Source of the DNA: Clostridia bacterium
Lineage (GTDB): Bacteria; Bacillota; Clostridia; UBA1212; UBA1255
Direction: 5' to 3'
Assembly: GCA_017560765.1 (NCBI GenBank)
Contig: JAFZEI010000031.1
Coordinates: 1-64,000, forward strand
DNA length: 64,000 nucleotides
Shown here: piece by piece, positions 1 to 64,000 of the stretch
Position numbering within the stretch: the stretch's first letter is position 1
How the letters are laid out: each line of letters opens with the position of its first letter
The notes under the pieces: generated by a model
What the model was told of the DNA's origin: nothing
The model's input: the letters and a program-made list of their open reading frames with translations, nothing else
The model's database searches: none
Position numbers and translations under genes: made by a program

Positions 1-1
1 A

Positions 2-58
2 CCTGCTGACGAGACAGAGAAACCTGCTGATAAGACAGAAAAACCTGCTGACAAGACA
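2..58 (+). repeat. Tandem 21-nt coding repeat (heptapeptide ADxTEKP)
   Basis: Nearly three copies of a 21-nt unit encode PADETEK, PADKTEK and PADKTS in the wall- or surface-spanning linker of the truncated protein. The array probably continues upstream of the window. Confidence 0.75.
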
Positions 59-208
59 TCTGCTCCTGCAACAAGCGCAGCTCCTGCAGACAAAGATGTA
101 GAAGACGGCGGCAGCAACACATGGATCATTATCGTTGCTATCGTTGCAGCTGTTGCTGTAGTTGCAGCTGTTGTTGTAGTAATCATTCTTAAAAAGAAAA
201 AAGCTTAA
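2..208 (+). CDS. C-terminal part of a secreted, membrane-anchored surface protein (5' truncated by window edge)
   Basis: Only the last 68 codons are visible. They encode tandem 7-residue repeats of the type PAD(K/E)TEK, a Thr/Ala/Pro/Ser-rich linker, an acidic DKDVEDGG stretch, one hydrophobic membrane segment of about 22 residues rich in Ile, Val and Ala, and a terminal KKKKA. This linker + transmembrane + positive tail is how Gram-positive surface proteins are anchored, with the positive tail inside the cell. No LPXTG-like motif is visible. The same layout ends the protein at 42253-43638, so the two probably belong to one group of exported proteins. The function of the extracellular part cannot be seen. 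Confidence 0.85.
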   Translation, partial: PADETEKPADKTEKPADKTSAPATSAAPADKDVEDGGSNTWIIIVAIVAAVAVVAAVVVVIILKKKKA

Positions 209-239
209 TTTAAAATACTTTATGTAAAGAAAAATTTTC

Positions 240-268
240 TTGACATAAAGTAAATACATCAATATAAT
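240..268 (+). promoter_or_regulatory. Consensus sigma-A promoter of the rimP-nusA operon
   Basis: TTGACA (240-245), 17-nt spacer, TATAAT (263-268): both hexamers match the consensus exactly. The predicted start near 275 lies only about 20 nt upstream of an intrinsic terminator, and rimP starts at 374. Confidence 0.85.
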
Positions 269-295
269 ATAAATGCAATTTGATGTTTTTAACGC

Positions 296-325
296 AAAGA
301 GTGGGGCAACCCACTCTTTTGTTTT
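296..325 (+). terminator. Intrinsic terminator in the rimP leader (candidate attenuator)
   Basis: Stem AGAGTGGG (298-305), GCAA tetraloop, CCCACTCT (310-317), then TTTTGTTTT. It lies downstream of the consensus promoter at 240-268 and upstream of rimP, so it would end most transcripts after about 50 nt unless read through. It could also stop readthrough from the preceding surface-protein gene. The U-tract is interrupted by a G. Confidence 0.8.
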
Positions 326-373
326 AATTTAATTTTATTTTTGATGGTAATTAAAAGTTTCGGAGGTGAAGAA

Positions 374-850
374 ATGAAAGTTGCAGAGGCAGTAAGAGAA
401 ATTGCAGAGCCTATTATAGAAGGACTTGAAGCTGATATTGAGCTGATAGAGGTAGAGTATGTAAAAGAAGGCTCGGATTGGTATTTAAGACTTTATATTG
501 ATAAAACAGGAGGCGTTTCTCTCGATGACTGTCAATTGGTAAGTGAGGCCTTAAATGATATTTTGGATGAGAAAGATCCTGTAAAGGGTAAATATATTTT
601 TGAGGTTTCGTCTCCCGGAATAGACAGACCATTAAAAACAGACAGGGACTTTATAAGGTATAAGGGTGCTGACGTTGAAGTTCATTTATATGCACCTGTT
701 GAAAACAACAAAATATATACCGGTAAGCTTGTAGGTCGTGAGAATTCAGAAATAATAATTACAGAGGATATCGGTAAAGGAAGAAATAAAGAGCGCCGAT
801 TTGGGGTTAAAGAAGTATCATTGGTAAAAAGAACAATTATTTGGAATTAA
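374..850 (+). CDS. rimP: Ribosome maturation factor RimP
   Basis: RimP is a cytoplasmic factor needed for maturation of the 30S subunit. The 158-residue product has the family layout: an N-terminal alpha/beta domain with the EVEYVKEG and YLRLYIDKTGGVSLDDC stretches and the FEVSSPGIDRPL signature near residues 77-88, then a C-terminal SH3-like barrel. The ATG at 374 is chosen over upstream TTG/ATG at 341/344 because GGAGGTG (362-368) stands just before it and the family starts there. It is the first gene of the block, followed 37 nt later by nusA, as in Bacillus and most Firmicutes. The leader carries a terminator, so expression is probably set by readthrough. Confidence 0.97.
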   Translation: MKVAEAVREIAEPIIEGLEADIELIEVEYVKEGSDWYLRLYIDKTGGVSLDDCQLVSEALNDILDEKDPVKGKYIFEVSSPGIDRPLKTDRDFIRYKGADVEVHLYAPVENNKIYTGKLVGRENSEIIITEDIGKGRNKERRFGVKEVSLVKRTIIWN

Positions 851-887
851 TAAATATAATTTAAAAAAACGGAGGTAATTACAAGAA

Positions 888-2057
888 ATGAGTGCTGAGT
901 TATTATTTGCTCTTGAAGAGCTTCAAAAAGAAAAAGGAATAGATAAAGAAATCATTATTTCTGCAATTGAAGAAGCTTTGAATGCTTCTTATGGCAAATC
1001 TGAAACAGAGTGCAATACAAGAGTTGAATTTAATCGTGAAAACGGTGAAATTAAAGTATATGCACAAAAAGAAGTTGTGGAGTTTGTAGAAAATGATACA
1101 GCGGAGCTTTCTTTGGCGGAAGCAAGAGAAATTGACCCTGAGTTTGAAATAGGAGATTTTGCTGAGTTTGAGATCACACCTAAGAACTTTGGTCGTTTGG
1201 CAGCACAAAAAGCAAAGCAAATAATCATTCAAAAGCTCAGAGAAGAAGAAAGAACAAGAGTTTATGACCAATTCCGTGCAAAAGAGAAAGATGTTGTAAC
1301 AGGTACAATTCAAAGAATTGAGATGCGTGAAACAAAAGATGGTAAAAAGGAAAGAATTATTCACGTTGATTTGGGACAAATTGAAGGTATTCTTTTGCCT
1401 GCCGAGCAAGTTGAAACAGAACAGTACAGAGTATATGACAGAATAAAAGCATACGTACTTGAGGTTAAGGATAAAGGCTTTAAGAGTAAAGAACCTTGCG
1501 TTATGATATCAAGAAGCCATCCTAATTTAGTAAAGAGATTATTTGAGATTGAAGTACCTGAGATTCATGATGGTATTGTTGAGATAATGAACATAGCAAG
1601 AGAACCGGGCTCCAGGACAAAGATTTCAGTATATTCCAAGGATGAAAATGTTGAACCTGTAGGAGCTTGCGTTGGACAAAAGGGTATGAGAGTACAGGTT
1701 ATTGTTGACGAACTCAGAGGAGAGAGAATAGATATTATTAAGTGGAGCCCTTATGCTGACGATTTGATTGCAAGCAGTCTCAGTCCTGCAAAAGCATTAA
1801 GAGTATTCATCAATGAAGAAGATAAATCTGCAACTGCTATTGTTCCGGATAGCCAACTTTCTTTGGCGATTGGCAGAGAAGGACAAAATGTACGTCTTGC
1901 GGCAAAACTGACAAGTTGGAAAATAGACATTAAAAGTGAAGCTCAAATTCGTGCAAGTGTAGAGGAAGAACTCTTTAGTGACACTGCAGATGGAGAAACT
2001 GAGGAAACAATAAACCCTTATGATGAAAACGGGGAGTTTGATTCCAATCTTTTATAA
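888..2057 (+). CDS. nusA: Transcription elongation/termination factor NusA
   Basis: NusA binds RNA polymerase and nascent RNA and modulates pausing, intrinsic termination and antitermination. The 389 residues show the N-terminal RNAP-binding domain (about 1-125), an S1 domain (about 130-200, with [10 protein letters not shown] and [12 protein letters not shown]), and two KH domains (about 225-345, with [12 protein letters not shown] and [16 protein letters not shown]). A short acidic tail follows; the extra acidic repeats of the E. coli protein are absent, as usual in Firmicutes. GGAGGT lies upstream of the ATG. In Bacillus, NusA is known to limit its own operon by stimulating termination in the leader, which fits the terminator at 296-325. 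Confidence 0.98.
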
Positions 2058-2088
2058 TTTTTTATTTAAATTAAGGGAGTGAGGCACT

Positions 2089-2397
2089 TTGAAACAAAAA
2101 AAAATACCGATGCGCAGGTGTGTAGGGTGCTATGAATCCAAACCTAAAAGGGAGCTTTTGCGCATAGTCAGAACTACAGAAGGAAGTATAGTTCTGGACT
2201 CCACAGGTAAGCAGAACGGGCGAGGTGCATATTTATGTAATAATCCGGAATGCTTGGATAAAATGATAAAAGGGAACAAGCTGAGTAGAGAGTTTGAAAC
2301 CACTGTATTAAGAGAAACTTACGAGAGCCTTGTTGAACAGTTTAAAAAACTGACAAAGGTTGATGACAGCAAATCAGGAGGTGGCGCTGTTGAATAA
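2089..2397 (+). CDS. rnpM: YlxR/RnpM family RNA-binding protein (DUF448)
   Basis: This 102-residue basic protein has the DUF448 signature: [19 protein letters not shown] near the N-terminus and GRGAYLC near residues 45-51. The family is nucleic-acid binding, and the Bacillus homologue has been described as an RNase P modulator. It starts at TTG 2089 behind a purine-rich AAGGGAGTGAGG. It sits between nusA and infB as usual, but the L7Ae-like ylxQ often found next to it is missing here. Its last 8 nt overlap the infB start, so the two genes are probably translationally coupled. Confidence 0.95.
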
Positions 2398-5300
2398 TAA
2401 AATCAGAGTACATGAGCTTGCAAAACAGCTCAAATCTTCAAGTAAAAGAATATTGGAAATGCTTGAGGAGATTGGTATAAACAATAAAAGCTATATGAGT
2501 GTTTTGGAGGATGAAGAGCTTCGCAAATTTTATGAATTAACAGGTTTTAAATCTAATAAAGAAAATGAAATTGCGACGGATGATTCGGCTGCAAAGAAAA
2601 TAGCAGCTCAAAAAGAACAGCAGACACAGGGAAAAGCTTCCGGTGTAATTGTCAGAAGAATAATTGTAGAAAGCTCTGACAGTTCTGCATCTGAGTCACA
2701 AAATTCCGGTAGTAAAAAAGTTCAAAAGCAAAGCAGGGAAGCAGGCTCCGGCCTTCGTTCAGGTTATATGGTAAGGACAGCGTCCGGAGATGATTTATAT
2801 GAATCAGATAAAAATGAGAAGAAAGATACTGCAGAAAAAAATACAGTTTCAGATGCTTCGGTAAAAACAGAACCTACTGTAAGACGTGTTAAACGTGTAA
2901 AAAAAGAAGAGACGGAGCAGGTAAAGCAGGAAGAGCCTGTAAAAGCTGCAGAAGAAATTAAAACTCCAAGTGAAGAAATTTCCGTTAAGGAAGAGATTGT
3001 TGAGGAAATGCCTGTAGCAGAGGGAAAATTTGTATTTAAACAATATGAATATTCTGAGGTAATTACAATCGAAGTGGAAAATGACGAACCGTCAGAGCCT
3101 ATTGAGATATTTACACCTTCTGAACAAAAAACGGAACAAAGACCACAGAGACAGCCGGTAAGGGAGCAAAAAGAAACTCCGCGCCGCGAATTTAATAAAG
3201 AAGGACGCGACGGCAGCAGAGATGCTAAAGAAAACAGGGATAACCGTGAAAGACGTGACTTTGGACATGGCCGTGACAGTCATAAAGGAGGTCAAATGTC
3301 TATTCCGTCTATCGATCCTTCAATGGCTATGCAAGAAGTTAAGAGGGACTATGCCGGTAAAATGGCAGGCAAGATGCAGGAAAGAGAAACTGACAAATAT
3401 GCCAAGAAGGATAGCGGAGGACGCAAAGAGTCTGGCAGAAATTCACAGAATAACCAAAAAGACAAATATAAGTCTGCAAGAAAATTTGTGGGTGAGAAGT
3501 TGGGTGTTTCCGAAATCTACTCAGATGACTACAGCGTAGGTTATGAAATAGAGCATAATACTCCTAAAAAAGGCTCAAAGGGCAAAAAAGACATGCTGAA
3601 AAAAGCAAAAGAATTTGTAGCCCAAAACCAGAAAAATCAACCTGTTATTGCAGTCCTTACAAATGTAACGTTGCCGGAATCAATGACTGTAAAGGATTTC
3701 GCAGAAAAAATAAAAAAGACTTCTGCTGACGTAATTAAAAAACTCATGCTTATGGGAGTAATGGCAAATCAGAATCAAGTAATTGATTTTGATACAGCAG
3801 CTTTGATTGCCAGCGAGTATAATATTACAGCAGAACAAGAAGTAGTTATTACTGACGAGGATATTCTCTTTGAGGATGACCAAATTGATGTAGAAAATGA
3901 CGAAACTGCAGTTGAACGTCCACCTGTTGTAGTTGTAATGGGACACGTTGACCATGGTAAAACTTCACTTTTGGATGCCATCAGAAAAACAAGCGTTACT
4001 TCCGGAGAAGCAGGCGGTATTACTCAGCATATCGGTGCGTATATGGTTAGAATTAACGACCGAAAGATTACTTTCTTAGATACACCCGGACATGAAGCTT
4101 TTACTGCAATGAGAGCAAGAGGTGCTCAGGTTACTGACGTTGCAATTCTTGTAGTTGCTGCAGATGATGGTGTAATGCCGCAGACTGTAGAAGCTATTAA
4201 CCATGCAAAGGCTGCCAATGTATCAATTGTTGTTGCTGTGAACAAAATAGATAAACCGGGAGCAAATCCTGATCGTGTAATGCAAGAGCTTGCTGAGCAT
4301 GATATTATTACAGAGGCATGGGGCGGAGATGTTCCGTTTGTGCCGGTTTCAGCTAAGACAGGTGAGAATATTGAATTGCTTCTTGAAACTGTACTCTTAT
4401 CAGCAGATATTTTAGAGCTTAAAGCAAGCCCCGAACGTCTTGCAAAGGGTACTATTATTGAGGCTAAACTTGATAAAAATAAAGGACCTGTTGCAACACT
4501 TCTTGTACAAAGAGGTACGCTTAAAGTCGGAGATGCCATTGTATCAGGTACGACTTTTGGTAGAATTCGTACAATGACAGATGATAAGGGCAATGCGATT
4601 AAGAAAGCAACACCGTCTACTCCTATTGAGATTACAGGTCTTCCCGAAGTGCCTGAGGCAGGAGAATTGTTCTACGCAGTAAAAGATGAGAAAGTTGCAA
4701 AGCATCTTGTTGATACTCGTAGAAGTGAATTAAGAGAAAAAACAATGCAGTCCCACGGTAAAGTATCTCTTGATGATTTGTTTGCACAAATTCAAGAAGG
4801 TAATGTTAAGGATTTGAATATCATTGTAAAAGCAGATGTTATGGGTAGCGTTGAAGCTGTTAAACAATCACTCATCAAGCTTAGTACAGATGAGGTAAGA
4901 ATCAAAATCGTACACGGAGCTGTTGGCGGAATTACTGAGACAGACGTTCAGTTGGCATCTGTATCGAATGCAATAATTATCGGCTTTAATGTCCGCCCGG
5001 GTGCTAATGTTGCGGAACATGCAGAGGCCGAGGGTGTAGACGTAAGAACTTACAGGGTTATTTATGATGCGATAGAAGATATTAAAGCTGCTATGGTAGG
5101 TATGCTTGATCCTGAGTTTAAAGAAAGCGTTATAGGCCACGTTGAGGTCAGACAGACATTTAAGGTGTCAGGTGTGGGCACAATAGCAGGTTGCTACGTA
5201 ACAAACGGTAAGATAGTAAGAAATTCCGAAGTGCGCATAGTACGTGACGGTATCGTAGTATACGAAGGAAAACTGGCATCCCTTAAGAGATTTAAGGATG

Positions 5301-5419
5301 ATGTTAAAGAGGTTCAACAAGGCTTTGAGTGCGGTCTTTCATTCGAGAAATTCAATGATATCAAAGAAGGCGACAACATTGAGTGTTATGTAATGGAAGA
5401 GGTTAAGAGAAGTGGATAG
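2390..5419 (+). CDS. infB: Translation initiation factor IF-2
   Basis: IF-2 is the GTPase that delivers initiator tRNA to the 30S subunit. The 1009-residue form is long. It has an IF2_N module at the extreme N-terminus ([20 protein letters not shown]), a charged low-complexity region of about 370 residues, and a second IF2_N module ([22 protein letters not shown]) near residue 430. The G domain follows (GHVDHGKT near residue 518, then DTPGHEAF and NKID), then domains II-IV. The start is TTG 2390, 6 nt after AGGAGGTG (2376-2383); the in-frame TTG/ATG at 2360/2363 lacks such a site. It overlaps rnpM by 8 nt and rbfA by 8 nt. Confidence 0.97.
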
Positions 5420-5756
5420 AACGCAGAGAATTGCAGGCGAAATGCGCAGAGCATTGAGTGATATTATTCAAAATGAACTTAAGGATCCGCGCATTCCTTT
5501 AGTTACCAGCATCACAAATATAAAATTGGCAAAGGATTTGAAATATGCCAAGATTTATATTAGTGTATTTGCCGGTGATGAAGAAAAAAAGGCGGCGATT
5601 AAGGCTTTAAAGGGCTCAAGCGGATTTATCAGAAGAGCATTAGGGCAAAAAATGATAATAAGATCACTGCCTGAATTGACTTTTGTTCTGGATGAGTCGC
5701 TTGAATACGGTTCGTATATGAATCGTAAAATTGACGAACTTAACAACAAACAGTAA
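5412..5756 (+). CDS. rbfA: 30S ribosome-binding factor RbfA
   Basis: RbfA is a KH-fold factor that binds immature 30S subunits and helps 16S rRNA 5'-end maturation. The 114 residues contain the typical opening [21 protein letters not shown], the KDPR motif, and the [20 protein letters not shown] strand pair. It starts at GTG 5412, inside the last codons of infB (8-nt overlap), with AGAGG just upstream, so translation is probably coupled to infB. The order infB-rbfA-nrnA-truB is standard for Firmicutes. Confidence 0.96.
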
Positions 5757-5771
5757 GAAAAGGTGATTTAT

Positions 5772-6794
5772 ATGCAAGATTGGAAGCAGGTAGGCAAAGC
5801 AATAGCTGAAGCGGGTAAAATAAATATATTTACCCATATACACGCAGACGGAGATTGTTTAGGCTCGGCTTTCGCTCTTGCATATTTTTTGTGCGATTTT
5901 GGTAAAGAAGTAAATATAATTTGCGAGGAGAAGCCTCCGGTAAATCTTTCTTATGTTTATGAGGCAAACCTTCCGTCTGCAGTAAAATTTTACGTATGGG
6001 ACGATACGGAAAGTAACGCTCTGTCTGCTTTTGACAGTGAGCTTTCGGTTGCTGTAGATGTAAGTGATGTAAAGCGCCTGGGCGAGAGAAAAGAACTTTT
6101 TTTTGAGGCTCCTGCTACGGTAAGAATAGACCATCATATTTCAGAAGAAACATTTACACCTATTACAATATGTAATCCGAAATGGGCGGCAACAACAGAA
6201 GGAATATGGGAATTTATAAAAACATATAAAAATTGGAATAATTTACCACATATAAAAGATATTGCCAAATGTGTTTATACGGGAATTCTAACAGATACAG
6301 GGTGCTTCGCATATTCGAATGTTACGGCAGAAACACACAAGATTGCTGCAGAAATTATTGAAATAGCAGGCAGCATGACATGGCAGTATTCGGCTATATA
6401 TGAGAATCAGACAAAAGGCGAAATTGCATTAAAAGCTATTGCATACAGCAAGGTAGAATATTTTGCAGCCGGTAAAATATCATTTTTGCATATAACAAAA
6501 GAAGAAATGGAAAAAACAGGTGCAAATGACGATGATTTGGGAGGCTTGGCTCCGTTTTTGAGATGTATAGAAGGCGTGAGTGTCGGAATTCTTGTGAAGC
6601 CGGGAAAATCAGAAGGTCAGTACAGATTAAGCTTAAGGTCAGATGAACATTGTGATGTAAATGCTGTGGCTTCAAAATTTAATGGCGGTGGGCATAAAAG
6701 AGCTGCCGGCTTAGTATATTCCCCCGTATGCGGCCTTTCTTTTGATGAATACAAAGAAAAGTTGATTGGTGAAGTGGAAAAATGGATGGAGTAA
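5772..6794 (+). CDS. nrnA: DHH-family nanoRNase / pAp phosphatase NrnA
   Basis: The family degrades 2-5 nt RNAs and dephosphorylates 3'-phosphoadenosine 5'-phosphate. The 340 residues show the DHH phosphoesterase metal motifs: HIHADGDCLGSA (about 19-30), AVDVSD, the DHH triad in RIDHHIS (about 119-125), and the C-terminal DHHA1 signature GGGHKRAAG (about 307-315). ATG 5772 is chosen because AAAAGGTGA lies just before it; the GTG at 5763 is part of that ribosome binding site. It overlaps truB by 13 nt. Confidence 0.95.
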   Translation: MQDWKQVGKAIAEAGKINIFTHIHADGDCLGSAFALAYFLCDFGKEVNIICEEKPPVNLSYVYEANLPSAVKFYVWDDTESNALSAFDSELSVAVDVSDVKRLGERKELFFEAPATVRIDHHISEETFTPITICNPKWAATTEGIWEFIKTYKNWNNLPHIKDIAKCVYTGILTDTGCFAYSNVTAETHKIAAEIIEIAGSMTWQYSAIYENQTKGEIALKAIAYSKVEYFAAGKISFLHITKEEMEKTGANDDDLGGLAPFLRCIEGVSVGILVKPGKSEGQYRLSLRSDEHCDVNAVASKFNGGGHKRAAGLVYSPVCGLSFDEYKEKLIGEVEKWME

Positions 6795-7729
6795 TAAATG
6801 TATATAAGCCGGCGGGCATGACATCGTTTTCTTGTGTTTCAAAGGTCAGAAAATGTTTAGGAGAAAAGAAAGCAGGTCATGCAGGTACTTTAGACCCTGA
6901 GGCGTCCGGAGTGTTGCCTATTTGCGTAGGAAAGGGTACGAAATGTGTTGATGCATTTTTGAATATGCCTAAAAGATACACAGGAGAGGTTACTTTTGGC
7001 TTTAAAACAGACACGTGTGATGTGTGGGGAAAAACGACAACATCTCTCGATGTAAACGACAGCAAATTAAAATCCCTTAATATTGAGAAAATAAAGGAAG
7101 CAGTAAAAAATTTCCAAGGAGAAATAGAACAAATTCCACCTGATTATGCTGCAATAAAAATAGGTGGTGTTCCTGCATATAAATTAGCAAGGCAGGGAAA
7201 AGAATTTGAAATGCGAAGCCGTAGAGTAACGGTATACGAAATTAAAGTTCTGGACTTTATTTCTGATGATGGAGATTATCCTAAAGCGGTTATTGATGTA
7301 AAATGCTCAAGAGGAACGTATATAAGATCGATTTTCAGAGATTTGGGAGAACAACTTGGAGTTTTCGGCTGTATGTCATCATTAGAACGTACTGAGTATG
7401 GCTTTTTAAAGGCAGAAAAAGGTGTTTTGCCTGATGAAATATCAAACAATAAAATTGAGTGTTATACTGCTGATTTTATCCTTAAGGAGCATAAAAAAAT
7501 AGTAATCAGTGAAAAAGAAGAAAAAAAGTATCGCACAGGTGTTAGCTTTGAGATAAAGAATATTGAGCAAAGAGTGGGCGATAATGTATATGACGGAGAA
7601 ATTATAAGAGTATATACAACTCAAAAAAGGTTTTTGGCGACAGCAAAAATTGTGATTTTAAATGAAAATACAGCTCGTCTAAAAACGGATAAGTTCTTTG
7701 ACTGTGAGGAGGTAATGTGTTTTGAGTAA
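6782..7729 (+). CDS. truB: tRNA pseudouridine-55 synthase TruB
   Basis: TruB converts U55 of the T-loop of tRNAs to pseudouridine. The 315 residues carry the classic N-terminus GVINVYKPAGMTSF, the catalytic block GHAGTLDPEASGVLP with the nucleophilic Asp near residue 38, and KRYTGEVTFG and CSRGTYIRS motifs. The C-terminal part is PUA-like. In many Firmicutes ribF follows truB; here a glycosyltransferase follows instead. It overlaps nrnA by 13 nt and the next gene by 8 nt. Confidence 0.97.
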   Translation: MDGVINVYKPAGMTSFSCVSKVRKCLGEKKAGHAGTLDPEASGVLPICVGKGTKCVDAFLNMPKRYTGEVTFGFKTDTCDVWGKTTTSLDVNDSKLKSLNIEKIKEAVKNFQGEIEQIPPDYAAIKIGGVPAYKLARQGKEFEMRSRRVTVYEIKVLDFISDDGDYPKAVIDVKCSRGTYIRSIFRDLGEQLGVFGCMSSLERTEYGFLKAEKGVLPDEISNNKIECYTADFILKEHKKIVISEKEEKKYRTGVSFEIKNIEQRVGDNVYDGEIIRVYTTQKRFLATAKIVILNENTARLKTDKFFDCEEVMCFE

Positions 7730-8777
7730 AAATATAAAATATGCAGTACTTATTCCGGCATATAAGCCTGATGAAAAATTTGTGGACTTTGTTACTCTGC
7801 TGCGTAAGCAAAATATACCTGTTGTAGTCGTAGACGATGGTAGCAAAGATGCGTGCAAAGCATTTTTTGATTCGGCTGAAAAGGTAGGATGCGTAGTAGT
7901 TCATCATGAAGTAAACGGTGGCAAAGGAAAAGCTTTGAGAACCGGTTTTGAGGAGATTATTCGTCTTAATTCAAAGGGCGCAGGATACAACTATGTTGTA
8001 ACTGCTGATTGTGACGGTCAACATGATATTGAGGCTATTAATACTGTTGTAGAGGCGGCAGAAGAGTCTTTAATGAACGAAAAAGGCCCTGCTTTTGTGA
8101 TAGGCGGACGGTTCCGTGATGAGGGCGAAAAGGTTCCGTTTAAATCAAGACTCGGTAACGAGTTTACAAGAATGGTCTTTAAGGTTGCAACAGGCTTGTC
8201 AATACATGATACTCAAACGGGCTTGAGGGCAATACCTGAGAAGCTTTTCAATGAAATGCTTAAAGTTAAGGGCGACAGATATGAATATGAAATGAATATG
8301 CTGTTACAAATTAAAAATTGGCATGTTCATTATAAGGAAGTACCTATAAAAACAATTTATTATGACAATAATGCAGGAACACATTTTCATCCTTTGCGGG
8401 ATTCTTTTTTGATAATTTCTCAAATACTAAAGTTTGCATTATCATCGATGGCTTCGTTCTTGTTTGATTATGTACTTTTTGCAATTCTTACTATTGTTTT
8501 CGGTTGGAAATATGCGGTGGCTTATGCTGTGGCAAGAGTCTTAAGCGGTATTTTAAATTATATTTTGAATGCTAAGGTTGTTTTTGGCAAATCTTCTCCT
8601 AAAAGCTTTATTAAATATGCTTGTGTATGGGCTTTGATTTTGGTTTTAGGTTCTTTCGGCGGACAAGTTATAAATGGTTATTTGCATCTGCCAAAGATAT
8701 TATGTAAGTTAGTTGTGGATTTGCCGCTTTTTTGCTTGAGCTATTGGCTGCAAAAGATATTTGTGTTTAAAAGGTGA
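7722..8777 (+). CDS. GT2 glycosyltransferase fused to a GtrA-like membrane domain
   Basis: The first 220 residues form a family-2 glycosyltransferase of the polyprenyl-phosphate sugar transferase type (LIPAYKPDE, VVDDGSKD, and the metal-binding TADCDGQHD near residue 91-99, then GGRFRDE). Residues about 225-351 are hydrophobic and match GtrA-type four-helix proteins (SMASFLFDYVLFAIL, ILNYILNAKVVFG, LQKIFVFKR). The two parts often occur as neighbours; together they would make and flip or use an undecaprenyl-phosphate-linked sugar for cell-envelope glycosylation. This substrate is inferred. The TTG start at 7722 follows GAGGAGGT and overlaps truB by 8 nt, so it is embedded in the translation operon. 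Confidence 0.88.
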   Translation: MSKNIKYAVLIPAYKPDEKFVDFVTLLRKQNIPVVVVDDGSKDACKAFFDSAEKVGCVVVHHEVNGGKGKALRTGFEEIIRLNSKGAGYNYVVTADCDGQHDIEAINTVVEAAEESLMNEKGPAFVIGGRFRDEGEKVPFKSRLGNEFTRMVFKVATGLSIHDTQTGLRAIPEKLFNEMLKVKGDRYEYEMNMLLQIKNWHVHYKEVPIKTIYYDNNAGTHFHPLRDSFLIISQILKFALSSMASFLFDYVLFAILTIVFGWKYAVAYAVARVLSGILNYILNAKVVFGKSSPKSFIKYACVWALILVLGSFGGQVINGYLHLPKILCKLVVDLPLFCLSYWLQKIFVFKR

Positions 8778-8784
8778 TTGTTAT

Positions 8785-9462
8785 ATGAATACTTGTGTTT
8801 ATGTTTTTACAGGTCATTACGGCAGCGGAAAAACTGAAACGGCCGTAAATTTCGCATTGAAATTAAAGGAAACAGAGAAAAATGTAGCACTTATTGATTT
8901 GGATATTGTTAATCCGTTTTTTCGTTCTGCAGATGCAGCAGAGCTTTTAGAAAAAGCCGGAATACGCGTGGAAATTCCGTTGTTTGCAAATACAAACGTT
9001 GATATTCCAGCGCTCACCGGAAATATGGCTGCACTTATTCGAGATGAAGAGTGGAATGTTGTGCTGGATGTGGGCGGTGATGATTTGGGAGCAAAGGCAG
9101 TCGGCAGGTATAGTGACGATATTAAGTCGAGAAATCATGTAAGATATTTCGTAATGAATCCAAACCGTCCTTTTACGAAGGATATGATGTCTGCAACGAA
9201 AATTTATGATGAAATAGAAGCTGCTTCTTGTGTAAGTTGCGGCGCTGTTGTGGGAAACACAAATTTACTTGATGAAACTACCGTGGAGACGATTATGGAT
9301 GGTTTGCCTTTATTGGAAGAATTTTCCAAATCCAAAAATATTCCCATAGCATACCATGCAGTAACATCAAACATAGCAGATGAGCTTACAGAAAAACACG
9401 GCGAGATTTTTAATAGCGATAATATTATAAGAATTAACAGGACTGTCAAAAGACTTTTCTAA
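8785..9462 (+). CDS. Conserved P-loop ATPase of unknown function (ParA/CobQ-like fold)
   Basis: The 225-residue protein begins with a deviant Walker A (FTGHYGSGKTETAVNFA, residues about 7-23) and continues ALIDLDIVNPFFRS, as in SIMIBI-class P-loop ATPases. A later DVGGDDLGAKAVGRY segment may be the Walker B/switch region. No DNA-binding or membrane domain is visible. The ATG at 8785 is preceded by AAAAGGTGATTG, and the gene starts 7 nt after the glycosyltransferase stop. Its position between the glycosyltransferase and hflX does not reveal a role. Confidence 0.85.
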   Translation: MNTCVYVFTGHYGSGKTETAVNFALKLKETEKNVALIDLDIVNPFFRSADAAELLEKAGIRVEIPLFANTNVDIPALTGNMAALIRDEEWNVVLDVGGDDLGAKAVGRYSDDIKSRNHVRYFVMNPNRPFTKDMMSATKIYDEIEAASCVSCGAVVGNTNLLDETTVETIMDGLPLLEEFSKSKNIPIAYHAVTSNIADELTEKHGEIFNSDNIIRINRTVKRLF

Positions 9463-9488
9463 GTATATAATTGACAAATAGGAGTTTT

Positions 9489-11309
9489 ATGGCTGACAAC
9501 AAAATTATTTACGGGAATATATCTTCTGTAAAAACATCAATTCTGGAACGTATGAAAGAGTATATAGATAATATATATGATCCGGGTTCTTTTATACCTA
9601 CGGAGATTTCAGAAATGATGAAAGAGGTTACAATAGATACGAATAAAGAAGTGGCTGTTTTTCTTGATAGAAAAAACAGGGTTCTTGCAGTGGCATTAGG
9701 TGATGATAGAAGCGTTCCTTTGCCGGAATTGGAGGGAAAACGCAGTAATCTGAGATTATGCGGAATAAGATGTATCCACACGCATCCTAACGGAGGCGTT
9801 CGTCCTTCGGATGTAGATATTCAGTCTTTAAAATCAATGAGATATGATGCGATGGTAGTTATAGGAGTAGATGTTATACAAAAAATTGCCACAGGTGTGT
9901 CTGCTGCAGTTTTGACAAGAAACGAAACGGGTTTGTTATTAAACTATGAGCTTCGCGGCCCATATTCCTATTGGAAAAAACATAATTTTGATTCTGTTTT
10001 TGAAGAAATTGCAGAAAAAGACAGAGAAGCATCAGATTTTTCAAGTAATTCTCAACGTATAAAGGACGATACACAAAGAGCAATTCTTGTGGGAGTTGTT
10101 TCTGAAAGTATGAATTTAGCAGGAAATCCTTTGGCGGAGCTTCAAGAATTAGCAGAGTCGGCAGGAGCTGTAGTTGTTGGTTCTTATACGCAAAGGCGAG
10201 ATATGCCGGAGGCAAAAACATATATTGGCAGAGGTTTGGCAGAGGATTTGGCGCTTCGAAGACAGGGACTTAACGCTGATATTATTATATTTGATGATGA
10301 ATTGTCTGCTTCTCAGATAAGAAATTTGGAAAATATAATCGGTGCAAGAGTTATTGACAGAACTGCTCTTATTTTGGATATTTTTGCCGTCAGAGCCAAA
10401 TCAAGAGAAGGTCGTTTGCAGGTAGAATTGGCACAGCAAAAATACAGGCTTCCTCGCCTTATGGGACAAGGCACCTCTTTGTCTCGTCTTGGCGGCGGAA
10501 TAGGTACGCGCGGCCCGGGAGAAACGCAACTTGAAACAGACAGACGTCATATTAAACGTAAGATTAACTTCTTAGAGTCACAGCTTAGGGAAGTAAAAGA
10601 GCGACGTAGCGTTTTGAGAAAAGAAAGACAAAAAAAGGAAATACCGACTGTTGCTGTAGTAGGATATACAAATGCAGGAAAGTCCACTTTAGTTAATGCT
10701 TTGTGCAATTCCGAAGTACTGGCCGAAGACAAGCTTTTTGCTACACTTGATACATCTGTAAGACGACTTGTAACACCTGAAAACAGAGATTTTTTGCTTA
10801 TAGATACAGTTGGCTTCATAAAAAAATTGCCGCACGACTTAGTTGAAGCTTTTAAATCTACTCTTGAAGAAACAGTATATGCAGACTTGCTTTTGCATGT
10901 GGTTGATTGCAGTAACCCTGATTACGAGGCGTGTATTGATACGGTTGAGAGCATATTAAAAGAAATAGGAGCAGAAAATCGCCCTCGCTATCTTGTCCTT
11001 AACAAAATTGACAGAGCACCCGAAGGCATATATCCGTCGCCGAGAATTGTTCAAGGTTACGGAAAGGTTTTCAGAATTTCTGCTGTAAATGGTGACGGAC
11101 TTGAGGATTTAAGAACACAAACTGTAAATTACTTTGTTAAAGCAGATAAGAAGTTTGAAATTACAATACCTTACAGCAGTGGAGGTTTGTTATCTTATTT
11201 ACACAAATATGGCAAAGTAGAAATGGAAGAATATACAGAAAACGGTATTTATGTTAAGGGAAAAATTCCGCCTGAACATTTTAGTAAAATAAACAGGGAG
11301 TATTTATGA
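9489..11309 (+). CDS. hflX: HflX ribosome-splitting GTPase with N-terminal JAMM-like domain
   Basis: HflX is a ribosome-associated GTPase that splits stalled or hibernating ribosomes. The C-terminal 420 residues are canonical: AGGAVVVGSYTQ-type N-domain start near residue 220, the GGGIGTRGPGETQLE motif, G1 GYTNAGKST near residue 392, DTVGF, and NKID. The first 190 residues are an extra module. It contains H97-T-H99, seven residues, S107-D-V-D110, with a candidate glutamate at E54: the JAMM/MPN+ metal-site spacing, also RadC-like (HPxG...PSxxD). ATG 9489 is chosen for TAGGAG just upstream. The stop overlaps the start of yigZ (ATGA). Confidence 0.93.
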   Translation: MADNKIIYGNISSVKTSILERMKEYIDNIYDPGSFIPTEISEMMKEVTIDTNKEVAVFLDRKNRVLAVALGDDRSVPLPELEGKRSNLRLCGIRCIHTHPNGGVRPSDVDIQSLKSMRYDAMVVIGVDVIQKIATGVSAAVLTRNETGLLLNYELRGPYSYWKKHNFDSVFEEIAEKDREASDFSSNSQRIKDDTQRAILVGVVSESMNLAGNPLAELQELAESAGAVVVGSYTQRRDMPEAKTYIGRGLAEDLALRRQGLNADIIIFDDELSASQIRNLENIIGARVIDRTALILDIFAVRAKSREGRLQVELAQQKYRLPRLMGQGTSLSRLGGGIGTRGPGETQLETDRRHIKRKINFLESQLREVKERRSVLRKERQKKEIPTVAVVGYTNAGKSTLVNALCNSEVLAEDKLFATLDTSVRRLVTPENRDFLLIDTVGFIKKLPHDLVEAFKSTLEETVYADLLLHVVDCSNPDYEACIDTVESILKEIGAENRPRYLVLNKIDRAPEGIYPSPRIVQGYGKVFRISAVNGDGLEDLRTQTVNYFVKADKKFEITIPYSSGGLLSYLHKYGKVEMEEYTENGIYVKGKIPPEHFSKINREYL

Positions 11310-11965
11310 AGGACATATATGCAACCTTAAAATCAACAGGTGAAGCAGAGTTTGAAGAAAAAAAATCAAGATTTATTGGCTGTGCAGCACCTGTTTCCAC
11401 TGAGGAAGAAGCGTTGGCTTTTATAAAAGAAGTAAAAAATAAATATAAAAAGGCACGTCATTACGTTTATGCTTATAGCTTATGTTCAGAAGACGGCGTT
11501 GTAATAAGCAGATACAGTGATGATGGAGAACCTCAAGGAACAGCAGGCGTTCCTACTTTGAATGCTATTCAAAGCGGACATGTTGAGAATGCTGTAGTGG
11601 TTGTTGTGCGGTATTTCGGCGGAATACTTTTAGGTGCTTCCGGGTTAACACGTGCATATCGTAAGGCAGCATCAATGGGTATTAATGCTTGTGAAACAGT
11701 AAAAAAGATTCTTTATGATGAGGTTTTTGTAAGTGTTGATTACCAAATGTATAATTCTGTACGTTATTTGCTTACGAGCGGCACAAATGATGAAATTGTT
11801 AATGCAAGTTATAAGATAATCGATGAGGAATTTGCTGAGGACGTACTTATTCATATGTATATTGCTGTTGGTGATACTGCTAATATTTGCCGTATTTTGA
11901 CAGAATGCACACAAGGTAAGGCTGAGATTATAATCGAAGAGAAAAAAGGGCGGTATACGGTGTGA
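11306..11965 (+). CDS. yigZ: YigZ/IMPACT family protein
   Basis: The 219-residue product has the UPF0029/IMPACT N-terminal domain (EAEFEEKKSRFIGCAAPVST, HYVYAYSL, then the conserved DDGEPQGTAG near residue 70-80 and VVRYFGGILLGASGLTRAYRKAA) and the smaller DUF1949-type C-terminal domain. Bacterial YigZ proteins are soluble and of uncertain biochemical role; a eukaryotic relative binds Gcn1 and links to translation control. It overlaps hflX by 4 nt (ATGA) and cca by 4 nt (GTGA), so the three are translationally coupled. Confidence 0.93.
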   Translation: MKDIYATLKSTGEAEFEEKKSRFIGCAAPVSTEEEALAFIKEVKNKYKKARHYVYAYSLCSEDGVVISRYSDDGEPQGTAGVPTLNAIQSGHVENAVVVVVRYFGGILLGASGLTRAYRKAASMGINACETVKKILYDEVFVSVDYQMYNSVRYLLTSGTNDEIVNASYKIIDEEFAEDVLIHMYIAVGDTANICRILTECTQGKAEIIIEEKKGRYTV

Positions 11966-13293
11966 TTTATGATAAAAATGCCAATGAAATTATTTATACT
12001 TTAAATAAGAACGGATACGAAGCATATTATGTGGGCGGTTGCGTAAGAGATGCTCTTTTGGGAATAAAACCTTGTGATTTCGATATTACAACAAGTGCAA
12101 AGCCCGAAGAAACGAGTGCGATATTCCGTAGGGCAGGTTACACTGTAATTGAAACAGGCATTAAACACGGCACTGTTTCTGTGATTTTTGATAAAAAAAG
12201 TTATGAAGTGACAACTTTTCGTGTGGATGGGAAATATAGTGACAGTCGCCATCCTGAGAGTGTGGAGTTTGTAAGCTCTCTGAAAGAGGATTTGGCCAGG
12301 CGCGATTTTACCGTAAATGCCATGGCATATCATCCAAATACAGGAATTTTTGACTTTTTTGGTGGCAGAGAGGATTTAAAAAATAAATTTATAAGATGTG
12401 TTGGGGAGCCTGTTAAGCGTTTTGAAGAGGATGCTTTGAGAATTTTGAGGGCTTTGAGATTTGCAAGTAGGTACGATTTTACAATAGAGGAAAATACTTC
12501 TAATGCAATTAAGCAGTGCAAGGCGCTTTTGGACAATATTTCGGCAGAGAGAATTTACAGTGAATTTTGCGGGATTTTAATTAATAGCAGTTGCGCCAAA
12601 TTTTTTAGAAATTATGTAGATGTTTTTGCTGTTATTATCCCTGAAATTTTACCTATGGTGGGTTTTGAACAAAAATCTCGTTGGCATATATATGATGTTT
12701 TTGAACATACGATGGTGGCGCTGGAAAATACTCCCGATGACTTGATTGTGAAACTTACTGTGCTTTTTCATGATATGGGAAAGCCGATTGTGTTCACAGA
12801 AGATGAGCAAGGTTTCCGTCATTTTAAGGGACACCAGAAAGTGAGCTGCGAAATAGCAGAGAAAATATTGCGCAGACTTAAGGCTGACAATAAAACGAGA
12901 GAGCGAGTTTACACGCTTGTTCTTCATCATGATGACAGGATTCCTCTTGATGAGACAGCTGCTTTAAGACTTATAAGAAGAGTGGGAGAAGATGCACTGC
13001 GTGCTATATACGTGGAAAAGGCTGATAACTTAGGGCAGAATCCTGTAATGGTTTCAAAGCGTTACAGTGAATTAAACGAGCTTCAAAAAATGGTTGAGAA
13101 GTTAATCAAAAACGATGAAGCTTGTATTTACTTGTCAGATTTGGCAATCTCAGGTAAAGATGTAATTGCTTGCGGTATTAAACCGGGGCCTCGTGTGGGA
13201 GAAATTTTGAATATTTTATTAGAAGAAGTTACAGAAAAAAGGCTTCCCAATGAACGGGAAGCCCTTGTGGATTTTATTTTTCGTCTTTTTTAA
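11962..13293 (+). CDS. cca: tRNA nucleotidyltransferase with HD domain (CCA-adding family)
   Basis: This class II nucleotidyltransferase adds or repairs the 3' CCA of tRNAs. The 443 residues show the catalytic block YYVGGCVRDALLG with DFDI (about 20-42), the RRDFTVNAMAYHP motif, the nucleotide-binding region EEDALRILRALRFASR, and an HD phosphohydrolase domain (HIYDVFEHT, LFHDMGKP, about 240-275). GTG 11962 overlaps the yigZ stop. It ends the long co-directional block. Its last 20 nt overlap mscL on the other strand, and its 3' coding part contains the mscL terminator. tRNA-Leu and tRNA-Arg in this window both encode CCA, so the enzyme probably serves mainly in repair here. Confidence 0.95.
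   Translation: MIYDKNANEIIYTLNKNGYEAYYVGGCVRDALLGIKPCDFDITTSAKPEETSAIFRRAGYTVIETGIKHGTVSVIFDKKSYEVTTFRVDGKYSDSRHPESVEFVSSLKEDLARRDFTVNAMAYHPNTGIFDFFGGREDLKNKFIRCVGEPVKRFEEDALRILRALRFASRYDFTIEENTSNAIKQCKALLDNISAERIYSEFCGILINSSCAKFFRNYVDVFAVIIPEILPMVGFEQKSRWHIYDVFEHTMVALENTPDDLIVKLTVLFHDMGKPIVFTEDEQGFRHFKGHQKVSCEIAEKILRRLKADNKTRERVYTLVLHHDDRIPLDETAALRLIRRVGEDALRAIYVEKADNLGQNPVMVSKRYSELNELQKMVEKLIKNDEACIYLSDLAISGKDVIACGIKPGPRVGEILNILLEEVTEKRLPNEREALVDFIFRLF
13235..13263 (-). terminator. Intrinsic terminator of mscL, inside the cca coding region
   Basis: On the minus strand the stem GGCTTCCC-N7-GGGAAGCC (13263-13241) is followed at once by TTTTTT (13240-13235), 10 nt after the mscL stop. On the plus strand the same DNA encodes residues KRLPNEREA of cca and is not followed by a T-run, so it should work only for mscL. 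Confidence 0.85.
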
Positions 13294-13756
13294 GTAAATC
13301 ACGAATTTCTATAAGAAGCTTATCTGTTGAACTGATTTCCGGTTCTGCAGGAGCTTCTTCTGCTGCAGCTTCTTCTTGTTGCTTTTTAAGACGATTTGCT
13401 GCTGCTTCGGCTTTGTTGTGTACTGCCATTGCTACTTTGATTACAACAAAAATAGTGAAAGCGATTATTAAGAAATCGATTATTGTTTGTAAAAAAGCAC
13501 CCCATAAAACTGCGTTTTCAGGTGTTGTAACTGTTTCTACACCATCTACTATTTCAACAACTTCTTTTTGAAGAACGTATTTCTGGTCAGAGAGACTTGA
13601 GCCTCCTAAGAGAAGTCCGATTAAAGGTGTAATGATATTGCTTACCAGGGCATTTACGATGTCCTTGAAAGCACCGCCCACTACAACACCGATTGCCATG
13701 TCTACAACATTGCCTTTTGTAATAAATGCTTTAAAATCGCTGAAAAATTTTTTCAT
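13274..13756 (-). CDS. mscL: Large-conductance mechanosensitive channel MscL
   Basis: MscL is a homopentameric membrane channel that opens under high membrane tension and protects against osmotic downshock. The 160-residue protein has the N-terminal helix and TM1 signature FKAFITKGNVVDMAIGVVVGGAF, a periplasmic-type loop (about 45-75), TM2 (FLQTIIDFLIIAFTIFVVIK), and a long charged C-terminal helix rich in Glu/Ala/Lys. The start at 13756 is preceded by GGAAAGGA at a rather long distance. It runs convergent to cca and overlaps its end by 20 nt. Confidence 0.96.
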   Translation of the reverse strand: MKKFFSDFKAFITKGNVVDMAIGVVVGGAFKDIVNALVSNIITPLIGLLLGGSSLSDQKYVLQKEVVEIVDGVETVTTPENAVLWGAFLQTIIDFLIIAFTIFVVIKVAMAVHNKAEAAANRLKKQQEEAAAEEAPAEPEISSTDKLLIEIRDLLKKDEK

Positions 13757-13878
13757 TTAAAGTTCAATTCCTTTCCTAAAAATATTTTAATGTATTTTAT
13801 CATAGGACGGAATATTTTACTATACCTAATAATAAAATAATATTGATTGCACCAAAAAACGGAGTACAGATTAATCGT

Positions 13879-14571
13879 ATGGGTATATTTTTAAGAATAA
13901 AAAATCTTTTCGGTGGTTTTATAGGAACTGCGACTGATAAAATTGAAGCAAAAAATCCGCAACTTCTTATACGTGAGGCGGAGCAGAAAATTCAAAAAAG
14001 CAGAAAAGAGGCGCAAAAACAACTTGTGGAAATTCAAACATGGGCTGAAACGGTGCGCATCGACATGAAAGAAGCAGAAGTGAAGTTGGCAGATATAAAA
14101 ACAAAAATTGATATGGCAGCGCAGGAGCGCGATAAAAAGCTTTTAACTGAGCTTTTTATTATTGAAGAGCAGTTAGAAACAGAGCTTGGAGAGAAGAAAC
14201 GTTTTCATAAAGCTGCCGTTGATGAAGCAATAAGGGTACGCGACAATTATAAGAACTTTGAATCTGAGATGAACAGTCGCCTTCGCGAACTTGATGCTAT
14301 CAAGACTCAAAGCGAGATAGTTGCCATGAGAGAAAAAATTTCCGCAACAAACTACCATTACGGAAATGATTATAATGATAGCATAAACTCTGTTCGTCGC
14401 TCTTTGAATCAGCGTTGTGCAAAAATTGCGGCTATGGAGCAGCTTAGTAAAGCAAGTACAGATATTAACATCAGAAATATAGCTGAAAAGTCAGCTCTTA
14501 AAAGGGCAGAAGCAAAAGTTGCCGCTCTTCTTGATGCACCTATTAGGGCAGAAATCCAAGAATATCAGTGA
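13879..14571 (+). CDS. PspA/IM30 family protein
   Basis: The family forms membrane-associated oligomers (ESCRT-III-like) that support membrane integrity under stress. The 230 residues start MGIFLRIKNLFGGFIGTATDKIE, an amphipathic membrane-binding helix, followed by long charged coiled-coil helices (about 25-200). This matches the usual 220-residue length. ATG 13879 is preferred, although the nearest GGAG (13860-13863) is about 15 nt away; a TTG at 13843 has no ribosome binding site. It lies next to mscL, another envelope-stress gene, but on the opposite strand. Its last 29 nt overlap the convergent HAD gene. Confidence 0.85.
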   Translation: MGIFLRIKNLFGGFIGTATDKIEAKNPQLLIREAEQKIQKSRKEAQKQLVEIQTWAETVRIDMKEAEVKLADIKTKIDMAAQERDKKLLTELFIIEEQLETELGEKKRFHKAAVDEAIRVRDNYKNFESEMNSRLRELDAIKTQSEIVAMREKISATNYHYGNDYNDSINSVRRSLNQRCAKIAAMEQLSKASTDINIRNIAEKSALKRAEAKVAALLDAPIRAEIQEYQ

Positions 14572-15202
14572 TGCTTTCTCCTGCCAAATCAGCTCCTAAT
14601 TCTTTAAAAAACGCTTTGTCAAAAGTCGTAGTAACACCAAAACAATACATACCGGCAGCTTTTGCTGCCTTTACACCACTTATGGCATCTTCTGCAACTA
14701 AACAATTTTCCGGTTTGAGTCCCAATTTGGCGGCGGCAGTGAGAAAAATTTCCGGATCAGGTTTTCTGTTTTTTACATCTGAACCGCAAACAACTGCGTC
14801 GAGACAACTTAGGTCTATTTTGGCAGATGTAATATTAACGTCGAGCTTTCTTTTTATAGAACTTGAAGCGATTGCGGTCTTATAACCTCTCTTGTGAAGT
14901 TCTGAAAGTGTCTCCGGCACTTTGGGAAAAGTGATAATTTGCGACGGTGCAATGTCACAATATATGTCGTATATATGCTCGGCAATTTCTTTTGTATATA
15001 TACCTCCGTGCATTCTGACAACAGAACCAAAATATGTCTCTTCGTTTGTGCCAAAATACGGTACAAAATCCTCGGGCTTTGCATATATCTTATAATCGGC
15101 CATTCCCATTACAGAAGCGTTTGCCATGACAGCCTCTGAATCTACCAAAACACCATCCATATCAAATATAACACCTAAGATTTTACTAAAGTCTATTGCC
15201 AT
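14543..15202 (-). CDS. HAD-superfamily phosphatase/phosphomutase (beta-phosphoglucomutase-like)
   Basis: The 219-residue product has all HAD motifs: I, GVIFDMDGVLVDSEAV (Asp nucleophile and acid/base Asp, about 12-18); II, TAIASSS; III, KNRKPDPEIF; IV, VAEDAISGVKAAKAAG. A helical cap (about 20-90) places it in subclass I, like beta-phosphoglucomutase and small sugar-phosphate phosphatases. The substrate cannot be told. The start at 15202 is chosen because minus-strand GAGGG lies just before it and the family begins there; an in-frame ATG at 15271 would add 23 atypical residues and would include the promoter. Confidence 0.9.
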   Translation of the reverse strand: MAIDFSKILGVIFDMDGVLVDSEAVMANASVMGMADYKIYAKPEDFVPYFGTNEETYFGSVVRMHGGIYTKEIAEHIYDIYCDIAPSQIITFPKVPETLSELHKRGYKTAIASSSIKRKLDVNITSAKIDLSCLDAVVCGSDVKNRKPDPEIFLTAAAKLGLKPENCLVAEDAISGVKAAKAAGMYCFGVTTTFDKAFFKELGADLAGESITDILGFLP

Positions 15203-15241
15203 TTTTATCCCTCTTTTATTATTATGAAAAATTACTTTGGC

Positions 15242-15271
15242 ATTATACCATACAATGCGTTTTTTGTGCAA
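15242..15271 (-). promoter_or_regulatory. Promoter of the HAD phosphatase gene
   Basis: Minus-strand TTGCAC (15271-15266), 18-nt spacer, TATAAT (15247-15242), about 40 nt upstream of the start codon. Confidence 0.7.
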
Positions 15272-15305
15272 AATAGTTGATGACCTTCCTTTCTGTTTTT
15301 TTGCG

Positions 15306-15337
15306 TTTTTACTTTGGCAACCGTCAAAAAGTAAAAA
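15306..15337. repeat. Dispersed palindromic repeat, copy 1
   Basis: Left arm TTTTTACTTT (15306-15315), 12-nt centre, right arm AAAGTAAAAA (15328-15337). The arms are perfect inverted repeats. It is preceded by GCG and followed by GATT. Same arms as four other intergenic copies in the window. Confidence 0.85.
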
Positions 15338-15377
15338 GATTTCAAGATAAGGACTAATGATTAATATCCTATTTGCA

Positions 15378-15409
15378 TTTTTACTTTAAACCCGGTCAAA
15401 AAGTAAAAA
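15378..15409. repeat. Dispersed palindromic repeat, copy 2
   Basis: Left arm TTTTTACTTT (15378-15387) and right arm AAAGTAAAAA (15400-15409). It lies 72 nt after copy 1 in the same orientation, and both are followed by GATT. Together they fill most of the gap between the divergent HAD and mnmA promoters. Confidence 0.85.
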
Positions 15410-15415
15410 GATTCT

Positions 15416-15444
15416 TTGACTTTGATTTGCAGAGATATTATACT
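15416..15444 (+). promoter_or_regulatory. Promoter of mnmA
   Basis: TTGACT (15416-15421), 17-nt spacer, TATACT (15439-15444). It starts 6 nt after repeat copy 2. Confidence 0.75.
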
Positions 15445-15476
15445 TTTATATGTAATAAATTTCTTGGAGGCTTCTG

Positions 15477-16502
15477 ATGAAAGTTCTTGTTGCTATGAGC
15501 GGCGGTGTGGATAGCACTGTGGCTGCAAAATTATTGATAGATAGAGGATTTGAAGTAGCCGGTGCATATATGAGCATGCTTGACTCTTCTAATCCGTCTG
15601 ATGCAGAGAAAGCGGCAGCGAGATTGGGCATTCCGTTTTATGTTTTTGATGTGGAGAAGGAGTTTGGCGAAAATGTTCTCGATTATTTTTGCAATATGTA
15701 TATAGCGGGGAAAACGCCAAATCCTTGCGTAGTTTGCAATCAAACCATGAAATTTGGTGCATTTTTAAGAGAAGCTCAAAAACTTGGCTATGATAAAATT
15801 GCCACGGGTCACTACGCTAAAATCGGTACGGAAAATGGTGAAACTGTCCTCAAACGTTCCGAAAACAGAAAAAAGGACCAGTCGTACTTCTTAAATGGTT
15901 TAACAAAGGAACAAATCAGCAACGCGATATTTCCGTTGGAGGATGAGGACAAGGACGAAATTCGACGAATTGCCGCAGAATGCGGATTTGAAAATGCACA
16001 AAAGAAAGACAGCCAAGATATATGTTTTGTGCAGTCGGCGCCGGGGGCATACGTTGAGTTTATTGAGTCGTATACAGGTAAGGCTATGACACCGGGAGTT
16101 TTTATGGACACGGATGGTAATGTTATAGGGGAGCATTGTGGTATTGCACGATACACCGTGGGACAGCGCAAGGGCGTAAACATGTCTTTTGGCAGTGGCA
16201 AGCCTCTTTATGTGATTGCAAAAAATCCTCAGGAGCAGGCTGTTGTTATGGGAGCAAACGAATTGCTTTTTTCTCAAGAAATTAAAGTAAAACATTTTAA
16301 TATGTTATACAGTAGCTATAATAAAGAAAATCTTACGGCAAAACACCGATACGGGCAAACGGATGCTCCGGCAGAGTTGTTTACTTCTGAGGATGGCGGA
16401 GCCATAATTAAATTTAAAACTCCTCAAAGGGCAGTGACACCGGGACAATTTGCAGTTGTATATGATGGCGAAATTGTTGTGGGAGGCGGAGAGATAGTTT
16501 GA
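15477..16502 (+). CDS. mnmA: tRNA-specific 2-thiouridylase MnmA
   Basis: MnmA makes 2-thiouridine at wobble U34 of tRNAs for Lys, Glu and Gln, using sulfur passed from a cysteine desulfurase. The 341 residues carry the PP-loop MSGGVDSTVAAKLL (about 7-20), the first catalytic cysteine in TPNPCVVCNQTMKFG (about 80-94), GHYAKI, and the second catalytic cysteine in DSQDICFV (about 180-187). The C-terminal part is the beta-barrel region. A strong TTGGAGG precedes ATG 15477 and the gene has its own promoter. Confidence 0.96.
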   Translation: MKVLVAMSGGVDSTVAAKLLIDRGFEVAGAYMSMLDSSNPSDAEKAAARLGIPFYVFDVEKEFGENVLDYFCNMYIAGKTPNPCVVCNQTMKFGAFLREAQKLGYDKIATGHYAKIGTENGETVLKRSENRKKDQSYFLNGLTKEQISNAIFPLEDEDKDEIRRIAAECGFENAQKKDSQDICFVQSAPGAYVEFIESYTGKAMTPGVFMDTDGNVIGEHCGIARYTVGQRKGVNMSFGSGKPLYVIAKNPQEQAVVMGANELLFSQEIKVKHFNMLYSSYNKENLTAKHRYGQTDAPAELFTSEDGGAIIKFKTPQRAVTPGQFAVVYDGEIVVGGGEIV

Positions 16503-16512
16503 TTATTTGTGC

Positions 16513-16541
16513 TTGTCTTTTCGGACGGAATGCTGTATACT
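16513..16541 (+). promoter_or_regulatory. Promoter of the yebC-family gene
   Basis: TTGTCT (16513-16518), 17-nt spacer, TATACT (16536-16541), about 40 nt upstream of ATG 16580. Confidence 0.7.
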
Positions 16542-16579
16542 TTTACTTCGTGCAGAGCGAATAAATTGGAGGTTTTTAT

Positions 16580-17305
16580 ATGTCAGGTCATTCAAAATGG
16601 GCGAATATTAAACATAAAAAAGGAAAATCCGATGCTCAAAAGGCAAAGGTATTTACTAAATTAGGCAGAGAAATTCAAATTGCGGTTAAGTCCGGCGGAC
16701 CTGATCCGGAGACGAACAGCAAGCTTAAAGATGTAATTGTAAAAGCAAAAGCTGCTAATATGCCTAACGATAATATCACAAGAAGTATAAAGAAAGCTTC
16801 CGGTGATGGCGCAACAGATGTTATGGAGGAGATCACATACGAAGGTTACGGACCTTCCGGTGTTGCTATAATAGTAGAAACAGTAACAGATAACAGAAAC
16901 AGAACTGCTGCTGATGTACGTCATATTTTTGATAAATTTGGCGGTAATATGGGTAACAGTGGATGCGTTTCTTTCATGTTCGATAAAAAAGGTCTTATCG
17001 TTGTTGAGAATGACGGAGATATAGACGAAGAGACAATTATGATGGATGCACTTGATTGTGGTGCAGAGGATTTCTCCGCTGACGAGGATGTATTTGAGAT
17101 TACAACAGATCCTGCGGCTTTCTCAGAAGTTCGTAACGCTCTTGAGGCTAAAGGATACTCATTTGTTGAGGCTTCTGTAAGCATGATTCCTCAAAATTAC
17201 GTTACATTAACAGAAGAAAAACCATTAGAACAAATTGAGAAACTTCTTGATGCATTAGATGATAACGATGACGTCATGGAAGTATATCACAACTGGGAGT
17301 CATAA
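16580..17305 (+). CDS. YebC/TACO1 family regulator
   Basis: The 241-residue protein has the invariant start MSGHSKWANIKHKKGKSDAQK, the KAKAANMPNDNITRSIKKA motif, and the YEGYGPSGVAIIVE segment of the YebC family, at the usual length. Members act as transcriptional regulators or as translation factors that relieve stalling at proline stretches; which applies here is unknown. TTGGAGG precedes the ATG. Its stop codon shares one base with the start of the next gene (TAATG), so the secreted protein downstream is probably translationally coupled to it. Confidence 0.96.
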   Translation: MSGHSKWANIKHKKGKSDAQKAKVFTKLGREIQIAVKSGGPDPETNSKLKDVIVKAKAANMPNDNITRSIKKASGDGATDVMEEITYEGYGPSGVAIIVETVTDNRNRTAADVRHIFDKFGGNMGNSGCVSFMFDKKGLIVVENDGDIDEETIMMDALDCGAEDFSADEDVFEITTDPAAFSEVRNALEAKGYSFVEASVSMIPQNYVTLTEEKPLEQIEKLLDALDDNDDVMEVYHNWES

Positions 17306-18762
17306 TGGACTTTAAAAAAAGTTTAAATTATAAATTGAAATTATTTATTGCCGTAATTGCCATTGCAGTTACGGTAATTTCTATATCTTTTTTTCCTGTG
17401 TACGGTGCCCAAAACGTGAATATTCCGACGGGAGCGTTTTCATCGAAATTGGAAGGCATATATAATGGGGATATTGATTTATATACCAATTATAATTGCT
17501 CCAACGAAGTATATTTGCCCGTTGGCTCCAGAATGTCTACCTCAAAAATGTTTCATGTAAAAAGCAATGTATCGGGGCAAACTGTTGCCGGTTGGCAGTG
17601 TTACATATATGCGAATGCAGTATATAATAAGCTTTTTGGCGAATGGGTAGGACATGCAGAGTCACTGTCCCACTCTGAGGTTGTTATTTCCGGCGGCTCA
17701 AATACGGCTTCTTTTAATATGTTTTATAAAGCAGGCGTTCGCTGCGGTGCATATATGAGAACCACAAATTACTCAAGCGGCGCATATAATGGAAATAAAG
17801 GCCATTCCTTAATAATTCTTTCTTATGATGTACAGTCTGTTTCATATATTGAAGGCAACGCCGATGGCAACGGATTGATTCAAACTGTTACGGAAACTTG
17901 GAGCAGCTTTAACAATAGCGAGCTAAAAGGACGCTCGCGATATATATGCCATGTGGTGCAACCTACGGAATACTACTACACTTTACTCTACGGCAGTAGC
18001 AATGTAGTGGAATGCAAACACGAAAATTTAATTAAATACAATGAAAAGAAACCGACATGCACAGAAGATGGCTACAAAGAGTATTCCGTATGCAGTACTT
18101 GTGGGCTAATGGTAGGGGAATACGTGAGCTTGCCCAAATTGTCACACTCCGGAGGCGTTGCTACTTGTTACCAAAAGGCTGTCTGCGTTTTTTGCAATAA
18201 ACCATACGGTAATTACAGTGCGCACAATTACATAGAGAAAATTGCTGATGAATTTATTGATTCTGAGGCAAATTGCGTTTCGGGAAAGTTATATGCTTTA
18301 AGCTGCGTTGTTTGCGGTAAAAAATCTACTGACACATTCGCTGTAGGGGAGAAAGATTACGATAATCATACGGGGGAGTATGAAATTATAAATGTCATTA
18401 ACGCTGAGTGTGAACTTACAGGGTATTCCGGAGATAAAGTGTGTACAAGCTGCAAAACAGTTATAGAAGAAGGATATGAGGTTGAGGCTACAGAGCATGA
18501 TTTTGATGAAAAAGACGTATACGGTAACTTAATTTGCTCTGCATGCGGTAAACAGAAAACAGAGAATATACAAAACACAGTGAAGTCGACAGCTACACCC
18601 AAGCCGATGGCAAATAATGTAAATAAAGAAAAAACGCTGAAAACAGATAGTAAGAGCTATAATTATAATGGATTTTTGGCTCTTGGTTTTTTTGCTGTTT
18701 TAAGTATTTTTCTTGTTTATAAAAAACGGATTTGTTTGATAAAGATATACGGAACGTGTTAG
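17305..18762 (+). CDS. Secreted CHAP/NlpC-P60-like cysteine-peptidase-type protein with zinc-ribbon-like repeats and C-terminal anchor
   Basis: The 485-residue product starts with a charged segment and a hydrophobic signal peptide (about 13-35, ending VYGAQ). Residues about 90-220 resemble papain-like CHAP/NlpC folds: a cysteine in GWQCYIYANAVYNKLFG (about residue 99), a histidine in NKGHSLIIL (about 167), and YIEGNADGNGLIQ as the third-residue region. These point to peptidoglycan or peptide cleavage, but the assignment is by pattern only. Three Cys-rich blocks follow (PTCTEDGYKEYSVCSTCG, CYQKAVCVFCNKPYG, ECELTGYSGDKVCTSC), each with CxxC. Near the end is a membrane segment with a KKR tail. 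The ATG overlaps the yebC-family stop by one base. Confidence 0.75.
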   Translation: MDFKKSLNYKLKLFIAVIAIAVTVISISFFPVYGAQNVNIPTGAFSSKLEGIYNGDIDLYTNYNCSNEVYLPVGSRMSTSKMFHVKSNVSGQTVAGWQCYIYANAVYNKLFGEWVGHAESLSHSEVVISGGSNTASFNMFYKAGVRCGAYMRTTNYSSGAYNGNKGHSLIILSYDVQSVSYIEGNADGNGLIQTVTETWSSFNNSELKGRSRYICHVVQPTEYYYTLLYGSSNVVECKHENLIKYNEKKPTCTEDGYKEYSVCSTCGLMVGEYVSLPKLSHSGGVATCYQKAVCVFCNKPYGNYSAHNYIEKIADEFIDSEANCVSGKLYALSCVVCGKKSTDTFAVGEKDYDNHTGEYEIINVINAECELTGYSGDKVCTSCKTVIEEGYEVEATEHDFDEKDVYGNLICSACGKQKTENIQNTVKSTATPKPMANNVNKEKTLKTDSKSYNYNGFLALGFFAVLSIFLVYKKRICLIKIYGTC

Positions 18763-18814
18763 TCGCGGTTATTACAGTCTTACCGATAATGATTTGTAAT
18801 TTTTAAAATCAACG

Positions 18815-18842
18815 AAGCTCTGTTTGCGTTTGATCAGAGCTT
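18815..18842 (+). promoter_or_regulatory. Inverted repeat just upstream of the ArsC/Spx-like gene
   Basis: AAGCTCTG (18815-18822) and CAGAGCTT (18835-18842) form a perfect 8-bp stem with a 12-nt loop, ending 3 nt before the AGGAG ribosome binding site. No T-run follows, so it is unlikely to be a terminator. It could be an operator or an mRNA 5' stabilising hairpin. Confidence 0.5.
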
Positions 18843-18859
18843 GTTAGGAGAGTGAAACA

Positions 18860-19207
18860 ATGGTTAGATTTATCTGTTACCCTAGGTGCACCACTTGCCA
18901 AAAGGCGAAAAAGTGGCTCGATGATAACAAAATCGAATATAAATTTAGAGATATTAAGCTTGACAATCCTACAACTGATGAGCTAAAAGAATGGCATAAG
19001 AAAAGCGGATTGCCTCTCAAAAAGTTCTTTAATACAAGTGGACTTTTGTATAAATCTCTTGATCTTAAAAACAAACTTCCAACAATGTCTGATGACGAGA
19101 TGCTGAATCTTCTTGCAACTGATGGTATGTTAGTAAAGCGTCCTATACTTGTCGGTGAGGATTTTGTTCTCGTCGGGTTCAAGGAGGAAGAATATAGGAA
19201 AATATGA
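18860..19207 (+). CDS. ArsC/Spx family thioredoxin-fold protein
   Basis: The 115-residue protein starts MVRFICYPRCTTCQKAKKWL with a CxxC redox motif near residues 10-13. It continues with the ArsC-family DIKLDNPTTDELKEWHKKSG, the FFNTSG segment, and KRPILVGEDFVLVGF near the end. The family contains arsenate reductases, Spx/MgsR stress regulators and YffB-like proteins of unknown role. It lacks features that would decide between them. No ars genes are nearby. AGGAGAG precedes ATG 18860. Confidence 0.9.
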   Translation: MVRFICYPRCTTCQKAKKWLDDNKIEYKFRDIKLDNPTTDELKEWHKKSGLPLKKFFNTSGLLYKSLDLKNKLPTMSDDEMLNLLATDGMLVKRPILVGEDFVLVGFKEEEYRKI

Positions 19208-19312
19208 TCATTTATTTCGCTATCTAAAGCGTAGCAAGAGAAGAAATAAGTAATAAATAGTACATCGTGGCTATAAAAAAGCCACGAATAAAGGTTATTT
19301 AACATCTTTTAG

Positions 19313-19362
19313 GAAAACAACAAACCCGAACGTTTCACCAATCGGTAAAATGTTCGGGTTTG
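19313..19362 (-). terminator. Terminator of tRNA-Leu
   Basis: Minus-strand stem CAAACCCGAAC (19362-19352) pairs with GTTCGGGTTTG (19331-19321), extendable to about 15 bp. TTGTTTTC follows (19320-19313). It begins 6 nt after the tRNA 3' end. Confidence 0.75.
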
Positions 19363-19368
19363 AATGTT

Positions 19369-19453
19369 TGGTGCTGGTGGTCGGACTCGAACCGACACGG
19401 ATCGCTCCGCATGATTTTGAGTCATGTGCGTCTGCCAATTTCGCCACACCAGC
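19369..19453 (-). tRNA. tRNA-Leu(CAA)
   Basis: The minus strand folds into a class II tRNA: acceptor GCTGGTG/CACCAGC; D-loop with TTGGCAGACGC; anticodon stem CATGA/TCATG around loop CTCAAAA (anticodon CAA, codon UUG); variable arm CGGA-GCGA-TCCG; T-arm GTTCGAGTC; discriminator A and encoded CCA (19371-19369). The long variable arm and 85-nt length fit leucine. Confidence 0.95.
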
Positions 19454-19476
19454 ATGACTTGTCTTGCGACTTGGAT

Positions 19477-19505
19477 ATTATACAACAAAAAGAAATTAGT
19501 TGCAA
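19477..19505 (-). promoter_or_regulatory. Promoter of tRNA-Leu
   Basis: Minus-strand TTGCAA (19505-19500), 17-nt spacer, TATAAT (19482-19477), about 24 nt upstream of the tRNA 5' end. Confidence 0.8.
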
Positions 19506-19540
19506 TATGCAATTTTAAATTTTTAGCAGATTATTTACAG

Positions 19541-19570
19541 TTGAAATTTTTTGCATAAGTATGTTATTAT
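19541..19570 (+). promoter_or_regulatory. Probable promoter of the SGNH lipoprotein gene
   Basis: TTGAAA (19541-19546), 18-nt spacer, TATTAT (19565-19570), about 58 nt upstream of ATG 19628. Confidence 0.55.
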
Positions 19571-19627
19571 GTTGGCAAAGAAAAAGCATTACATTATGCT
19601 GATTAAATCAGAAAGTTGGTAATATAA

Positions 19628-20914
19628 ATGAGATGCATCAAAAAAACGATTATTATTTTTGTTTCTATTATACTTTGTATAGCAATGATTTCTTGCACAG
19701 AGAAACAAGCACAGAAACAAAAACCGGAACAATCGGAAGAACCAACAGAAAAACCGATTAATTATACGGAGGCGATGACTGATATGAAAAAGGAATATTC
19801 CGATTATATAAATTACAGACAGTACTTAGTAAATGCAAATAAAAAAATGACAGAAGACAAAGAATTGTCCGTGCTGTTTTTTGGAGGTTCTCTTACAGAA
19901 GGACATGGTGCTACGGATAAAATGAAATACTCTTGGAGAGGCCGTACATGTGATTGGTTTGAGAAGAACTTCCCTGACGTGAACTTTACATTTCATAATA
20001 AAGCAGTGGGTGAATCGGGAACGTTTTTGGGAACATACAGATTAAAAATTGATGTTATAGACGTTGCTCCGGATGTGATTTTCTTGGAGTATTCAATAAA
20101 TGACAGATATTTCGCATCTTCTTATGATGATGCTTTTATGAGATGCGAAACTATAATAAGAGAAATAAAAGAAGCACTGCCTAAAACAGATATAATCATG
20201 CTTATAACTACAGACGCAGACTGCATGAAGGAAAATCAGCAAGGAAAACTCCATACACAAGGACAAGCACATGAGGACGTTGCAAAGGCATATGATGTTT
20301 CTACTTTACATGTAGGTATGTTGCTGGCCAATAAATGCGAATATTCTTCTGAAACATTCAGAAACAAGTATGCAATAGACGTTGTTCATTTAAATGATGA
20401 GGGATATGGCATTTACTTTGACTGTGTTTCAGAATATTTAGAGAACAGTTTGAAAAAAACTGACTTTTCAAAAGTAAAAGAGAGCAAACAGGAATTCCCT
20501 ATGGTGGGAAAAGTCCTTTTTGATGGTAACAGGTCATATATACAGCCCTCTCAAGCAGTGCTTGACGCATCAACAGAATTGGGTGGCACGGGAGTGACTT
20601 TTACAGATAAGAATTACTCTCCCAAAAGTGCTTTAAAAGGCGTGTTCGGAATGTCAGACGGAGATGTGTTGGCTTTCTCTTTTACCGGTACAGAAGTGGC
20701 TATGTGGTGCAGCCTTGTTAACGGTGAATATTTAGTTTCCGTTGATGGAGGAGAATATGTTTCCAAGTCTACAACACAGCATAATCCTGCTGTAATTGCC
20801 TCAAACCTTGCATCCAAAGAGCACATAATCAAAATTAAAGTTGCAAACAGCGATTCTGAATTTTCAATCGGCTCAATATTTATTCGTGATGCAAGCCTTG
20901 CCACCAAAAAATAA
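19628..20914 (+). CDS. SGNH/GDSL-family esterase lipoprotein
   Basis: The 428-residue protein has a lipoprotein signal peptide ending AMISC (lipidated Cys about residue 23), a Lys/Glu/Pro/Gln-rich linker, and an SGNH hydrolase domain (about 75-280). Its blocks are I, VLFFGGSLTEG (nucleophile Ser near 88); II, GESGTFLG; III, LEYSINDRYF; and V, DVVHLND with the catalytic Asp/His pair near 252-256. A beta-rich C-terminal region (about 290-420) may bind carbohydrate. Such enzymes remove acetyl or other acyl groups from glycans or lipids; the substrate is unknown. The Shine-Dalgarno sequence is weak (no AGGAGG). A bidirectional terminator separates it from the convergent GH28-like gene. Confidence 0.88.
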   Translation: MRCIKKTIIIFVSIILCIAMISCTEKQAQKQKPEQSEEPTEKPINYTEAMTDMKKEYSDYINYRQYLVNANKKMTEDKELSVLFFGGSLTEGHGATDKMKYSWRGRTCDWFEKNFPDVNFTFHNKAVGESGTFLGTYRLKIDVIDVAPDVIFLEYSINDRYFASSYDDAFMRCETIIREIKEALPKTDIIMLITTDADCMKENQQGKLHTQGQAHEDVAKAYDVSTLHVGMLLANKCEYSSETFRNKYAIDVVHLNDEGYGIYFDCVSEYLENSLKKTDFSKVKESKQEFPMVGKVLFDGNRSYIQPSQAVLDASTELGGTGVTFTDKNYSPKSALKGVFGMSDGDVLAFSFTGTEVAMWCSLVNGEYLVSVDGGEYVSKSTTQHNPAVIASNLASKEHIIKIKVANSDSEFSIGSIFIRDASLATKK

Positions 20915-20945
20915 ACAGCCAATAATAATTAATGTTTTATAAAAA

Positions 20946-20979
20946 AAACGGAGCTGCGAAAAAACAGCTCCGTTTTACT
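20946..20979. terminator. Bidirectional intrinsic terminator
   Basis: AAACGGAGCTG (20946-20956), 8-nt loop, CAGCTCCGTTT (20965-20975). An A-run lies on the left and T-rich sequence on the right, so it can serve both the SGNH gene (+) and the GH28-like gene (-). Confidence 0.85.
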
Positions 20980-20994
20980 ATCAAAGAATTTTAA

Positions 20995-23900
20995 TTATTC
21001 TTCACGGAAAACTCCGCGAACTTCTGTGGTCTCTGTAGGATGTATGTCGTCAGCTTGCGAAGCATGAGCCATATTACAATTTGTAAGATACATTCCTATG
21101 GTTTCTTCATAATTACACTCTATACCGATATGATACAGTCCGTCTTCAGCAACGCTAAAGGAAAGAGTACCTTTTTTCCAGTCTTTTCCTTTTGTGTATC
21201 CGCCATAGGCAGCAACTATTTTTGATTTAGCCACAGATTTACCTGTTGCAGCATCATTTACAAACGGATAGAATGTACCGCTTGCCTTATAATTAAATTC
21301 AAATGTATGGCTGCCTTTTTCTAAATACAGACCTTGGTAAAGTCTACAAGGATCGCCCTCGGAAGGAACGATACAAGCACAAGAATCTCCCAAGAAAGTT
21401 ATTTGAGAAACACATTCCGACTTGTTGTATGACCAGTTTGCAAGTCCCGTTACCCAGCCCTCGTTACGCTCGGCAGGGCGTCTTAAGAAGTTGCCGTATT
21501 CAAAGTTTGAAGGACTCCTGTAGCCTACGTCATTAAGACAGTTTGTTATTCTCAAAGGACTTATGCCTACAGGACTCTTCATTTCACAATCGTGAATATG
21601 GACATCTTTAACAGGTGAGAAGTCGTCTTGTTCAGATGCATCAAAGGGTGACTTGCCATAATATGGATTATCTGTCCAACCTCCAATCGCAAGACGGCCT
21701 TCTAAAATCGTATCGAAAATATGGATGCCGCTTACTTCCTGCTTTCCTAAATCCGGTGAATCCGTTCCCCAAGTACAGAAAGAAACTGCACTGGCTGTAA
21801 AAGTATAACAGTTAAACATCGAATGTGAAAGTTCAATGTTGTGAGTTCCTCTGTCTCTGCCGGGATGTGCGAATACCCACAAAACATCTCTTGGATCATT
21901 GTAGTTAGAAGAGAGACAAATTCCGTCGTCATTGTTATTGAGTATTACTCTTGTTATTTTGATGCCATCGGAGCCCAGCGGCCACATTCCGTCTGCGCCG
22001 GTACATTTTGACTCATCCATAAACACATTTCCGATAAAGCCGTTTTTGTTATGGTTGATATTAATGTAAACACCGCTGGAACGGATAATTTTTAAATCGC
22101 TTATTTCGAAATGGTCGGTATCAACAATTGCTACGGGACATACGTGCATTCTGTCGCAACAACCAATACAAACATTGTCACCGATATATTTAAAATAACC
22201 ATCTTCGCTGGCACTTTCCGTGTCGCACATACGGAGCATTCCGGGGCCTGTTATTTTTACATTTTTCTTACGGAATGCATAAATCATAGGCATGTTTCCT
22301 GTTGTGTGGTTTGCAGGCCAGTTTACACCTGTCATGGAAACGTTGTGGCCAAATCTCGGAAGAACATCGTAGTAAGAAATATCGTCTGCCTGCCATAAAA
22401 TTGCATTTTCGGCAATATGTAATTCAACGTAGCTGTGAAGTACAAGATTTGTAACAATATATCGCTTGCCGTACTCGCTGTTGTCTCCGGGCACGATTAC
22501 CGTACCTCCGCCTTGGTTTGCCACTCTGTTGATAGCTGCTTGTATTGCTTTTGTATCATCTGTAAAACCGTCGCCTTTTGCACCAAACTCAGGGTCAGTA
22601 ACGCATACGGAATATTCCGGCAGCTCAAACTCGTATGGATTTTCACCGCAATGGTCTCTCCAATTGGAGATGATTGTTCTGTCATAGAATTTATGGTAAG
22701 TGCCGTCTTCGTTGTGAATTATTCCCATAAATTGAGAAGCAATTCTTGTTGTTTTCTCTTTTCTCATATTCGTTGTGAGTTTAAGCTCTTTGCTGTCTGC
22801 AATTGCGCTGCATACGCACTCTAATTCGGCAAGATTTTCGTGAATTACAGCAGGGAATACTTCGTAGATTTCAACTTTTTTGCCGATGTACTCGGGATTG
22901 ATGTCGCAAGTGAAATATACAGTTTCGCTATCTGCCGTACAGGAAGTAAAATAACCTGCAATGGGTTCTATTTTCTTTTCTTGTTCAAAGGCAAGTTTGT
23001 AAATCTTCATTGAGCCTTTTTGAGAAAGCGGTTTAATTTTGATACCTGTCAGTCTGCCTTTGTATTTGGGGTGGTCTGACATGTTAAGGTATACAGTTTG
23101 CGCGGTGTTAATACCTTTTAGAGCAAAAGTTTTTGACTTGTCTTCTGAAAATTCGTTTTCTTCGTCGGTTTTAAAGTATACTTTTATATCTTCATCGCTC
23201 TTATCTGCCTCGATTCTCAAAACGAGTGTATTCTTTATAGGAAGAAATGCTTCGCATATTGTCTGTGCAGCATCTGTCATATCAGGGAAAGTGAGAGATG
23301 AATTTGCTTCGTAATCGTAGTAGATAACGTCGTTTTTGTGGATGACGCTGCCTGATTCCGTAGCGAAGAGGCATTCCATACCGCTACCTTTAAAAGTGTA
23401 GTCTACAGACATTCCGCAGAAAACAGAGTCTAATTTACAAATTTTTTGCCATGCGGGAGCAGGGTCTGTGATTACATATTCAAAAGTTATTTTGTCAACC
23501 TCTCCCAAAATGGGCTCTCCGGCAAAGTTTGCAAAAATTCTGTTAAAACCGTAATCTGTAAGCTGAATTGTGCGCTTTGCTTCTGCTGAGCCTGAATGAA
23601 TGACAACAGTGATATATGAGCAATTTACCAAAAGAGGATCCGGTTTTTCAACGAAATACTTATTTTCTTTTACATCACTGAAATATTTGCTGGAATCTTT
23701 GCCGTCGTATGCTGAATAAGCAAAGTAGAGCATAGGTGTTGTTGACAAATCCTGAGGGATATCAAAGCTGTAACTGAATTTCATTGGCTCTGATATGTTG
23801 CCGTCAGAAGTTAATCTTAGTGCATGAGTTCCCACAGAAACAATATCTTCGGGAATTTCTTCGATACTTTTTGCTGTAAAACCGTTAATAAGTTGAATCT

Positions 23901-24000
23901 TGTCCAATTGATATGAGTCGGCAAAAGAAATGAGTTCTTTTTTATTTTTTATAAAAAGACGCCTATTGGACAGTGAGTTTTTTGAAACTTCTATTTGCAT
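20995..24000 (-). CDS. Large GH28/pectate-lyase-superfamily beta-helix protein with flanking beta-sandwich domains
   Basis: The 1001-residue product has about 450 residues of beta-rich sequence, then a pectate-lyase-3/GH28 start (VTDPEFGAKGDGFTDDTKAIQAAINRV...GGGTVIVPG, about 460-500). The right-handed helix region follows, containing GSDGIKIT...NNDDGICLSS (about 670-700), which resembles the polygalacturonase aspartate motifs. A C-terminal carbohydrate-binding-like domain (about 840-975) completes it. The function is probably cleavage of a galacturonan-type or related polysaccharide, but the acid residues are not all assignable. No signal peptide is seen, so the protein would be cytoplasmic unless exported unconventionally. 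GGAGAT precedes the start. Confidence 0.8.
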   Translation of the reverse strand: MQIEVSKNSLSNRRLFIKNKKELISFADSYQLDKIQLINGFTAKSIEEIPEDIVSVGTHALRLTSDGNISEPMKFSYSFDIPQDLSTTPMLYFAYSAYDGKDSSKYFSDVKENKYFVEKPDPLLVNCSYITVVIHSGSAEAKRTIQLTDYGFNRIFANFAGEPILGEVDKITFEYVITDPAPAWQKICKLDSVFCGMSVDYTFKGSGMECLFATESGSVIHKNDVIYYDYEANSSLTFPDMTDAAQTICEAFLPIKNTLVLRIEADKSDEDIKVYFKTDEENEFSEDKSKTFALKGINTAQTVYLNMSDHPKYKGRLTGIKIKPLSQKGSMKIYKLAFEQEKKIEPIAGYFTSCTADSETVYFTCDINPEYIGKKVEIYEVFPAVIHENLAELECVCSAIADSKELKLTTNMRKEKTTRIASQFMGIIHNEDGTYHKFYDRTIISNWRDHCGENPYEFELPEYSVCVTDPEFGAKGDGFTDDTKAIQAAINRVANQGGGTVIVPGDNSEYGKRYIVTNLVLHSYVELHIAENAILWQADDISYYDVLPRFGHNVSMTGVNWPANHTTGNMPMIYAFRKKNVKITGPGMLRMCDTESASEDGYFKYIGDNVCIGCCDRMHVCPVAIVDTDHFEISDLKIIRSSGVYININHNKNGFIGNVFMDESKCTGADGMWPLGSDGIKITRVILNNNDDGICLSSNYNDPRDVLWVFAHPGRDRGTHNIELSHSMFNCYTFTASAVSFCTWGTDSPDLGKQEVSGIHIFDTILEGRLAIGGWTDNPYYGKSPFDASEQDDFSPVKDVHIHDCEMKSPVGISPLRITNCLNDVGYRSPSNFEYGNFLRRPAERNEGWVTGLANWSYNKSECVSQITFLGDSCACIVPSEGDPCRLYQGLYLEKGSHTFEFNYKASGTFYPFVNDAATGKSVAKSKIVAAYGGYTKGKDWKKGTLSFSVAEDGLYHIGIECNYEETIGMYLTNCNMAHASQADDIHPTETTEVRGVFREE

Positions 24001-24041
24001 AAGTTTAATCTCCGTTTCGATTGTTTTTTATAGTGATACTT

Positions 24042-24070
24042 ATTATATCAGTGTATTGTGAGAAACGCAA
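24042..24070 (-). promoter_or_regulatory. Promoter of the GH28-like gene
   Basis: Minus-strand TTGCGT (24070-24065), 17-nt spacer, TATAAT (24047-24042), about 40 nt before the start codon. Confidence 0.75.
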
Positions 24071-24172
24071 CGGAATTTGTTATTTATACCATGCTATGCC
24101 AAGCATGATTTTTTGAAAAGCAGCTAACTGTATTTTTTGTCTTGTGGTTTTGATATTGTTCCCTCCGGGGCG

Positions 24173-24204
24173 TTTTTACTTTTAACATATAGCCTAAGTA
24201 AAAA
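24173..24204. repeat. Dispersed palindromic repeat, copy 3
   Basis: Left arm TTTTTACTTT (24173-24182), right arm TAAGTAAAAA (24195-24204, one mismatch to the family). Preceded by GCG, followed by CATGAAAA. Confidence 0.75.
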
Positions 24205-24265
24205 CATGAAAATTGGATTCTGATTTGTTTTTGAATTAATACATTTTTGAGGCTTGAACGGTACG

Positions 24266-24297
24266 TTTTTACTTTTCAAAAGGGATTAAAGTAAAAA
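24266..24297. repeat. Dispersed palindromic repeat, copy 4
   Basis: Left arm TTTTTACTTT (24266-24275), right arm AAAGTAAAAA (24288-24297). Preceded by ACG, followed by TGAAAA. It lies 93 nt after copy 3, making a second pair like that at 15306/15378. Confidence 0.85.
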
Positions 24298-24452
24298 TGA
24301 AAAAGATAGAACCAGAGTTTTAACTGAATAAGTTGAATGTATTAAAAATTGCTTTCCATAATATGTAAAAAATGGATGGTTGTGGAAATACTTTTTTTGA
24401 AAATAGGCATGTTTATTAATGTAAATTTATTGAGATTATTTAAAAAATGATG

Positions 24453-24481
24453 TTGACGAACGGGCGTGCGCGTGGTAATAT
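24453..24481 (+). promoter_or_regulatory. Promoter of the orphan nuclease-like gene
   Basis: TTGACG (24453-24458), 17-nt GC-rich spacer (unusual for the surrounding AT-rich DNA), TAATAT (24476-24481), about 45 nt before ATG 24527. Confidence 0.7.
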
Positions 24482-24526
24482 ACAGAGACAATAAATCGGT
24501 GATTTGATTGAGGAGGAGAGAATAGG

Positions 24527-25462
24527 ATGAAAGTGCATTGTTCCGACAGACAAAAGAGAAAAACAGCAGTTTGGGACTGCGGATGTGTTTTGTACAGGCT
24601 GCAAGAAATTGATTTAAGTCGATTCGAAAAGGGCAATGTTATTGTAAAGAATTTGCGTCAAAAACGTATTTTGGCAGACGGAACAGTTAGAATATACAAT
24701 TATCATTACGAGAATATTGATGTCTTTGGCAAGGGACAGATACACTTGCCTGTAAAAGGGAAGAAAAGACACAATCCAAATGATTCAAAATGGAAAATTC
24801 GAGATGGTATTGTATATCGTAATGAGATAGAGCAGCGAATAAAAAATGCGACGATTCAGTTGGAGCGTGCTATTAAGGAATTAAATTCATATAAAAGAAG
24901 CACAGAACAATTGGAAACGATGGCGTCGGTAATGGATTCTGTTAAAAGGGCAATGGCAAACAGGACAAAATATGAGAAAATAAAGAAGATAGAAGAAGAA
25001 AAACATAATTACTCCGGTTGTGGATCAGTCTATGAAATAAACGGACTGATTGTCACTGATTTGGGTGAGGAGGTTAGATCAAAGAATGAATGCCTTTTTG
25101 CAAATAAGTTGAGGGAAATGAATATTCCGTATTTATATGAAATGAGTGTTGGTGGCGGGGTATTGCCGGATTTTACGCTGTTTATTGAGGATAAAGTATA
25201 TTTTGTGGAGCTTTTCGGCAAACTTAATGATAAAGTGTACAGAGAAAAACAAAAGGAAAAAATAAAAAAATATGAGGAAATGGATATTTTTGCAGGTGGG
25301 CAACTAGTGTTGGTTGACGTAACAATGGGTATCAGTATGCCTATAATTGAGGAATTGCTTAGAGAGATAATTGAAAACGGTGCACCGGAGAAAATGAGAT
25401 TAGGGTACAGCAGATGCAAATACGATAAAATCGAAGCAAGGAAAAGGGCTTGTTTTGATTGA
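24527..25462 (+). CDS. Orphan PD-(D/E)XK-nuclease-like protein
   Basis: The 311-residue protein is not a recognised housekeeping gene. The N-terminal 120 residues are of unknown fold (two Cys near CGCVLYRL); a charged helical coil follows (about 100-165). The C-terminal part has the layout of a PD-(D/E)XK nuclease: RSKNECLFANKL (helix with Glu, about 185-195), LPDFTLFIEDKVYFVELFG (about 213-230) and KVYREKQKEKIKKYEEM. In related proteins the last strand reads ExK or WEH; here it is VELFG, so the lysine may be missing or moved. A strong GAGGAGGAG and its own promoter suggest real expression. No methylase or specificity partner is nearby. Confidence 0.65.
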   Translation: MKVHCSDRQKRKTAVWDCGCVLYRLQEIDLSRFEKGNVIVKNLRQKRILADGTVRIYNYHYENIDVFGKGQIHLPVKGKKRHNPNDSKWKIRDGIVYRNEIEQRIKNATIQLERAIKELNSYKRSTEQLETMASVMDSVKRAMANRTKYEKIKKIEEEKHNYSGCGSVYEINGLIVTDLGEEVRSKNECLFANKLREMNIPYLYEMSVGGGVLPDFTLFIEDKVYFVELFGKLNDKVYREKQKEKIKKYEEMDIFAGGQLVLVDVTMGISMPIIEELLREIIENGAPEKMRLGYSRCKYDKIEARKRACFD

Positions 25463-25563
25463 CAAAGGGAGGCTACTTTGATATTATTGCAAGTATTGCA
25501 GATAGTAGAAAAAAAGTAAATTCTGCAGTGAATTTTCTTAAAAATTTCTAAGGAGCACAAGTC

Positions 25564-26097
25564 TTGACTATGGAGAAAAAAATGTCAAAAACATCCAAGG
25601 CCATGAAAGTATTAGTAGTAATGGGAAGCGATTCCGATTACAATGTTATGAAAGATTGTTTGGCCACATTAAAAAAGTTTGAAATAGAATACGAGTGCGT
25701 GGTATGTTCGGCTCACAGAACACCTGAAAAATCTCGCGAATTAGCAAAGTCGGCAAAGAAAAACGGTTTTGCATGTATTATAGCAGCAGCAGGTAAAGCG
25801 GCACATTTGCCCGGAGTAATTGCAGCATATACAACAGTTCCGGTTATCGGTGTCCCGATTAAAAGTGATGCACTTGACGGAATGGATGCGCTTCTTGCCA
25901 TTGCGCAAATGCCTCCCGGTATACCGGTTGCAACAGTTGCAATAAACGGCAGTGTAAACGCAGCTGTTTTGGCAGCACAAATAATGGCAGTAAAGAGTAA
26001 AGCTTTACAGATAAAATTAAAAGATTACAAGCAGGAGCTTGAAGAAAAAGTAGAAAAGAAAAATGCACAGCTTCAGGAGGTAATAAAAAATGGCTAA
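25564..26097 (+). CDS. purE: N5-carboxyaminoimidazole ribonucleotide mutase PurE
   Basis: PurE interconverts N5-CAIR (or AIR + CO2 in class II) and CAIR in purine synthesis. The 177 residues show [38 protein letters not shown] and the [15 protein letters not shown] motif. A short charged C-terminal coil follows. No purK lies next to it. TTG 25564 sits 8 nt after AGGAG (25551-25555) and is taken as the start; ATG 25570 or 25582 are possible alternatives. It heads a five-gene operon ending with aroF and overlaps purM by 8 nt. Confidence 0.94.
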
Positions 26098-27133
26098 TTA
26101 TAAAGACGCAGGAGTAGACGTAGAGGCAGGTTACGAGGCGGTACGCCTTATGAAAGAACATGTAAACAAGACTTTCAGAAAAGAAGTTTTGACGGGATTA
26201 GGTGGCTTTGGTTCACTTTTTGAATTGGACCTTAGCAAATTTGAGCAACCTGTACTTATTTCAGGAACTGATGGTGTCGGTACAAAGCTTAAAATATCCT
26301 TCTTGACAGATAAGTATGATACAGTAGGTATAGACTGTGTTGCGATGTGCGTGAATGATATTGTTTGCAGCGGTGCAGAGCCATTGTTTTTCTTAGACTA
26401 CATAGCAGTAGGCAAGAATATTCCGGAGCGAGTTGCAACAATAGTAAAAGGTGTGGCTGACGGTTGTTTGCAGGCAGGCTGTTCGTTGGTTGGCGGTGAA
26501 ACTGCGGAAATGCCGGGCTTTTACAGCGTAGACGAATTTGATATAGCCGGTTTTGCAGTTGGAGCAGTTTCAAAGAACAAGATAATTAACGGTAGTGAGA
26601 TAAAACCGGGAGATGTGTTGATAGGACTTCCGTCTTCAGGTGTTCACAGTAATGGCTATTCTCTTGTAAGAAAAATTATTAATCCTTCAAAAGAGCGTTT
26701 GGGCGAATATGTTCAAAGTTTGGGATGCACAATGGGAGAGGAACTTCTTAAACCTACAAAAATATACGTAAAGACAGCGCTTGACCTTATTGAGAAATTC
26801 AAGATAAAGGGTATCGCACACATTACAGGCGGAGGATTCTTTGAGAATATTCCCAGAATGGGCAACGAAAATCTTCGCTACGTAATAGACAGAGGCAGTT
26901 GGCCGGTATTACCGATATTCAATACGTTGATGCAATTGGGTCATGTTGAGGAAATTGACATGTATAATACATTCAATATGGGTATAGGTATGGTTATGGC
27001 TGTCAATGCTAAAGATGCAGATGCGATAATAAATTATCTTGCTGAAAAAGGTGAGAATGCATACAAAATTGGTTTTGTTTCAGATAAATTGCCGGAAGAT
27101 GGCATGACAAGAGGTACTCTTACAGTACGATAA
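26090..27133 (+). CDS. purM: Phosphoribosylformylglycinamidine cyclo-ligase PurM
   Basis: PurM closes the imidazole ring (FGAM + ATP to AIR). The 347 residues show the typical [18 protein letters not shown] start, the [15 protein letters not shown] segment, [23 protein letters not shown], the glycine-rich [11 protein letters not shown], and [16 protein letters not shown]. The length is standard. Its ATG lies within the end of purE (8-nt overlap), with CAGGAGG just before it. Confidence 0.97.
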
Positions 27134-27159
27134 GCTGTGATTATAACGGAGGAACGGAT

Positions 27160-27750
27160 ATGTTTCGAATCGGAGTTCTTGTTTCAGGCGGAGGTACAAA
27201 TCTGCAGGCAATTATTGACAGAATAGAGGATGGATACTTGAGTAATTGTGAAATTACATCGGTAGTATCAAGCAAAGAGGGAGTTTTTGCTTTAGAAAGA
27301 GCAAAAAAACATGGTATTTCGGCAAGGTGTATTGCAAGAAAAGCATATTCAAATACAGAGGAGTACAGCAGCGCATTGGCGGCTCATTTTGAACAGGAAA
27401 ATGTTGACTTGATTGTACTTGCCGGTTTTCTCACTGTTTTAAGCGAAAACTTCATTAAAAGATTTGAAAATAAAATTATTAACGTGCATCCATCGCTTAT
27501 TCCGTCTTTTTGCGGAAAGGGTTTTTATGGACTTATTCCTCATGAAGAAGCCTTAAAATACGGTGTCAAAGTGACAGGTGCGACAGTTCATTTTGTAAAT
27601 GGAGAAGTTGATGGCGGTAAGATAATTCTTCAAAAGGCTGTGTATGTTCAAGACGGTGATACGCCGGAAGTACTCCAGGCTAGAGTGATGAAGGAAGCAG
27701 AACATATAATTCTGCCTGAGGCAATCAAAAAATTAAGCATGGAAAAATAA
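27160..27750 (+). CDS. purN: Phosphoribosylglycinamide formyltransferase PurN
   Basis: PurN transfers a formyl group from 10-formyl-THF to GAR. The 196 residues show GVLVSGGGTNLQAIID, the catalytic region IINVHPSLIPSFCGKGFYG (Asn-His pair near 108-110), and GATVHFVNGEVDGGKIILQKAV with the catalytic Asp. AACGGAGGA precedes the ATG. It lies 26 nt after purM in the same operon. Confidence 0.96.
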   Translation: MFRIGVLVSGGGTNLQAIIDRIEDGYLSNCEITSVVSSKEGVFALERAKKHGISARCIARKAYSNTEEYSSALAAHFEQENVDLIVLAGFLTVLSENFIKRFENKIINVHPSLIPSFCGKGFYGLIPHEEALKYGVKVTGATVHFVNGEVDGGKIILQKAVYVQDGDTPEVLQARVMKEAEHIILPEAIKKLSMEK

Positions 27751-27780
27751 GTAGAAGGGCAAAAAGGAGATTCCTTAGTT

Positions 27781-29043
27781 ATGAAAATATTAGTAATCGG
27801 CGGCGGTGGTCGCGAACATGCAATAATAAAAAAGTTGGCAGAGAGTTCTAAAAAACCGGAGCTCTACTGTGCCCCCGGTAACGGTGGTATTTCAGAAGAT
27901 GCAACGTGTGTACCTTTTAAGGCAACAGATAAAGAATCTGCAGTAAAATTTGCCGTAGAGAATAAGATAGATATGGTAATGGTTGCGCCGGACGATCCGC
28001 TTAGTATAGGAATGGTGGATGATCTTGAAGCTGCCGGTGTGAGAGCTTTCGGACCTGTTGCCAAGGCGGCACAGATTGAGGCAAGTAAGGTCTTTTCAAA
28101 GGCACTTATGAAAAAATATAACATCCCAACGGCAGAATATGAAGTATTTGAAGATAGCGAGGCAGCAATAGAATATTTAAAGCGTCCTAAGCAACAGTAT
28201 CCTGCAGTTATTAAGGCTGATGGTCTTGCTTTAGGCAAAGGTGTTATTATAGCACCTGATTTTGATGCTGCATGTGAGGCAGTCAGAGGCATGTTAGATG
28301 GCGGAATGTTTGGCAAATCAGGCAGCAGAGTTGTTATAGAAGAATTTATGACAGGTCCGGAGGTAACAGTTCTTGCCTTTACAGATGGCAAAACAGTAAA
28401 ACCAATGGTTTCTTCTCAAGACCATAAAAGAGCTTTCGACGGAGATAAAGGACCGAATACCGGCGGTATGGGAGCTTTTTCACCAAGTATGAATTATACG
28501 GATGAAATTGCCGATGTATGCATGAAGACGATATTTAAGCCTACTGTTGATGCCTTGGCAGCTGAGGGTATAAAATATAAAGGAGTTATATATTTTGGTT
28601 TGATGCTTACACCAAACGGCCCTAAGGTTATAGAGTATAATTCTCGTTTCGGAGATCCTGAAACACAATGCGTTTTACCAAGGCTTGATACTGATTTAAT
28701 AGATATTTTTGATGCGGTAATTGATGAAAGACTCGAAGAAGTTGATATAAAATGGAAAAAAGAAGCAGCTTGCTGTGTTGTCATTGCTTCGGGAGGATAC
28801 CCTGTAAAATATCAGTCGGGGTATGAAATTTTAGGACTTGATGAGGCTTCAAAGACAGGTGTGACAGTATACCATGCAGGCACAAAGAAAGAAAACGATA
28901 AGTTTTATAATGCAGGCGGTAGAGTGCTCGGCATAACAGCGTTGGGCGAGACACTTTCCGAAGCCATAACAAAAGCTTATAACGGAGTAGAGAAAATATC
29001 ATGGACAGATTCTTTCTATAGAAAGGATATTGGAAGAAAATGA
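27781..29043 (+). CDS. purD: Phosphoribosylamine-glycine ligase PurD
   Basis: PurD joins phosphoribosylamine and glycine to GAR. The 420-residue ATP-grasp protein shows the N-terminal MKILVIGGGGREHAI, the ATP-grasp loop VIKADGLALGKGV, the SQDHKRAFDGDKGPNTGGMGAFSP signature (about 215-238), and EYNSRFGDPETQ. AAAGGAG precedes the ATG. Its stop overlaps the next gene by 4 nt (ATGA). Together with purE, purM and purN it covers four steps; purF, purC, purL and purH must lie elsewhere. Confidence 0.97.
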   Translation: MKILVIGGGGREHAIIKKLAESSKKPELYCAPGNGGISEDATCVPFKATDKESAVKFAVENKIDMVMVAPDDPLSIGMVDDLEAAGVRAFGPVAKAAQIEASKVFSKALMKKYNIPTAEYEVFEDSEAAIEYLKRPKQQYPAVIKADGLALGKGVIIAPDFDAACEAVRGMLDGGMFGKSGSRVVIEEFMTGPEVTVLAFTDGKTVKPMVSSQDHKRAFDGDKGPNTGGMGAFSPSMNYTDEIADVCMKTIFKPTVDALAAEGIKYKGVIYFGLMLTPNGPKVIEYNSRFGDPETQCVLPRLDTDLIDIFDAVIDERLEEVDIKWKKEAACCVVIASGGYPVKYQSGYEILGLDEASKTGVTVYHAGTKKENDKFYNAGGRVLGITALGETLSEAITKAYNGVEKISWTDSFYRKDIGRK

Positions 29044-30041
29044 TAATTTACGTCGATGAGCAGGCGGAACCAAAACAACTTGAAACATTAAAAGAATGGC
29101 TTAACGGTATTGGTGTGGAGGTACACAGTCTTAAAGGTGAGAACGGCACTATACTTGGACTTTTGGGAGAAACACAAAATGTAGATGTAGAGATGATTCA
29201 AAGTCTGGATTTTGTAAGAAAAGTTGTAAAAGTTAAGGAACCGTACAAAAGCTCTAATCGACAATTTCATCCTAACGATACAATTATAGAAATCGGAGAG
29301 GCTAAATTGGGTGGTGGGCATTTTGCTGCAATAGCCGGCCCTTGTTCCGTAGAGTCAACGGAGCAAATTTGCGGTATAGCAAAAGCAGTAAAAGAGGCAG
29401 GAGCCACAATGCTTCGCGGTGGAGCTTTTAAGCCAAGAACGTCTCCTTACTCATTTCAAGGGCTTCGCAGTAAAGGTATTGAGCTACTGTTACAAGCAAA
29501 ACAAATTACGGGAATGTCAATAGTTTCTGAAATAATGGATATTGCCAGCATTGATGTTTTTGAGCATGTGGATGTGATACAAATCGGTGCACGCAATATG
29601 CAGAATTTTGAGTTGCTTAAGGAACTGGGACGCACGGACAAAGTAATTTTGTTAAAGAGAGGGTTGGCAAATACTCTTAAAGAATTTTTGATGAGTGCTG
29701 AGTATATAATGGCAAGCGGTAACGAAAAAGTTATTTTGTGTGAGCGAGGCATCAGAACATTTGAAACTGCAACAAGGAATACATTGGATATTTCAGCGAT
29801 TCCAATGTTGAAAAAAATGTCTCATTTGCCTGTTATCGTTGACCCAAGCCATGCTGCGGGAAGAGCTGAGCTTGTAAGACCCCTTGCTTTGGCCGCTGTT
29901 GCAGCAGGAGCAGACGGAATTATGGTTGAGGTTCATAATGACCCTGAGCGTGCATTATGTGATGGTCCGCAATCAATAAAGCCTGATGATTTTAAGTCTC
30001 TTATGGGTGAAATCGAGAAAATACGTAGCGTGTTGTTTTAG
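29040..30041 (+). CDS. aroF: 3-deoxy-7-phosphoheptulonate synthase (type I-beta, with regulatory N-terminal domain)
   Basis: This enzyme condenses phosphoenolpyruvate and erythrose 4-phosphate, the first step of the shikimate pathway. The 333 residues have a ferredoxin-like N-terminal domain (about 1-70), typical of feedback-regulated I-beta enzymes, and a TIM barrel with AIAGPCSVES, GGAFKPRTSPYSFQG, QIGARNMQNF and LPVIVDPSHAAGR. It overlaps purD by 4 nt. Coupling of an aromatic-pathway gene to purine genes is unusual but links two pentose-phosphate-drawing pathways. A terminator follows inside the next, convergent gene. Confidence 0.96.
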   Translation: MIIYVDEQAEPKQLETLKEWLNGIGVEVHSLKGENGTILGLLGETQNVDVEMIQSLDFVRKVVKVKEPYKSSNRQFHPNDTIIEIGEAKLGGGHFAAIAGPCSVESTEQICGIAKAVKEAGATMLRGGAFKPRTSPYSFQGLRSKGIELLLQAKQITGMSIVSEIMDIASIDVFEHVDVIQIGARNMQNFELLKELGRTDKVILLKRGLANTLKEFLMSAEYIMASGNEKVILCERGIRTFETATRNTLDISAIPMLKKMSHLPVIVDPSHAAGRAELVRPLALAAVAAGADGIMVEVHNDPERALCDGPQSIKPDDFKSLMGEIEKIRSVLF

Positions 30042-30045
30042 ATAT

Positions 30046-30504
30046 TTAAAAGAAGTATTTTGTTATCATTGCATACAATGAGCCGAAAAGCAAAAACGGA
30101 GCAAAAGGAAGCGTTTTTGCATTCGGCTTTTTTAATATAAGTTTATATATTTTTAAAAGTATGGCAAAAAGCGCACAAAATAAGAATGATACACAAAGAG
30201 TAATTAAGGAGAGGCGAAAACCTAAAAATAAACCTGAAGCAGCAGATAATTTTAAGTCACCTGCCCCCATACTGTTATTAATAAAGAAGGGAATACCAAT
30301 AATAATTAGCGGAAGTAAAAAGCCGCTAAGTACGGAGAAAATATACACTTTGCCGGAATTCCATTGAAGAATTATTTTAAATAGTGATAAAATAAGCATT
30401 AATAAGCATATTTTGTTTGGTATGATTCTTTTGTAAATATCGGTTATAGCAGCTATTAAGAGTAGAAAAATGTATAAAAAGTCTAAAAGTACAAAAATAA
30501 ACAT
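30046..30504 (-). CDS. A24-family prepilin peptidase-like protein (no methyltransferase domain)
   Basis: The 152-residue, highly hydrophobic protein has about five membrane segments. It carries the two aspartates of type IV prepilin peptidases: one in AAITDIYKRIIPN (about residue 22) and one in MGAGDLKLSAASG (GxGD, about residue 80). The N-terminal methylase domain of full PilD/ComC enzymes is absent. Members cut leaders of pilin-like proteins at the inner membrane. No pilin, ATPase or secretion gene is near. The ATG at 30504 is chosen because minus-strand AAGGTGGT lies just upstream; the in-frame GTG at 30516 is part of that site. Confidence 0.85.
   Translation of the reverse strand: MFIFVLLDFLYIFLLLIAAITDIYKRIIPNKICLLMLILSLFKIILQWNSGKVYIFSVLSGFLLPLIIIGIPFFINNSMGAGDLKLSAASGLFLGFRLSLITLCVSFLFCALFAILLKIYKLILKKPNAKTLPFAPFLLFGSLYAMITKYFF
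30081..30133 (+). terminator. Terminator of the purE-aroF operon, inside the convergent A24 gene
   Basis: Plus strand: AGCCGAA (30081-30087) pairs with TTCGGCT (30122-30128), and GCAAAAACG (30090-30098) with CGTTTTTGC (30112-30120), then TTTTTT. It stands 40 nt after the aroF stop, within the last third of the A24 peptidase coding region on the other strand. Confidence 0.85.
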
Positions 30505-30566
30505 ATACAAAACCACCTTACGTATATAGAGTTGTTTTAGTATATCATACGAATAAAAAGAGAATG

Positions 30567-30580
30567 ATTTCCCGGGAAAT
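30567..30580. promoter_or_regulatory. Perfect 14-bp palindrome (candidate operator)
   Basis: ATTTCCCGGGAAAT is fully self-complementary with no spacer. It lies about 65 bp upstream of the A24 peptidase start (minus strand) and 36 bp upstream of the -35 of the first RNA unit. A dimeric repressor site is possible. Confidence 0.4.
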
Positions 30581-30615
30581 AAACAGAAAATTTATTAATA
30601 TTTCAAATAAAAAAT

Positions 30616-30644
30616 TTGACACTTATGGAAAGCAATGGTAAACT
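30616..30644 (+). promoter_or_regulatory. Promoter of RNA unit A
   Basis: TTGACA (30616-30621), 17-nt spacer, TAAACT (30639-30644). No ORF with a ribosome binding site follows before the terminator at 30723. Confidence 0.65.
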
Positions 30645-30650
30645 GAGATT

Positions 30651-30755
30651 GCAGAAGAAACAAGATGTTTTCTACTGCAGAGAGTTCTTTTTTTTCTATA
30701 CCTTTTCTAATATTTTTCAATTAACCCACAGCTATTGCTGTGGGTTGCTTGTTTT
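30651..30755 (+). ncRNA. Candidate small RNA A
   Basis: Predicted transcript of about 105 nt from the promoter at 30616-30644. It has a 5' hairpin (TGCAG...CTGCA with an inner AGAAAC/GTTTTCT stem, about 30650-30679), a long U/C-rich single-stranded part, and a terminator AACCCACAGC-TATT-GCTGTGGGTT followed by GCTTGTTTT (30723-30755). The 5' hairpin is followed 6 nt later by a run of eight T, which might itself end some transcripts. It does not match any RNA family I recognise. Confidence 0.45.
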
Positions 30756-30762
30756 AATCCGG

Positions 30763-30806
30763 AAAGTTGCGCATAAAATTCGCAAACGCGAAAGAAGTGT
30801 AACTTT
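30763..30806 (+). other. Nested hairpin between the two RNA units
   Basis: AAAGTTGCGC (30763-30772) pairs with GTGTAACTTT (30797-30806) over 10 bp including two G-U pairs. It encloses TTCGC-AAAC-GCGAA (30779-30792). TGTTTTAAC follows, so it could be a backup terminator for unit A or a separate element. Confidence 0.45.
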
Positions 30807-30873
30807 TGTTTTAACAAATTATATTTTTGTATCGAAAATGACATTTTTTTGGCTCCATTCGAAAAAAATTGTA

Positions 30874-30902
30874 TTGTATGATTTAAAAATATGTGATAGT
30901 AT
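30874..30902 (+). promoter_or_regulatory. Promoter of RNA unit B
   Basis: TTGTAT (30874-30879), 17-nt spacer, TAGTAT (30897-30902). Confidence 0.6.
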
Positions 30903-30908
30903 ATAAAA

Positions 30909-31013
30909 AGCGAGGAAGAAATAGTCAACAAGCAATGTTGATGTTTGTTAGTAAATCCTTTTCTAAAACTTTCTTTCTCATTTTGGGGCTGTAAAAAAAC
31001 AGCCCCTTTTTTA
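30909..31013 (+). ncRNA. Candidate structured small RNA B
   Basis: Predicted transcript of about 105 nt. GAGGAAGAAA (30912-30921) pairs with TTTCTTTCTC (30970-30979) to close a junction. Inside are the hairpin TCAACA-AGCAA-TGTTGA (30925-30941) and a weaker TTAG/CTAA stem (30948-30966). A strong terminator follows: GGGGCTG (30985-30991), CAGCCCC (31000-31006), then seven T. The next gene has its own consensus promoter starting 2 nt after the T-run, so this is an independent unit, not simply a leader. No known family recognised. Confidence 0.55.
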
Positions 31014-31014
31014 T

Positions 31015-31042
31015 TTGACATAAAACACCTAAAGTGTATAAT
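31015..31042 (+). promoter_or_regulatory. Consensus promoter of the GH99-like gene
   Basis: TTGACA (31015-31020), 16-nt spacer, TATAAT (31037-31042), 30 nt before ATG 31073. Confidence 0.8.
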
Positions 31043-31072
31043 GAATTAAACTTTCGTCAGGAGGATATATAT

Positions 31073-32830
31073 ATGGTTGTTAAAAAATATGCAGGACCTT
31101 ATTCTAAAAAAAATGGCTCATTTGCAGCGATAGATGATTTAGGAAGAGTTTTACCTTTGGATAATGATGTTACAAATATAAGAAACGATAGAAAAGTAGG
31201 TATTTTCTATTTTTTATGGATAGGAGAGCATGGCACCGGAGGGCCTTACGATATTAGTAAAATAGCAAAAGAACACCCGGAATCAGTAGAATCAGAAGAA
31301 AATTGGTATGCTTCGGGAGGCGGTTCAAGGGGAGAACATCACTTTTGGGGAAAGCCTCTTTTTGGTTACTATAAATCTTCTGACGAATGGGTTATGAGAA
31401 AGCATCTTCAGATGCTCACAGATGCAGGTGTTGATTTTATTGTATTTGATACAACAAACGGCCCTACGTATGATGAGCGAATGGCACAAATAATTGACGT
31501 TTGGTATGAATATTTAGAAAAAGGAGTAAATGTTCCCAAAATGTCCTTCTATACAAATACTGCATCCGGACAGACAATGGAGCATATATTTAAGAATTTG
31601 TACAAAAATGAGGAGTTGCACAAAAAATATCCACGGCTTGATGAATTGTGGTTTAAACATGACGATAAGCCTATGATAATAGGTCTTGAAGCTGAAGCAA
31701 GTCAAGAAATAAAAGAATATTTCACCTTCAAAGAATCAGTATGGCCAAATGCCGGCAGATGCGACAATGGCTTTCCGTGGATGGAATTTAATCGCTCGCT
31801 CAAACCGGAGTCTGTTTACGGCAGAGAAGGAAGGAAAGAAGTAATGAATGTTTCCGTTGCGCAACATTCCGACACGTGCAGATTTAGTGCAACAGCATGG
31901 TATGGCGGCAATGATATGACAAGGTCTTGGCATAACGGAGAAAATGATACAGCAGAAGATGCAATCCTATATGGCTACAATTTTGCGGAGCAATGGGAAT
32001 ATGCTATAGAGCAGGACCCTGAAATGGTATTTGTTACCGGATGGAATGAATGGGTGGCGCAAAGACAACCTGCAGGAATTATTAAGGATGAACCGATTTG
32101 GTTCGTGGATTGTGCCACATATAATTGCAGTCGTGATGTGGAACCGGCGGCAGAAGTTTTCGGAGATAATTATTATATGCAGCTTTGCAATTACATAAGA
32201 CGTTATAAGGGAACTTTGCCAAGAGTTTACGTAGGAGAGGAAAATACGATTGATATTAACGGCAGTTTTTCTCAATGGGACTCAGATAAAATAACTGCTG
32301 TATATACAGATTACAGTGGTGATACTGTTAAAAGGTGCGCAAAAGGTTTTGGCGAGCTTGAGTATGTAAACGATACAGGACGAAATGATTTTACTTGCCT
32401 CAAGGTTTGCAGAGATAGCAAAAATATTTACTTTTACGCAGAAACAGCAGAAGAAATTACACCTTCGACAGATGATAATTGGATGACACTTTTTATAAAA
32501 GCAGGAGAAGATAAAAAAGAATATAATTATGCCGTTAATTTAGAAAAGCCGGAAAAGACAGGAGCTGTTTTGTCCAAATCTCAAGAAAACGGTTTGTGGG
32601 AAAGAGCAGGCGAAGTTGCAATGAGAACGGAAAGCAACAAAATGATGTTGGCGATTCCGAGAGAAACATTGGGAATCGGCAGCAACCTTGTAGATTTGCA
32701 ATTTAAATGGGCAGATAATTATAAAAAAGGTGAAAAAGGACAAGTGGATGTTTACTCGTTTTATTGTGATGGTGACGCCGCACCTTATGGCAGAATGAAT
32801 TATGTTTATTCCGAAAAGACGCAGAATTAA
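31073..32830 (+). CDS. Putative GH99/GH71-like glycoside hydrolase with C-terminal CBM9-like domain
   Basis: The 585-residue product has a TIM-barrel-like region (about 35-370) with GIFYFLWIG, MRKHLQMLTDAGVDFIVFDTTNG and VFVTGWNEWVAQRQP. The WNEW motif and the layout resemble the GH99/WbsX and GH71 groups acting on mannan- or glucan-type glycans; the exact activity is not visible. Residues about 395-580 form a beta-sandwich (INGSFSQWDSDKI...DSKNIYFYAETAEEI...WMTLFIKAG) like CBM9/DOMON-type carbohydrate-binding domains. There is no signal peptide. ATG 31073 follows AGGAGG (31060-31065); an in-frame GTG at 31034 would include the -10 box and is rejected. Confidence 0.75.
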   Translation: MVVKKYAGPYSKKNGSFAAIDDLGRVLPLDNDVTNIRNDRKVGIFYFLWIGEHGTGGPYDISKIAKEHPESVESEENWYASGGGSRGEHHFWGKPLFGYYKSSDEWVMRKHLQMLTDAGVDFIVFDTTNGPTYDERMAQIIDVWYEYLEKGVNVPKMSFYTNTASGQTMEHIFKNLYKNEELHKKYPRLDELWFKHDDKPMIIGLEAEASQEIKEYFTFKESVWPNAGRCDNGFPWMEFNRSLKPESVYGREGRKEVMNVSVAQHSDTCRFSATAWYGGNDMTRSWHNGENDTAEDAILYGYNFAEQWEYAIEQDPEMVFVTGWNEWVAQRQPAGIIKDEPIWFVDCATYNCSRDVEPAAEVFGDNYYMQLCNYIRRYKGTLPRVYVGEENTIDINGSFSQWDSDKITAVYTDYSGDTVKRCAKGFGELEYVNDTGRNDFTCLKVCRDSKNIYFYAETAEEITPSTDDNWMTLFIKAGEDKKEYNYAVNLEKPEKTGAVLSKSQENGLWERAGEVAMRTESNKMMLAIPRETLGIGSNLVDLQFKWADNYKKGEKGQVDVYSFYCDGDAAPYGRMNYVYSEKTQN

Positions 32831-32846
32831 ATAATATTTAAATTCA

Positions 32847-32876
32847 TTGCTTAAAATAATATATTTGTGGTACAAT
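32847..32876 (+). promoter_or_regulatory. Probable promoter of the yugP-like gene
   Basis: TTGCTT (32847-32852), 18-nt spacer, TACAAT (32871-32876), 32 nt before ATG 32909. Confidence 0.55.
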
Positions 32877-32908
32877 AAGAGAAATAATTTTTCAGAGGTG
32901 CAAAGTGC

Positions 32909-33607
32909 ATGTGGCCGTACTTTTTTATTGACTATTGGTATATTGTACTTGTAATTCCCGCAATGATAGCATCGCTTATAATACAGGGGATTATGAAATC
33001 TACGTATAAAAAGTACTCCTCCGTGTATGCGGGAGCAGGAGTTACCGGAGCAGAAATGGCACAAAGAGTGCTTAGAGAGCAAGGTATAACGGATGTTGTC
33101 GTTACGGAAACGGGCGGAGAGCTGACTGACCACTACGACCCTAAAAATAAGGTAATTAAATTATCCTCAGAGGTTTACGGAGGTAGGTCTGTTTCGGCAT
33201 TGGGAGTAGCGTGCCATGAGGCAGGCCATGCAATTCAACATGCCGACAGTTATTTTCCCCTCGTGGCACGAAATGCCTTCGTACCTGTTGTTGGTTTTTG
33301 TTCAGGTATTTCATGGTTTGTAATTCTTATCGGTATTTTTATGAATGCCGAATTAATGATTAATTTAGGAATCATACTTTTTGCGTCAGCAGCAGTATTT
33401 CAATTTATAACGCTGCCGGTAGAGTTCAACGCATCGAAAAGAGCTGTGGCAGCATTAAGAAGCAGCGGCAGACTTTCCGAAGAAGAAATAAGCGGTACGA
33501 AAAAGGTTCTTACAGCCGCGGCTATGACTTATGTAGCAGCCTTGGCAGCCTCACTTGCAAGTTTGCTCAGATTAATATTAATCACAAGAGGCAACAGAAG
33601 GCGTTAA
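32909..33607 (+). CDS. YugP-like membrane zinc metallopeptidase
   Basis: The 232-residue protein has an N-terminal membrane segment, a conserved domain with SSEVYGGRSVSALGVACHEAGHAIQH (HEAGH zinc motif near residue 102-106), and two or three further membrane segments. The LPVEFNASKRAVAAL stretch may hold the third zinc ligand (Glu). This is the Zn_peptidase_2 (YugP) family, thought to act in the membrane; the substrates are unknown. AGAGGTG precedes ATG 32909. The dCMP deaminase gene follows 24 nt later. Confidence 0.92.
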   Translation: MWPYFFIDYWYIVLVIPAMIASLIIQGIMKSTYKKYSSVYAGAGVTGAEMAQRVLREQGITDVVVTETGGELTDHYDPKNKVIKLSSEVYGGRSVSALGVACHEAGHAIQHADSYFPLVARNAFVPVVGFCSGISWFVILIGIFMNAELMINLGIILFASAAVFQFITLPVEFNASKRAVAALRSSGRLSEEEISGTKKVLTAAAMTYVAALAASLASLLRLILITRGNRRR

Positions 33608-33631
33608 TCGTCAGTATTTAAGGAGTTTTAT

Positions 33632-34111
33632 ATGAAGAGAGAAGATTATTTAAAATGGGATGAATATTTTATGGGAATAGCAATGCTTTCCTCTATGAGA
33701 AGTAAAGATCCTAACACCGGTGTAGGCGCTTGCATAGTGGGAAAGGACAACAGAATACTTTCGTTGGGCTACAACGGAATGCCTATCGGTTGTTCGGATG
33801 ATGTTTTCCCGTGGGACAGAGATGGTGCACCGCTTGATACTAAGTATATTTATGTGTGCCATGCAGAGCTGAATGCAATTCTCAATTATAATGGCGGCCC
33901 GCTTGCAGAAGCAAGGATTTATACAACACTTTTTCCGTGCAACGAGTGTACAAAATCCATAATTCAAAAAGGAATAAAAGAAGTTGTATATATGTGTGAC
34001 AAGTACGCAGATACTGATTCTGTTAAAGCCTCTAAAAGAATGATGGATGCGGCAGGAGTTACATACAGACTGTACATACCGTCAGATAAAAAAATTGAAC
34101 TTGATTTGTGA
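33632..34111 (+). CDS. dCMP deaminase family protein (ComEB-like)
   Basis: The enzyme family deaminates dCMP to dUMP for dTMP synthesis. The 159 residues start KREDYLKWDEYFMGIA and carry SKDPNTGVGACIV and the zinc-site motifs HAELNAI (about 72-78) and PCNECTKSIIQ (about 96-106), plus the NGMPIGCSDD substrate loop. The length fits. In Bacillus the homologue is named ComEB, but no competence genes are near. AAGGAG precedes the ATG. Confidence 0.94.
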   Translation: MKREDYLKWDEYFMGIAMLSSMRSKDPNTGVGACIVGKDNRILSLGYNGMPIGCSDDVFPWDRDGAPLDTKYIYVCHAELNAILNYNGGPLAEARIYTTLFPCNECTKSIIQKGIKEVVYMCDKYADTDSVKASKRMMDAAGVTYRLYIPSDKKIELDL

Positions 34112-34119
34112 TTTTGGGT

Positions 34120-34148
34120 TTTACATTTTAAACTTTACACGATATAAT
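34120..34148 (+). promoter_or_regulatory. Promoter of serA
   Basis: TTTACA (34120-34125), 17-nt spacer, TATAAT (34143-34148), 45 nt before ATG 34193. Confidence 0.75.
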
Positions 34149-34192
34149 AGAAATAATATAACTTTTTAGTTGTTTGAGAGGAAGATGTATTT

Positions 34193-35809
34193 ATGAAGAT
34201 TATAGTAACCGAGAGTATTGCACTTGAGGGTATAGAACATTTAAAAAGCAAAGGCTTTGATGTTGATGTTAAATTTGGTATCAGCAGAGAAGATCTTCTT
34301 GAGATAATCGGCAATTATGACGCATTGATTGTGCGCAGTGTAACAAAGGTAAATGAAGAGCTCATGCAAAAGGCTCCTAACCTTAAGGTTGTAGGCAGAG
34401 CCGGTAACGGTGTAGACAATATTGACCTTAAAGCAGCTACTGCAAGAGGTATTATTGTTGTAAATACACCTGAGAGTAATATTATGGCAGCCGCAGAATT
34501 AGCTGTGACACATGCTTATGCAATATTCCGTAATTTAATCCAGGCAGTAACAGCAGGCAGAAACAAGGATTTCCGTAGAGGAAGATTTATCGGTAACGAG
34601 TTAGACGGCAAAACAGCCGGAATAATCGGTTTGGGAAGAATCGGTTCTATTGTTGCCAGAAAATTGATGGGCTCAAACATGAGGGTTATTGCGTATGATC
34701 CATATATCGGTGATGAGAAATTTAATCAAATGGGTGTTGAGCGTTGTGCAACGCTGGAAGACCTTCTTAAGCAAGCCGACCTTATTACGTTGCACACACC
34801 TAAAACTCCGGAAACATACGGCATCATAGGAGAAAAAGAGTTGGCATTATGTAAAGACGGAGTTCGTATTGTTAATGCGGCAAGAGGCGGTCTTGTAAAT
34901 GAAAAGGCTCTTTATGATGCACTTGTGTCAGGTAAGGTTGCGGCAGCAGCACTTGACGTACTTGATCCGGAGCCGAATTATAATAAAAAGCCTGAGGAAC
35001 AGGATTACGAGAACCCATTGCTTACATTAAACAATTGTATAGTAACACCTCACTTAGGAGCTTCTACAGATGAGGCAAATTACAATGTGGGAACGGCCGT
35101 AACAAAACTTGTAGGCGAAGCACTTGAAGGTAAAATGGTGCCGGCAGTTAATATGCCACAAGTAAGCGGCGGTAATTTAGAAGAAATTAAACCGTATCTT
35201 GATCTTGCCGAAGCATTAGGCAGAATTTATTTCCAGACAGAGAAGAAACCTCTTAAGAAAATAGAAGTAATATACAGCGGAGATTTGGCTAAAGAGGATG
35301 TTGTTACAGGATTGTACACATTATCAGTTGCCAAGGGTTTACTTAGTGTTATAGTACCTACGAGAGTAAACTATGTTAATGCGAAGAATATGCTTGAATC
35401 AATGGGAATTGCTTTGGTTGAGAGCAAATCAACATATCTCGAAAAGTATACGAACCTTATTACTGTTCGCTTTATAAATGACGAGAAAACACTTTCTGTT
35501 TCAGGTACTGTATTTGCAAAGAGTGAACTCAGAATTGTAGAATTTTACGGATATAAGCTTGACTTTGAGCCTACAGCCAATGTTCTTGCAATTCAAAACA
35601 GAGATATTCCGGGTGTTATAGGTAAGATCGGTACTGTTTTAGGTGACAGAGGCGTAAATATTGCTGCGGTTCAATGGAGTCGTAAAGAAATAGGATCAAA
35701 AGCAGAAGCTTTTGTCAGCGTTGACCAACCTGTTTACGATAAGACAATGCAGGCATTGCTTGAAATTGACGGAGTGTTAAAGGTTTCAAATATTAATTTC
35801 TTTGCTTGA
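34193..35809 (+). CDS. serA: D-3-phosphoglycerate dehydrogenase SerA (long form)
   Basis: SerA oxidises 3-phosphoglycerate to phosphohydroxypyruvate, the first step of serine synthesis. The 538 residues have the catalytic and NAD-binding domains with VGRAGNGVDNID, GIIGLGRIGSIVA (Rossmann motif near 145-157), NAARGGLVNEKAL, and the catalytic His in TPHLGAST (near 286). An intervening ASB domain and a C-terminal ACT domain (IQNRDIPGVIGKIGTVLGDRGVNIA) follow, typical of serine-regulated long enzymes. serC and serB are not adjacent. GAGAGGA precedes the ATG. Confidence 0.97.
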   Translation: MKIIVTESIALEGIEHLKSKGFDVDVKFGISREDLLEIIGNYDALIVRSVTKVNEELMQKAPNLKVVGRAGNGVDNIDLKAATARGIIVVNTPESNIMAAAELAVTHAYAIFRNLIQAVTAGRNKDFRRGRFIGNELDGKTAGIIGLGRIGSIVARKLMGSNMRVIAYDPYIGDEKFNQMGVERCATLEDLLKQADLITLHTPKTPETYGIIGEKELALCKDGVRIVNAARGGLVNEKALYDALVSGKVAAAALDVLDPEPNYNKKPEEQDYENPLLTLNNCIVTPHLGASTDEANYNVGTAVTKLVGEALEGKMVPAVNMPQVSGGNLEEIKPYLDLAEALGRIYFQTEKKPLKKIEVIYSGDLAKEDVVTGLYTLSVAKGLLSVIVPTRVNYVNAKNMLESMGIALVESKSTYLEKYTNLITVRFINDEKTLSVSGTVFAKSELRIVEFYGYKLDFEPTANVLAIQNRDIPGVIGKIGTVLGDRGVNIAAVQWSRKEIGSKAEAFVSVDQPVYDKTMQALLEIDGVLKVSNINFFA

Positions 35810-35852
35810 TTTTAGTTAAAGATAATATAATTGATTTAAAAGGGGTAAATTT

Positions 35853-36830
35853 ATGCCTATAGAGAATTTAGATACCGGAACGATTCTTTCACAAATACTT
35901 ATTCTGTTTGTTTTGGCGGCAGTTGGTTTTGTGAGCGGTAAAACCGGATATCTTCCTGATAAAGCAGGTGGTATTGTATCTAAATTGGTAATGAGAATTA
36001 CCATGCCTGCATTAATATTAAGTAAAATGCTGTCTGCCGATTTTTCGGCAGACAATTATTTTGATGGCTTGAGGCTTGTAATCATTGCAATGATTACATT
36101 GTTGTTGATTTTTGCTGTTACAAGACCTTTTACCAAACTTATGAAAATACCTGAAAAGTCAAGAAACGTCTACTGTATGCAGGCGCTTTTTGGCAATGTA
36201 ATATTTTTTGCTTTTCCTTTGTTTCAAGCTCTTTTTGGAGATATCGGTGTTTTGTATGCACTGTTTTTTAATATAGGAAATGATATTCTGCTTTGGACAT
36301 TAGGTGTATATTTGGCAGGTAAGCATAAAGGCGGCGGATTTGGTAACGCGTTAAAGCATATTTTTAATATGAATATGATTATGTTTATAATTGGATTAAT
36401 ACTTGCTTTTACCGGTTGGAATCACAAACTTCAAGGAGGAGTAATATACCAAACAGCAGATATGATAGGTAAGGCCACAAGTCCCCTTTCTATGATTTTC
36501 GTAGGACTCGTAATGGCAGGCGCTAAAGGTTTATTTAAAAACTTCGGCAAAAAAATGCTTTCTGTTGTGTTGACACTTCAAAAACAGTTAATAATACCTG
36601 TTGTGGCAGGTTTGATTATGCTTGTCGCAGTGAAACAAGGTTTAATATCAGACGTTGTCATGATGGTTGCTGTTATGCAACTTGCTATGCCTGTGGGCAC
36701 TTTGACAGTGTCAATTGCGGCGGAATATGACTCGGACTATCAAATGGCGGCAGACAGTGTATTTGTGTCAACATTATTGTCGATTATTACATTACCGCTG
36801 ATTGCATATCTCTTAAAATTAGTCCTTTAA
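35853..36830 (+). CDS. AEC-family (auxin efflux carrier-like) transporter
   Basis: The 325-residue membrane protein has about ten hydrophobic segments arranged in two halves, with VSGKTGYLPDKAGGIVSKLVMRITMPALIL near the start and MQLAMPVGTLTVSIAAEYDSD near the end, as in AEC carriers. Members export or import small organic anions; the substrate is unknown. AAAAGGGG precedes ATG 35853. It follows serA after 43 nt and may be transcribed with it. Confidence 0.92.
   Translation: MPIENLDTGTILSQILILFVLAAVGFVSGKTGYLPDKAGGIVSKLVMRITMPALILSKMLSADFSADNYFDGLRLVIIAMITLLLIFAVTRPFTKLMKIPEKSRNVYCMQALFGNVIFFAFPLFQALFGDIGVLYALFFNIGNDILLWTLGVYLAGKHKGGGFGNALKHIFNMNMIMFIIGLILAFTGWNHKLQGGVIYQTADMIGKATSPLSMIFVGLVMAGAKGLFKNFGKKMLSVVLTLQKQLIIPVVAGLIMLVAVKQGLISDVVMMVAVMQLAMPVGTLTVSIAAEYDSDYQMAADSVFVSTLLSIITLPLIAYLLKLVL
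36031..36054 (+). other. Perfect 10-bp hairpin inside the AEC gene
   Basis: TGTCTGCCGA-TTTT-TCGGCAGACA, followed by ATTATTTT. It encodes part of LSADFSADN near codon 60. It resembles a terminator stem in shape but has a poor U-tract. Confidence 0.4.
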
Positions 36831-36837
36831 TATTATT

Positions 36838-36866
36838 TTGACAATCAATTATAAAATTGATATATT
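36838..36866 (+). promoter_or_regulatory. Promoter of tRNA-Arg
   Basis: TTGACA (36838-36843), 17-nt spacer, TATATT (36861-36866), about 15 nt before the tRNA 5' end. Confidence 0.8.
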
Positions 36867-36881
36867 AAAAATGTTTTATAC

Positions 36882-36956
36882 GTCCCGGTGGTCTAATGGA
36901 TACGATAATAGACTCCGACTCTGTTGATATGGGTTCGATTCCCGTCCGGGATACCA
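36882..36956 (+). tRNA. tRNA-Arg(CCG)
   Basis: Acceptor GTCCCGG pairs with CCGGGAT (one G-U). The D-loop contains AATGGATAC. Anticodon stem ATAGA/TCTGT surrounds loop CTCCGAC (anticodon CCG, codon CGG). The T-arm is GGGTTCGATTCCC, then discriminator A and encoded CCA. The D-stem is weak (three pairs). No terminator separates it from tcdA, 23 nt downstream. Confidence 0.93.
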
Positions 36957-36979
36957 TTTTTTAAATAGGCGGCGTAATA

Positions 36980-37687
36980 ATGTTTGATTTTACAGAAAGA
37001 ACAGAGCTTCTTATAGGTAGTGAAAATGTAAAGAGACTTGAAAAGGCCTCTGTGCTTATTTTTGGCGTTGGCGGAGTAGGCTCCTACTGTGTGGAGGCTC
37101 TTGCCAGAGCCGGAATTGGTCGATTCACTCTTTTCGATGGCGATGTGGTCAGCAAATCAAACATTAACAGGCAGCTTATAGCGCTTCACAGCACAGAAGG
37201 TATGTTTAAATGTGAAGTTGCGCGCCGGAGAATTCTTGATATTAATCCTGAGGCAAAAGTAGAAATTTTTAATGAGTTTTATACATTGGATAATGCAAAT
37301 TGCATTGAATTTTCAGGATTTGATTATGTTGCAGATGCTATCGATATGATTTCTTCAAAGCTTTTAATTGTAGAAAAAGCCAAAAAAGCGGAAGTGCCTG
37401 TTATTTGCGCAATGGGCGCAGGGAACAGACTTGATCCTACAAGTTTTATGGTTACTGATATTTATAAAACAAAAGATTGTCCTCTTGCCAGAGTTATGCG
37501 CAGGGAATTACGAAAGAAAAACATCTCAGATTTAAAGGTTGTTTTCTCTTCGGAAAATCCATACAGAGAATTTAATAAGACGGCAGATTCGCAAAAAAAC
37601 GTAATTGCAAGTATATCTTTTGTTCCGTCTGCTGAGGGACTTGTTATGGCATCGGAGATTATCAAAGACATTATTTCTTTGCCTTGA
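36980..37687 (+). CDS. tcdA: tRNA threonylcarbamoyladenosine dehydratase (TcdA/CsdL family)
   Basis: This E1-like enzyme cyclises t6A at position 37 of ANN-decoding tRNAs to ct6A using ATP. The 235 residues show the adenylation site VLIFGVGGVGSYCVEALARAGIGRFTLFDGDVVSKSNINRQ (about 25-65), DYVADAIDMISSKL, AMGAGNRLDP and KDCPLARVMRRELRK. The length fits the TcdA group rather than ThiF or MoeB. It follows tRNA-Arg without terminator, so the two may share a transcript. Confidence 0.93.
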   Translation: MFDFTERTELLIGSENVKRLEKASVLIFGVGGVGSYCVEALARAGIGRFTLFDGDVVSKSNINRQLIALHSTEGMFKCEVARRRILDINPEAKVEIFNEFYTLDNANCIEFSGFDYVADAIDMISSKLLIVEKAKKAEVPVICAMGAGNRLDPTSFMVTDIYKTKDCPLARVMRRELRKKNISDLKVVFSSENPYREFNKTADSQKNVIASISFVPSAEGLVMASEIIKDIISLP

Positions 37688-37712
37688 TATACAATTTGTT
37701 TTGGGTTATACT
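37684..37712 (+). promoter_or_regulatory. Promoter of the 985-residue lipoprotein gene
   Basis: TTGATA (37684-37689), overlapping the tcdA stop codon, then a 17-nt spacer and TATACT (37707-37712); 27 nt before ATG 37740. Confidence 0.65.
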
Positions 37713-37739
37713 GTTCAAAACAGACAGGAGTGGATTTAC

Positions 37740-40697
37740 ATGAGAAAAAATAAAAAAAATAGGTTTTCCATTTTTGCAGCATCAATTACATTGCTGGCAG
37801 GTGTTTGTGTTGGCCTTTCGGCTTGCCGAAATATAACACCCACCATTGATGATTCTCCTAAATATGATGTGGGAATTGTTAAAGGAACGCAAATTGGCTC
37901 TTATCCTGTAAATAATGATAGCTCCTTATCAAAAACATTTGCTTATGCAAACAGTATTGCAAACAGAGTACAGGGTTTTTATACAAATGAAGCAAGAACA
38001 AGTTATGCTTTGCAAAATACCGGCATGAGCCTTGTTCATAGACTCAGCGGCACAGATAAACTTGTAGTTTCGGCTATATCAAATTCAAAAGGCGTAGCTT
38101 ATGCCACAGATACCCTTGACGTTTATGTTAAGGATTTAAACGGCAATGTCTTTTTTGCAGGTGAATCCTTTGAAGAAGGCAGGATGAATACAACCAGACT
38201 GGGATATTATTATTACGAGACACATATACGTGATTTAGAATTTGCAAAAACAAATTCACATGTGAATTACGAGAAAACTTCTGTAATAGAGTTGGGCGAA
38301 CACTGGGGCTCAAATCAAATGTCAAAGCCTGTTTATAAAAAGTCTGTGCTTAAGGTAAAAGCAGAGAACACAGTAGATCCATACGTCTTTGTGAACAATC
38401 TAAGCATCCCCGCAGAGGATTACAATGCTATTCTTATAGAAATGAAAGCTACCGGCAATACAACAGCAGGCGATTTATATTTCTATACAGGACGTACACA
38501 AGGCTTTAATGCACAGCAAAGCGCATCTTTTAAAATAAATTCAGACGGTAAATATCATACATATCTTGTGGATTTAACATCTTCCGGTATTGATAAGGAG
38601 AATTTAAACGGTGTGCGTTTTGATATGGGCGTATCTGTCGGAGATGAATTTGAAATTAAATCAGTAAAGGCTGTAAAAACAAACAAAGATACCATTTCAT
38701 ATAAGGTAGACAAGACATATCATACGTACTCAGATAAAATGCATCAGGAATATACTCTTGTAAAAACAACCGATGGAGAAAATTATGATTTTTCAGAGTT
38801 TGGTGTTGAACTGAAAATCCCAAAGGATAATGTGCTTGAATATAAAATCAGTTACGCTCAAGACAATAAAACAGTGGAATATGTGGCAGTAATTGTTAAA
38901 GACGTAGGCGTAATAGGCTTTATTATGCCGGTGGATTCCGTAGGGTATAATGTTACCGTTACGGAAGAGGCAAGCTATATTACAGTAAGGCAATTTTGCC
39001 GGGATGGTGTTATCGGCAGCAGAGTATATAATGACGAAAGTCAAAATTACGATGGTATTATTGCGGCCGCTTACGAGGAACGAAATCCTCTTACAGAAAT
39101 TACTGTTAAATCAGAAAAAACAGTGAATGCTAAATTTATAGAATATGACACAATGAGAGGATCGTATAAATTCACTTGCAGAGGCACCGATTTCAGTACA
39201 GCTTATTACAAAAAGCCTGATTACCATTATACAACAGGCGTTACCATTCAGAATAAATTTTCCCAAGATAGGAAGCTTTATATGTGGATGACAGGAGAAT
39301 CAGGAGCGTTGGAGTGTGCAACGGTGACAGATTCAGAAGATAGGCTTATGCCCATTCCGGTGCAAGTATCTAAAAATTTCTCAGGTGAGAAAGAAGAGCC
39401 GTTTTATGACCCTAACGACGTAGGATACGGAGATTCTTTTATACCACTTGATATTGAAGCAGGACAAACATTGGAATATTCCCTACATCATTTGTACCAA
39501 AACTGGGGTGTATATCCTTTAAAACAGATTTCATCAATACAATTTCACATTTCATACTATCATCTGTCTACAGGAGTTACAGAGTCAAATTGTATTGCTC
39601 CGTATTATGTTTTTGGCAAAGACTTGTGGACGCTTCCTGATTTCAGAGGTTGCAGCGGCAATATGTGGGCCGCTCAGCCACAGTATAATTCTGTAGGCAG
39701 ATTGAGGTTTGTGTCTTATATGAACAAAGGACTTATTGAAGGTACGGAATACACGGGCACGATTATTCACTCTGCAGGGCCTACTTATGCAGATATAGAA
39801 TACAGTTATATTTCAGATTGCGGTTCATTCAAATATACGCTTCGACACGTTGAATTTCCGCAAAATGACGAAAACAGAACGTATTATACTTTGTCACTTG
39901 AATTTTTAAAGGATTTAAGTATTAAAGATGTTAAAAATAATTTTACACTCTTTAGCTTTGACGGACGCTCTGAGTCTTACGGAAAGATGAGCCATACAAA
40001 CGAAAAGGGTGACGTTGTTTATAAAGATATTGACAAGACAGAGGCATTTAAAGAAACTGTAAATATTGGAAATGAAAATCCCTTCTTCTCTTATTATGGA
40101 CTAAATAACAGTGACACGGCAATTATGAATTTTGCCTATATTATGAAGGATTATGACATACAAATAAATGGTAAGGAATGGAATGGGGATTTTGCATTGC
40201 GCAATATATTTGACGGTGCGTTGAATTATGGCGAAATATCCTTAATGGAAGACGACGTAACATTTAAAAAGGGCGACTATATCAATATTGATTTCATTTT
40301 GCTTCCTTGGGGTGACGGTATCGCAGACACGGACGAGAATGTTCAGTATGTAAGGCAAGATTCCGTATTTAATCCTGTTAAAATTACTGCAACTAAAGGA
40401 ACTGTTGTGGAGGATGAATATATTCCGAAAGTGTTGGCAGCAGATAATACAGCTGAATTTAAGCTTTCGGGCGGCAGAAACAGAATAGTTGTTAAAATCG
40501 ACGGAATGCGTTCTCTGAATGGTATTTTTGTGCAAGAATTTACAGATGGGGAGTGGGGCGATTATTCGTTCCAAAAGAACGAATATGATGGATATCAGAT
40601 TATCTATAACGAAGACGGCACGTATAGTTATGCTTTTGTCGTGGAGATGGATGAAACCGGTAAAGAAAGAATGTTTAAAGTAACTGCAAAGCAGTAA
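37740..40697 (+). CDS. Large lipoprotein of unknown function (985 residues)
   Basis: The signal peptide ends in the lipobox LSAC (lipidated Cys about residue 29). The rest is almost entirely beta-rich, with many Asp, Asn, Tyr and aromatic residues. One segment (about 200-320: SVLKVKAEN...FVNNLSIPAEDYNAILIEMKATGN...DLYFYTG...YHTYLVDLTSSG) looks like a carbohydrate-binding beta-sandwich. No catalytic motif is recognised. It may be a surface glycan-binding or glycan-active protein; this is inference from composition only. ATG 37740 is chosen because AGGAGTGG lies just upstream and the signal peptide begins there; the open frame extends upstream into tcdA and is not used. Confidence 0.8.
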   Translation: MRKNKKNRFSIFAASITLLAGVCVGLSACRNITPTIDDSPKYDVGIVKGTQIGSYPVNNDSSLSKTFAYANSIANRVQGFYTNEARTSYALQNTGMSLVHRLSGTDKLVVSAISNSKGVAYATDTLDVYVKDLNGNVFFAGESFEEGRMNTTRLGYYYYETHIRDLEFAKTNSHVNYEKTSVIELGEHWGSNQMSKPVYKKSVLKVKAENTVDPYVFVNNLSIPAEDYNAILIEMKATGNTTAGDLYFYTGRTQGFNAQQSASFKINSDGKYHTYLVDLTSSGIDKENLNGVRFDMGVSVGDEFEIKSVKAVKTNKDTISYKVDKTYHTYSDKMHQEYTLVKTTDGENYDFSEFGVELKIPKDNVLEYKISYAQDNKTVEYVAVIVKDVGVIGFIMPVDSVGYNVTVTEEASYITVRQFCRDGVIGSRVYNDESQNYDGIIAAAYEERNPLTEITVKSEKTVNAKFIEYDTMRGSYKFTCRGTDFSTAYYKKPDYHYTTGVTIQNKFSQDRKLYMWMTGESGALECATVTDSEDRLMPIPVQVSKNFSGEKEEPFYDPNDVGYGDSFIPLDIEAGQTLEYSLHHLYQNWGVYPLKQISSIQFHISYYHLSTGVTESNCIAPYYVFGKDLWTLPDFRGCSGNMWAAQPQYNSVGRLRFVSYMNKGLIEGTEYTGTIIHSAGPTYADIEYSYISDCGSFKYTLRHVEFPQNDENRTYYTLSLEFLKDLSIKDVKNNFTLFSFDGRSESYGKMSHTNEKGDVVYKDIDKTEAFKETVNIGNENPFFSYYGLNNSDTAIMNFAYIMKDYDIQINGKEWNGDFALRNIFDGALNYGEISLMEDDVTFKKGDYINIDFILLPWGDGIADTDENVQYVRQDSVFNPVKITATKGTVVEDEYIPKVLAADNTAEFKLSGGRNRIVVKIDGMRSLNGIFVQEFTDGEWGDYSFQKNEYDGYQIIYNEDGTYSYAFVVEMDETGKERMFKVTAKQ

Positions 40698-40732
40698 AAT
40701 GTTTTATTATTTAGATTTAAGAGGTGTTTAAT

Positions 40733-41119
40733 ATGTTAGAAAAAGGTATAACAGGAAAACAAAAAGTAATTGTGGACAACACAAACACAGCAGAGGTTTA
40801 CGGTAGCGGTGATTTGCCTGTGTTCGCTACACCTGCCATGATTGGACTTATGGAGTTTACAGCATCAAAAAGCGTTGCTGAACATCTTGAAAAAGGTCAA
40901 TCTACTGTAGGCACAATCGTAAATGTTAAGCATTTGGCAGCAACTCCTGTGGGCATGGAGGTTTATTGCGAAAGTGAACTTGTGGACATAGACAGGAGAA
41001 GACTTGTGTTTAATGTTAAAGCTTACGATGAGTGTGGGCTGATAGGAGAGGGTGTTCACGAACGTTTTATAATAGATGTAGAAAAATTCATGGGAAAAAC
41101 GAATAGCAAGAAAGCATGA
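40733..41119 (+). CDS. FlK-like hotdog thioesterase
   Basis: The 128-residue protein resembles the fluoroacetyl-CoA thioesterase-like family: VYGSGDLPVFATPAMIGLMEFTASKSV, then STVGTIVNVKHLAATPVGMEVYCESELV and GEGVHERFIID. The conserved Thr (in ATPAM), Glu (in LMEFTA) and His (in VKHLA) fit the FlK catalytic set. It probably hydrolyses a small acyl-CoA, possibly a toxic or inhibitory one. ATG 40733 follows AAGAGGTG; the GTG at 40724 lies within that site. Confidence 0.88.
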   Translation: MLEKGITGKQKVIVDNTNTAEVYGSGDLPVFATPAMIGLMEFTASKSVAEHLEKGQSTVGTIVNVKHLAATPVGMEVYCESELVDIDRRRLVFNVKAYDECGLIGEGVHERFIIDVEKFMGKTNSKKA

Positions 41120-41132
41120 AAAGGAGAAACGC

Positions 41133-41690
41133 ATGGATTGGGAATTTGCTGTACTTGATTTTATAAGAGAAACTTTCTCTTGCAAGGCCATGGATGTGAT
41201 TATGCAGGCAATTACTTTTCTTGGAGAGGCAGGATGGTTGTGGATTGCTTTGGGTTTGGCATTGGCAATAATACCAAAAACCAGAAAAATAGGCATTACC
41301 GTATTGGGAGCGCTTATTTTGAGCTTGATATTCTGCAATATAACACTAAAACCTATCGTTGCGAGAATCAGACCGTATGATGTTAAAGAGGGAATAGACA
41401 TTATTCTTAAAAGCAAACCTTCTGATTACTCGTTCCCCTCAGGTCATACATCTGCTTCTTTTGCTGCAGCAGTGGCAATATTTGCTTGCAATAAAAAATG
41501 GGGTAGCGGGGCGTTGGTTCTTGCGGCGGTGATTGCTTTTACGAGATTATATCTTTATGTGCATTTTCCGACAGATGTATTGGCAGGAGTTGCCTTGGGA
41601 ACACTTTGCGGAGTGATTTCATATTATGTTGTGAAGTTTTTTTATCAAAAATTTTATGGCAAAAGGAGTGAAAATAATGCACTTACGTAA
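41133..41690 (+). CDS. PAP2-family membrane phosphatase
   Basis: The 185-residue protein has about five membrane segments and the three PAP2 motifs: KPIVARIRP (about 70-78), PSGH (about 101-104) and the TRLYLYVHFPTDV block (about 128-140) in place of the SRxxxxxHxxxD consensus. It probably removes phosphate from undecaprenyl pyrophosphate or other lipid phosphates. AAAAGGAG precedes the ATG. It overlaps the small lipoprotein gene by 14 nt. Confidence 0.92.
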   Translation: MDWEFAVLDFIRETFSCKAMDVIMQAITFLGEAGWLWIALGLALAIIPKTRKIGITVLGALILSLIFCNITLKPIVARIRPYDVKEGIDIILKSKPSDYSFPSGHTSASFAAAVAIFACNKKWGSGALVLAAVIAFTRLYLYVHFPTDVLAGVALGTLCGVISYYVVKFFYQKFYGKRSENNALT

Positions 41691-42165
41691 AATTATTTGC
41701 TGTTTTTGCTCGGTACTTTTATTTGTTGTTGTTTTTTGCGGATGTGATGCTTCTGACGCTGTTTTTACTTCAAAAGGTATGTCTATTACATTGACGGAGG
41801 ATTTTAAAGAGAATAAAGAATACTACGGCATGGTATATTATGACTCCGAAGAGGCACAGGTGTACGTGGCAAAAGAAGAATTCTCTGTATTGGAAGAAAA
41901 AGGTGAAAGAATTGATTTTAGTTTAGAGGAATATGCAAATTTTCTGCTTAAATCAATATCTGTTACAGCAGAAATAAAAAATGACGATGGCCTTGTTTAT
42001 TTTGAGTACTCCAAGAAACCTGAGAATATTTCATATAATTATTTCGTTACAGTGCATAAAACAGAAGATGCTTTTTGGTTCTTTCAATTCTCTTGTGAAA
42101 GTTCCTTAATAGGTGAATACAGACCGTTGTTTAATAAATGGGCAAAATCAATAGTTTTTGATTGA
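41677..42165 (+). CDS. Small lipoprotein of unknown function
   Basis: The 162-residue protein has a Cys-rich hydrophobic signal ending in the lipobox VFCGC (lipidated Cys about residue 24). A small alpha/beta domain follows: GMSITLTEDFKEN, a central VAKEEFSVLEEKGERIDFSLEEYANFLLKSI helix region, and YNYFVTVHKTEDAFWFFQFSCESSLIGEYRPLFNKWAKSIVF. The last part resembles PsbP/DUF-type lipoproteins that follow the pattern 'FW..F.C......Y...F..W..S'. The function is unknown. Start 41677 is chosen because AAAAGGAGTG lies just before it and the signal peptide begins there. Confidence 0.8.
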   Translation: MHLRKIICCFCSVLLFVVVFCGCDASDAVFTSKGMSITLTEDFKENKEYYGMVYYDSEEAQVYVAKEEFSVLEEKGERIDFSLEEYANFLLKSISVTAEIKNDDGLVYFEYSKKPENISYNYFVTVHKTEDAFWFFQFSCESSLIGEYRPLFNKWAKSIVFD

Positions 42166-42190
42166 CATTTTTGCTGTTTATAAGTAAACT
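42162..42190 (+). promoter_or_regulatory. Promoter of the 461-residue surface protein gene
   Basis: TTGACA (42162-42167), overlapping the preceding stop codon, then a 17-nt spacer and TAAACT (42185-42190). A TATAGT at 42194-42199 could serve as an alternative -10. Confidence 0.65.
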
Positions 42191-42252
42191 GTTATAGTAT
42201 GTACAGAGTTATTGGTATAATAAATATTCTGTTAATATTAGGAGGTAAAAAA

Positions 42253-43638
42253 ATGAAGAAAATTTTTAGTTTGGTTTTGGCTCTTTCTTTAGTGATGGCA
42301 TTATTTGCCGGATTCCCGGTTTTTGCTGACGGAGAAGAAATAGCAGTTGCCGGAGATGGTAGTGCAGTGACTCTTGATCTCGAGAAAGCTACACTTGAGA
42401 CATATAACGGCAGCATTACAGTTAAGCGTGAAAAGACATGGGTAAAAACATCTGCCGACGCAACACCAGTAGAAGCATATTTCCTTAAAAATGCTCAATC
42501 AGGTGACTGTGCTACATGGAATGTTAATTTTGCTAAAGCAGGCAATTATAAAATTGAGGTTCCTGTATATTCACAGACAGGCGTAGGTGTGATTTCTGCT
42601 TATATTGGCGGAGAGAGAGTTTATTCCGCAGGTAATTTTGCAGCAGGTGGATACGGTAAGGAGCAACTTTATAATAACAATGCTGTTCTTTATGTTTCTA
42701 TTGAGAAAGCCGGCAAAGTTGATCTTACAATATTCTTTGAAACACTCGGTGCAAATATTTTAGCTCCGAAGATTTCATTCTTTGCAGGTCAAATACCTGC
42801 AGAGCCTGCTTTTAACAAGTATGTATCGGCTATTGAAACTGATGGTTTCACAAACAATGCTACAAAGGCACTCTTGTTGGGCGAAGATACATATTACGGA
42901 CTCCATGTTAATTTTGCAAAGGCTATAAAAGGTATCGCATTACCTCAATGGACACCGGGTGCCGGTGCAGGTCACTGTAAGTTTAAGTTAAGTGTTTATA
43001 CTTGGAATGAAGATGACGTAACAACCTTAAAAGGAACACCCGTTACTTCTAAAGAGTTTACAACTCCCGGTGACTGCATAATGCTTTGTATGTTTGATGA
43101 GGCTGTTCCGGCTGGTGAATATTTCATATATGTTGAATGTGTAGAGCTTATTTTAGATGAGGGTTCAAAGCATTCATCAGGTATTGATATGCACATGAAG
43201 ACAGGTTTACCTCATTCATTTGATGATTTTGTTTACTATTTCGATGCATATACAAATATACCTAACTACGTTCCTGTACCTGATCGTATGGTTTATTTTA
43301 ATTTCATCGTTGATGAGTTCGTTGCTCCTGAGGATTTCTTCCTTGAACTTGGATCAAATACAGATGCTGGTGCAACAGCAGATCCTGATGCAACAGTTGA
43401 TCCTAATGCAACAGAAGAACCTGATGCTACAGAAAAGCCTGAGAAAACAGAGGCACCTGCAACATCAACATCTAAAAATACAAAGGCTCCTTCTACAAGC
43501 ACAGCAAAAGCCGACGCGGATACAGGGGCTTCAGCAACAGCAAGCTATATCGGTATTATTATTGGTATTGTTGCAGGAGTTGTAGTAGTTGCAGCAGTTG
43601 TAGTAGTTGTTATAATTGTTATCAAAAAGAAAAAATAA
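42253..43638 (+). CDS. Secreted surface protein with C-terminal membrane anchor (461 residues)
   Basis: The signal peptide (about 1-25, ending VFADGEE) is followed by a beta-rich N-terminal domain (about 35-180: TWVKTSADATPVEAYFLKN...WNVNFAKAGNYKIEVPVYSQ) that looks like a carbohydrate-binding beta-sandwich. A second beta-rich domain (about 190-370) follows, then an acidic Thr/Pro/Asp/Glu linker with PDATVDPNATEEPDATEKP repeats, a Lys/Thr/Ser segment, ADTGASATAS, a Gly/Val/Ile-rich membrane segment and a terminal KKKK. The anchor is the same type as that of the truncated protein at 2-208. No LPXTG is seen. AGGAGGT stands before ATG 42253. A strong terminator follows. Confidence 0.88.
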   Translation: MKKIFSLVLALSLVMALFAGFPVFADGEEIAVAGDGSAVTLDLEKATLETYNGSITVKREKTWVKTSADATPVEAYFLKNAQSGDCATWNVNFAKAGNYKIEVPVYSQTGVGVISAYIGGERVYSAGNFAAGGYGKEQLYNNNAVLYVSIEKAGKVDLTIFFETLGANILAPKISFFAGQIPAEPAFNKYVSAIETDGFTNNATKALLLGEDTYYGLHVNFAKAIKGIALPQWTPGAGAGHCKFKLSVYTWNEDDVTTLKGTPVTSKEFTTPGDCIMLCMFDEAVPAGEYFIYVECVELILDEGSKHSSGIDMHMKTGLPHSFDDFVYYFDAYTNIPNYVPVPDRMVYFNFIVDEFVAPEDFFLELGSNTDAGATADPDATVDPNATEEPDATEKPEKTEAPATSTSKNTKAPSTSTAKADADTGASATASYIGIIIGIVAGVVVVAAVVVVVIIVIKKKK

Positions 43639-43673
43639 TTTGATTAAGAATAAATTAGATTTTTGATTTTTTT

Positions 43674-43700
43674 AAGGGCTGTTTTACAGCCCTTTTTTTT
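43674..43700 (+). terminator. Terminator of the surface protein gene
   Basis: AAGGGCTG (43674-43681), TTTTA loop, CAGCCCTT (43687-43694), then a T-run. Confidence 0.9.
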
Positions 43701-43710
43701 GTTTTTTTTA

Positions 43711-43742
43711 TTTTTACTTTTTGGCCGTTTAAAAAGTAAAAA
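43711..43742. repeat. Dispersed palindromic repeat, copy 5
   Basis: Left arm TTTTTACTTT (43711-43720), right arm AAAGTAAAAA (43733-43742), followed by TGAAAA as in copy 4. It lies between a terminator and the alaS promoter. Confidence 0.85.
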
Positions 43743-43755
43743 TGAAAATTTGTGG

Positions 43756-43784
43756 GTGACAATTATTTGTGCAAGTGATATACT
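43756..43784 (+). promoter_or_regulatory. Promoter of alaS
   Basis: GTGACA (43756-43761), 17-nt spacer, TATACT (43779-43784). No T-box specifier, T-box sequence or leader terminator is present in the 64 nt before ATG 43848. Confidence 0.7.
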
Positions 43785-43847
43785 TACTGAGTACAACTAT
43801 GTATTTTATGATTTTAATAAAGATATTTTTATAAGGAGTTTATTTTT

Positions 43848-46481
43848 ATGGAAAAATTAAGCTTAAATACTATCAGAGAAAAGTATTTGAAGTTCTTTGA
43901 AAGTAAAGGACATCTAAGATTACCAAGTTTTTCACTTGTGCCCAATAATGACGCAAGCTTGCTTTTGATAAACAGTGGTATGGCACCGCTGAAACCTTAT
44001 TTTACAGGCGCTGAGGTTCCGCCGAGAAAACGTGTCACAACATGCCAAAAGTGTATCAGAACACCTGATATCGATAATGTTGGTAAAACGGCAAGACACG
44101 GCACATTCTTTGAAATGCTCGGTAATTTTTCTTTTGGTGATTATTTTAAAAGAGAAGCTATTTCATGGGCATGGGAATTTTTTACAGAAGTAATGGAAAT
44201 TCCCGCAGAAAAACTTTATGTTACCGTATATCTCGAAGATGACGAAGCAGAAGAAATTTGGATAAAGGAAATCGGTGTTCCCGCAGACCATGTTATCAGA
44301 ATGGGAAAAGAAGATAATTTCTGGGAACACGGTACAGGCCCTTGCGGACCATGCTCTGAGATTCACTATGACAGAGGAGAAAAGTACGGCTGCGGCAAAC
44401 CTGATTGTAAAGTTGGTTGTGATTGCGATAGATTTATCGAAGTATGGAATCTTGTATTTACACAATTTGACCGTCAAGAGGATGGTACGTATGAAAGATT
44501 GGCTCATCCTAATATTGACACAGGTATGGGCTTGGAAAGACTTGCTTGTGTAATGCAAGATGTAGATAATTTGTTCGAAGTAGACACAGTACGCAAAATA
44601 CTCGATACAGTATGTGAGCTTTCAGGTAAAACTTATGGAGACGATTGGAAAACAGACGTATCCATACGTGTTATTACAGACCATATAAGAAGCACTGTAA
44701 TGATGATAAGTGATGGTGTAGTTCCGTCTAACGAGGCAAGAGGTTATGTACTCAGACGTTTGTTAAGAGGTGCGGCACGTCACGGTAGATTGCTGGGAAT
44801 AAAAGGCAATTTCCTTACAGGACTTGCAGATGTTGTTATCGAGCTTTCAGGCGGCGCATATCCTAATTTAGTAGAAAAACAAGATTACATTAAAAAGGTT
44901 ATCAGAATAGAAGAAGAAAGATTTGCATCTACAATAGAGCAAGGTTTGTCTATGCTTTCAGAGCATATTAAAAAGATGCAAGAAAATACAGGTATAGCTG
45001 ACGGTGTTCTTGAAGGCGCAATAGCATTTAAACTTCACGATACTTATGGCTTCCCGATTGACCTTACAAAAGACATTCTGAAAGATTACGGTTATACAGT
45101 AGATGAAGAAGGATTCCGCAAAGAAATGAGCGCTCAAAAGGCTATGGCACGTGAAGCTATAAAGAACAGAGAAAGTTCTTGGGCGAACAGTGAGATTTCC
45201 GTACCGTCAGAGTGCCCCGCAACAGTATTTGAGGGATATGAAAAACTTATAACAGAAGGAGAAATTCTTTATATTTTACTTCCTGACGGCAGCAGTGTGC
45301 AAGAGGCCGGCGAGGGAGATTCCGTAATAATAGTAACAGATAAGACGACTTTCTATGCTGAAAGCGGCGGACAAGCAGGAGACAGAGGAGAAATAGAAAC
45401 AGAGGGCGGCGCCGTTGTTATTTCAAATGTAAACAAAACGAGTGACGGTAAGTGGCGTCATATGGGAAAAGTGGTTCATGGCTCCGTATGTGTATCTGCA
45501 AAGGCCACAATGACCGTAAACAGACAGACAAGACTTGCAACAGAAAGAAATCACAGTGCTACGCATCTTCTTCAAAAAGCACTTCGTACAGTGTTGGGAG
45601 AGCATGTTCATCAGGCAGGTTCTTCTGTTTCGACGGAACGTTTGCGCTTTGACTTTAACCACATGCAGGCCCTTTCAAAAGAAGAATTGGCAGAAGTAGA
45701 AAATATTGTAAATAAAGCAATTGTAAATGATTACGCTGTAAACACACAAGTTCTTCCTATAGAAGAAGCTAAAAAACTTGGTGCCATGGCACTCTTTGGC
45801 GAAAAATACGGAGACAACGTGCGCGTTGTTGAAATGGGAGACTATAGCTTAGAATTCTGTGGCGGAACACACGTTAAAAATACAGCTTCAATCGGTATGT
45901 TTAAGATATTGCACGAAAGTGCAGTTGCTGCAGGCGTCAGAAGAATTGAGGCAGTAACAGGCGGCGGCGCAAGAGCTGTATACGAAACACAAGAGCATGT
46001 GCTTGAAGAGGTTTCGGAGATATTTAAGGCTAACTACTCAGATATAGTTAATAAAGTTACAAATCTTTATACACAATATAAAGCACTTCAAAAAGAGCTT
46101 GAGCAAATCAAACGCGAAAATGCTGTTTCAAATCTTGACGATGTTATTGCTAAGGCACAAGAAATTAACGGAGTTAAGGTTGTTACGGGAAGATTTGATG
46201 AGCTTGATGGCAATGCACTTCGTGATTTGGCTGATAATATCAGAAATAAGCTTGATGTAGGTGTTGTTGTTTTAGCATCTTCTTTAGGAGGCAAAGCATC
46301 TATAGTTACAATGGCTACAAAATCAGCCCTTGAAAAGGGTATCCATTGCGGTAATATCGTAAAGAAAGCTGCAAGCATGTGCGGCGGTGGCGGCGGCGGA
46401 CGTCCCGATATGGCGCAAGCAGGAGGAAAACAGCCTGAGAATATAGACGAAATGCTTTCTAAAATAAGCGAGATTATATAA
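43848..46481 (+). CDS. alaS: Alanyl-tRNA synthetase
   Basis: AlaRS charges tRNA-Ala and edits mischarged Ser or Gly. The 877 residues show the class II core (FFESKGHLRLPSFSLVP, KCIRTPDIDNVGKTARHGTFFEMLGNFSFGDYFK, GTGPCGPCSEI), a tRNA-recognition helical region, the editing domain with HSATHLLQKAL and CGGTHVKNT (zinc ligands His, His, Cys, His), and the C-terminal DHHA1/Ala-rich domain ending in a glycine run (CGGGGGGRPDMAQAGG). AAGGAG precedes the ATG. It starts a nine-gene co-directional block. Confidence 0.98.
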   Translation: MEKLSLNTIREKYLKFFESKGHLRLPSFSLVPNNDASLLLINSGMAPLKPYFTGAEVPPRKRVTTCQKCIRTPDIDNVGKTARHGTFFEMLGNFSFGDYFKREAISWAWEFFTEVMEIPAEKLYVTVYLEDDEAEEIWIKEIGVPADHVIRMGKEDNFWEHGTGPCGPCSEIHYDRGEKYGCGKPDCKVGCDCDRFIEVWNLVFTQFDRQEDGTYERLAHPNIDTGMGLERLACVMQDVDNLFEVDTVRKILDTVCELSGKTYGDDWKTDVSIRVITDHIRSTVMMISDGVVPSNEARGYVLRRLLRGAARHGRLLGIKGNFLTGLADVVIELSGGAYPNLVEKQDYIKKVIRIEEERFASTIEQGLSMLSEHIKKMQENTGIADGVLEGAIAFKLHDTYGFPIDLTKDILKDYGYTVDEEGFRKEMSAQKAMAREAIKNRESSWANSEISVPSECPATVFEGYEKLITEGEILYILLPDGSSVQEAGEGDSVIIVTDKTTFYAESGGQAGDRGEIETEGGAVVISNVNKTSDGKWRHMGKVVHGSVCVSAKATMTVNRQTRLATERNHSATHLLQKALRTVLGEHVHQAGSSVSTERLRFDFNHMQALSKEELAEVENIVNKAIVNDYAVNTQVLPIEEAKKLGAMALFGEKYGDNVRVVEMGDYSLEFCGGTHVKNTASIGMFKILHESAVAAGVRRIEAVTGGGARAVYETQEHVLEEVSEIFKANYSDIVNKVTNLYTQYKALQKELEQIKRENAVSNLDDVIAKAQEINGVKVVTGRFDELDGNALRDLADNIRNKLDVGVVVLASSLGGKASIVTMATKSALEKGIHCGNIVKKAASMCGGGGGGRPDMAQAGGKQPENIDEMLSKISEII

Positions 46482-46505
46482 ACATATTTTTATGAGGTGA
46501 AAAAA

Positions 46506-46862
46506 ATGCAGGTATTAGACGATAATTGTATCTTTTGCAAAATAATCAAGGGAGAAATACCGGCAACGGTAGTATATGAAGATGATTATTGTATAGCTTT
46601 TAATGACATAAATCCTCAGATGCCGATTCATGTTGTAGTTGCAGCTAAAAAGCATATCTCGAGTGTGCTCGGTTTCGAGAAAGAGGATGCGGCCTTTTTA
46701 GGCGGTATTCAGCTTGCAATAGCAGAAATAGCAAGAAAGTTAAATATCACAGAATCAGGTTTTCGTGTTATTAATAACTGCGGCAAAGATGCAAAACAAT
46801 CAGTTCCGCATATTCACTACCATATATTGGCAGGCGGAGATATGGGAGAAAGGATAGTGTAA
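46506..46862 (+). CDS. hinT: HIT-family nucleotide hydrolase (HinT-like)
   Basis: The 118-residue protein has CIFCKIIKGEIPATVVYEDD at the start and the histidine triad HIHYHILAGGDMG at the end. HinT enzymes hydrolyse purine nucleoside phosphoramidates and aminoacyl-adenylates released by tRNA synthetases, which suits its place right after alaS. ATG 46506 is chosen; the GTG at 46497 is part of the GAGGTGA ribosome binding site. Confidence 0.93.
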   Translation: MQVLDDNCIFCKIIKGEIPATVVYEDDYCIAFNDINPQMPIHVVVAAKKHISSVLGFEKEDAAFLGGIQLAIAEIARKLNITESGFRVINNCGKDAKQSVPHIHYHILAGGDMGERIV

Positions 46863-46864
46863 AA

Positions 46865-47935
46865 TTGGGCGTAATAACTGCAGAATTAAACGATTTATTA
46901 GATTTTATTATAAAATGTACCGAGAGTCCGGCACTTCTTGTGACCGTGGTTCTGGTGCTTGGTGTTATACTTGTTAACGGCTGGACAGATGCTCCCAATG
47001 CAATTGCGACAGTTGTTTCTACAGGCTCTATGAGACCAAAAACAGCCATTCTCATGGCGGCAGTTATGAACTTTGCCGGAGTATTGGTTATGTCGTTGGT
47101 TAGCAGCAAGGTTGCTGACACGATTTATAAAATGGTAGATTTTAAGGGGGACGCACACAATGCACTTGTTGCCTTGTGCGCGTCTTTGTTTGCTATAGTG
47201 CTGTGGGCTGTTGCTGCGTGGTGGTTTGGAATACCTACCAGTGAAAGTCATGCTTTGATTGCAGGCGTTACAGGAGCGGCAATTGCTCTTGGCGGTGCAG
47301 ACGGAGTAAATATGGGAGAATGGGTAAAAGTTCTTATCGGACTGTTACTTTCGACGGTGTTGGGTTTTTTGGCAGGCTATTTTGTAGTAAAAATAGTTGT
47401 TATAATATGCAGACACAAGGACAGAAGAAAAACAGACTCCTTCTTCAAAGGCGGACAAATAGTTGGCGGTGCTGCCATGGCTTTTATGCATGGTGCGCAG
47501 GATGGTCAAAAGTTTATGGGTGTATTTATGCTTGGCAGTATGCTCGCAAGCGGTTCGTACGTTGCAGGAGGTAATTTTAATACGACCATTTGGCTTATGG
47601 TTCTTTGTTCTGTTGTAATGAGTTTGGGAACGTCAATCGGCGGATATAAAATCATCAAATCCGTAGGAATGGATATGATTAAGCTGGAAAAATACCAAGG
47701 CTTTTCTGCAGATATCGCAGGTGCGCTTTGTTTGCTTTTAGCATCGCTTACAGGTATTCCGGTAAGTACAACACATACGAAAACAACAGCAATAATGGGT
47801 GTGGGCGCCGCAAAGCGAATTTCCGCAGTAAATTGGAGCGTTGTAAAGGAAATGGTTTTTGCGTGGGTACTCACATTCCCCGGTTGTGGTTTAATAGGAT
47901 TTATTATGGCAAAAATATTTATGGCAATATTCTGA
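46865..47935 (+). CDS. pit: Inorganic phosphate transporter, PiT family
   Basis: The 356-residue protein has about nine to ten membrane segments and the duplicated PiT signatures: VNGWTDAPNAIATVVSTG (about 36-53) and HGAQDGQKFMGVF (about 208-220) in the second half, with GIPVSTTHTKTTAIMG near residue 297. It imports phosphate, probably with H+ or Na+. It starts at TTG 46865, two nt after the hinT stop, with AAAGGA upstream. The DUF47 partner follows. Confidence 0.93.
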   Translation: MGVITAELNDLLDFIIKCTESPALLVTVVLVLGVILVNGWTDAPNAIATVVSTGSMRPKTAILMAAVMNFAGVLVMSLVSSKVADTIYKMVDFKGDAHNALVALCASLFAIVLWAVAAWWFGIPTSESHALIAGVTGAAIALGGADGVNMGEWVKVLIGLLLSTVLGFLAGYFVVKIVVIICRHKDRRKTDSFFKGGQIVGGAAMAFMHGAQDGQKFMGVFMLGSMLASGSYVAGGNFNTTIWLMVLCSVVMSLGTSIGGYKIIKSVGMDMIKLEKYQGFSADIAGALCLLLASLTGIPVSTTHTKTTAIMGVGAAKRISAVNWSVVKEMVFAWVLTFPGCGLIGFIMAKIFMAIF

Positions 47936-47968
47936 TATTTTTCCAATATTATAAGGAGGACTTTTGTC

Positions 47969-48604
47969 GTGGCAAAAAAGAAAGAAGTAGATTTTTTTGA
48001 ACTTATGCAAGAAGAAGCAAAATTCACAAGTGAGCTTACCGTAAAATTAAAAGTTCTATTCAGTGAATTTAAAGAAAACAGCGGCATTGAAAAATTGCAA
48101 GAAAGATTAAATGAAATACACAGCATTGAGCATAAAGGTGATATAGTTCACGCAACCATAGTAAGTGAGCTGAATAAAGCCTTTATAACACCTATAGACA
48201 GAGAAGATATATTTTCTGTTGCAGAGAATATTGACAAAATGACAAATGCAATAGAAAATGTGGCATTTAGACTTTGGATGTTTAATATAAAAGAAGTAAG
48301 AGCTGATATGCATGAATTTATCGATCTTATAGGTAGTTGCTGTGACAAAATAACAGAGATTATTGCAGAATTTAAAAACTTTAAGAAGTCTAAGACTCTT
48401 ACAGAGCTTATTCGCCAAGCATATGAATATGAAAATGATGGTGACAGGATTTACAGAACGGCAGTAAGAAATTTATTTGAGACAGAAAAGGATCCTATCG
48501 AAGTTCAAAAATGGAGAGAATTCTACCATGATATGGAGAAATGTTTTGATGCCTGCAGTGATCTTGCCGGTTCTGTCGAAAGGGCTGCCGTAAAAAACAG
48601 CTGA
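47969..48604 (+). CDS. DUF47 family Pit accessory protein (PhoU-like)
   Basis: The 211-residue, mostly helical protein shows MQEEAKFTSELTVKLKVLF, the E-x-x-H-K-G-D pattern HSIEHKGDIVH, and FITPIDREDIFSVAENIDKMTNAIENVAFRL, as in PhoU-like DUF47 proteins encoded next to Pit transporters. It probably regulates the transporter or phosphate uptake. It starts at GTG 47969 behind AAGGAGGA. Confidence 0.92.
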   Translation: MAKKKEVDFFELMQEEAKFTSELTVKLKVLFSEFKENSGIEKLQERLNEIHSIEHKGDIVHATIVSELNKAFITPIDREDIFSVAENIDKMTNAIENVAFRLWMFNIKEVRADMHEFIDLIGSCCDKITEIIAEFKNFKKSKTLTELIRQAYEYENDGDRIYRTAVRNLFETEKDPIEVQKWREFYHDMEKCFDACSDLAGSVERAAVKNS

Positions 48605-48618
48605 TATGATAAAAAGTT

Positions 48619-49368
48619 ATGTTAATAGAATGCAAAAATGTCCGTTTGGCATATGAAAATCATATTGTAGCAGATAATTTGTCTTTTTCAGTGAATAAAG
48701 GTGATTATCTTTGCATTATCGGAGAGAATGGCTCCGGCAAGACTACGCTTATGAAAGCTTTGCTCGGATTGAAAACCGTAGAGGCGGGAAGTATTTCTCA
48801 TGGCGAAGGATTAAGGCAAAATGAAATTGGTTATTTACCTCAGCAGACAGGGATTCAAAAAGATTTCCCGGCATCTGTTTGGGAGGTTGTGCTTTCGGGT
48901 AGAATTAACAGACTTGGTTTTAAACCTTTTTATTCATCAAAAGATAGAAAAATAGCAGAAGAAAATATGGCACGCCTTAATATAACAAATATTAAGGATA
49001 AATGTTACAGAGAGCTTTCCGGAGGCCAGCAACAAAGAGTTTTGCTGGCAAGAGCTTTATGTGCAACACAAAAGCTTTTGCTTTTGGATGAGCCTGTTGC
49101 AGGGCTTGATTTGCTGGCAACAGAGGAAATGTATCATATTATTTATGATTTAAACAGACAAAACGGTATAACCGTAATCATGATTACACATGATGTTGAC
49201 AGAGCAGTTCGCGATGCGACACATATTTTGCATTTGCATAAAAAAGATGTGTTTTTCGGAGAAAAGTCACATTATTTGGAGTGTGATACTTGTAGGCAGT
49301 TCAATCAAAACGAGGCAGAAAGTGGTCATGGTTGCTGTAAAAAAGGAGGGTGCCATTGTAATGGGTGA
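48619..49368 (+). CDS. ABC transporter ATP-binding protein, zinc/manganese type, with Cys/His-rich tail
   Basis: The 249-residue ATPase has Walker A GENGSGKTT (about 35-43), Q-loop YLPQQTG, signature ELSGGQQQR, Walker B KLLLLDEP, and the switch His in MITHDVD. The C-terminal tail has HCxC-like metal-ligand residues: ECDTCRQF and SGHGCCKKGGCHCNG (seven Cys, two His in the last 35 residues). Such a tail and the ABC-3-type partner point to zinc or manganese import. No AGGAGG is seen before ATG 48619. It overlaps the permease gene by 8 nt. No substrate-binding protein gene is adjacent. Confidence 0.9.
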   Translation: MLIECKNVRLAYENHIVADNLSFSVNKGDYLCIIGENGSGKTTLMKALLGLKTVEAGSISHGEGLRQNEIGYLPQQTGIQKDFPASVWEVVLSGRINRLGFKPFYSSKDRKIAEENMARLNITNIKDKCYRELSGGQQQRVLLARALCATQKLLLLDEPVAGLDLLATEEMYHIIYDLNRQNGITVIMITHDVDRAVRDATHILHLHKKDVFFGEKSHYLECDTCRQFNQNEAESGHGCCKKGGCHCNG

Positions 49369-50200
49369 ATACTTTACACTTATTATTCAGATTTTTCAGC
49401 TTCCTTTTATGATAAGAGCGTTGATTGTAGGAGTGCTTATATCTCTTTGCGCATCTCTTTTGGGCGTGAGCCTTGTTTTAAAAAGATATTCTATGATCGG
49501 AGATGGACTTTCACACGTGGGTTTCGGCGCTTTGGCTTTAGCTGCCGCTTTTAATGTTACACCTTTATATGTAGCTATCCCCGTTGTTATTTTAACTGCA
49601 TTTTTGTTGCTTCGTGTAAATGAGTCCGGTAAATTAAAAGGTGATGCGGCAGTTGCTATGATTTCCGCAAGTGCTTTAGCAATAGGCGTACTTATTGTTT
49701 CTGTATCTGAAACAAATGTTGATCTTAACAGTTATCTTTTCGGCAGCATATATGCCATAAGCAACCAAGATATGTATTTAAGTATATGTCTTTCCGTGGC
49801 TGTAATTTTGCTGTATCTTGTTTTTTACAACAAAATGTTTGCAGTTGTATTTGACGAAAATTTTGCAAGAGCTACGGGAGCGAAAGCTACAGCATATAAT
49901 ATGGTAATGGCATGTCTTACGGCGGTAACTGTGGTGGTGGGGATGCGTCTTGTAGGGTCTTTATTGATTTCAAGTCTTATAATATTTCCGGCGCTGACAT
50001 CCATGAGAATTTGTAAAACTTTTAAGAAAGTTATTATTTCGTCATCAGCCGTAGGCATTGTGTGCATAGTAGTGGGAATTATTTCATCCTTTCTGCTTGA
50101 CGTGCCCGCAAGTGCTTGCATTGTGCTTATAAATCTTACAGCATATATTATCTTTACGGTAATAGGTTTTATTAAGGAAAAATATTCAAAAGAAGCATAA
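49361..50200 (+). CDS. ABC-3 family metal transporter permease (ZnuB/MntB-like)
   Basis: The 279-residue protein has about eight membrane segments with FMIRALIVGVLISLCASLLGVSLVLKRYSMIGDGLSHVGFGALALA near the start and VVVGMRLVGSLLISSLIIFPALTSM in the second half, as in zinc/manganese permeases. ATG 49361 is chosen because AAAGGAGGG lies 10 nt before it and the family begins there; the open frame upstream runs through the ATPase gene. It pairs with the ATPase as one importer. The binding protein must be encoded elsewhere. Confidence 0.92.
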   Translation: MGEYFTLIIQIFQLPFMIRALIVGVLISLCASLLGVSLVLKRYSMIGDGLSHVGFGALALAAAFNVTPLYVAIPVVILTAFLLLRVNESGKLKGDAAVAMISASALAIGVLIVSVSETNVDLNSYLFGSIYAISNQDMYLSICLSVAVILLYLVFYNKMFAVVFDENFARATGAKATAYNMVMACLTAVTVVVGMRLVGSLLISSLIIFPALTSMRICKTFKKVIISSSAVGIVCIVVGIISSFLLDVPASACIVLINLTAYIIFTVIGFIKEKYSKEA

Positions 50201-50218
50201 AAAGAGGTTTGTGTTTTT

Positions 50219-52840
50219 ATGAAAAAAATATTATTAATTGACGGTAACAGTATATTAAACAGAGCTTTTTACGGTACTCAAAGCAGTTATTTAAAAAATG
50301 CCGAGGGTATGTATACAGGCGCACTCTTTGGCTTTATGAATATGTATCTTAAACAAATTGAGGAGCTTAGTCCTGAATATTCAGCAGTTGCTTTTGATGT
50401 GAAAGCTCCTACATTCCGTCACGAAAAGTATGCAGAATACAAAGCAGGACGTCATGCCATGCCTCAGGAGCTTGCGATGCAGTTCCCGGTTGCAAAAGAA
50501 CTTATGGATGCAATGGGCATTGCAAGACTTGAGCTTCCCGGTTATGAGGCTGATGACTTACTTGGCACTTACGCAAGGCGTGCAACAGAAGAAAATTTAA
50601 AATGTTACATCATGACAGGTGATAGAGATTCGCTTCAGCTTGTTAGCGAAAATGTACACGTGCTTCTTTGCTCCACGCAAAAGGGTAAACCACATACAGA
50701 CGAGTACGATGTAGCAGCAGTTAAAGAAAAATACGGAGTATTACCCTCACAGCTTATAGATTTAAAGGCGCTTATGGGAGACTCTTCAGACAATATTCCC
50801 GGTGTCCCCGGAGTTGGTGAAAAAACTGCATCTGCACTTATATCACAATACGGTAGTCTTGATGGTGTTTATGAGAATATAGAAAGCATTACAAAGGCAG
50901 CTTTAAAAACAAAATTGTCTGATAATAAAGAGCTTGCGTATTTAAGTCAGTGGCTTGGTAAGATTGAAAGGTTTGTTCCTTGTGATATGCCAATTGAAAA
51001 TATGCTCACGGGAAAAGTAAATCAAGTGTCCTTAAATGAAATGATGGATAGACTTGAATTTAAAGCAATTAAGAAAAAATTGGTAAATATGGGAATCTTA
51101 CAAGAAAACCTTGTTGAGAATTTTTCTGACGAGCAGGAATCAGACGGAATGCTTTCTCTCTTTTCTGTGTTGGCAGATGGAAAAAACGAAGAAGATAAAA
51201 TAAAAGAAATAAGTTGTGAAGAATTTTTGCCGAAAGTAAAAGACAGATTGTACATTTTCGTAAAAGAGTATACAGATGGATTTGCGGAGTTTGACTTATC
51301 ATGCGGAGAAGAAAATGTCATATACAGGAGCAAAAAAGATATAGAACCACAAATAAAAGAGCTGTTTGAAAATCCCAACATAGGCAAAGTGATGTTTGAG
51401 GCAAAGTCTTTTGCTCTGCATCTTTTAAAACAAGACATAAAGATTAAAAATATAATTCATGATTTGTCGGTGGCTGCATATCTTTTGGATTCTACAAGGA
51501 AGTCAGATAATATTGAAGATGTGTGCAGATTTTTAACAGGTAAGCAAATGCCTTTAAATGTAAATATCTTAAAAGCAATGGCTGATTGTGCAGAAGAAAG
51601 ATTAAAAGCAGATGGCATGGAAAAGCTGTATAGTGAAGTTGAAATACCGCTTATTAATGTTTTGGCAGATATAGAAAAACAAGGCTTTAGAGTGGACAGC
51701 AAGATTCTTACTGAGCAGGGAGCAGAAATTGATGCCACAATAGAAAACGACAAGAAAGATATTTTTTCATTAAGCGGGCACGAATTTAATATTAATTCAC
51801 CAAAGCAGCTTGGAACAGTTTTGTTTGAAGAATTAGGCTTAAAAACAGGCAAAAAAACAAAAAGCGGATATTCAACAGGACAGGAAGTATTGGAGTCATT
51901 AGCTTTAGAGCATCCTATAATACCACTTATAATGGAATACAGGCAAAATACGAAATTAAAATCCACTTATATAGACGGCCTTTTGAATGTTATTAATCCT
52001 GAAACACAACGTGTTTATTCATGTTTTAACCAGACTGTAACAGCAACGGGAAGATTAAGCAGTACGGAGCCGAATTTACAGAATATTCCTGTGAGAACAG
52101 AAATTGGAAAATTAATACGCAAGGCTTTTTTGCCTGCAGATGATAATCACATTCTTATAGATGCAGACTATTCCCAGATTGAACTGCGTGTGCTTGCTCA
52201 CATGTCACAAGACGAGGCTATGTGCAAGGCATTCAAGGAAGATATGGATATACACACCATAACAGCGGCACAAGTAAACGGTATTCCGCCGGAAATGGTC
52301 ACACCCCAAATGAGGAGCAGTGCAAAAGCAGTGAATTTCGGCATAGTATATGGCATTAGTGACTTCGGGCTTGCGCGCGACTTGGGAATTTCCGTTTACG
52401 AAGCAAAAAAATACATTGCAAGCTATTTTAAACAGTATCCGGGAATTGAAGCTTTTATCAATGAACTTGTAGCTAAAGCAAAAGAAAAAGGTTATGCAGA
52501 AACATTGCTGGGCCGCAGAAGATATTTACCGGAGCTTACTTCACCCAAATATATGATTCGCCAGTTTGGCCAGAGAGTAGCAATGAATATGCCGATACAA
52601 GGCACAGCCGCTGACATTATTAAAATTGCAATGATTCGCACATTTGAAGCCTTGGAAAAAGGTGGATATAAGTCAAAATTGATTTTACAAGTTCACGATG
52701 AGCTTTTGATTGATGCGTTGAAAACGGAACAGCAAGCTGTTGTTGAGATTCTTACGGAATGTATGCAAAATGCTTTTGAGCTTGCGGTGCCACTTAAGGT
52801 GGATGTTCACGCTGCAGACAGTTGGTACGAATGTAAATAA
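50219..52840 (+). CDS. polA: DNA polymerase I
   Basis: PolA fills gaps and removes RNA primers. The 873 residues have the 5'-nuclease domain (about 1-290: LLIDGNSILNRAFYG, GYEADDLLGT, GDRDSLQL, GDSSDNIPGVPGVGEKTA) and a degenerate 3'-5' exonuclease domain (about 310-480) without the metal-binding Asp/Glu set, so proofreading is unlikely. The polymerase domain follows (about 490-873: DYSQIELRVLAH, SSAKAVNFGIVYGIS, QVHDELLID). The lost proofreading is usual in Bacillus-type enzymes. AAGAGGT precedes the ATG. coaE follows, as often in Firmicutes. Confidence 0.97.
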   Translation: MKKILLIDGNSILNRAFYGTQSSYLKNAEGMYTGALFGFMNMYLKQIEELSPEYSAVAFDVKAPTFRHEKYAEYKAGRHAMPQELAMQFPVAKELMDAMGIARLELPGYEADDLLGTYARRATEENLKCYIMTGDRDSLQLVSENVHVLLCSTQKGKPHTDEYDVAAVKEKYGVLPSQLIDLKALMGDSSDNIPGVPGVGEKTASALISQYGSLDGVYENIESITKAALKTKLSDNKELAYLSQWLGKIERFVPCDMPIENMLTGKVNQVSLNEMMDRLEFKAIKKKLVNMGILQENLVENFSDEQESDGMLSLFSVLADGKNEEDKIKEISCEEFLPKVKDRLYIFVKEYTDGFAEFDLSCGEENVIYRSKKDIEPQIKELFENPNIGKVMFEAKSFALHLLKQDIKIKNIIHDLSVAAYLLDSTRKSDNIEDVCRFLTGKQMPLNVNILKAMADCAEERLKADGMEKLYSEVEIPLINVLADIEKQGFRVDSKILTEQGAEIDATIENDKKDIFSLSGHEFNINSPKQLGTVLFEELGLKTGKKTKSGYSTGQEVLESLALEHPIIPLIMEYRQNTKLKSTYIDGLLNVINPETQRVYSCFNQTVTATGRLSSTEPNLQNIPVRTEIGKLIRKAFLPADDNHILIDADYSQIELRVLAHMSQDEAMCKAFKEDMDIHTITAAQVNGIPPEMVTPQMRSSAKAVNFGIVYGISDFGLARDLGISVYEAKKYIASYFKQYPGIEAFINELVAKAKEKGYAETLLGRRRYLPELTSPKYMIRQFGQRVAMNMPIQGTAADIIKIAMIRTFEALEKGGYKSKLILQVHDELLIDALKTEQQAVVEILTECMQNAFELAVPLKVDVHAADSWYECK

Positions 52841-52857
52841 TTTATGGAGATGTTTTT

Positions 52858-53454
52858 ATGAGAGTTTTAGGTGTTACCGGCGGAACCGGTTGCGGCAAAT
52901 CAGTTGTTTGCCGAATTTTAAAAGAACAAGGCGGCAAAATAATTGATGCTGACAAAATAACCAGGAAATTACAAGAGCCCGGAGAAGTTGTTTATGACGA
53001 GATTCGTGATTTTTTCGGTAGTGAAATAATATTGCCTGAGGGCGGTATTGACCGTAAAAAGCTTGGTGCAATTGTTTTTTCCGACATAGCTAAAAGACGT
53101 GCTTTGAATGATATTGTACATAGCAGAGTTTCGCAAGAAATTAAAAGAAGAATAGCAAAGTATGAAGAAGAAGGCAATATTCCGTTTGTTGTTTTGGATG
53201 TGCCGCTTCCGATAGAGGAAGGCTTTTTTGACACAGCCAATTGCATTTGGGCAGTTGTTGCGAATAATGACCTTAGAGTAGCAAGGCTTGTAAAAAGAAT
53301 GGGCATAACAGAAAAAGAAGCAGAAGCAAGAATTTATGCTCAAATGACTAATAGAGAGTACGAGGATATTGCCGATGTTACAATCCTCAATGAGGGCGAT
53401 GTTTTTGAATTAAAAAGTCTCGTTTTGTATGAGCTAAAAAGATTTTTGGCATAA
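52858..53454 (+). CDS. coaE: Dephospho-CoA kinase
   Basis: CoaE phosphorylates the 3'-OH of dephospho-CoA, the last step of CoA synthesis. The 198 residues show the P-loop GVTGGTGCGKS (about 5-15), IIDADKITRKL, FVVLDVPLPIEEGF, and RLVKRMGITEKEAEARIYAQM of the lid region. The length fits. It starts 17 nt after polA with ATGGAG upstream. Confidence 0.96.
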   Translation: MRVLGVTGGTGCGKSVVCRILKEQGGKIIDADKITRKLQEPGEVVYDEIRDFFGSEIILPEGGIDRKKLGAIVFSDIAKRRALNDIVHSRVSQEIKRRIAKYEEEGNIPFVVLDVPLPIEEGFFDTANCIWAVVANNDLRVARLVKRMGITEKEAEARIYAQMTNREYEDIADVTILNEGDVFELKSLVLYELKRFLA

Positions 53455-53468
53455 TTTAAGAGGTTTTT

Positions 53469-55193
53469 ATGAGAACAAAGAATTTAGTGAAACGTACCAT
53501 GCCATATTATAAAAAGTATTGGAAATCCATGGTTTTTGACTTGTTTTGTGCAGGCTTGACTACGATTTGCGAGCTTGTGTTACCGCTGATAATTAAGTAT
53601 TTTACAAATACAGCCATTGAAGATGTAAGTCTTTTGACAGTAAGAATAATTCTTACGCTCGGCGGCACGTATATCGCTTTGCGTATAATAGATGCGGCGG
53701 CAAATTATTATATGGCATCTTATGGTCATATAATGGGAACAAAAATAGAAACCGATATGAGACGCGATATGTTTAATCATTTGCAAAAGCTGTCTTTCAC
53801 GTATTATGACAGCGCAAAAGTAGGACAGATAATGTCTCGTATTACAACGGATTTATTCGATATTACTGAATTTTCGCACCATTGCCCCGAAGAGTTTTTT
53901 ATTGCCGGCATAAAAATTGCAGTATCATTTATTATTTTGATGAATGTAAACGTGTGGCTCACGCTTATAATGTTTGCTGTTCTGCCCCTTATGTTTGCAG
54001 TTACGTCAAAAGTGCGCCAAAAAATGAAAGAGGCATTTCAAGAACAAAGAGCTCAGTGCGGAGAACTTAATGCTAAGGTAGAGGATAGTCTTTTGGGCAT
54101 ACGAGTTGTAAAATCTTTTGCTAACGAAACGATAGAAAAGGAAAAATTTGCACAGGGCAATAAATCGTTCTTTAATGTAAAAGCAAAAGCATATAAATAT
54201 ATGGGCGCTTTCAGCACAACCACACGAGTGTTTGACGGAATAATGTACATACTTGTAGTTATGGTAGGTGCCGTATTTATGATAAAGGGTTACATCAAAC
54301 CCGGAGATTATGTTGCATACTTACTGTATGTTTCAACCTTGCTGGCTTCTGTAAGACGAATTATTGAATTTATGGAGCAATTCCAGCGCGGAATGACGGG
54401 AATTGAGCGCTTTGCAGAGATTATGGACATTAAGCCGGACATCACTGACTCGAAGGATGCACAGGCGCTTACTGATGTAAAGGGCGACATTGAATTTAAA
54501 AACGTTACTTTTGGCTACGATGAGAATTCCGTATTATCAGACATCAACCTCAAAGTAGAAAAGGGCAGCAGTGTTGCGCTTGTAGGACCTTCAGGAGGGG
54601 GCAAAACCACAATGTGCAGCTTGATACCAAGGTTTTACGAGCTTAATTCGGGCGATATTTTAATTGATGGTAAGAGTATAAAGGATATTACGCTGAAATC
54701 ACTCAGAGAGAATATTGGTATTGTTCAGCAGGATGTATATTTGTTTTCAGGAAGCGTTATGGAAAACATTTCCTATGGCAAGCCCGGCGCATCTTTAGAG
54801 GAAATTAAAAAGGCGGCGGAAATGGCAGGTGCTGCTGAGTTTATCGAAAAACTTCCGCAAGGTTATGATACGTATGTTGGAGAACGCGGTGTAAAGCTTT
54901 CGGGAGGGCAGAAGCAGCGTATCAGTATTGCGCGTGTTTTCTTGAAGAATCCGCCTATTTTGATTCTTGATGAGGCAACATCTGCTCTTGATAATGAAAG
55001 TGAAAAAATTGTTCAGGAGTCGCTGGAACGTCTGGCGAAGGGGCGCACTACTTTTACGATTGCTCACAGACTTACTACTGTGCAAAATGCGGCGGAAATA
55101 TTGGTGCTTACTGCAGACGGTATTGTAGAAAGAGGGACTCATTCGGAGTTGTTGGAAAAAAAGGGAATATATTACAATTTGCACAAAAGGTAA
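53469..55193 (+). CDS. ABC-type exporter (fused membrane and ATPase domains)
   Basis: The 574-residue half-transporter has six membrane segments (about 15-310) with the type IV exporter fold and an ATPase domain with GPSGGGKTT (about 376-384), Q-loop QQDVYLF, signature KLSGGQKQRISIARV, Walker B ILILDEATSALD and the switch His in AHRL. It would act as a homodimer or with a partner not seen here. It resembles lipid/multidrug exporters (MsbA/BmrA type); the substrate is unknown. It ends the alaS block. No clear terminator follows. Confidence 0.93.
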   Translation: MRTKNLVKRTMPYYKKYWKSMVFDLFCAGLTTICELVLPLIIKYFTNTAIEDVSLLTVRIILTLGGTYIALRIIDAAANYYMASYGHIMGTKIETDMRRDMFNHLQKLSFTYYDSAKVGQIMSRITTDLFDITEFSHHCPEEFFIAGIKIAVSFIILMNVNVWLTLIMFAVLPLMFAVTSKVRQKMKEAFQEQRAQCGELNAKVEDSLLGIRVVKSFANETIEKEKFAQGNKSFFNVKAKAYKYMGAFSTTTRVFDGIMYILVVMVGAVFMIKGYIKPGDYVAYLLYVSTLLASVRRIIEFMEQFQRGMTGIERFAEIMDIKPDITDSKDAQALTDVKGDIEFKNVTFGYDENSVLSDINLKVEKGSSVALVGPSGGGKTTMCSLIPRFYELNSGDILIDGKSIKDITLKSLRENIGIVQQDVYLFSGSVMENISYGKPGASLEEIKKAAEMAGAAEFIEKLPQGYDTYVGERGVKLSGGQKQRISIARVFLKNPPILILDEATSALDNESEKIVQESLERLAKGRTTFTIAHRLTTVQNAAEILVLTADGIVERGTHSELLEKKGIYYNLHKR

Positions 55194-55311
55194 TTTTTAC
55201 CGGCAAAAAATACTTGCATTGAAAAGATAAATCAGTTAAAATTAAGGCAGTATACTTGTAAAAGGAAATATAATATGTTATGAGTATAAAAATTTTATTG
55301 GAGGTATGGAA

Positions 55312-57012
55312 ATGAAAAAAGTAATTTCATTGGTAATCGCTATTGCGGTTATGGTATCACTTTTTGTTATCCCTGTAAGTGCTGCAGAGCAAGTTATTGA
55401 TTTGTCAACTTTAGACACATACAATTTCCCTGCTGCAGGAATCAATGATGTAGTAGGATTCCACTTTGCTACAGGCGGTACATCAGGAGACAATTCTCTT
55501 GGCACACTTGATCTTAGCGGATATAACATGATGGTTGTTACTTACAGAAACGGTGTTGCACCCGGTATAGGTGTTGCAGATATCGCTCTTGTTAACAGCG
55601 CAAACGAGCAAGTAGGTTTGTTAGAAACTGAAGGTTCAGGCGGTTGGGGATCAGAAGCTATCGGTTACATCGATATAAGCGCAATCACATCAACAAGTGA
55701 TACTTATTCATTCAAATTATTGCCCGGTGCTAATGGTTCTTGGATTACAGGTGTTAAACTTTCAACAGAATCAGGTATTTCTTCTGCTTTAACAAATGCA
55801 AATGCTATAGTAGCAGGCGAAACAAAATTAACACAAGACATTACAGGAACATTGGTTGCTTCTTCAGGCACATATGTTATCGACCTTGCAGGCTTTACAT
55901 GGTCAAATTCAACAGCAGTAGCACTTAACGTAAATGGTGCTGATGTTACAGTTATTGACTCTGTTGGCGGCGGTAAAATTATCGTTACAGCAAACGATGC
56001 AATCGAAGTAAACAGCGGTAAACTTACAACTAAAGGCATTGCAGTTATTTCTGATAACAGCGGCGGAGATGCATTCTTTGTAAACGGTGGTACAACAGTA
56101 ATTGAGGACTGTGATATTTATGCTAAAAAAGCAGGCATTGACGTTTCTCAAAACGGCGACAGCGCAACAATCACTGTAAAAGGCGGTACTTTTGCGGGCA
56201 CATATAGCGAAGAAGAAGTTCGTACTTCTGCTATCGAATTCAGAAATGACAATAAAGAAATTACATTGTTAGGAGATATTACATTTAAGAACAACCTTAT
56301 TCTTCGCAGAAATGAAGCAACAAAAGCTTTGACAGATCTTATTACAGCAGGAACAGACAGCACAATAACATATGGTGCTGATGCGACTGTAGAAGGCTAT
56401 GAAAATTATAAAGCTAATACAATTGAGTATGCTTACACAGGTACAGGCGAGCCTGTAGATCCTTCTGATCCCACAGATCCTTCTGAGCCTTCAGATCCTT
56501 CTGATCCCACAGATCCTTCTGAGCCCGGCACACCTGATAAAGATGTAGAAATCGATGTAAATGCTCTTCCTGATGCATCAGAGTATAAAGCAGCAGGATA
56601 CGAAGATAAAGTTCTTATTGTCAACAAAGAATTATCACTCGGCACTCATAATCTTAAAGGATGCAAGAAAATAGTATTATCATACGGTGCAGACAAATCA
56701 GCTCCTCTCGGAGATCATGATGTTTATATTAAAGATGCATCAGGCAACGTAATCGGTAAAGCTCGTCTTACTGCTGCAAGCACCAACTGGGCAGGCGGCT
56801 CACAAGATGTTGCTATAGAGATTAACTCTGATTACAATGGTGAAATCTTTGTTGCAAAAGATGAATTCGGTCACCAAATTGCTGTTAGCGCAGCTAAATT
56901 GGTTTATGCTGCAGGTTCTGACGTTGCTACAGGCGATGTTATGCCTTTTGTAATTCTTATTGCAGCAGCAGCTTTTGTTGTTACAATTCTTTCTAAGAAA
57001 AGAGCTTTTTAA
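55312..57012 (+). CDS. Secreted surface protein with beta-helix-like repeats and C-terminal membrane segment (566 residues)
   Basis: The signal peptide (about 1-24, ending VSAAE) is followed by a beta-rich domain (about 25-150), a region of short beta-strand repeats (about 160-370: ADVTVIDSVGGGKIIVTANDAIEVNSGKLTTKGIAVI...TVIEDCDIYAKKAGIDVSQNG...TITVKGGTFAG) that looks like a right-handed beta-helix, an Asp/Pro/Ser/Thr repeat linker, another beta-rich domain, and VATGD before a membrane segment with a KKRAF tail. The VATGD motif is reminiscent of variant sortase signals but does not match LPXTG. No catalytic residues are recognised. ATG 55312 stands 7 nt after GGAGG; ATG 55306 is too close to it. 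Confidence 0.85.
   Translation: MKKVISLVIAIAVMVSLFVIPVSAAEQVIDLSTLDTYNFPAAGINDVVGFHFATGGTSGDNSLGTLDLSGYNMMVVTYRNGVAPGIGVADIALVNSANEQVGLLETEGSGGWGSEAIGYIDISAITSTSDTYSFKLLPGANGSWITGVKLSTESGISSALTNANAIVAGETKLTQDITGTLVASSGTYVIDLAGFTWSNSTAVALNVNGADVTVIDSVGGGKIIVTANDAIEVNSGKLTTKGIAVISDNSGGDAFFVNGGTTVIEDCDIYAKKAGIDVSQNGDSATITVKGGTFAGTYSEEEVRTSAIEFRNDNKEITLLGDITFKNNLILRRNEATKALTDLITAGTDSTITYGADATVEGYENYKANTIEYAYTGTGEPVDPSDPTDPSEPSDPSDPTDPSEPGTPDKDVEIDVNALPDASEYKAAGYEDKVLIVNKELSLGTHNLKGCKKIVLSYGADKSAPLGDHDVYIKDASGNVIGKARLTAASTNWAGGSQDVAIEINSDYNGEIFVAKDEFGHQIAVSAAKLVYAAGSDVATGDVMPFVILIAAAAFVVTILSKKRAF
56458..56525 (+). repeat. Tandem 36-nt coding repeat (Asp-Pro-Ser/Thr linker)
   Basis: One full 36-nt unit (56458-56493) and 32 nt of an exact second copy (56494-56525) encode DPSDPTDPSEPS-type residues. 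Identity at DNA level, including the third codon positions, indicates recent duplication and slippage-prone length variation. Confidence 0.9.
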
Positions 57013-57047
57013 TTAAAATAAAAGCTAAATAACATGTAGCTTATTTG

Positions 57048-57088
57048 ATACGACTCTAATCATACGATTAGGGTCGTATTTGTATTTT
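57048..57088 (+). terminator. Terminator of the beta-helix surface protein gene
   Basis: A 14-bp stem (57048-57061 with 57066-57079, one G-U pair) around the loop ATAC, followed by TTGTATTTT. Confidence 0.85.
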
Positions 57089-57099
57089 AGATAATTTTG

Positions 57100-57128
57100 T
57101 TGCAAATGAATTTGTTTAGAGGTATAAT
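57100..57128 (+). promoter_or_regulatory. Promoter of the 419-residue lipoprotein gene
   Basis: TTGCAA (57100-57105), 17-nt spacer, TATAAT (57123-57128), 46 nt before ATG 57175. Confidence 0.8.
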
Positions 57129-57174
57129 CTATGTGCATGTAAAATATGCAGATTTTTTATTGAGGAGTGATTAT

Positions 57175-58434
57175 ATGAAAAGAATTTTCGCTTTAGTATT
57201 GGTTTTGGCTTTGGCAATCGGTTGCCTTGCCGGTTGTGGAGAAGACAAAAAGATCAAAGATAACAATAACGGCAAGGATGAAGCACCATCAAGCGAAAAG
57301 ACAGAAGTCATGACATTTAATGAGATTTCTGAAACAGTTTCTAAATTATCAAAAGGTTCAGAAATTGATATTAAGCTGTCTGTGGCAGTTAAGCCTGTTT
57401 TTAATGAAACATTTACAGAAAGTGATTTCCTTGCACAGGTTAATGGTTTGTTAAGTAAGAATTCTAAAGGACTGTATGAGATTCCTGTATCTATTAAGGG
57501 ATTTATAAGTGATTCCGTTGCAGAGCTTAAATTAAAAGTGGCTGAACGTGAAGTGTCAGATATTATTGTTGCTGAAGAAAAGGCTTACCTTAATGCAAAG
57601 AGCTTCTTTAACTTTTTCATATCTTTTGCCGGTGTTGAGCTTGTATGGCCTTGTGAGAATGATTACATAGATATTGTATCATTTGTAGAGTATTATCAAA
57701 ATATGATGGCACAGCAAATGCCCGAAGATAATTATGACATCAATACAGAATGGTCTGATGAAGGTGATCTTTTTGCCGAAAATTCAGCCGTTTCGTTGGG
57801 AGGTATTGCTTTCCTTGATGAAGAGACCAAGCAACAGATTATGAACGTAATAGAAGTATTAAAAACAGCAATTCCTGAGACAATGCTTAATTCGATTGTT
57901 AATCAAATTGTAAATATAGCAGAAAGCAACAAGGTTATTTCTAAACACGAAGACCATATATCTTTCAAATTGGATAAAACAAATATAAAGGGATTTGCAT
58001 TGGCTATAGCAGGTGTGGTACGTACTAACGGTGCTGATTTAATTGATTTGGTGATGCAAGCAATTAAGAATTCTGACAAGTTTGATGAAGAAATGAAAGA
58101 AGGTATGACATCAGGCTACGATAAAGAAGAAGTTAAAAAAGAAATAGAGGAGACTCTGAATGAAGCCGAACTTAGTAAAACACTTGATACGTTTGTCAGT
58201 GAAATAGGAGATTCGCATTTGAATGTAACCGTAGGGGCAAATGATACAAAGGCTACACTTCTTGTTGATATTCTCATAGACGGTCAAGCAGCAGAGGAAT
58301 CTGAATCTGATATTTCACAATTAGCAATTGTTTTTGAGGCAGAATGTGCAGTAAAAGAAGTTCCGGAGATTAAAGCTCCCGCAAAAGTTCTTACAGTGGC
58401 AGAGATTAATACTTTGTTTGCACTTCTTGCATGA
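57175..58434 (+). CDS. Lipoprotein of unknown function (419 residues)
   Basis: The signal peptide ends in the lipobox CLAGC (lipidated Cys about residue 20), followed by a charged Lys/Asp/Asn/Glu linker (about 21-45). The rest mixes beta strands and amphipathic helices, with FNEISETVSKLSKGSEIDIKLSVAV and a C-terminal DTFVSEIGDSHLNVTVGANDTKATLLVDILIDGQ. It is possibly a lipoprotein with a LolA-like or DUF-type fold, but no motif decides this. GAGGAGTGA precedes the ATG. It has its own promoter and terminator, so it is a single-gene unit. Confidence 0.85.
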   Translation: MKRIFALVLVLALAIGCLAGCGEDKKIKDNNNGKDEAPSSEKTEVMTFNEISETVSKLSKGSEIDIKLSVAVKPVFNETFTESDFLAQVNGLLSKNSKGLYEIPVSIKGFISDSVAELKLKVAEREVSDIIVAEEKAYLNAKSFFNFFISFAGVELVWPCENDYIDIVSFVEYYQNMMAQQMPEDNYDINTEWSDEGDLFAENSAVSLGGIAFLDEETKQQIMNVIEVLKTAIPETMLNSIVNQIVNIAESNKVISKHEDHISFKLDKTNIKGFALAIAGVVRTNGADLIDLVMQAIKNSDKFDEEMKEGMTSGYDKEEVKKEIEETLNEAELSKTLDTFVSEIGDSHLNVTVGANDTKATLLVDILIDGQAAEESESDISQLAIVFEAECAVKEVPEIKAPAKVLTVAEINTLFALLA

Positions 58435-58460
58435 TTGTGATTCAAATTCTATGTATGTCA

Positions 58461-58491
58461 AAGGAGCTGTTTTATGCAGCTCCTTTTTTTT
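58461..58491 (+). terminator. Terminator of the 419-residue lipoprotein gene
   Basis: AAGGAGCTG (58461-58469), 7-nt loop, CAGCTCCTT (58477-58485), then T-run. It reaches the last bases of spoVT on the other strand. Confidence 0.9.
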
Positions 58492-59041
58492 ATTGTTCAA
58501 GCTGCTTGCCTATTATTGCCGCTGCAGATTGAGTAAGCTTTGCTTCTGTATCACCAATTGTCTTTCGTGTGTCAGGAGAAAACATAATCACTGAACCGAC
58601 AGGGTCTCCGTGAGAAATTATCGGTGTGCCTACGAATGACATCATTTTATCTCCGCTTATATCTTCTAAAATAGGGAAGAAATCTGTTCTTCTGTCAGGG
58701 GCAATGAATGTAGTCCTGTCTTCCATAGCTTGTTCTAATTGCCTTGTAATTCTTTTGCCGCTAAAATCTTTCTTGGATACACCTGAAACTGCCACTACGG
58801 AATCTCTGTCAGTAATACAAGTTGGATAACCTGCGGTTTTTGCAAGGCTGTCTGCAAATTGTAATGCAAATTCATTTAAATCACTCATTACAGAGTGTTT
58901 TCTTAACACTATTTCGCCATTTTCTCCGGTGTAGATTTCTACCGGATCTCCCTCACGCAGGCGCAAAGTTCGGCGTATTTCTTTTGGTATGACTATTCTG
59001 CCGAGTTCATCGATTCTTCTTACTATTCCTGTTGCTTTCAT
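58490..59041 (-). CDS. spoVT: Stage V sporulation protein T
   Basis: SpoVT is a transcription regulator that tunes sigma-G-dependent genes in the forespore. The 183 residues have the AbrB-like swapped-hairpin DNA-binding domain (MKATGIVRRIDELGRIVIPKEIRRTLRLREGD, about 1-50) and a GAF-like C-terminal domain (about 60-180). This length and layout distinguish it from the short AbrB. It marks the organism as an endospore former or a recent descendant of one. The start at 59041 follows minus-strand AAGGAG, which is itself buried in a hairpin (59053-59096). Confidence 0.96.
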   Translation of the reverse strand: MKATGIVRRIDELGRIVIPKEIRRTLRLREGDPVEIYTGENGEIVLRKHSVMSDLNEFALQFADSLAKTAGYPTCITDRDSVVAVSGVSKKDFSGKRITRQLEQAMEDRTTFIAPDRRTDFFPILEDISGDKMMSFVGTPIISHGDPVGSVIMFSPDTRKTIGDTEAKLTQSAAAIIGKQLEQ

Positions 59042-59052
59042 ATATAAAAAAC

Positions 59053-59096
59053 TCCTTGCTTTACAAATTGTGTTGTTATTATCTGTAAAACAAGGA
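59053..59096 (-). promoter_or_regulatory. spoVT leader hairpin covering the Shine-Dalgarno sequence
   Basis: On the minus strand TCCTTG-T-TTTACA (59096-59084) pairs with TGTAAA-G-CAAGGA (59065-59053), a 12-bp stem with one mismatch. The 3' arm contains most of AAGGAG, the spoVT ribosome binding site, and AGTTTTTT follows. It could sequester the site in long transcripts and/or act as a terminator of the upstream nucleotidase gene. Confidence 0.6.
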
Positions 59097-59125
59097 TTTT
59101 TATACTTCTACAATTTATTTTGTTA

Positions 59126-62029
59126 TCAGAATATGAGTTTTTTTCTTACTAAACAGAGTCCGCTAAATAAGAATATAATGGAAACGCAAACTAACTCAAA
59201 TTTGATATCTCCTGTATTTGGGTCGTTAACAGGTTTGTCTGTTTCGTCGGTTGTAGGCGGTGTTATATTCGGAATATCGCTGCCGGCAGCCTTGAGCAAC
59301 TCAATAGCATCATCAAGAGTAGCTTTAATATCAGACGGGATAAGGCCCTTTTCGTACTCTGTCAGCAAGTTATATGCATTTGCGCTATTTTGTACTTTCG
59401 ATAAAAGTTCATCATCGTTTGCCTCCGGTAAGGCTGAAATCAAATTAATAACATTTTCAGCATTCTCGACTACTTTAAGAGCAGCATTTATACGAGAAAG
59501 GTTGCTGTTGATTTCCGTAATTTCTTCATTGCTCAAAGACGAAGTGTCATTAAGAGCAGCTTCGTAATCAGCCTTAGCTTGAATAAGATCGTTTTTGCTT
59601 GATAATGATACATTTTCGGCAGTGATTCCACTGGCAATAATAATTGACTGTTTTTCTTTGCGGAGCTCTACACCGCCGCCGAGCTCTATATAGTAACTGC
59701 AACAATCATTATCTGTAGACACGTTTACAAAAGGCCCGTAGCTTGGATTTCTCTCGGGATAAACAGCAAAATAAAGTTCTTGGTTATCATAAACTATTAC
59801 ATCAACACCTACTTTGACGGAAACAGTGATGCAATCATCCACTGCATCCTTTAAATCTACAAGAGCTGCATCTTTGTAAATTACAAGTAAATCATCATTG
59901 TTAATATTACAGTAGTGTCCCATTGTTTTTGCTCCTTGCGCACGTGTTCCGCACTTACTGCAAGTATATTCCATCTCAATCTCTACTTTCTCGTAATGAT
60001 TAAGGTCAGGGAAAACGTCACCATAGTTATCGACTTTGCCAATTTTTTCGGCTGCATATAAAGTCGGCGAAGAAATAAAAATAAGTGCGAAAATAATAAG
60101 TGCAGATAAAAGTTTTGTTGAAACTTTATTTTTATTTATTTGTTTGATTACGCCGGCAGAAATAATTAATATAAGAATTAAGAAAATTGCACTGCTTTCA
60201 CCGGTGGGCGGATTATTGTCATTTTGAGAGGAATCTCCTTGCGCAGTAACTAATTTGATTCTGCCGCTTCCGTTTACATTACTGTAGTCAACCAGAAGAC
60301 CGGGGTATTTTTCAAGAAGGGGAGAATTGGATGCATCAACTGTGCAGTTTTCAAAACCTTTTATGTAATTTGCTAAAACCATGTAATCTTCAGATACATA
60401 ATCTAAAACATTTACAGCACCGTTCAACATGGCAAAACCGCCGCCGAGATCGCGTAAAGTGTAGTTGTAACCGGCTAAATTGTACTTGGCGCTTAAATTA
60501 AGTGGTTCCCAGCAGTTATTCTCTTTATTGTATACCTTCACATCGTGTACACGATATTTTATAGGTCCGCTTACCCAAACATCATATTCATCTTTAACAG
60601 TGGTGTTTTTTGTGGAGGTGTTAATTTTATATGTTAAGCCGGACACATGGAGGAAACTGCCATCTTCATTTGGCGTGTGACGAGTACTCCACTCTAACAT
60701 ATCCAATATCTGTTGACCCGTAACAGTTTGAAGACAAGCTACATTTCCGAAAGGATGCATATCCTTACAAGTTTTGTACGAAACATCGCCTGTAACAGCT
60801 TTGTTGCGAACGCCGCCGCCATTCATAATTGCAACATCCACATCAAGATCCATATTATCAAAGAGATAATAAAGTGCATCGGCTGCGAAATCACCTGAAT
60901 TAGTTTCTTGACTGCGCACGAGACGGTTGTTTTCGCTGTCATAATTATCAAAAGTAACAGCAAATGAACCTATTTTTTGACCGAGTTGATTGTCGATTTT
61001 TTGAAGCCATTCGTCTTTTATTTTTCTCGTATCAGCGTCGCTGATTATTGAGGAATTTTGGTAAAACTCAGAAGATAAAGTATATCCGTCTTCTTCATTG
61101 CCCTCTAATTCGATAAAATCTGTAGAAATATCTCCTGTTTCCGAATCAATAACCATCATTCCTATTCTGTTAAAGTATTCACCTGTTTGTGTAAGGAGAA
61201 CGTGGTTACCGGCTTTATCTTTTATTGATTTACCTTTTATAACAGTATGTGAATGACCGTCTATAAAAGCATCAAGACCGCTTAAACCGCTTATTGTTTC
61301 TTCGCTTGTCCATGGAGTAGACGAAGGATCTACACCTAAATGACCTAATGCAATAATTTTTGTAGCTCCGGCACTTTTGACTTCGTCTATTGCTTTTTGA
61401 ACATCTTGACGAAGTGCGCTGCCATCATCACCGGCAGAAATATTGTATATAAATTCTCCGTGTTCATTCTGGAAATAGGCCGGAGTAGATTTTGAGAAAG
61501 TCTCAGGAGTTGTAACACCGATAAACGCAAGCTTTTCGTTACCGCAGTTAAATGTTACATAACTATCTAATACATTATCACCTCGAACACCATTTAAAAC
61601 ATGGTAAAAGTTACAAGATATGTAAGGGAAGTTTGCTCTGTCAATTGTATCCATGCATCCTTGCATATTGTAATCAAACTCATGATTTCCCAATGTGGCT
61701 ACATCATAGCCTGCAGCATTCATTAATTTAATAATGCTTTCACCCTTATCCATAGAACCATACGCAGTTCCTTGAATATGGTCTCCAGCATCAGCCAAAA
61801 GTACGTACTTGTACTTTTTTTGCAAATCTTTTTTTATTGCTGCAATCACATCATAACTTAACTTTCCGTCGATGTATGTATGGACATCGTTTGTGTAAAG
61901 AATCACAATATCTTCTGATGGTGAGCTGTCAGCAAAAACTTCTGTTGCCGGTGTTAGGAAAACCAAAGTCATTATTATGCCTAAAATAAGACTGAATTTT
62001 CGTATGAGTGAGTGAGTTGACTTTTTCAT
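59126..62029 (-). CDS. Secreted 5'-nucleotidase/cyclic phosphodiesterase fused in frame to a second exported module
   Basis: The 967-residue product starts with a signal peptide (about 1-33). Residues 40-590 are a UshA/YfkN-type metallophosphoesterase (LYTNDVHTYIDG, LADAGDHIQGTAYG, TLGNHEFDYN, ALGHLGVD, GHSHTVIKG) with the 5'-nucleotidase C-terminal domain (SGDFAADALYY, IMNGGGVRN). PPTGES (607-612), a hydrophobic stretch (613-628) and KQINKNKVSTK follow, like a cell-wall sorting signal. Then LLSALIIFALIFISSPTLYA (640-659) reads like a second signal peptide, without its own start codon (ATA at the expected place). The last part has a CxxC zinc-ribbon-like segment (690-693), helical FIVAR-type repeats, and DPNTGD (936-941) before a final membrane segment and a KK tail. 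TAGGAGG precedes the ATG. Confidence 0.88.
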   Translation of the reverse strand: MKKSTHSLIRKFSLILGIIMTLVFLTPATEVFADSSPSEDIVILYTNDVHTYIDGKLSYDVIAAIKKDLQKKYKYVLLADAGDHIQGTAYGSMDKGESIIKLMNAAGYDVATLGNHEFDYNMQGCMDTIDRANFPYISCNFYHVLNGVRGDNVLDSYVTFNCGNEKLAFIGVTTPETFSKSTPAYFQNEHGEFIYNISAGDDGSALRQDVQKAIDEVKSAGATKIIALGHLGVDPSSTPWTSEETISGLSGLDAFIDGHSHTVIKGKSIKDKAGNHVLLTQTGEYFNRIGMMVIDSETGDISTDFIELEGNEEDGYTLSSEFYQNSSIISDADTRKIKDEWLQKIDNQLGQKIGSFAVTFDNYDSENNRLVRSQETNSGDFAADALYYLFDNMDLDVDVAIMNGGGVRNKAVTGDVSYKTCKDMHPFGNVACLQTVTGQQILDMLEWSTRHTPNEDGSFLHVSGLTYKINTSTKNTTVKDEYDVWVSGPIKYRVHDVKVYNKENNCWEPLNLSAKYNLAGYNYTLRDLGGGFAMLNGAVNVLDYVSEDYMVLANYIKGFENCTVDASNSPLLEKYPGLLVDYSNVNGSGRIKLVTAQGDSSQNDNNPPTGESSAIFLILILIISAGVIKQINKNKVSTKLLSALIIFALIFISSPTLYAAEKIGKVDNYGDVFPDLNHYEKVEIEMEYTCSKCGTRAQGAKTMGHYCNINNDDLLVIYKDAALVDLKDAVDDCITVSVKVGVDVIVYDNQELYFAVYPERNPSYGPFVNVSTDNDCCSYYIELGGGVELRKEKQSIIIASGITAENVSLSSKNDLIQAKADYEAALNDTSSLSNEEITEINSNLSRINAALKVVENAENVINLISALPEANDDELLSKVQNSANAYNLLTEYEKGLIPSDIKATLDDAIELLKAAGSDIPNITPPTTDETDKPVNDPNTGDIKFELVCVSIIFLFSGLCLVRKKLIF

Positions 62030-62062
62030 AACTGCAACCTCCTAAATGGTATTACGTCAATT

Positions 62063-62091
62063 ATTATAGTGGTTAATTTAAAAATTGGCAA
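62063..62091 (-). promoter_or_regulatory. Promoter of the nucleotidase fusion gene
   Basis: Minus-strand TTGCCA (62091-62086), 17-nt spacer, TATAAT (62068-62063), 34 nt before the start codon. Confidence 0.8.
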
Positions 62092-62150
62092 TTTAAAATG
62101 AAATAAAAGATATAAAAAGATATTATGGCATGATATACAGTCTTTGTTAC

Positions 62151-62188
62151 TTGTCCCTTTTGTCCCTTTTGGGCGATTAGGGACAAAA
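62151..62188. repeat. TTGTCCC direct repeat plus inverted repeat
   Basis: TTGTCCC occurs twice, 9 nt apart (62151 and 62160). TTTTGTCCCT (62158-62167) and AGGGACAAAA (62179-62188) form a perfect 10-bp stem with an 11-nt loop. It lies upstream of both divergent promoters and may be an operator or a remnant of a small repeat element. Confidence 0.55.
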
Positions 62189-62300
62189 CTCCCAATTTAA
62201 CTGCGGTGGTACAATAAAGTTGCGATGCATTGACTGCAATAATCACACCAAATCGAAAGTACAATCTTTAAATCTTTTGACTTTAGAGGTTATATTTTTC

Positions 62301-62329
62301 TTGCAATTTATCTCTTAAGGAAGTAAGAT
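62301..62329 (+). promoter_or_regulatory. Promoter of the GH106-like gene
   Basis: TTGCAA (62301-62306), 17-nt spacer, TAAGAT (62324-62329), 40 nt before ATG 62370. Confidence 0.6.
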
Positions 62330-62369
62330 AGACATATCTTATTGAATAAAGAAATGTGAGGAAACATTT

Positions 62370-64000
62370 ATGGCAAACAAAGAGAAAATAATTAAACTTT
62401 TTGAAAAACCTGGTGTGGAATACAGAGGAAAACCCTTCTGGTCTTGGAATGGCGAACTTGAAAAAGACGAGCTTATTCGTCAAGTTGCAATAATGAAAGA
62501 AATGGGTTTTGGCGGATATTTTATGCATTCACGCGCAGGACTGATTACAGAGTACTTAGGAGACGAATGGTTTGACCTTATAAATGCTGTGGCAGACGCA
62601 GGTACGGAAATGGGCATGGAGTCTTGGCTTTACGACGAAGACAGATGGCCAAGCGGCAGTGCAGGAGGTAAGGTAACCGTAGATGAACAGTATAGAATGA
62701 AACAAATCACAATGTACTGTCAGGATAAAGAAGCATATTTGCAAGCAAATGCTCTTCCCGGAGACAGTAACGATGAGCTTATTTCAATTTATGCGGCAAA
62801 TATAGACGGTAAAGCTGTTTATGAGTATAAAGAGTGTAAAGATGAAGACGAACTTAAAGAAGAAATAAAAAAAGATTGCTACAATAAAGTTCTTCTTTTT
62901 AGAATAGATTTAAGAAAACCAAGCAGTGTTTACAATGGCACGACATACATTGACACGATGAGTCGCAAAGCAGTAGATAAATTTATTGAGCTGACACATG
63001 ACGAATATAAAAAGCGTTGCGGAGACAGAATCGGTACAACAATTAAAGGTATATTTACTGACGAGCCTCACAGAGGTCATACACTCGATAATTATAGAGA
63101 AGCAGAAGGTTTGGCAACTTGTTCGGCAGCATATACGGACGACCTTTTTGATGAATTTATTAAAAGATACGGATATGATCTTAAACCTTTGTTGCCTGAG
63201 CTTTTCTACAGAAAAGACGGTAAGAGTGTACACAAGGTTAAAATTAATTATGTAGATCTTGCAAACAACCTTTTTGTTGAAAGATTTGCAGATCCCATAA
63301 ATGACTGGTGTAATGATAATAACATGATTTTTACCGGTCACGTATTACACGAAGACAGTTTGACTGCACAAACAGCAACACAAGGATCTCTTATGAGATT
63401 TTACCCTCACATGACATATCCCGGTGTTGATGTACTCAGCGAAGGCAACAGATGCTATTGGATAGTGAAGCAACTTTCGTCTGCAGCAAGACAGGCAGGT
63501 CAAAAGTGGCTTCTTTCAGAGCTTTACGGATGTACAGGTTGGCAATTTGACTTTGCGGCTCATAAAGCAGTCGGAGATTGGCAGGCACTTTTGGGAATTA
63601 ACTTCCGTTGTCATCATCTATCATGGTACACAATGGAGGGTGAATCAAAAAGAGACTATCCTGCAAGTATACTTCATCAATCAAAATACTATAAAGATTA
63701 TGATTATGTAGAGTCATATTTTGCGAGATTTGGAGTTGTGATGTCACAAGGACGTCCTCTTTGTGATCTTCTCGTATTAAATCCCATTGAGACTTGCTGG
63801 GCCCTTATGTATCCGGGTTGGTCACATTGGGTTGGAACAAATCCTAACAACCATGAAATGGTGGGAATCGAACAAAGTTATGCCGCTTTATTCCACTATA
63901 TTATGGGAGCGCAAATTGATTTTGATTACGGCGAAGAATACCTTATGGCTCCTTCTTATAAAGTAATAAAAGAAAACGGCAAAGCGCTGCTTTGTATCGG
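62370..64000 (+). CDS. GH106-like glycoside hydrolase (alpha-L-rhamnosidase type), 3' truncated by window edge
   Basis: The open frame runs from ATG 62370 (behind GTGAGGA) to the window edge: 543 codons without a stop. It starts MANKEKIIKLFEKPG and continues PFWSWNGELEKDELIRQVAIMKEMGFGGYFMHSRAGL, the recognisable opening of GH106-type and related alpha-L-rhamnosidases. Later blocks include YDEDRWPSGSAGG, IKGIFTDEPH, FTGHVLHEDSL, LLSELYGCTGW and NFRCHHLSWYTMEG. The enzyme would release rhamnose from rhamnogalacturonan or glycosides; the exact substrate is not visible. There is no signal peptide, so it would act in the cytoplasm. Confidence 0.85.
   Translation, partial: MANKEKIIKLFEKPGVEYRGKPFWSWNGELEKDELIRQVAIMKEMGFGGYFMHSRAGLITEYLGDEWFDLINAVADAGTEMGMESWLYDEDRWPSGSAGGKVTVDEQYRMKQITMYCQDKEAYLQANALPGDSNDELISIYAANIDGKAVYEYKECKDEDELKEEIKKDCYNKVLLFRIDLRKPSSVYNGTTYIDTMSRKAVDKFIELTHDEYKKRCGDRIGTTIKGIFTDEPHRGHTLDNYREAEGLATCSAAYTDDLFDEFIKRYGYDLKPLLPELFYRKDGKSVHKVKINYVDLANNLFVERFADPINDWCNDNNMIFTGHVLHEDSLTAQTATQGSLMRFYPHMTYPGVDVLSEGNRCYWIVKQLSSAARQAGQKWLLSELYGCTGWQFDFAAHKAVGDWQALLGINFRCHHLSWYTMEGESKRDYPASILHQSKYYKDYDYVESYFARFGVVMSQGRPLCDLLVLNPIETCWALMYPGWSHWVGTNPNNHEMVGIEQSYAALFHYIMGAQIDFDYGEEYLMAPSYKVIKENGKALLCI

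Follow-up and report, generated by a model that had tools for sequence, protein, structure and literature searches.

An ORF of 967 aa on the minus strand of the window (the whole 64,000-nucleotide stretch of gut bacterium DNA that was analysed) holds a 5'-nucleotidase and a second exported protein in one chain, raising the question of whether one surface protein or two are obtained from it. It is customary to regard sorting signals and signal peptides as marks of protein ends, an assumption also made by gene finders and signal predictors. That two export-competent proteins are joined here by real terminal signals is well supported. The ORF is considered, at a probability of about 0.6, to be a real in-frame fusion and a secretory precursor giving two wall-anchored proteins, for which we infer the cleavages and the wall attachment. 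The features of the locus are as follows (a slash marks the predicted cut).

59126..62029, minus: whole fused ORF, 967 aa
61931..62029, minus: N-terminal signal peptide, aa 1-33, ...TEVFA/DSS, with AGGAGG ahead of the start (from sequence)
61244..61903, minus: calcineurin-like metallophosphatase domain, aa 43-262, PF00149 (Pfam)
60422..60928, minus: 5'-nucleotidase C-terminal domain, aa 368-536, PF02872 (Pfam)
60113..60214, minus: internal sorting-signal-like segment, aa 606-639 (from sequence, profile and position tests)
60197-60214, minus: NPPTGE of this segment, aa 606-611
60146-60196, minus: membrane segment of this segment, aa 612-628
60113-60145, minus: lysine-rich loop KQINKNKVSTK, aa 629-639
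60053..60112, minus: internal signal-peptide-like segment, aa 640-659, LLSALIIFALIFISSPTLYA/A, without a start codon of its own
59630..60049, minus: orphan domain of the second protein, aa 661-800, with a CSKC...GHYC motif
59294..59629, minus: helical spacer, aa 801-912
59129..59224, minus: C-terminal sorting-signal-like segment, aa 936-967, DPNTGD, membrane segment and VRKKLIF
58490..59041, minus: spoVT-like (AbrB-type) gene directly downstream of the fused ORF, used as a syntenic marker

The two halves and their flanks

The first 605 residues comprise a signal peptide and a 5'-nucleotidase, both domains of which scored above their Pfam cut-offs (PF00149, 37.2 bits against 21.5; PF02872, 94.1 bits against 23.6). 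The NCBIfam model NF040549 scored 166.9 bits on the fused ORF, far below its cut-off of 1050 bits, and the window nucleotidase is a member of the broad 5'-nucleotidase family outside the streptococcal Nt5e group. The C-terminal end of the nucleotidase was found to be highly variable among relatives (L003, L032-L038), with stand-alone anchors, other extensions, SLH-like repeats or nothing.

The closest relative, G001, is a MAG of the same genus (RGIG8679, from water deer colon) whose nucleotidase shares 74% identity with that of the window. The G001 protein ends at an anchor of its own, NPPTEDSLTSAALVFICCSACILLFTVRKKRLSKKA-stop (NPPTED...RKKRLSKKA-stop), followed by a terminator hairpin and then spoVT; in the window, an extra segment comes between the nucleotidase and the same spoVT gene. 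DNA similarity between the two breaks off just before the anchor and picks up again in the spoVT leader, and the extra ~1 kb is therefore a segment of the window lineage, lying within syntenic flanks and joined in frame. The same second half was present in no relative, and this fusion is known from one MAG only. Of the two halves, the nucleotidase stands alone in G001; no free-standing homologue of the second domain was found in 391 genomes of the class.

Two further observations were made around the locus. A strong hairpin (z = -6.2) at 59041-59110 (minus) separates the fused gene from spoVT and pairs the ribosome-binding region of the latter, G001 having a different, terminator-like hairpin at this place. 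A surface protein family with a C-terminal xxTGD-membrane-SKKRAF arrangement (window 55306-57012, plus, and L064:5295-8998) has one copy in the window and three in a row at the syntenic place in the relative G002.

The codon usage score of the second half is 0.089 in the ORF frame, within the 0.065-0.252 spanned by the remaining genes of the window, with the other two frames scoring about -0.10. As codon usage is thus native in this frame only, the second half is taken to be coding, and it consists of 327 open codons with a complete terminal anchor. Its orphan domain (140 aa) has no homologue in the 391 class genomes, phages, plasmids, Pfam or PDB. Weak class-level matches were discarded, having fallen in glutamate 5-kinase and ribosomal protein genes. 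The CSKC...GHYC motif is a possible metal site, and single-sequence fold prediction of the second half was uninformative (pLDDT 42). The helical spacer is shared, at 33-34% identity, with surface proteins of the sorted kind in related genomes.

The junction

The features of a sortase substrate (PxTG-type motif, hydrophobic segment and positive tail) are present at both residues 606-639 and residues 936-967, the first set being internal, 328 residues from the end of the ORF, and the second terminal (DPNTGD-hydrophobic-VRKKLIF), as the initial annotation had described it. Four of the 11 loop residues are lysines (K629, K633, K635 and K639). Residues 640-660 read LLSALIIFALIFISSPTLYAA, the second hydrophobic segment spanning aa 640-656 and being followed by SSPTLYAAEK. 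Neither sorting signal of the fused ORF was listed by TIGR01167 or NF033846 at E<=1, and nor was the terminal signal of the protein at 55306-57012.

The reality of the two internal signals was assessed by position and by similarity. The junction pattern, defined as PxTG, a membrane segment, at least two K/R and another membrane segment, no closer than 100 aa to the end, arose in 3 of 20,000 shuffles of the fused protein; among 516 ORFs scanned, it was found only in the window ORF and in members of one other family, the Clostridia cassettes described below. The pattern is not a product of chance. When the 81-residue junction was searched against the 391 class genomes, the first half matched genuine C-terminal anchors and the second half genuine N-terminal signal peptides with an ATG start, and one match, in G350, ran across the joint. 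The succession of a sorting-signal-like and a signal-peptide-like segment proposed at the outset is thus present within the ORF and resembles genuine terminal signals, and the joint lies between unrelated domains, not within a conserved single domain.

The ORF is uninterrupted, and its internal signal peptide follows the membrane segment without an internal start, as had been claimed: codon 631 is ATA, with no Shine-Dalgarno-like sequence before it, and no ATG, GTG or TTG occurs in the ORF frame from codon 561 to codon 685.

Similar joints in other Clostridia

A search for other ORFs with an internal PxTG and a double hydrophobic segment, the homologues that the initial annotation had envisaged, identified 16 cassettes (xPxTG, membrane segment, K/R loop and a signal peptide ending in AxA), conserved in frame, in six genomes of one other Clostridia family, the single-contig genomes G400 and G426 among them. 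These lie inside ORFs unrelated to that of the window. Two tandem G350 paralogues of 1207 and 1174 aa (L113:4884-8507 and 8571-12095) consist of a signal peptide, ~100 aa, NPKTG-membrane-RKKRKASK, a second signal peptide (KANA/Q or KAQA/Q) and ~1000 aa, and at the internal position of the second paralogue TIGR01167 (LPXTG_anchor) scored above its cut-off. Two cassettes per ORF occur in G350:C27 and G436:C36. In L136:287-4027 (minus) and L137:318-3929 (plus), two internal anchor and signal peptide cassettes each amount to three exported parts per frame.

The cassettes are under in-frame purifying selection, with dN/dS of 0.07-0.26 across species and paralogue comparisons (0.069 for G350/G436; 0.09 and 0.13 in double-cassette ORFs; 0.24-0.26 for the G400 and G425 copies and for the G400 paralogues). 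None has lost P-x-T-G, and an A-x-A-like signal peptidase site persists at the end despite divergence elsewhere, a pattern that fits predicted cutting at both sites. No Shine-Dalgarno-like sequence was found before any internal start in any cassette tested.

A profile built from ten cassettes (A1) gave full-length matches only in G000, G350 and G400 among the candidates scored (at most 15 per genome) in the 391 class genomes, and only in G000 among those scored, on the same basis, in 398 genomes of the phylum. Given this cap, the rarity of the cassettes is an impression. Within the order to which the window belongs, where all candidates were scored, the whole cassette was found only in the window ORF. 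One candidate for a second fused case, L084, was rejected, as its match crosses a stop between two ordinary genes; it remains an example of a terminal anchor.

Joints lacking PxTG were also found. In G023, from the window's order, an 897-aa ORF (L209:2081-4774, minus; G023:C1) with a weak match to profile A1 encodes a signal peptide, ~190 aa, a membrane segment, an internal lipobox (LTAC) within FAKVSCLVLCLMLTLTVAVNLTAC and BspA-type leucine-rich repeats. In G267, a single-contig genome from another family, an 1116-aa ORF (L210:3885-7235; G267:C1) has two such joints: a NEAT domain (225-347) is followed by a membrane segment and a signal peptide ending GHA/A, then by Shp (628-737), and then by the second joint, a membrane segment with the lipobox (LSAC) of LLLLLATSLSAC, which leads into an IsdE/SiaA-like binding protein (848-1078). 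Immediately after this ORF come genes for a FecCD permease, an ABC ATPase and another large exported protein.

Heme proteins of the NEAT, Shp and IsdE/SiaA types are normally separate exported proteins, and in streptococci shr, shp and siaA are separate consecutive genes. The parts of the G267 ORF stand in the same order as in streptococcal shr-shp-siaA and staphylococcal Isd, likewise followed by permease and ATPase. However, where those systems have separate genes, G267 has a single ORF containing both a signal peptide and a lipobox in its interior, and it looks like a set of consecutive operon genes fused with their end signals kept.

The recurrence of the joint in unrelated bacteria suggests that in some bacteria several exported proteins are made from one precursor which is then cut. 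Put generally, some Clostridia may produce several surface proteins from one secretory polyprotein, in which each joint would be a stop-transfer segment (often a full sorting signal) with a type I or II signal peptide, and processing would fall to sortase, signal peptidase I and lipoprotein peptidase; we give this wider proposal an even chance.

Alternative readings, proposed processing and known systems

The contig comes from a MAG, and a sequence error could mean that the halves are two adjacent or overlapping genes in the cell, both carrying conventional end signals. Two overlapping ORFs would indeed result from one particular one-base error in the A-rich codons 631-636, and the nucleotidase is a separate gene in G001. 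However, of the 210 one-base indels in the loop a single one produced a clean split, and none of the single substitutions did; since the same test separated the conserved, selected cassettes from other species with equal or greater ease, such a split is not diagnostic of error. The would-be start also lacks an upstream Shine-Dalgarno-like sequence, both halves show native codon usage, the same architecture is present in single-contig genomes, and misassembly would take two wrong joins within the syntenic flanks. An error is regarded as unlikely.

Unlikely, too, is an uncut membrane hairpin, in which one protein would carry the nucleotidase next to the second domain on the outside of the cell. 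Two hydrophobic segments around a loop with so many lysines are what a hairpin with its loop inside would have, yet a hairpin requires no PxTG, A-x-A or lipobox, and these motifs are kept across independent joints. The lipobox-bearing substrate-binding part in G267 would moreover be expected to need cleavage for lipidation. The retention of PxTG and A-x-A favours predicted cutting over an uncut hairpin. As to the choice between hairpin and two-protein polyprotein left by the initial annotation, its premise of export-competent halves with real terminal signals is well supported (the G001 anchor, the independent joints and the lipoboxes), with cleavage still a prediction. A recent accidental fusion without benefit, whose downstream part would be made but degraded or misplaced and would decay, fits a fusion seen in one species only with a second domain lacking detectable relatives, but is very improbable given the open, natively coded and fully anchored second half and given that another family has kept such a joint over the long term.

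On the preferred reading, that of a secretory precursor, export would be begun by the N-terminal signal peptide and transfer stopped by the internal NPPTG-membrane-lysine segment, leaving the 11-residue loop in the cytoplasm. The next hydrophobic segment would insert as a signal peptide and restart export. Signal peptidase I would cut after LYA (aa 659), giving a mature N-terminus at A660, and sortase would cut within NPPTG, linking the nucleotidase to the wall; the second protein would be anchored via its own DPNTGD signal. One translation event would thereby yield two surface proteins in equal amounts. The window's genome has six sortases over the cut-off and one below it, of pilin-type and other kinds as judged by eye.

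If this is correct, sortase acts on internal signals in nature, surface protein sets of fixed ratio can arise from one reading frame, and the annotation of such ORFs changes with respect to topology, localisation and domain fusions. The conserved ORFs with internal signals would offer natural substrates for testing sortase on such signals. The single elements are known; their combination, in which a signal peptide comes in frame after a sorting signal, in more than one family and in some ORFs two times, was absent from the literature searched. That search, for internal LPXTG signals, bacterial polyproteins and FbcH, returned no relevant paper; it covered few of the subscription journals, so that novelty is unproven.

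The precursor of FbcH in Bradyrhizobium is cut by signal peptidase into cytochrome b and cytochrome c1. As in the window ORF, a membrane segment is followed by an internal cleavable signal sequence, and one precursor gives two mature proteins (predicted in the present case); FbcH differs in comprising respiratory proteins, without a sorting signal or wall anchoring. The joints share PxTG, a hydrophobic segment and a positive tail with LPXTG/NPXTG sortase substrates (TIGR01167, NF033846), but the tail leads on to a further signal peptide and ~300-1000 more residues. SrtB of Clostridium difficile cuts (S/P)PXTG and has a 5'-nucleotidase among its predicted substrates (PMC4155245). Surface 5'-nucleotidases, both this one and those of NF040549 (Nt5e_LPXTG), resemble the fused ORF in having a signal peptide and both domains with a PxTG anchor after them; in contrast to theirs, the anchor of the window nucleotidase is not C-terminal and is followed by a second exported protein.
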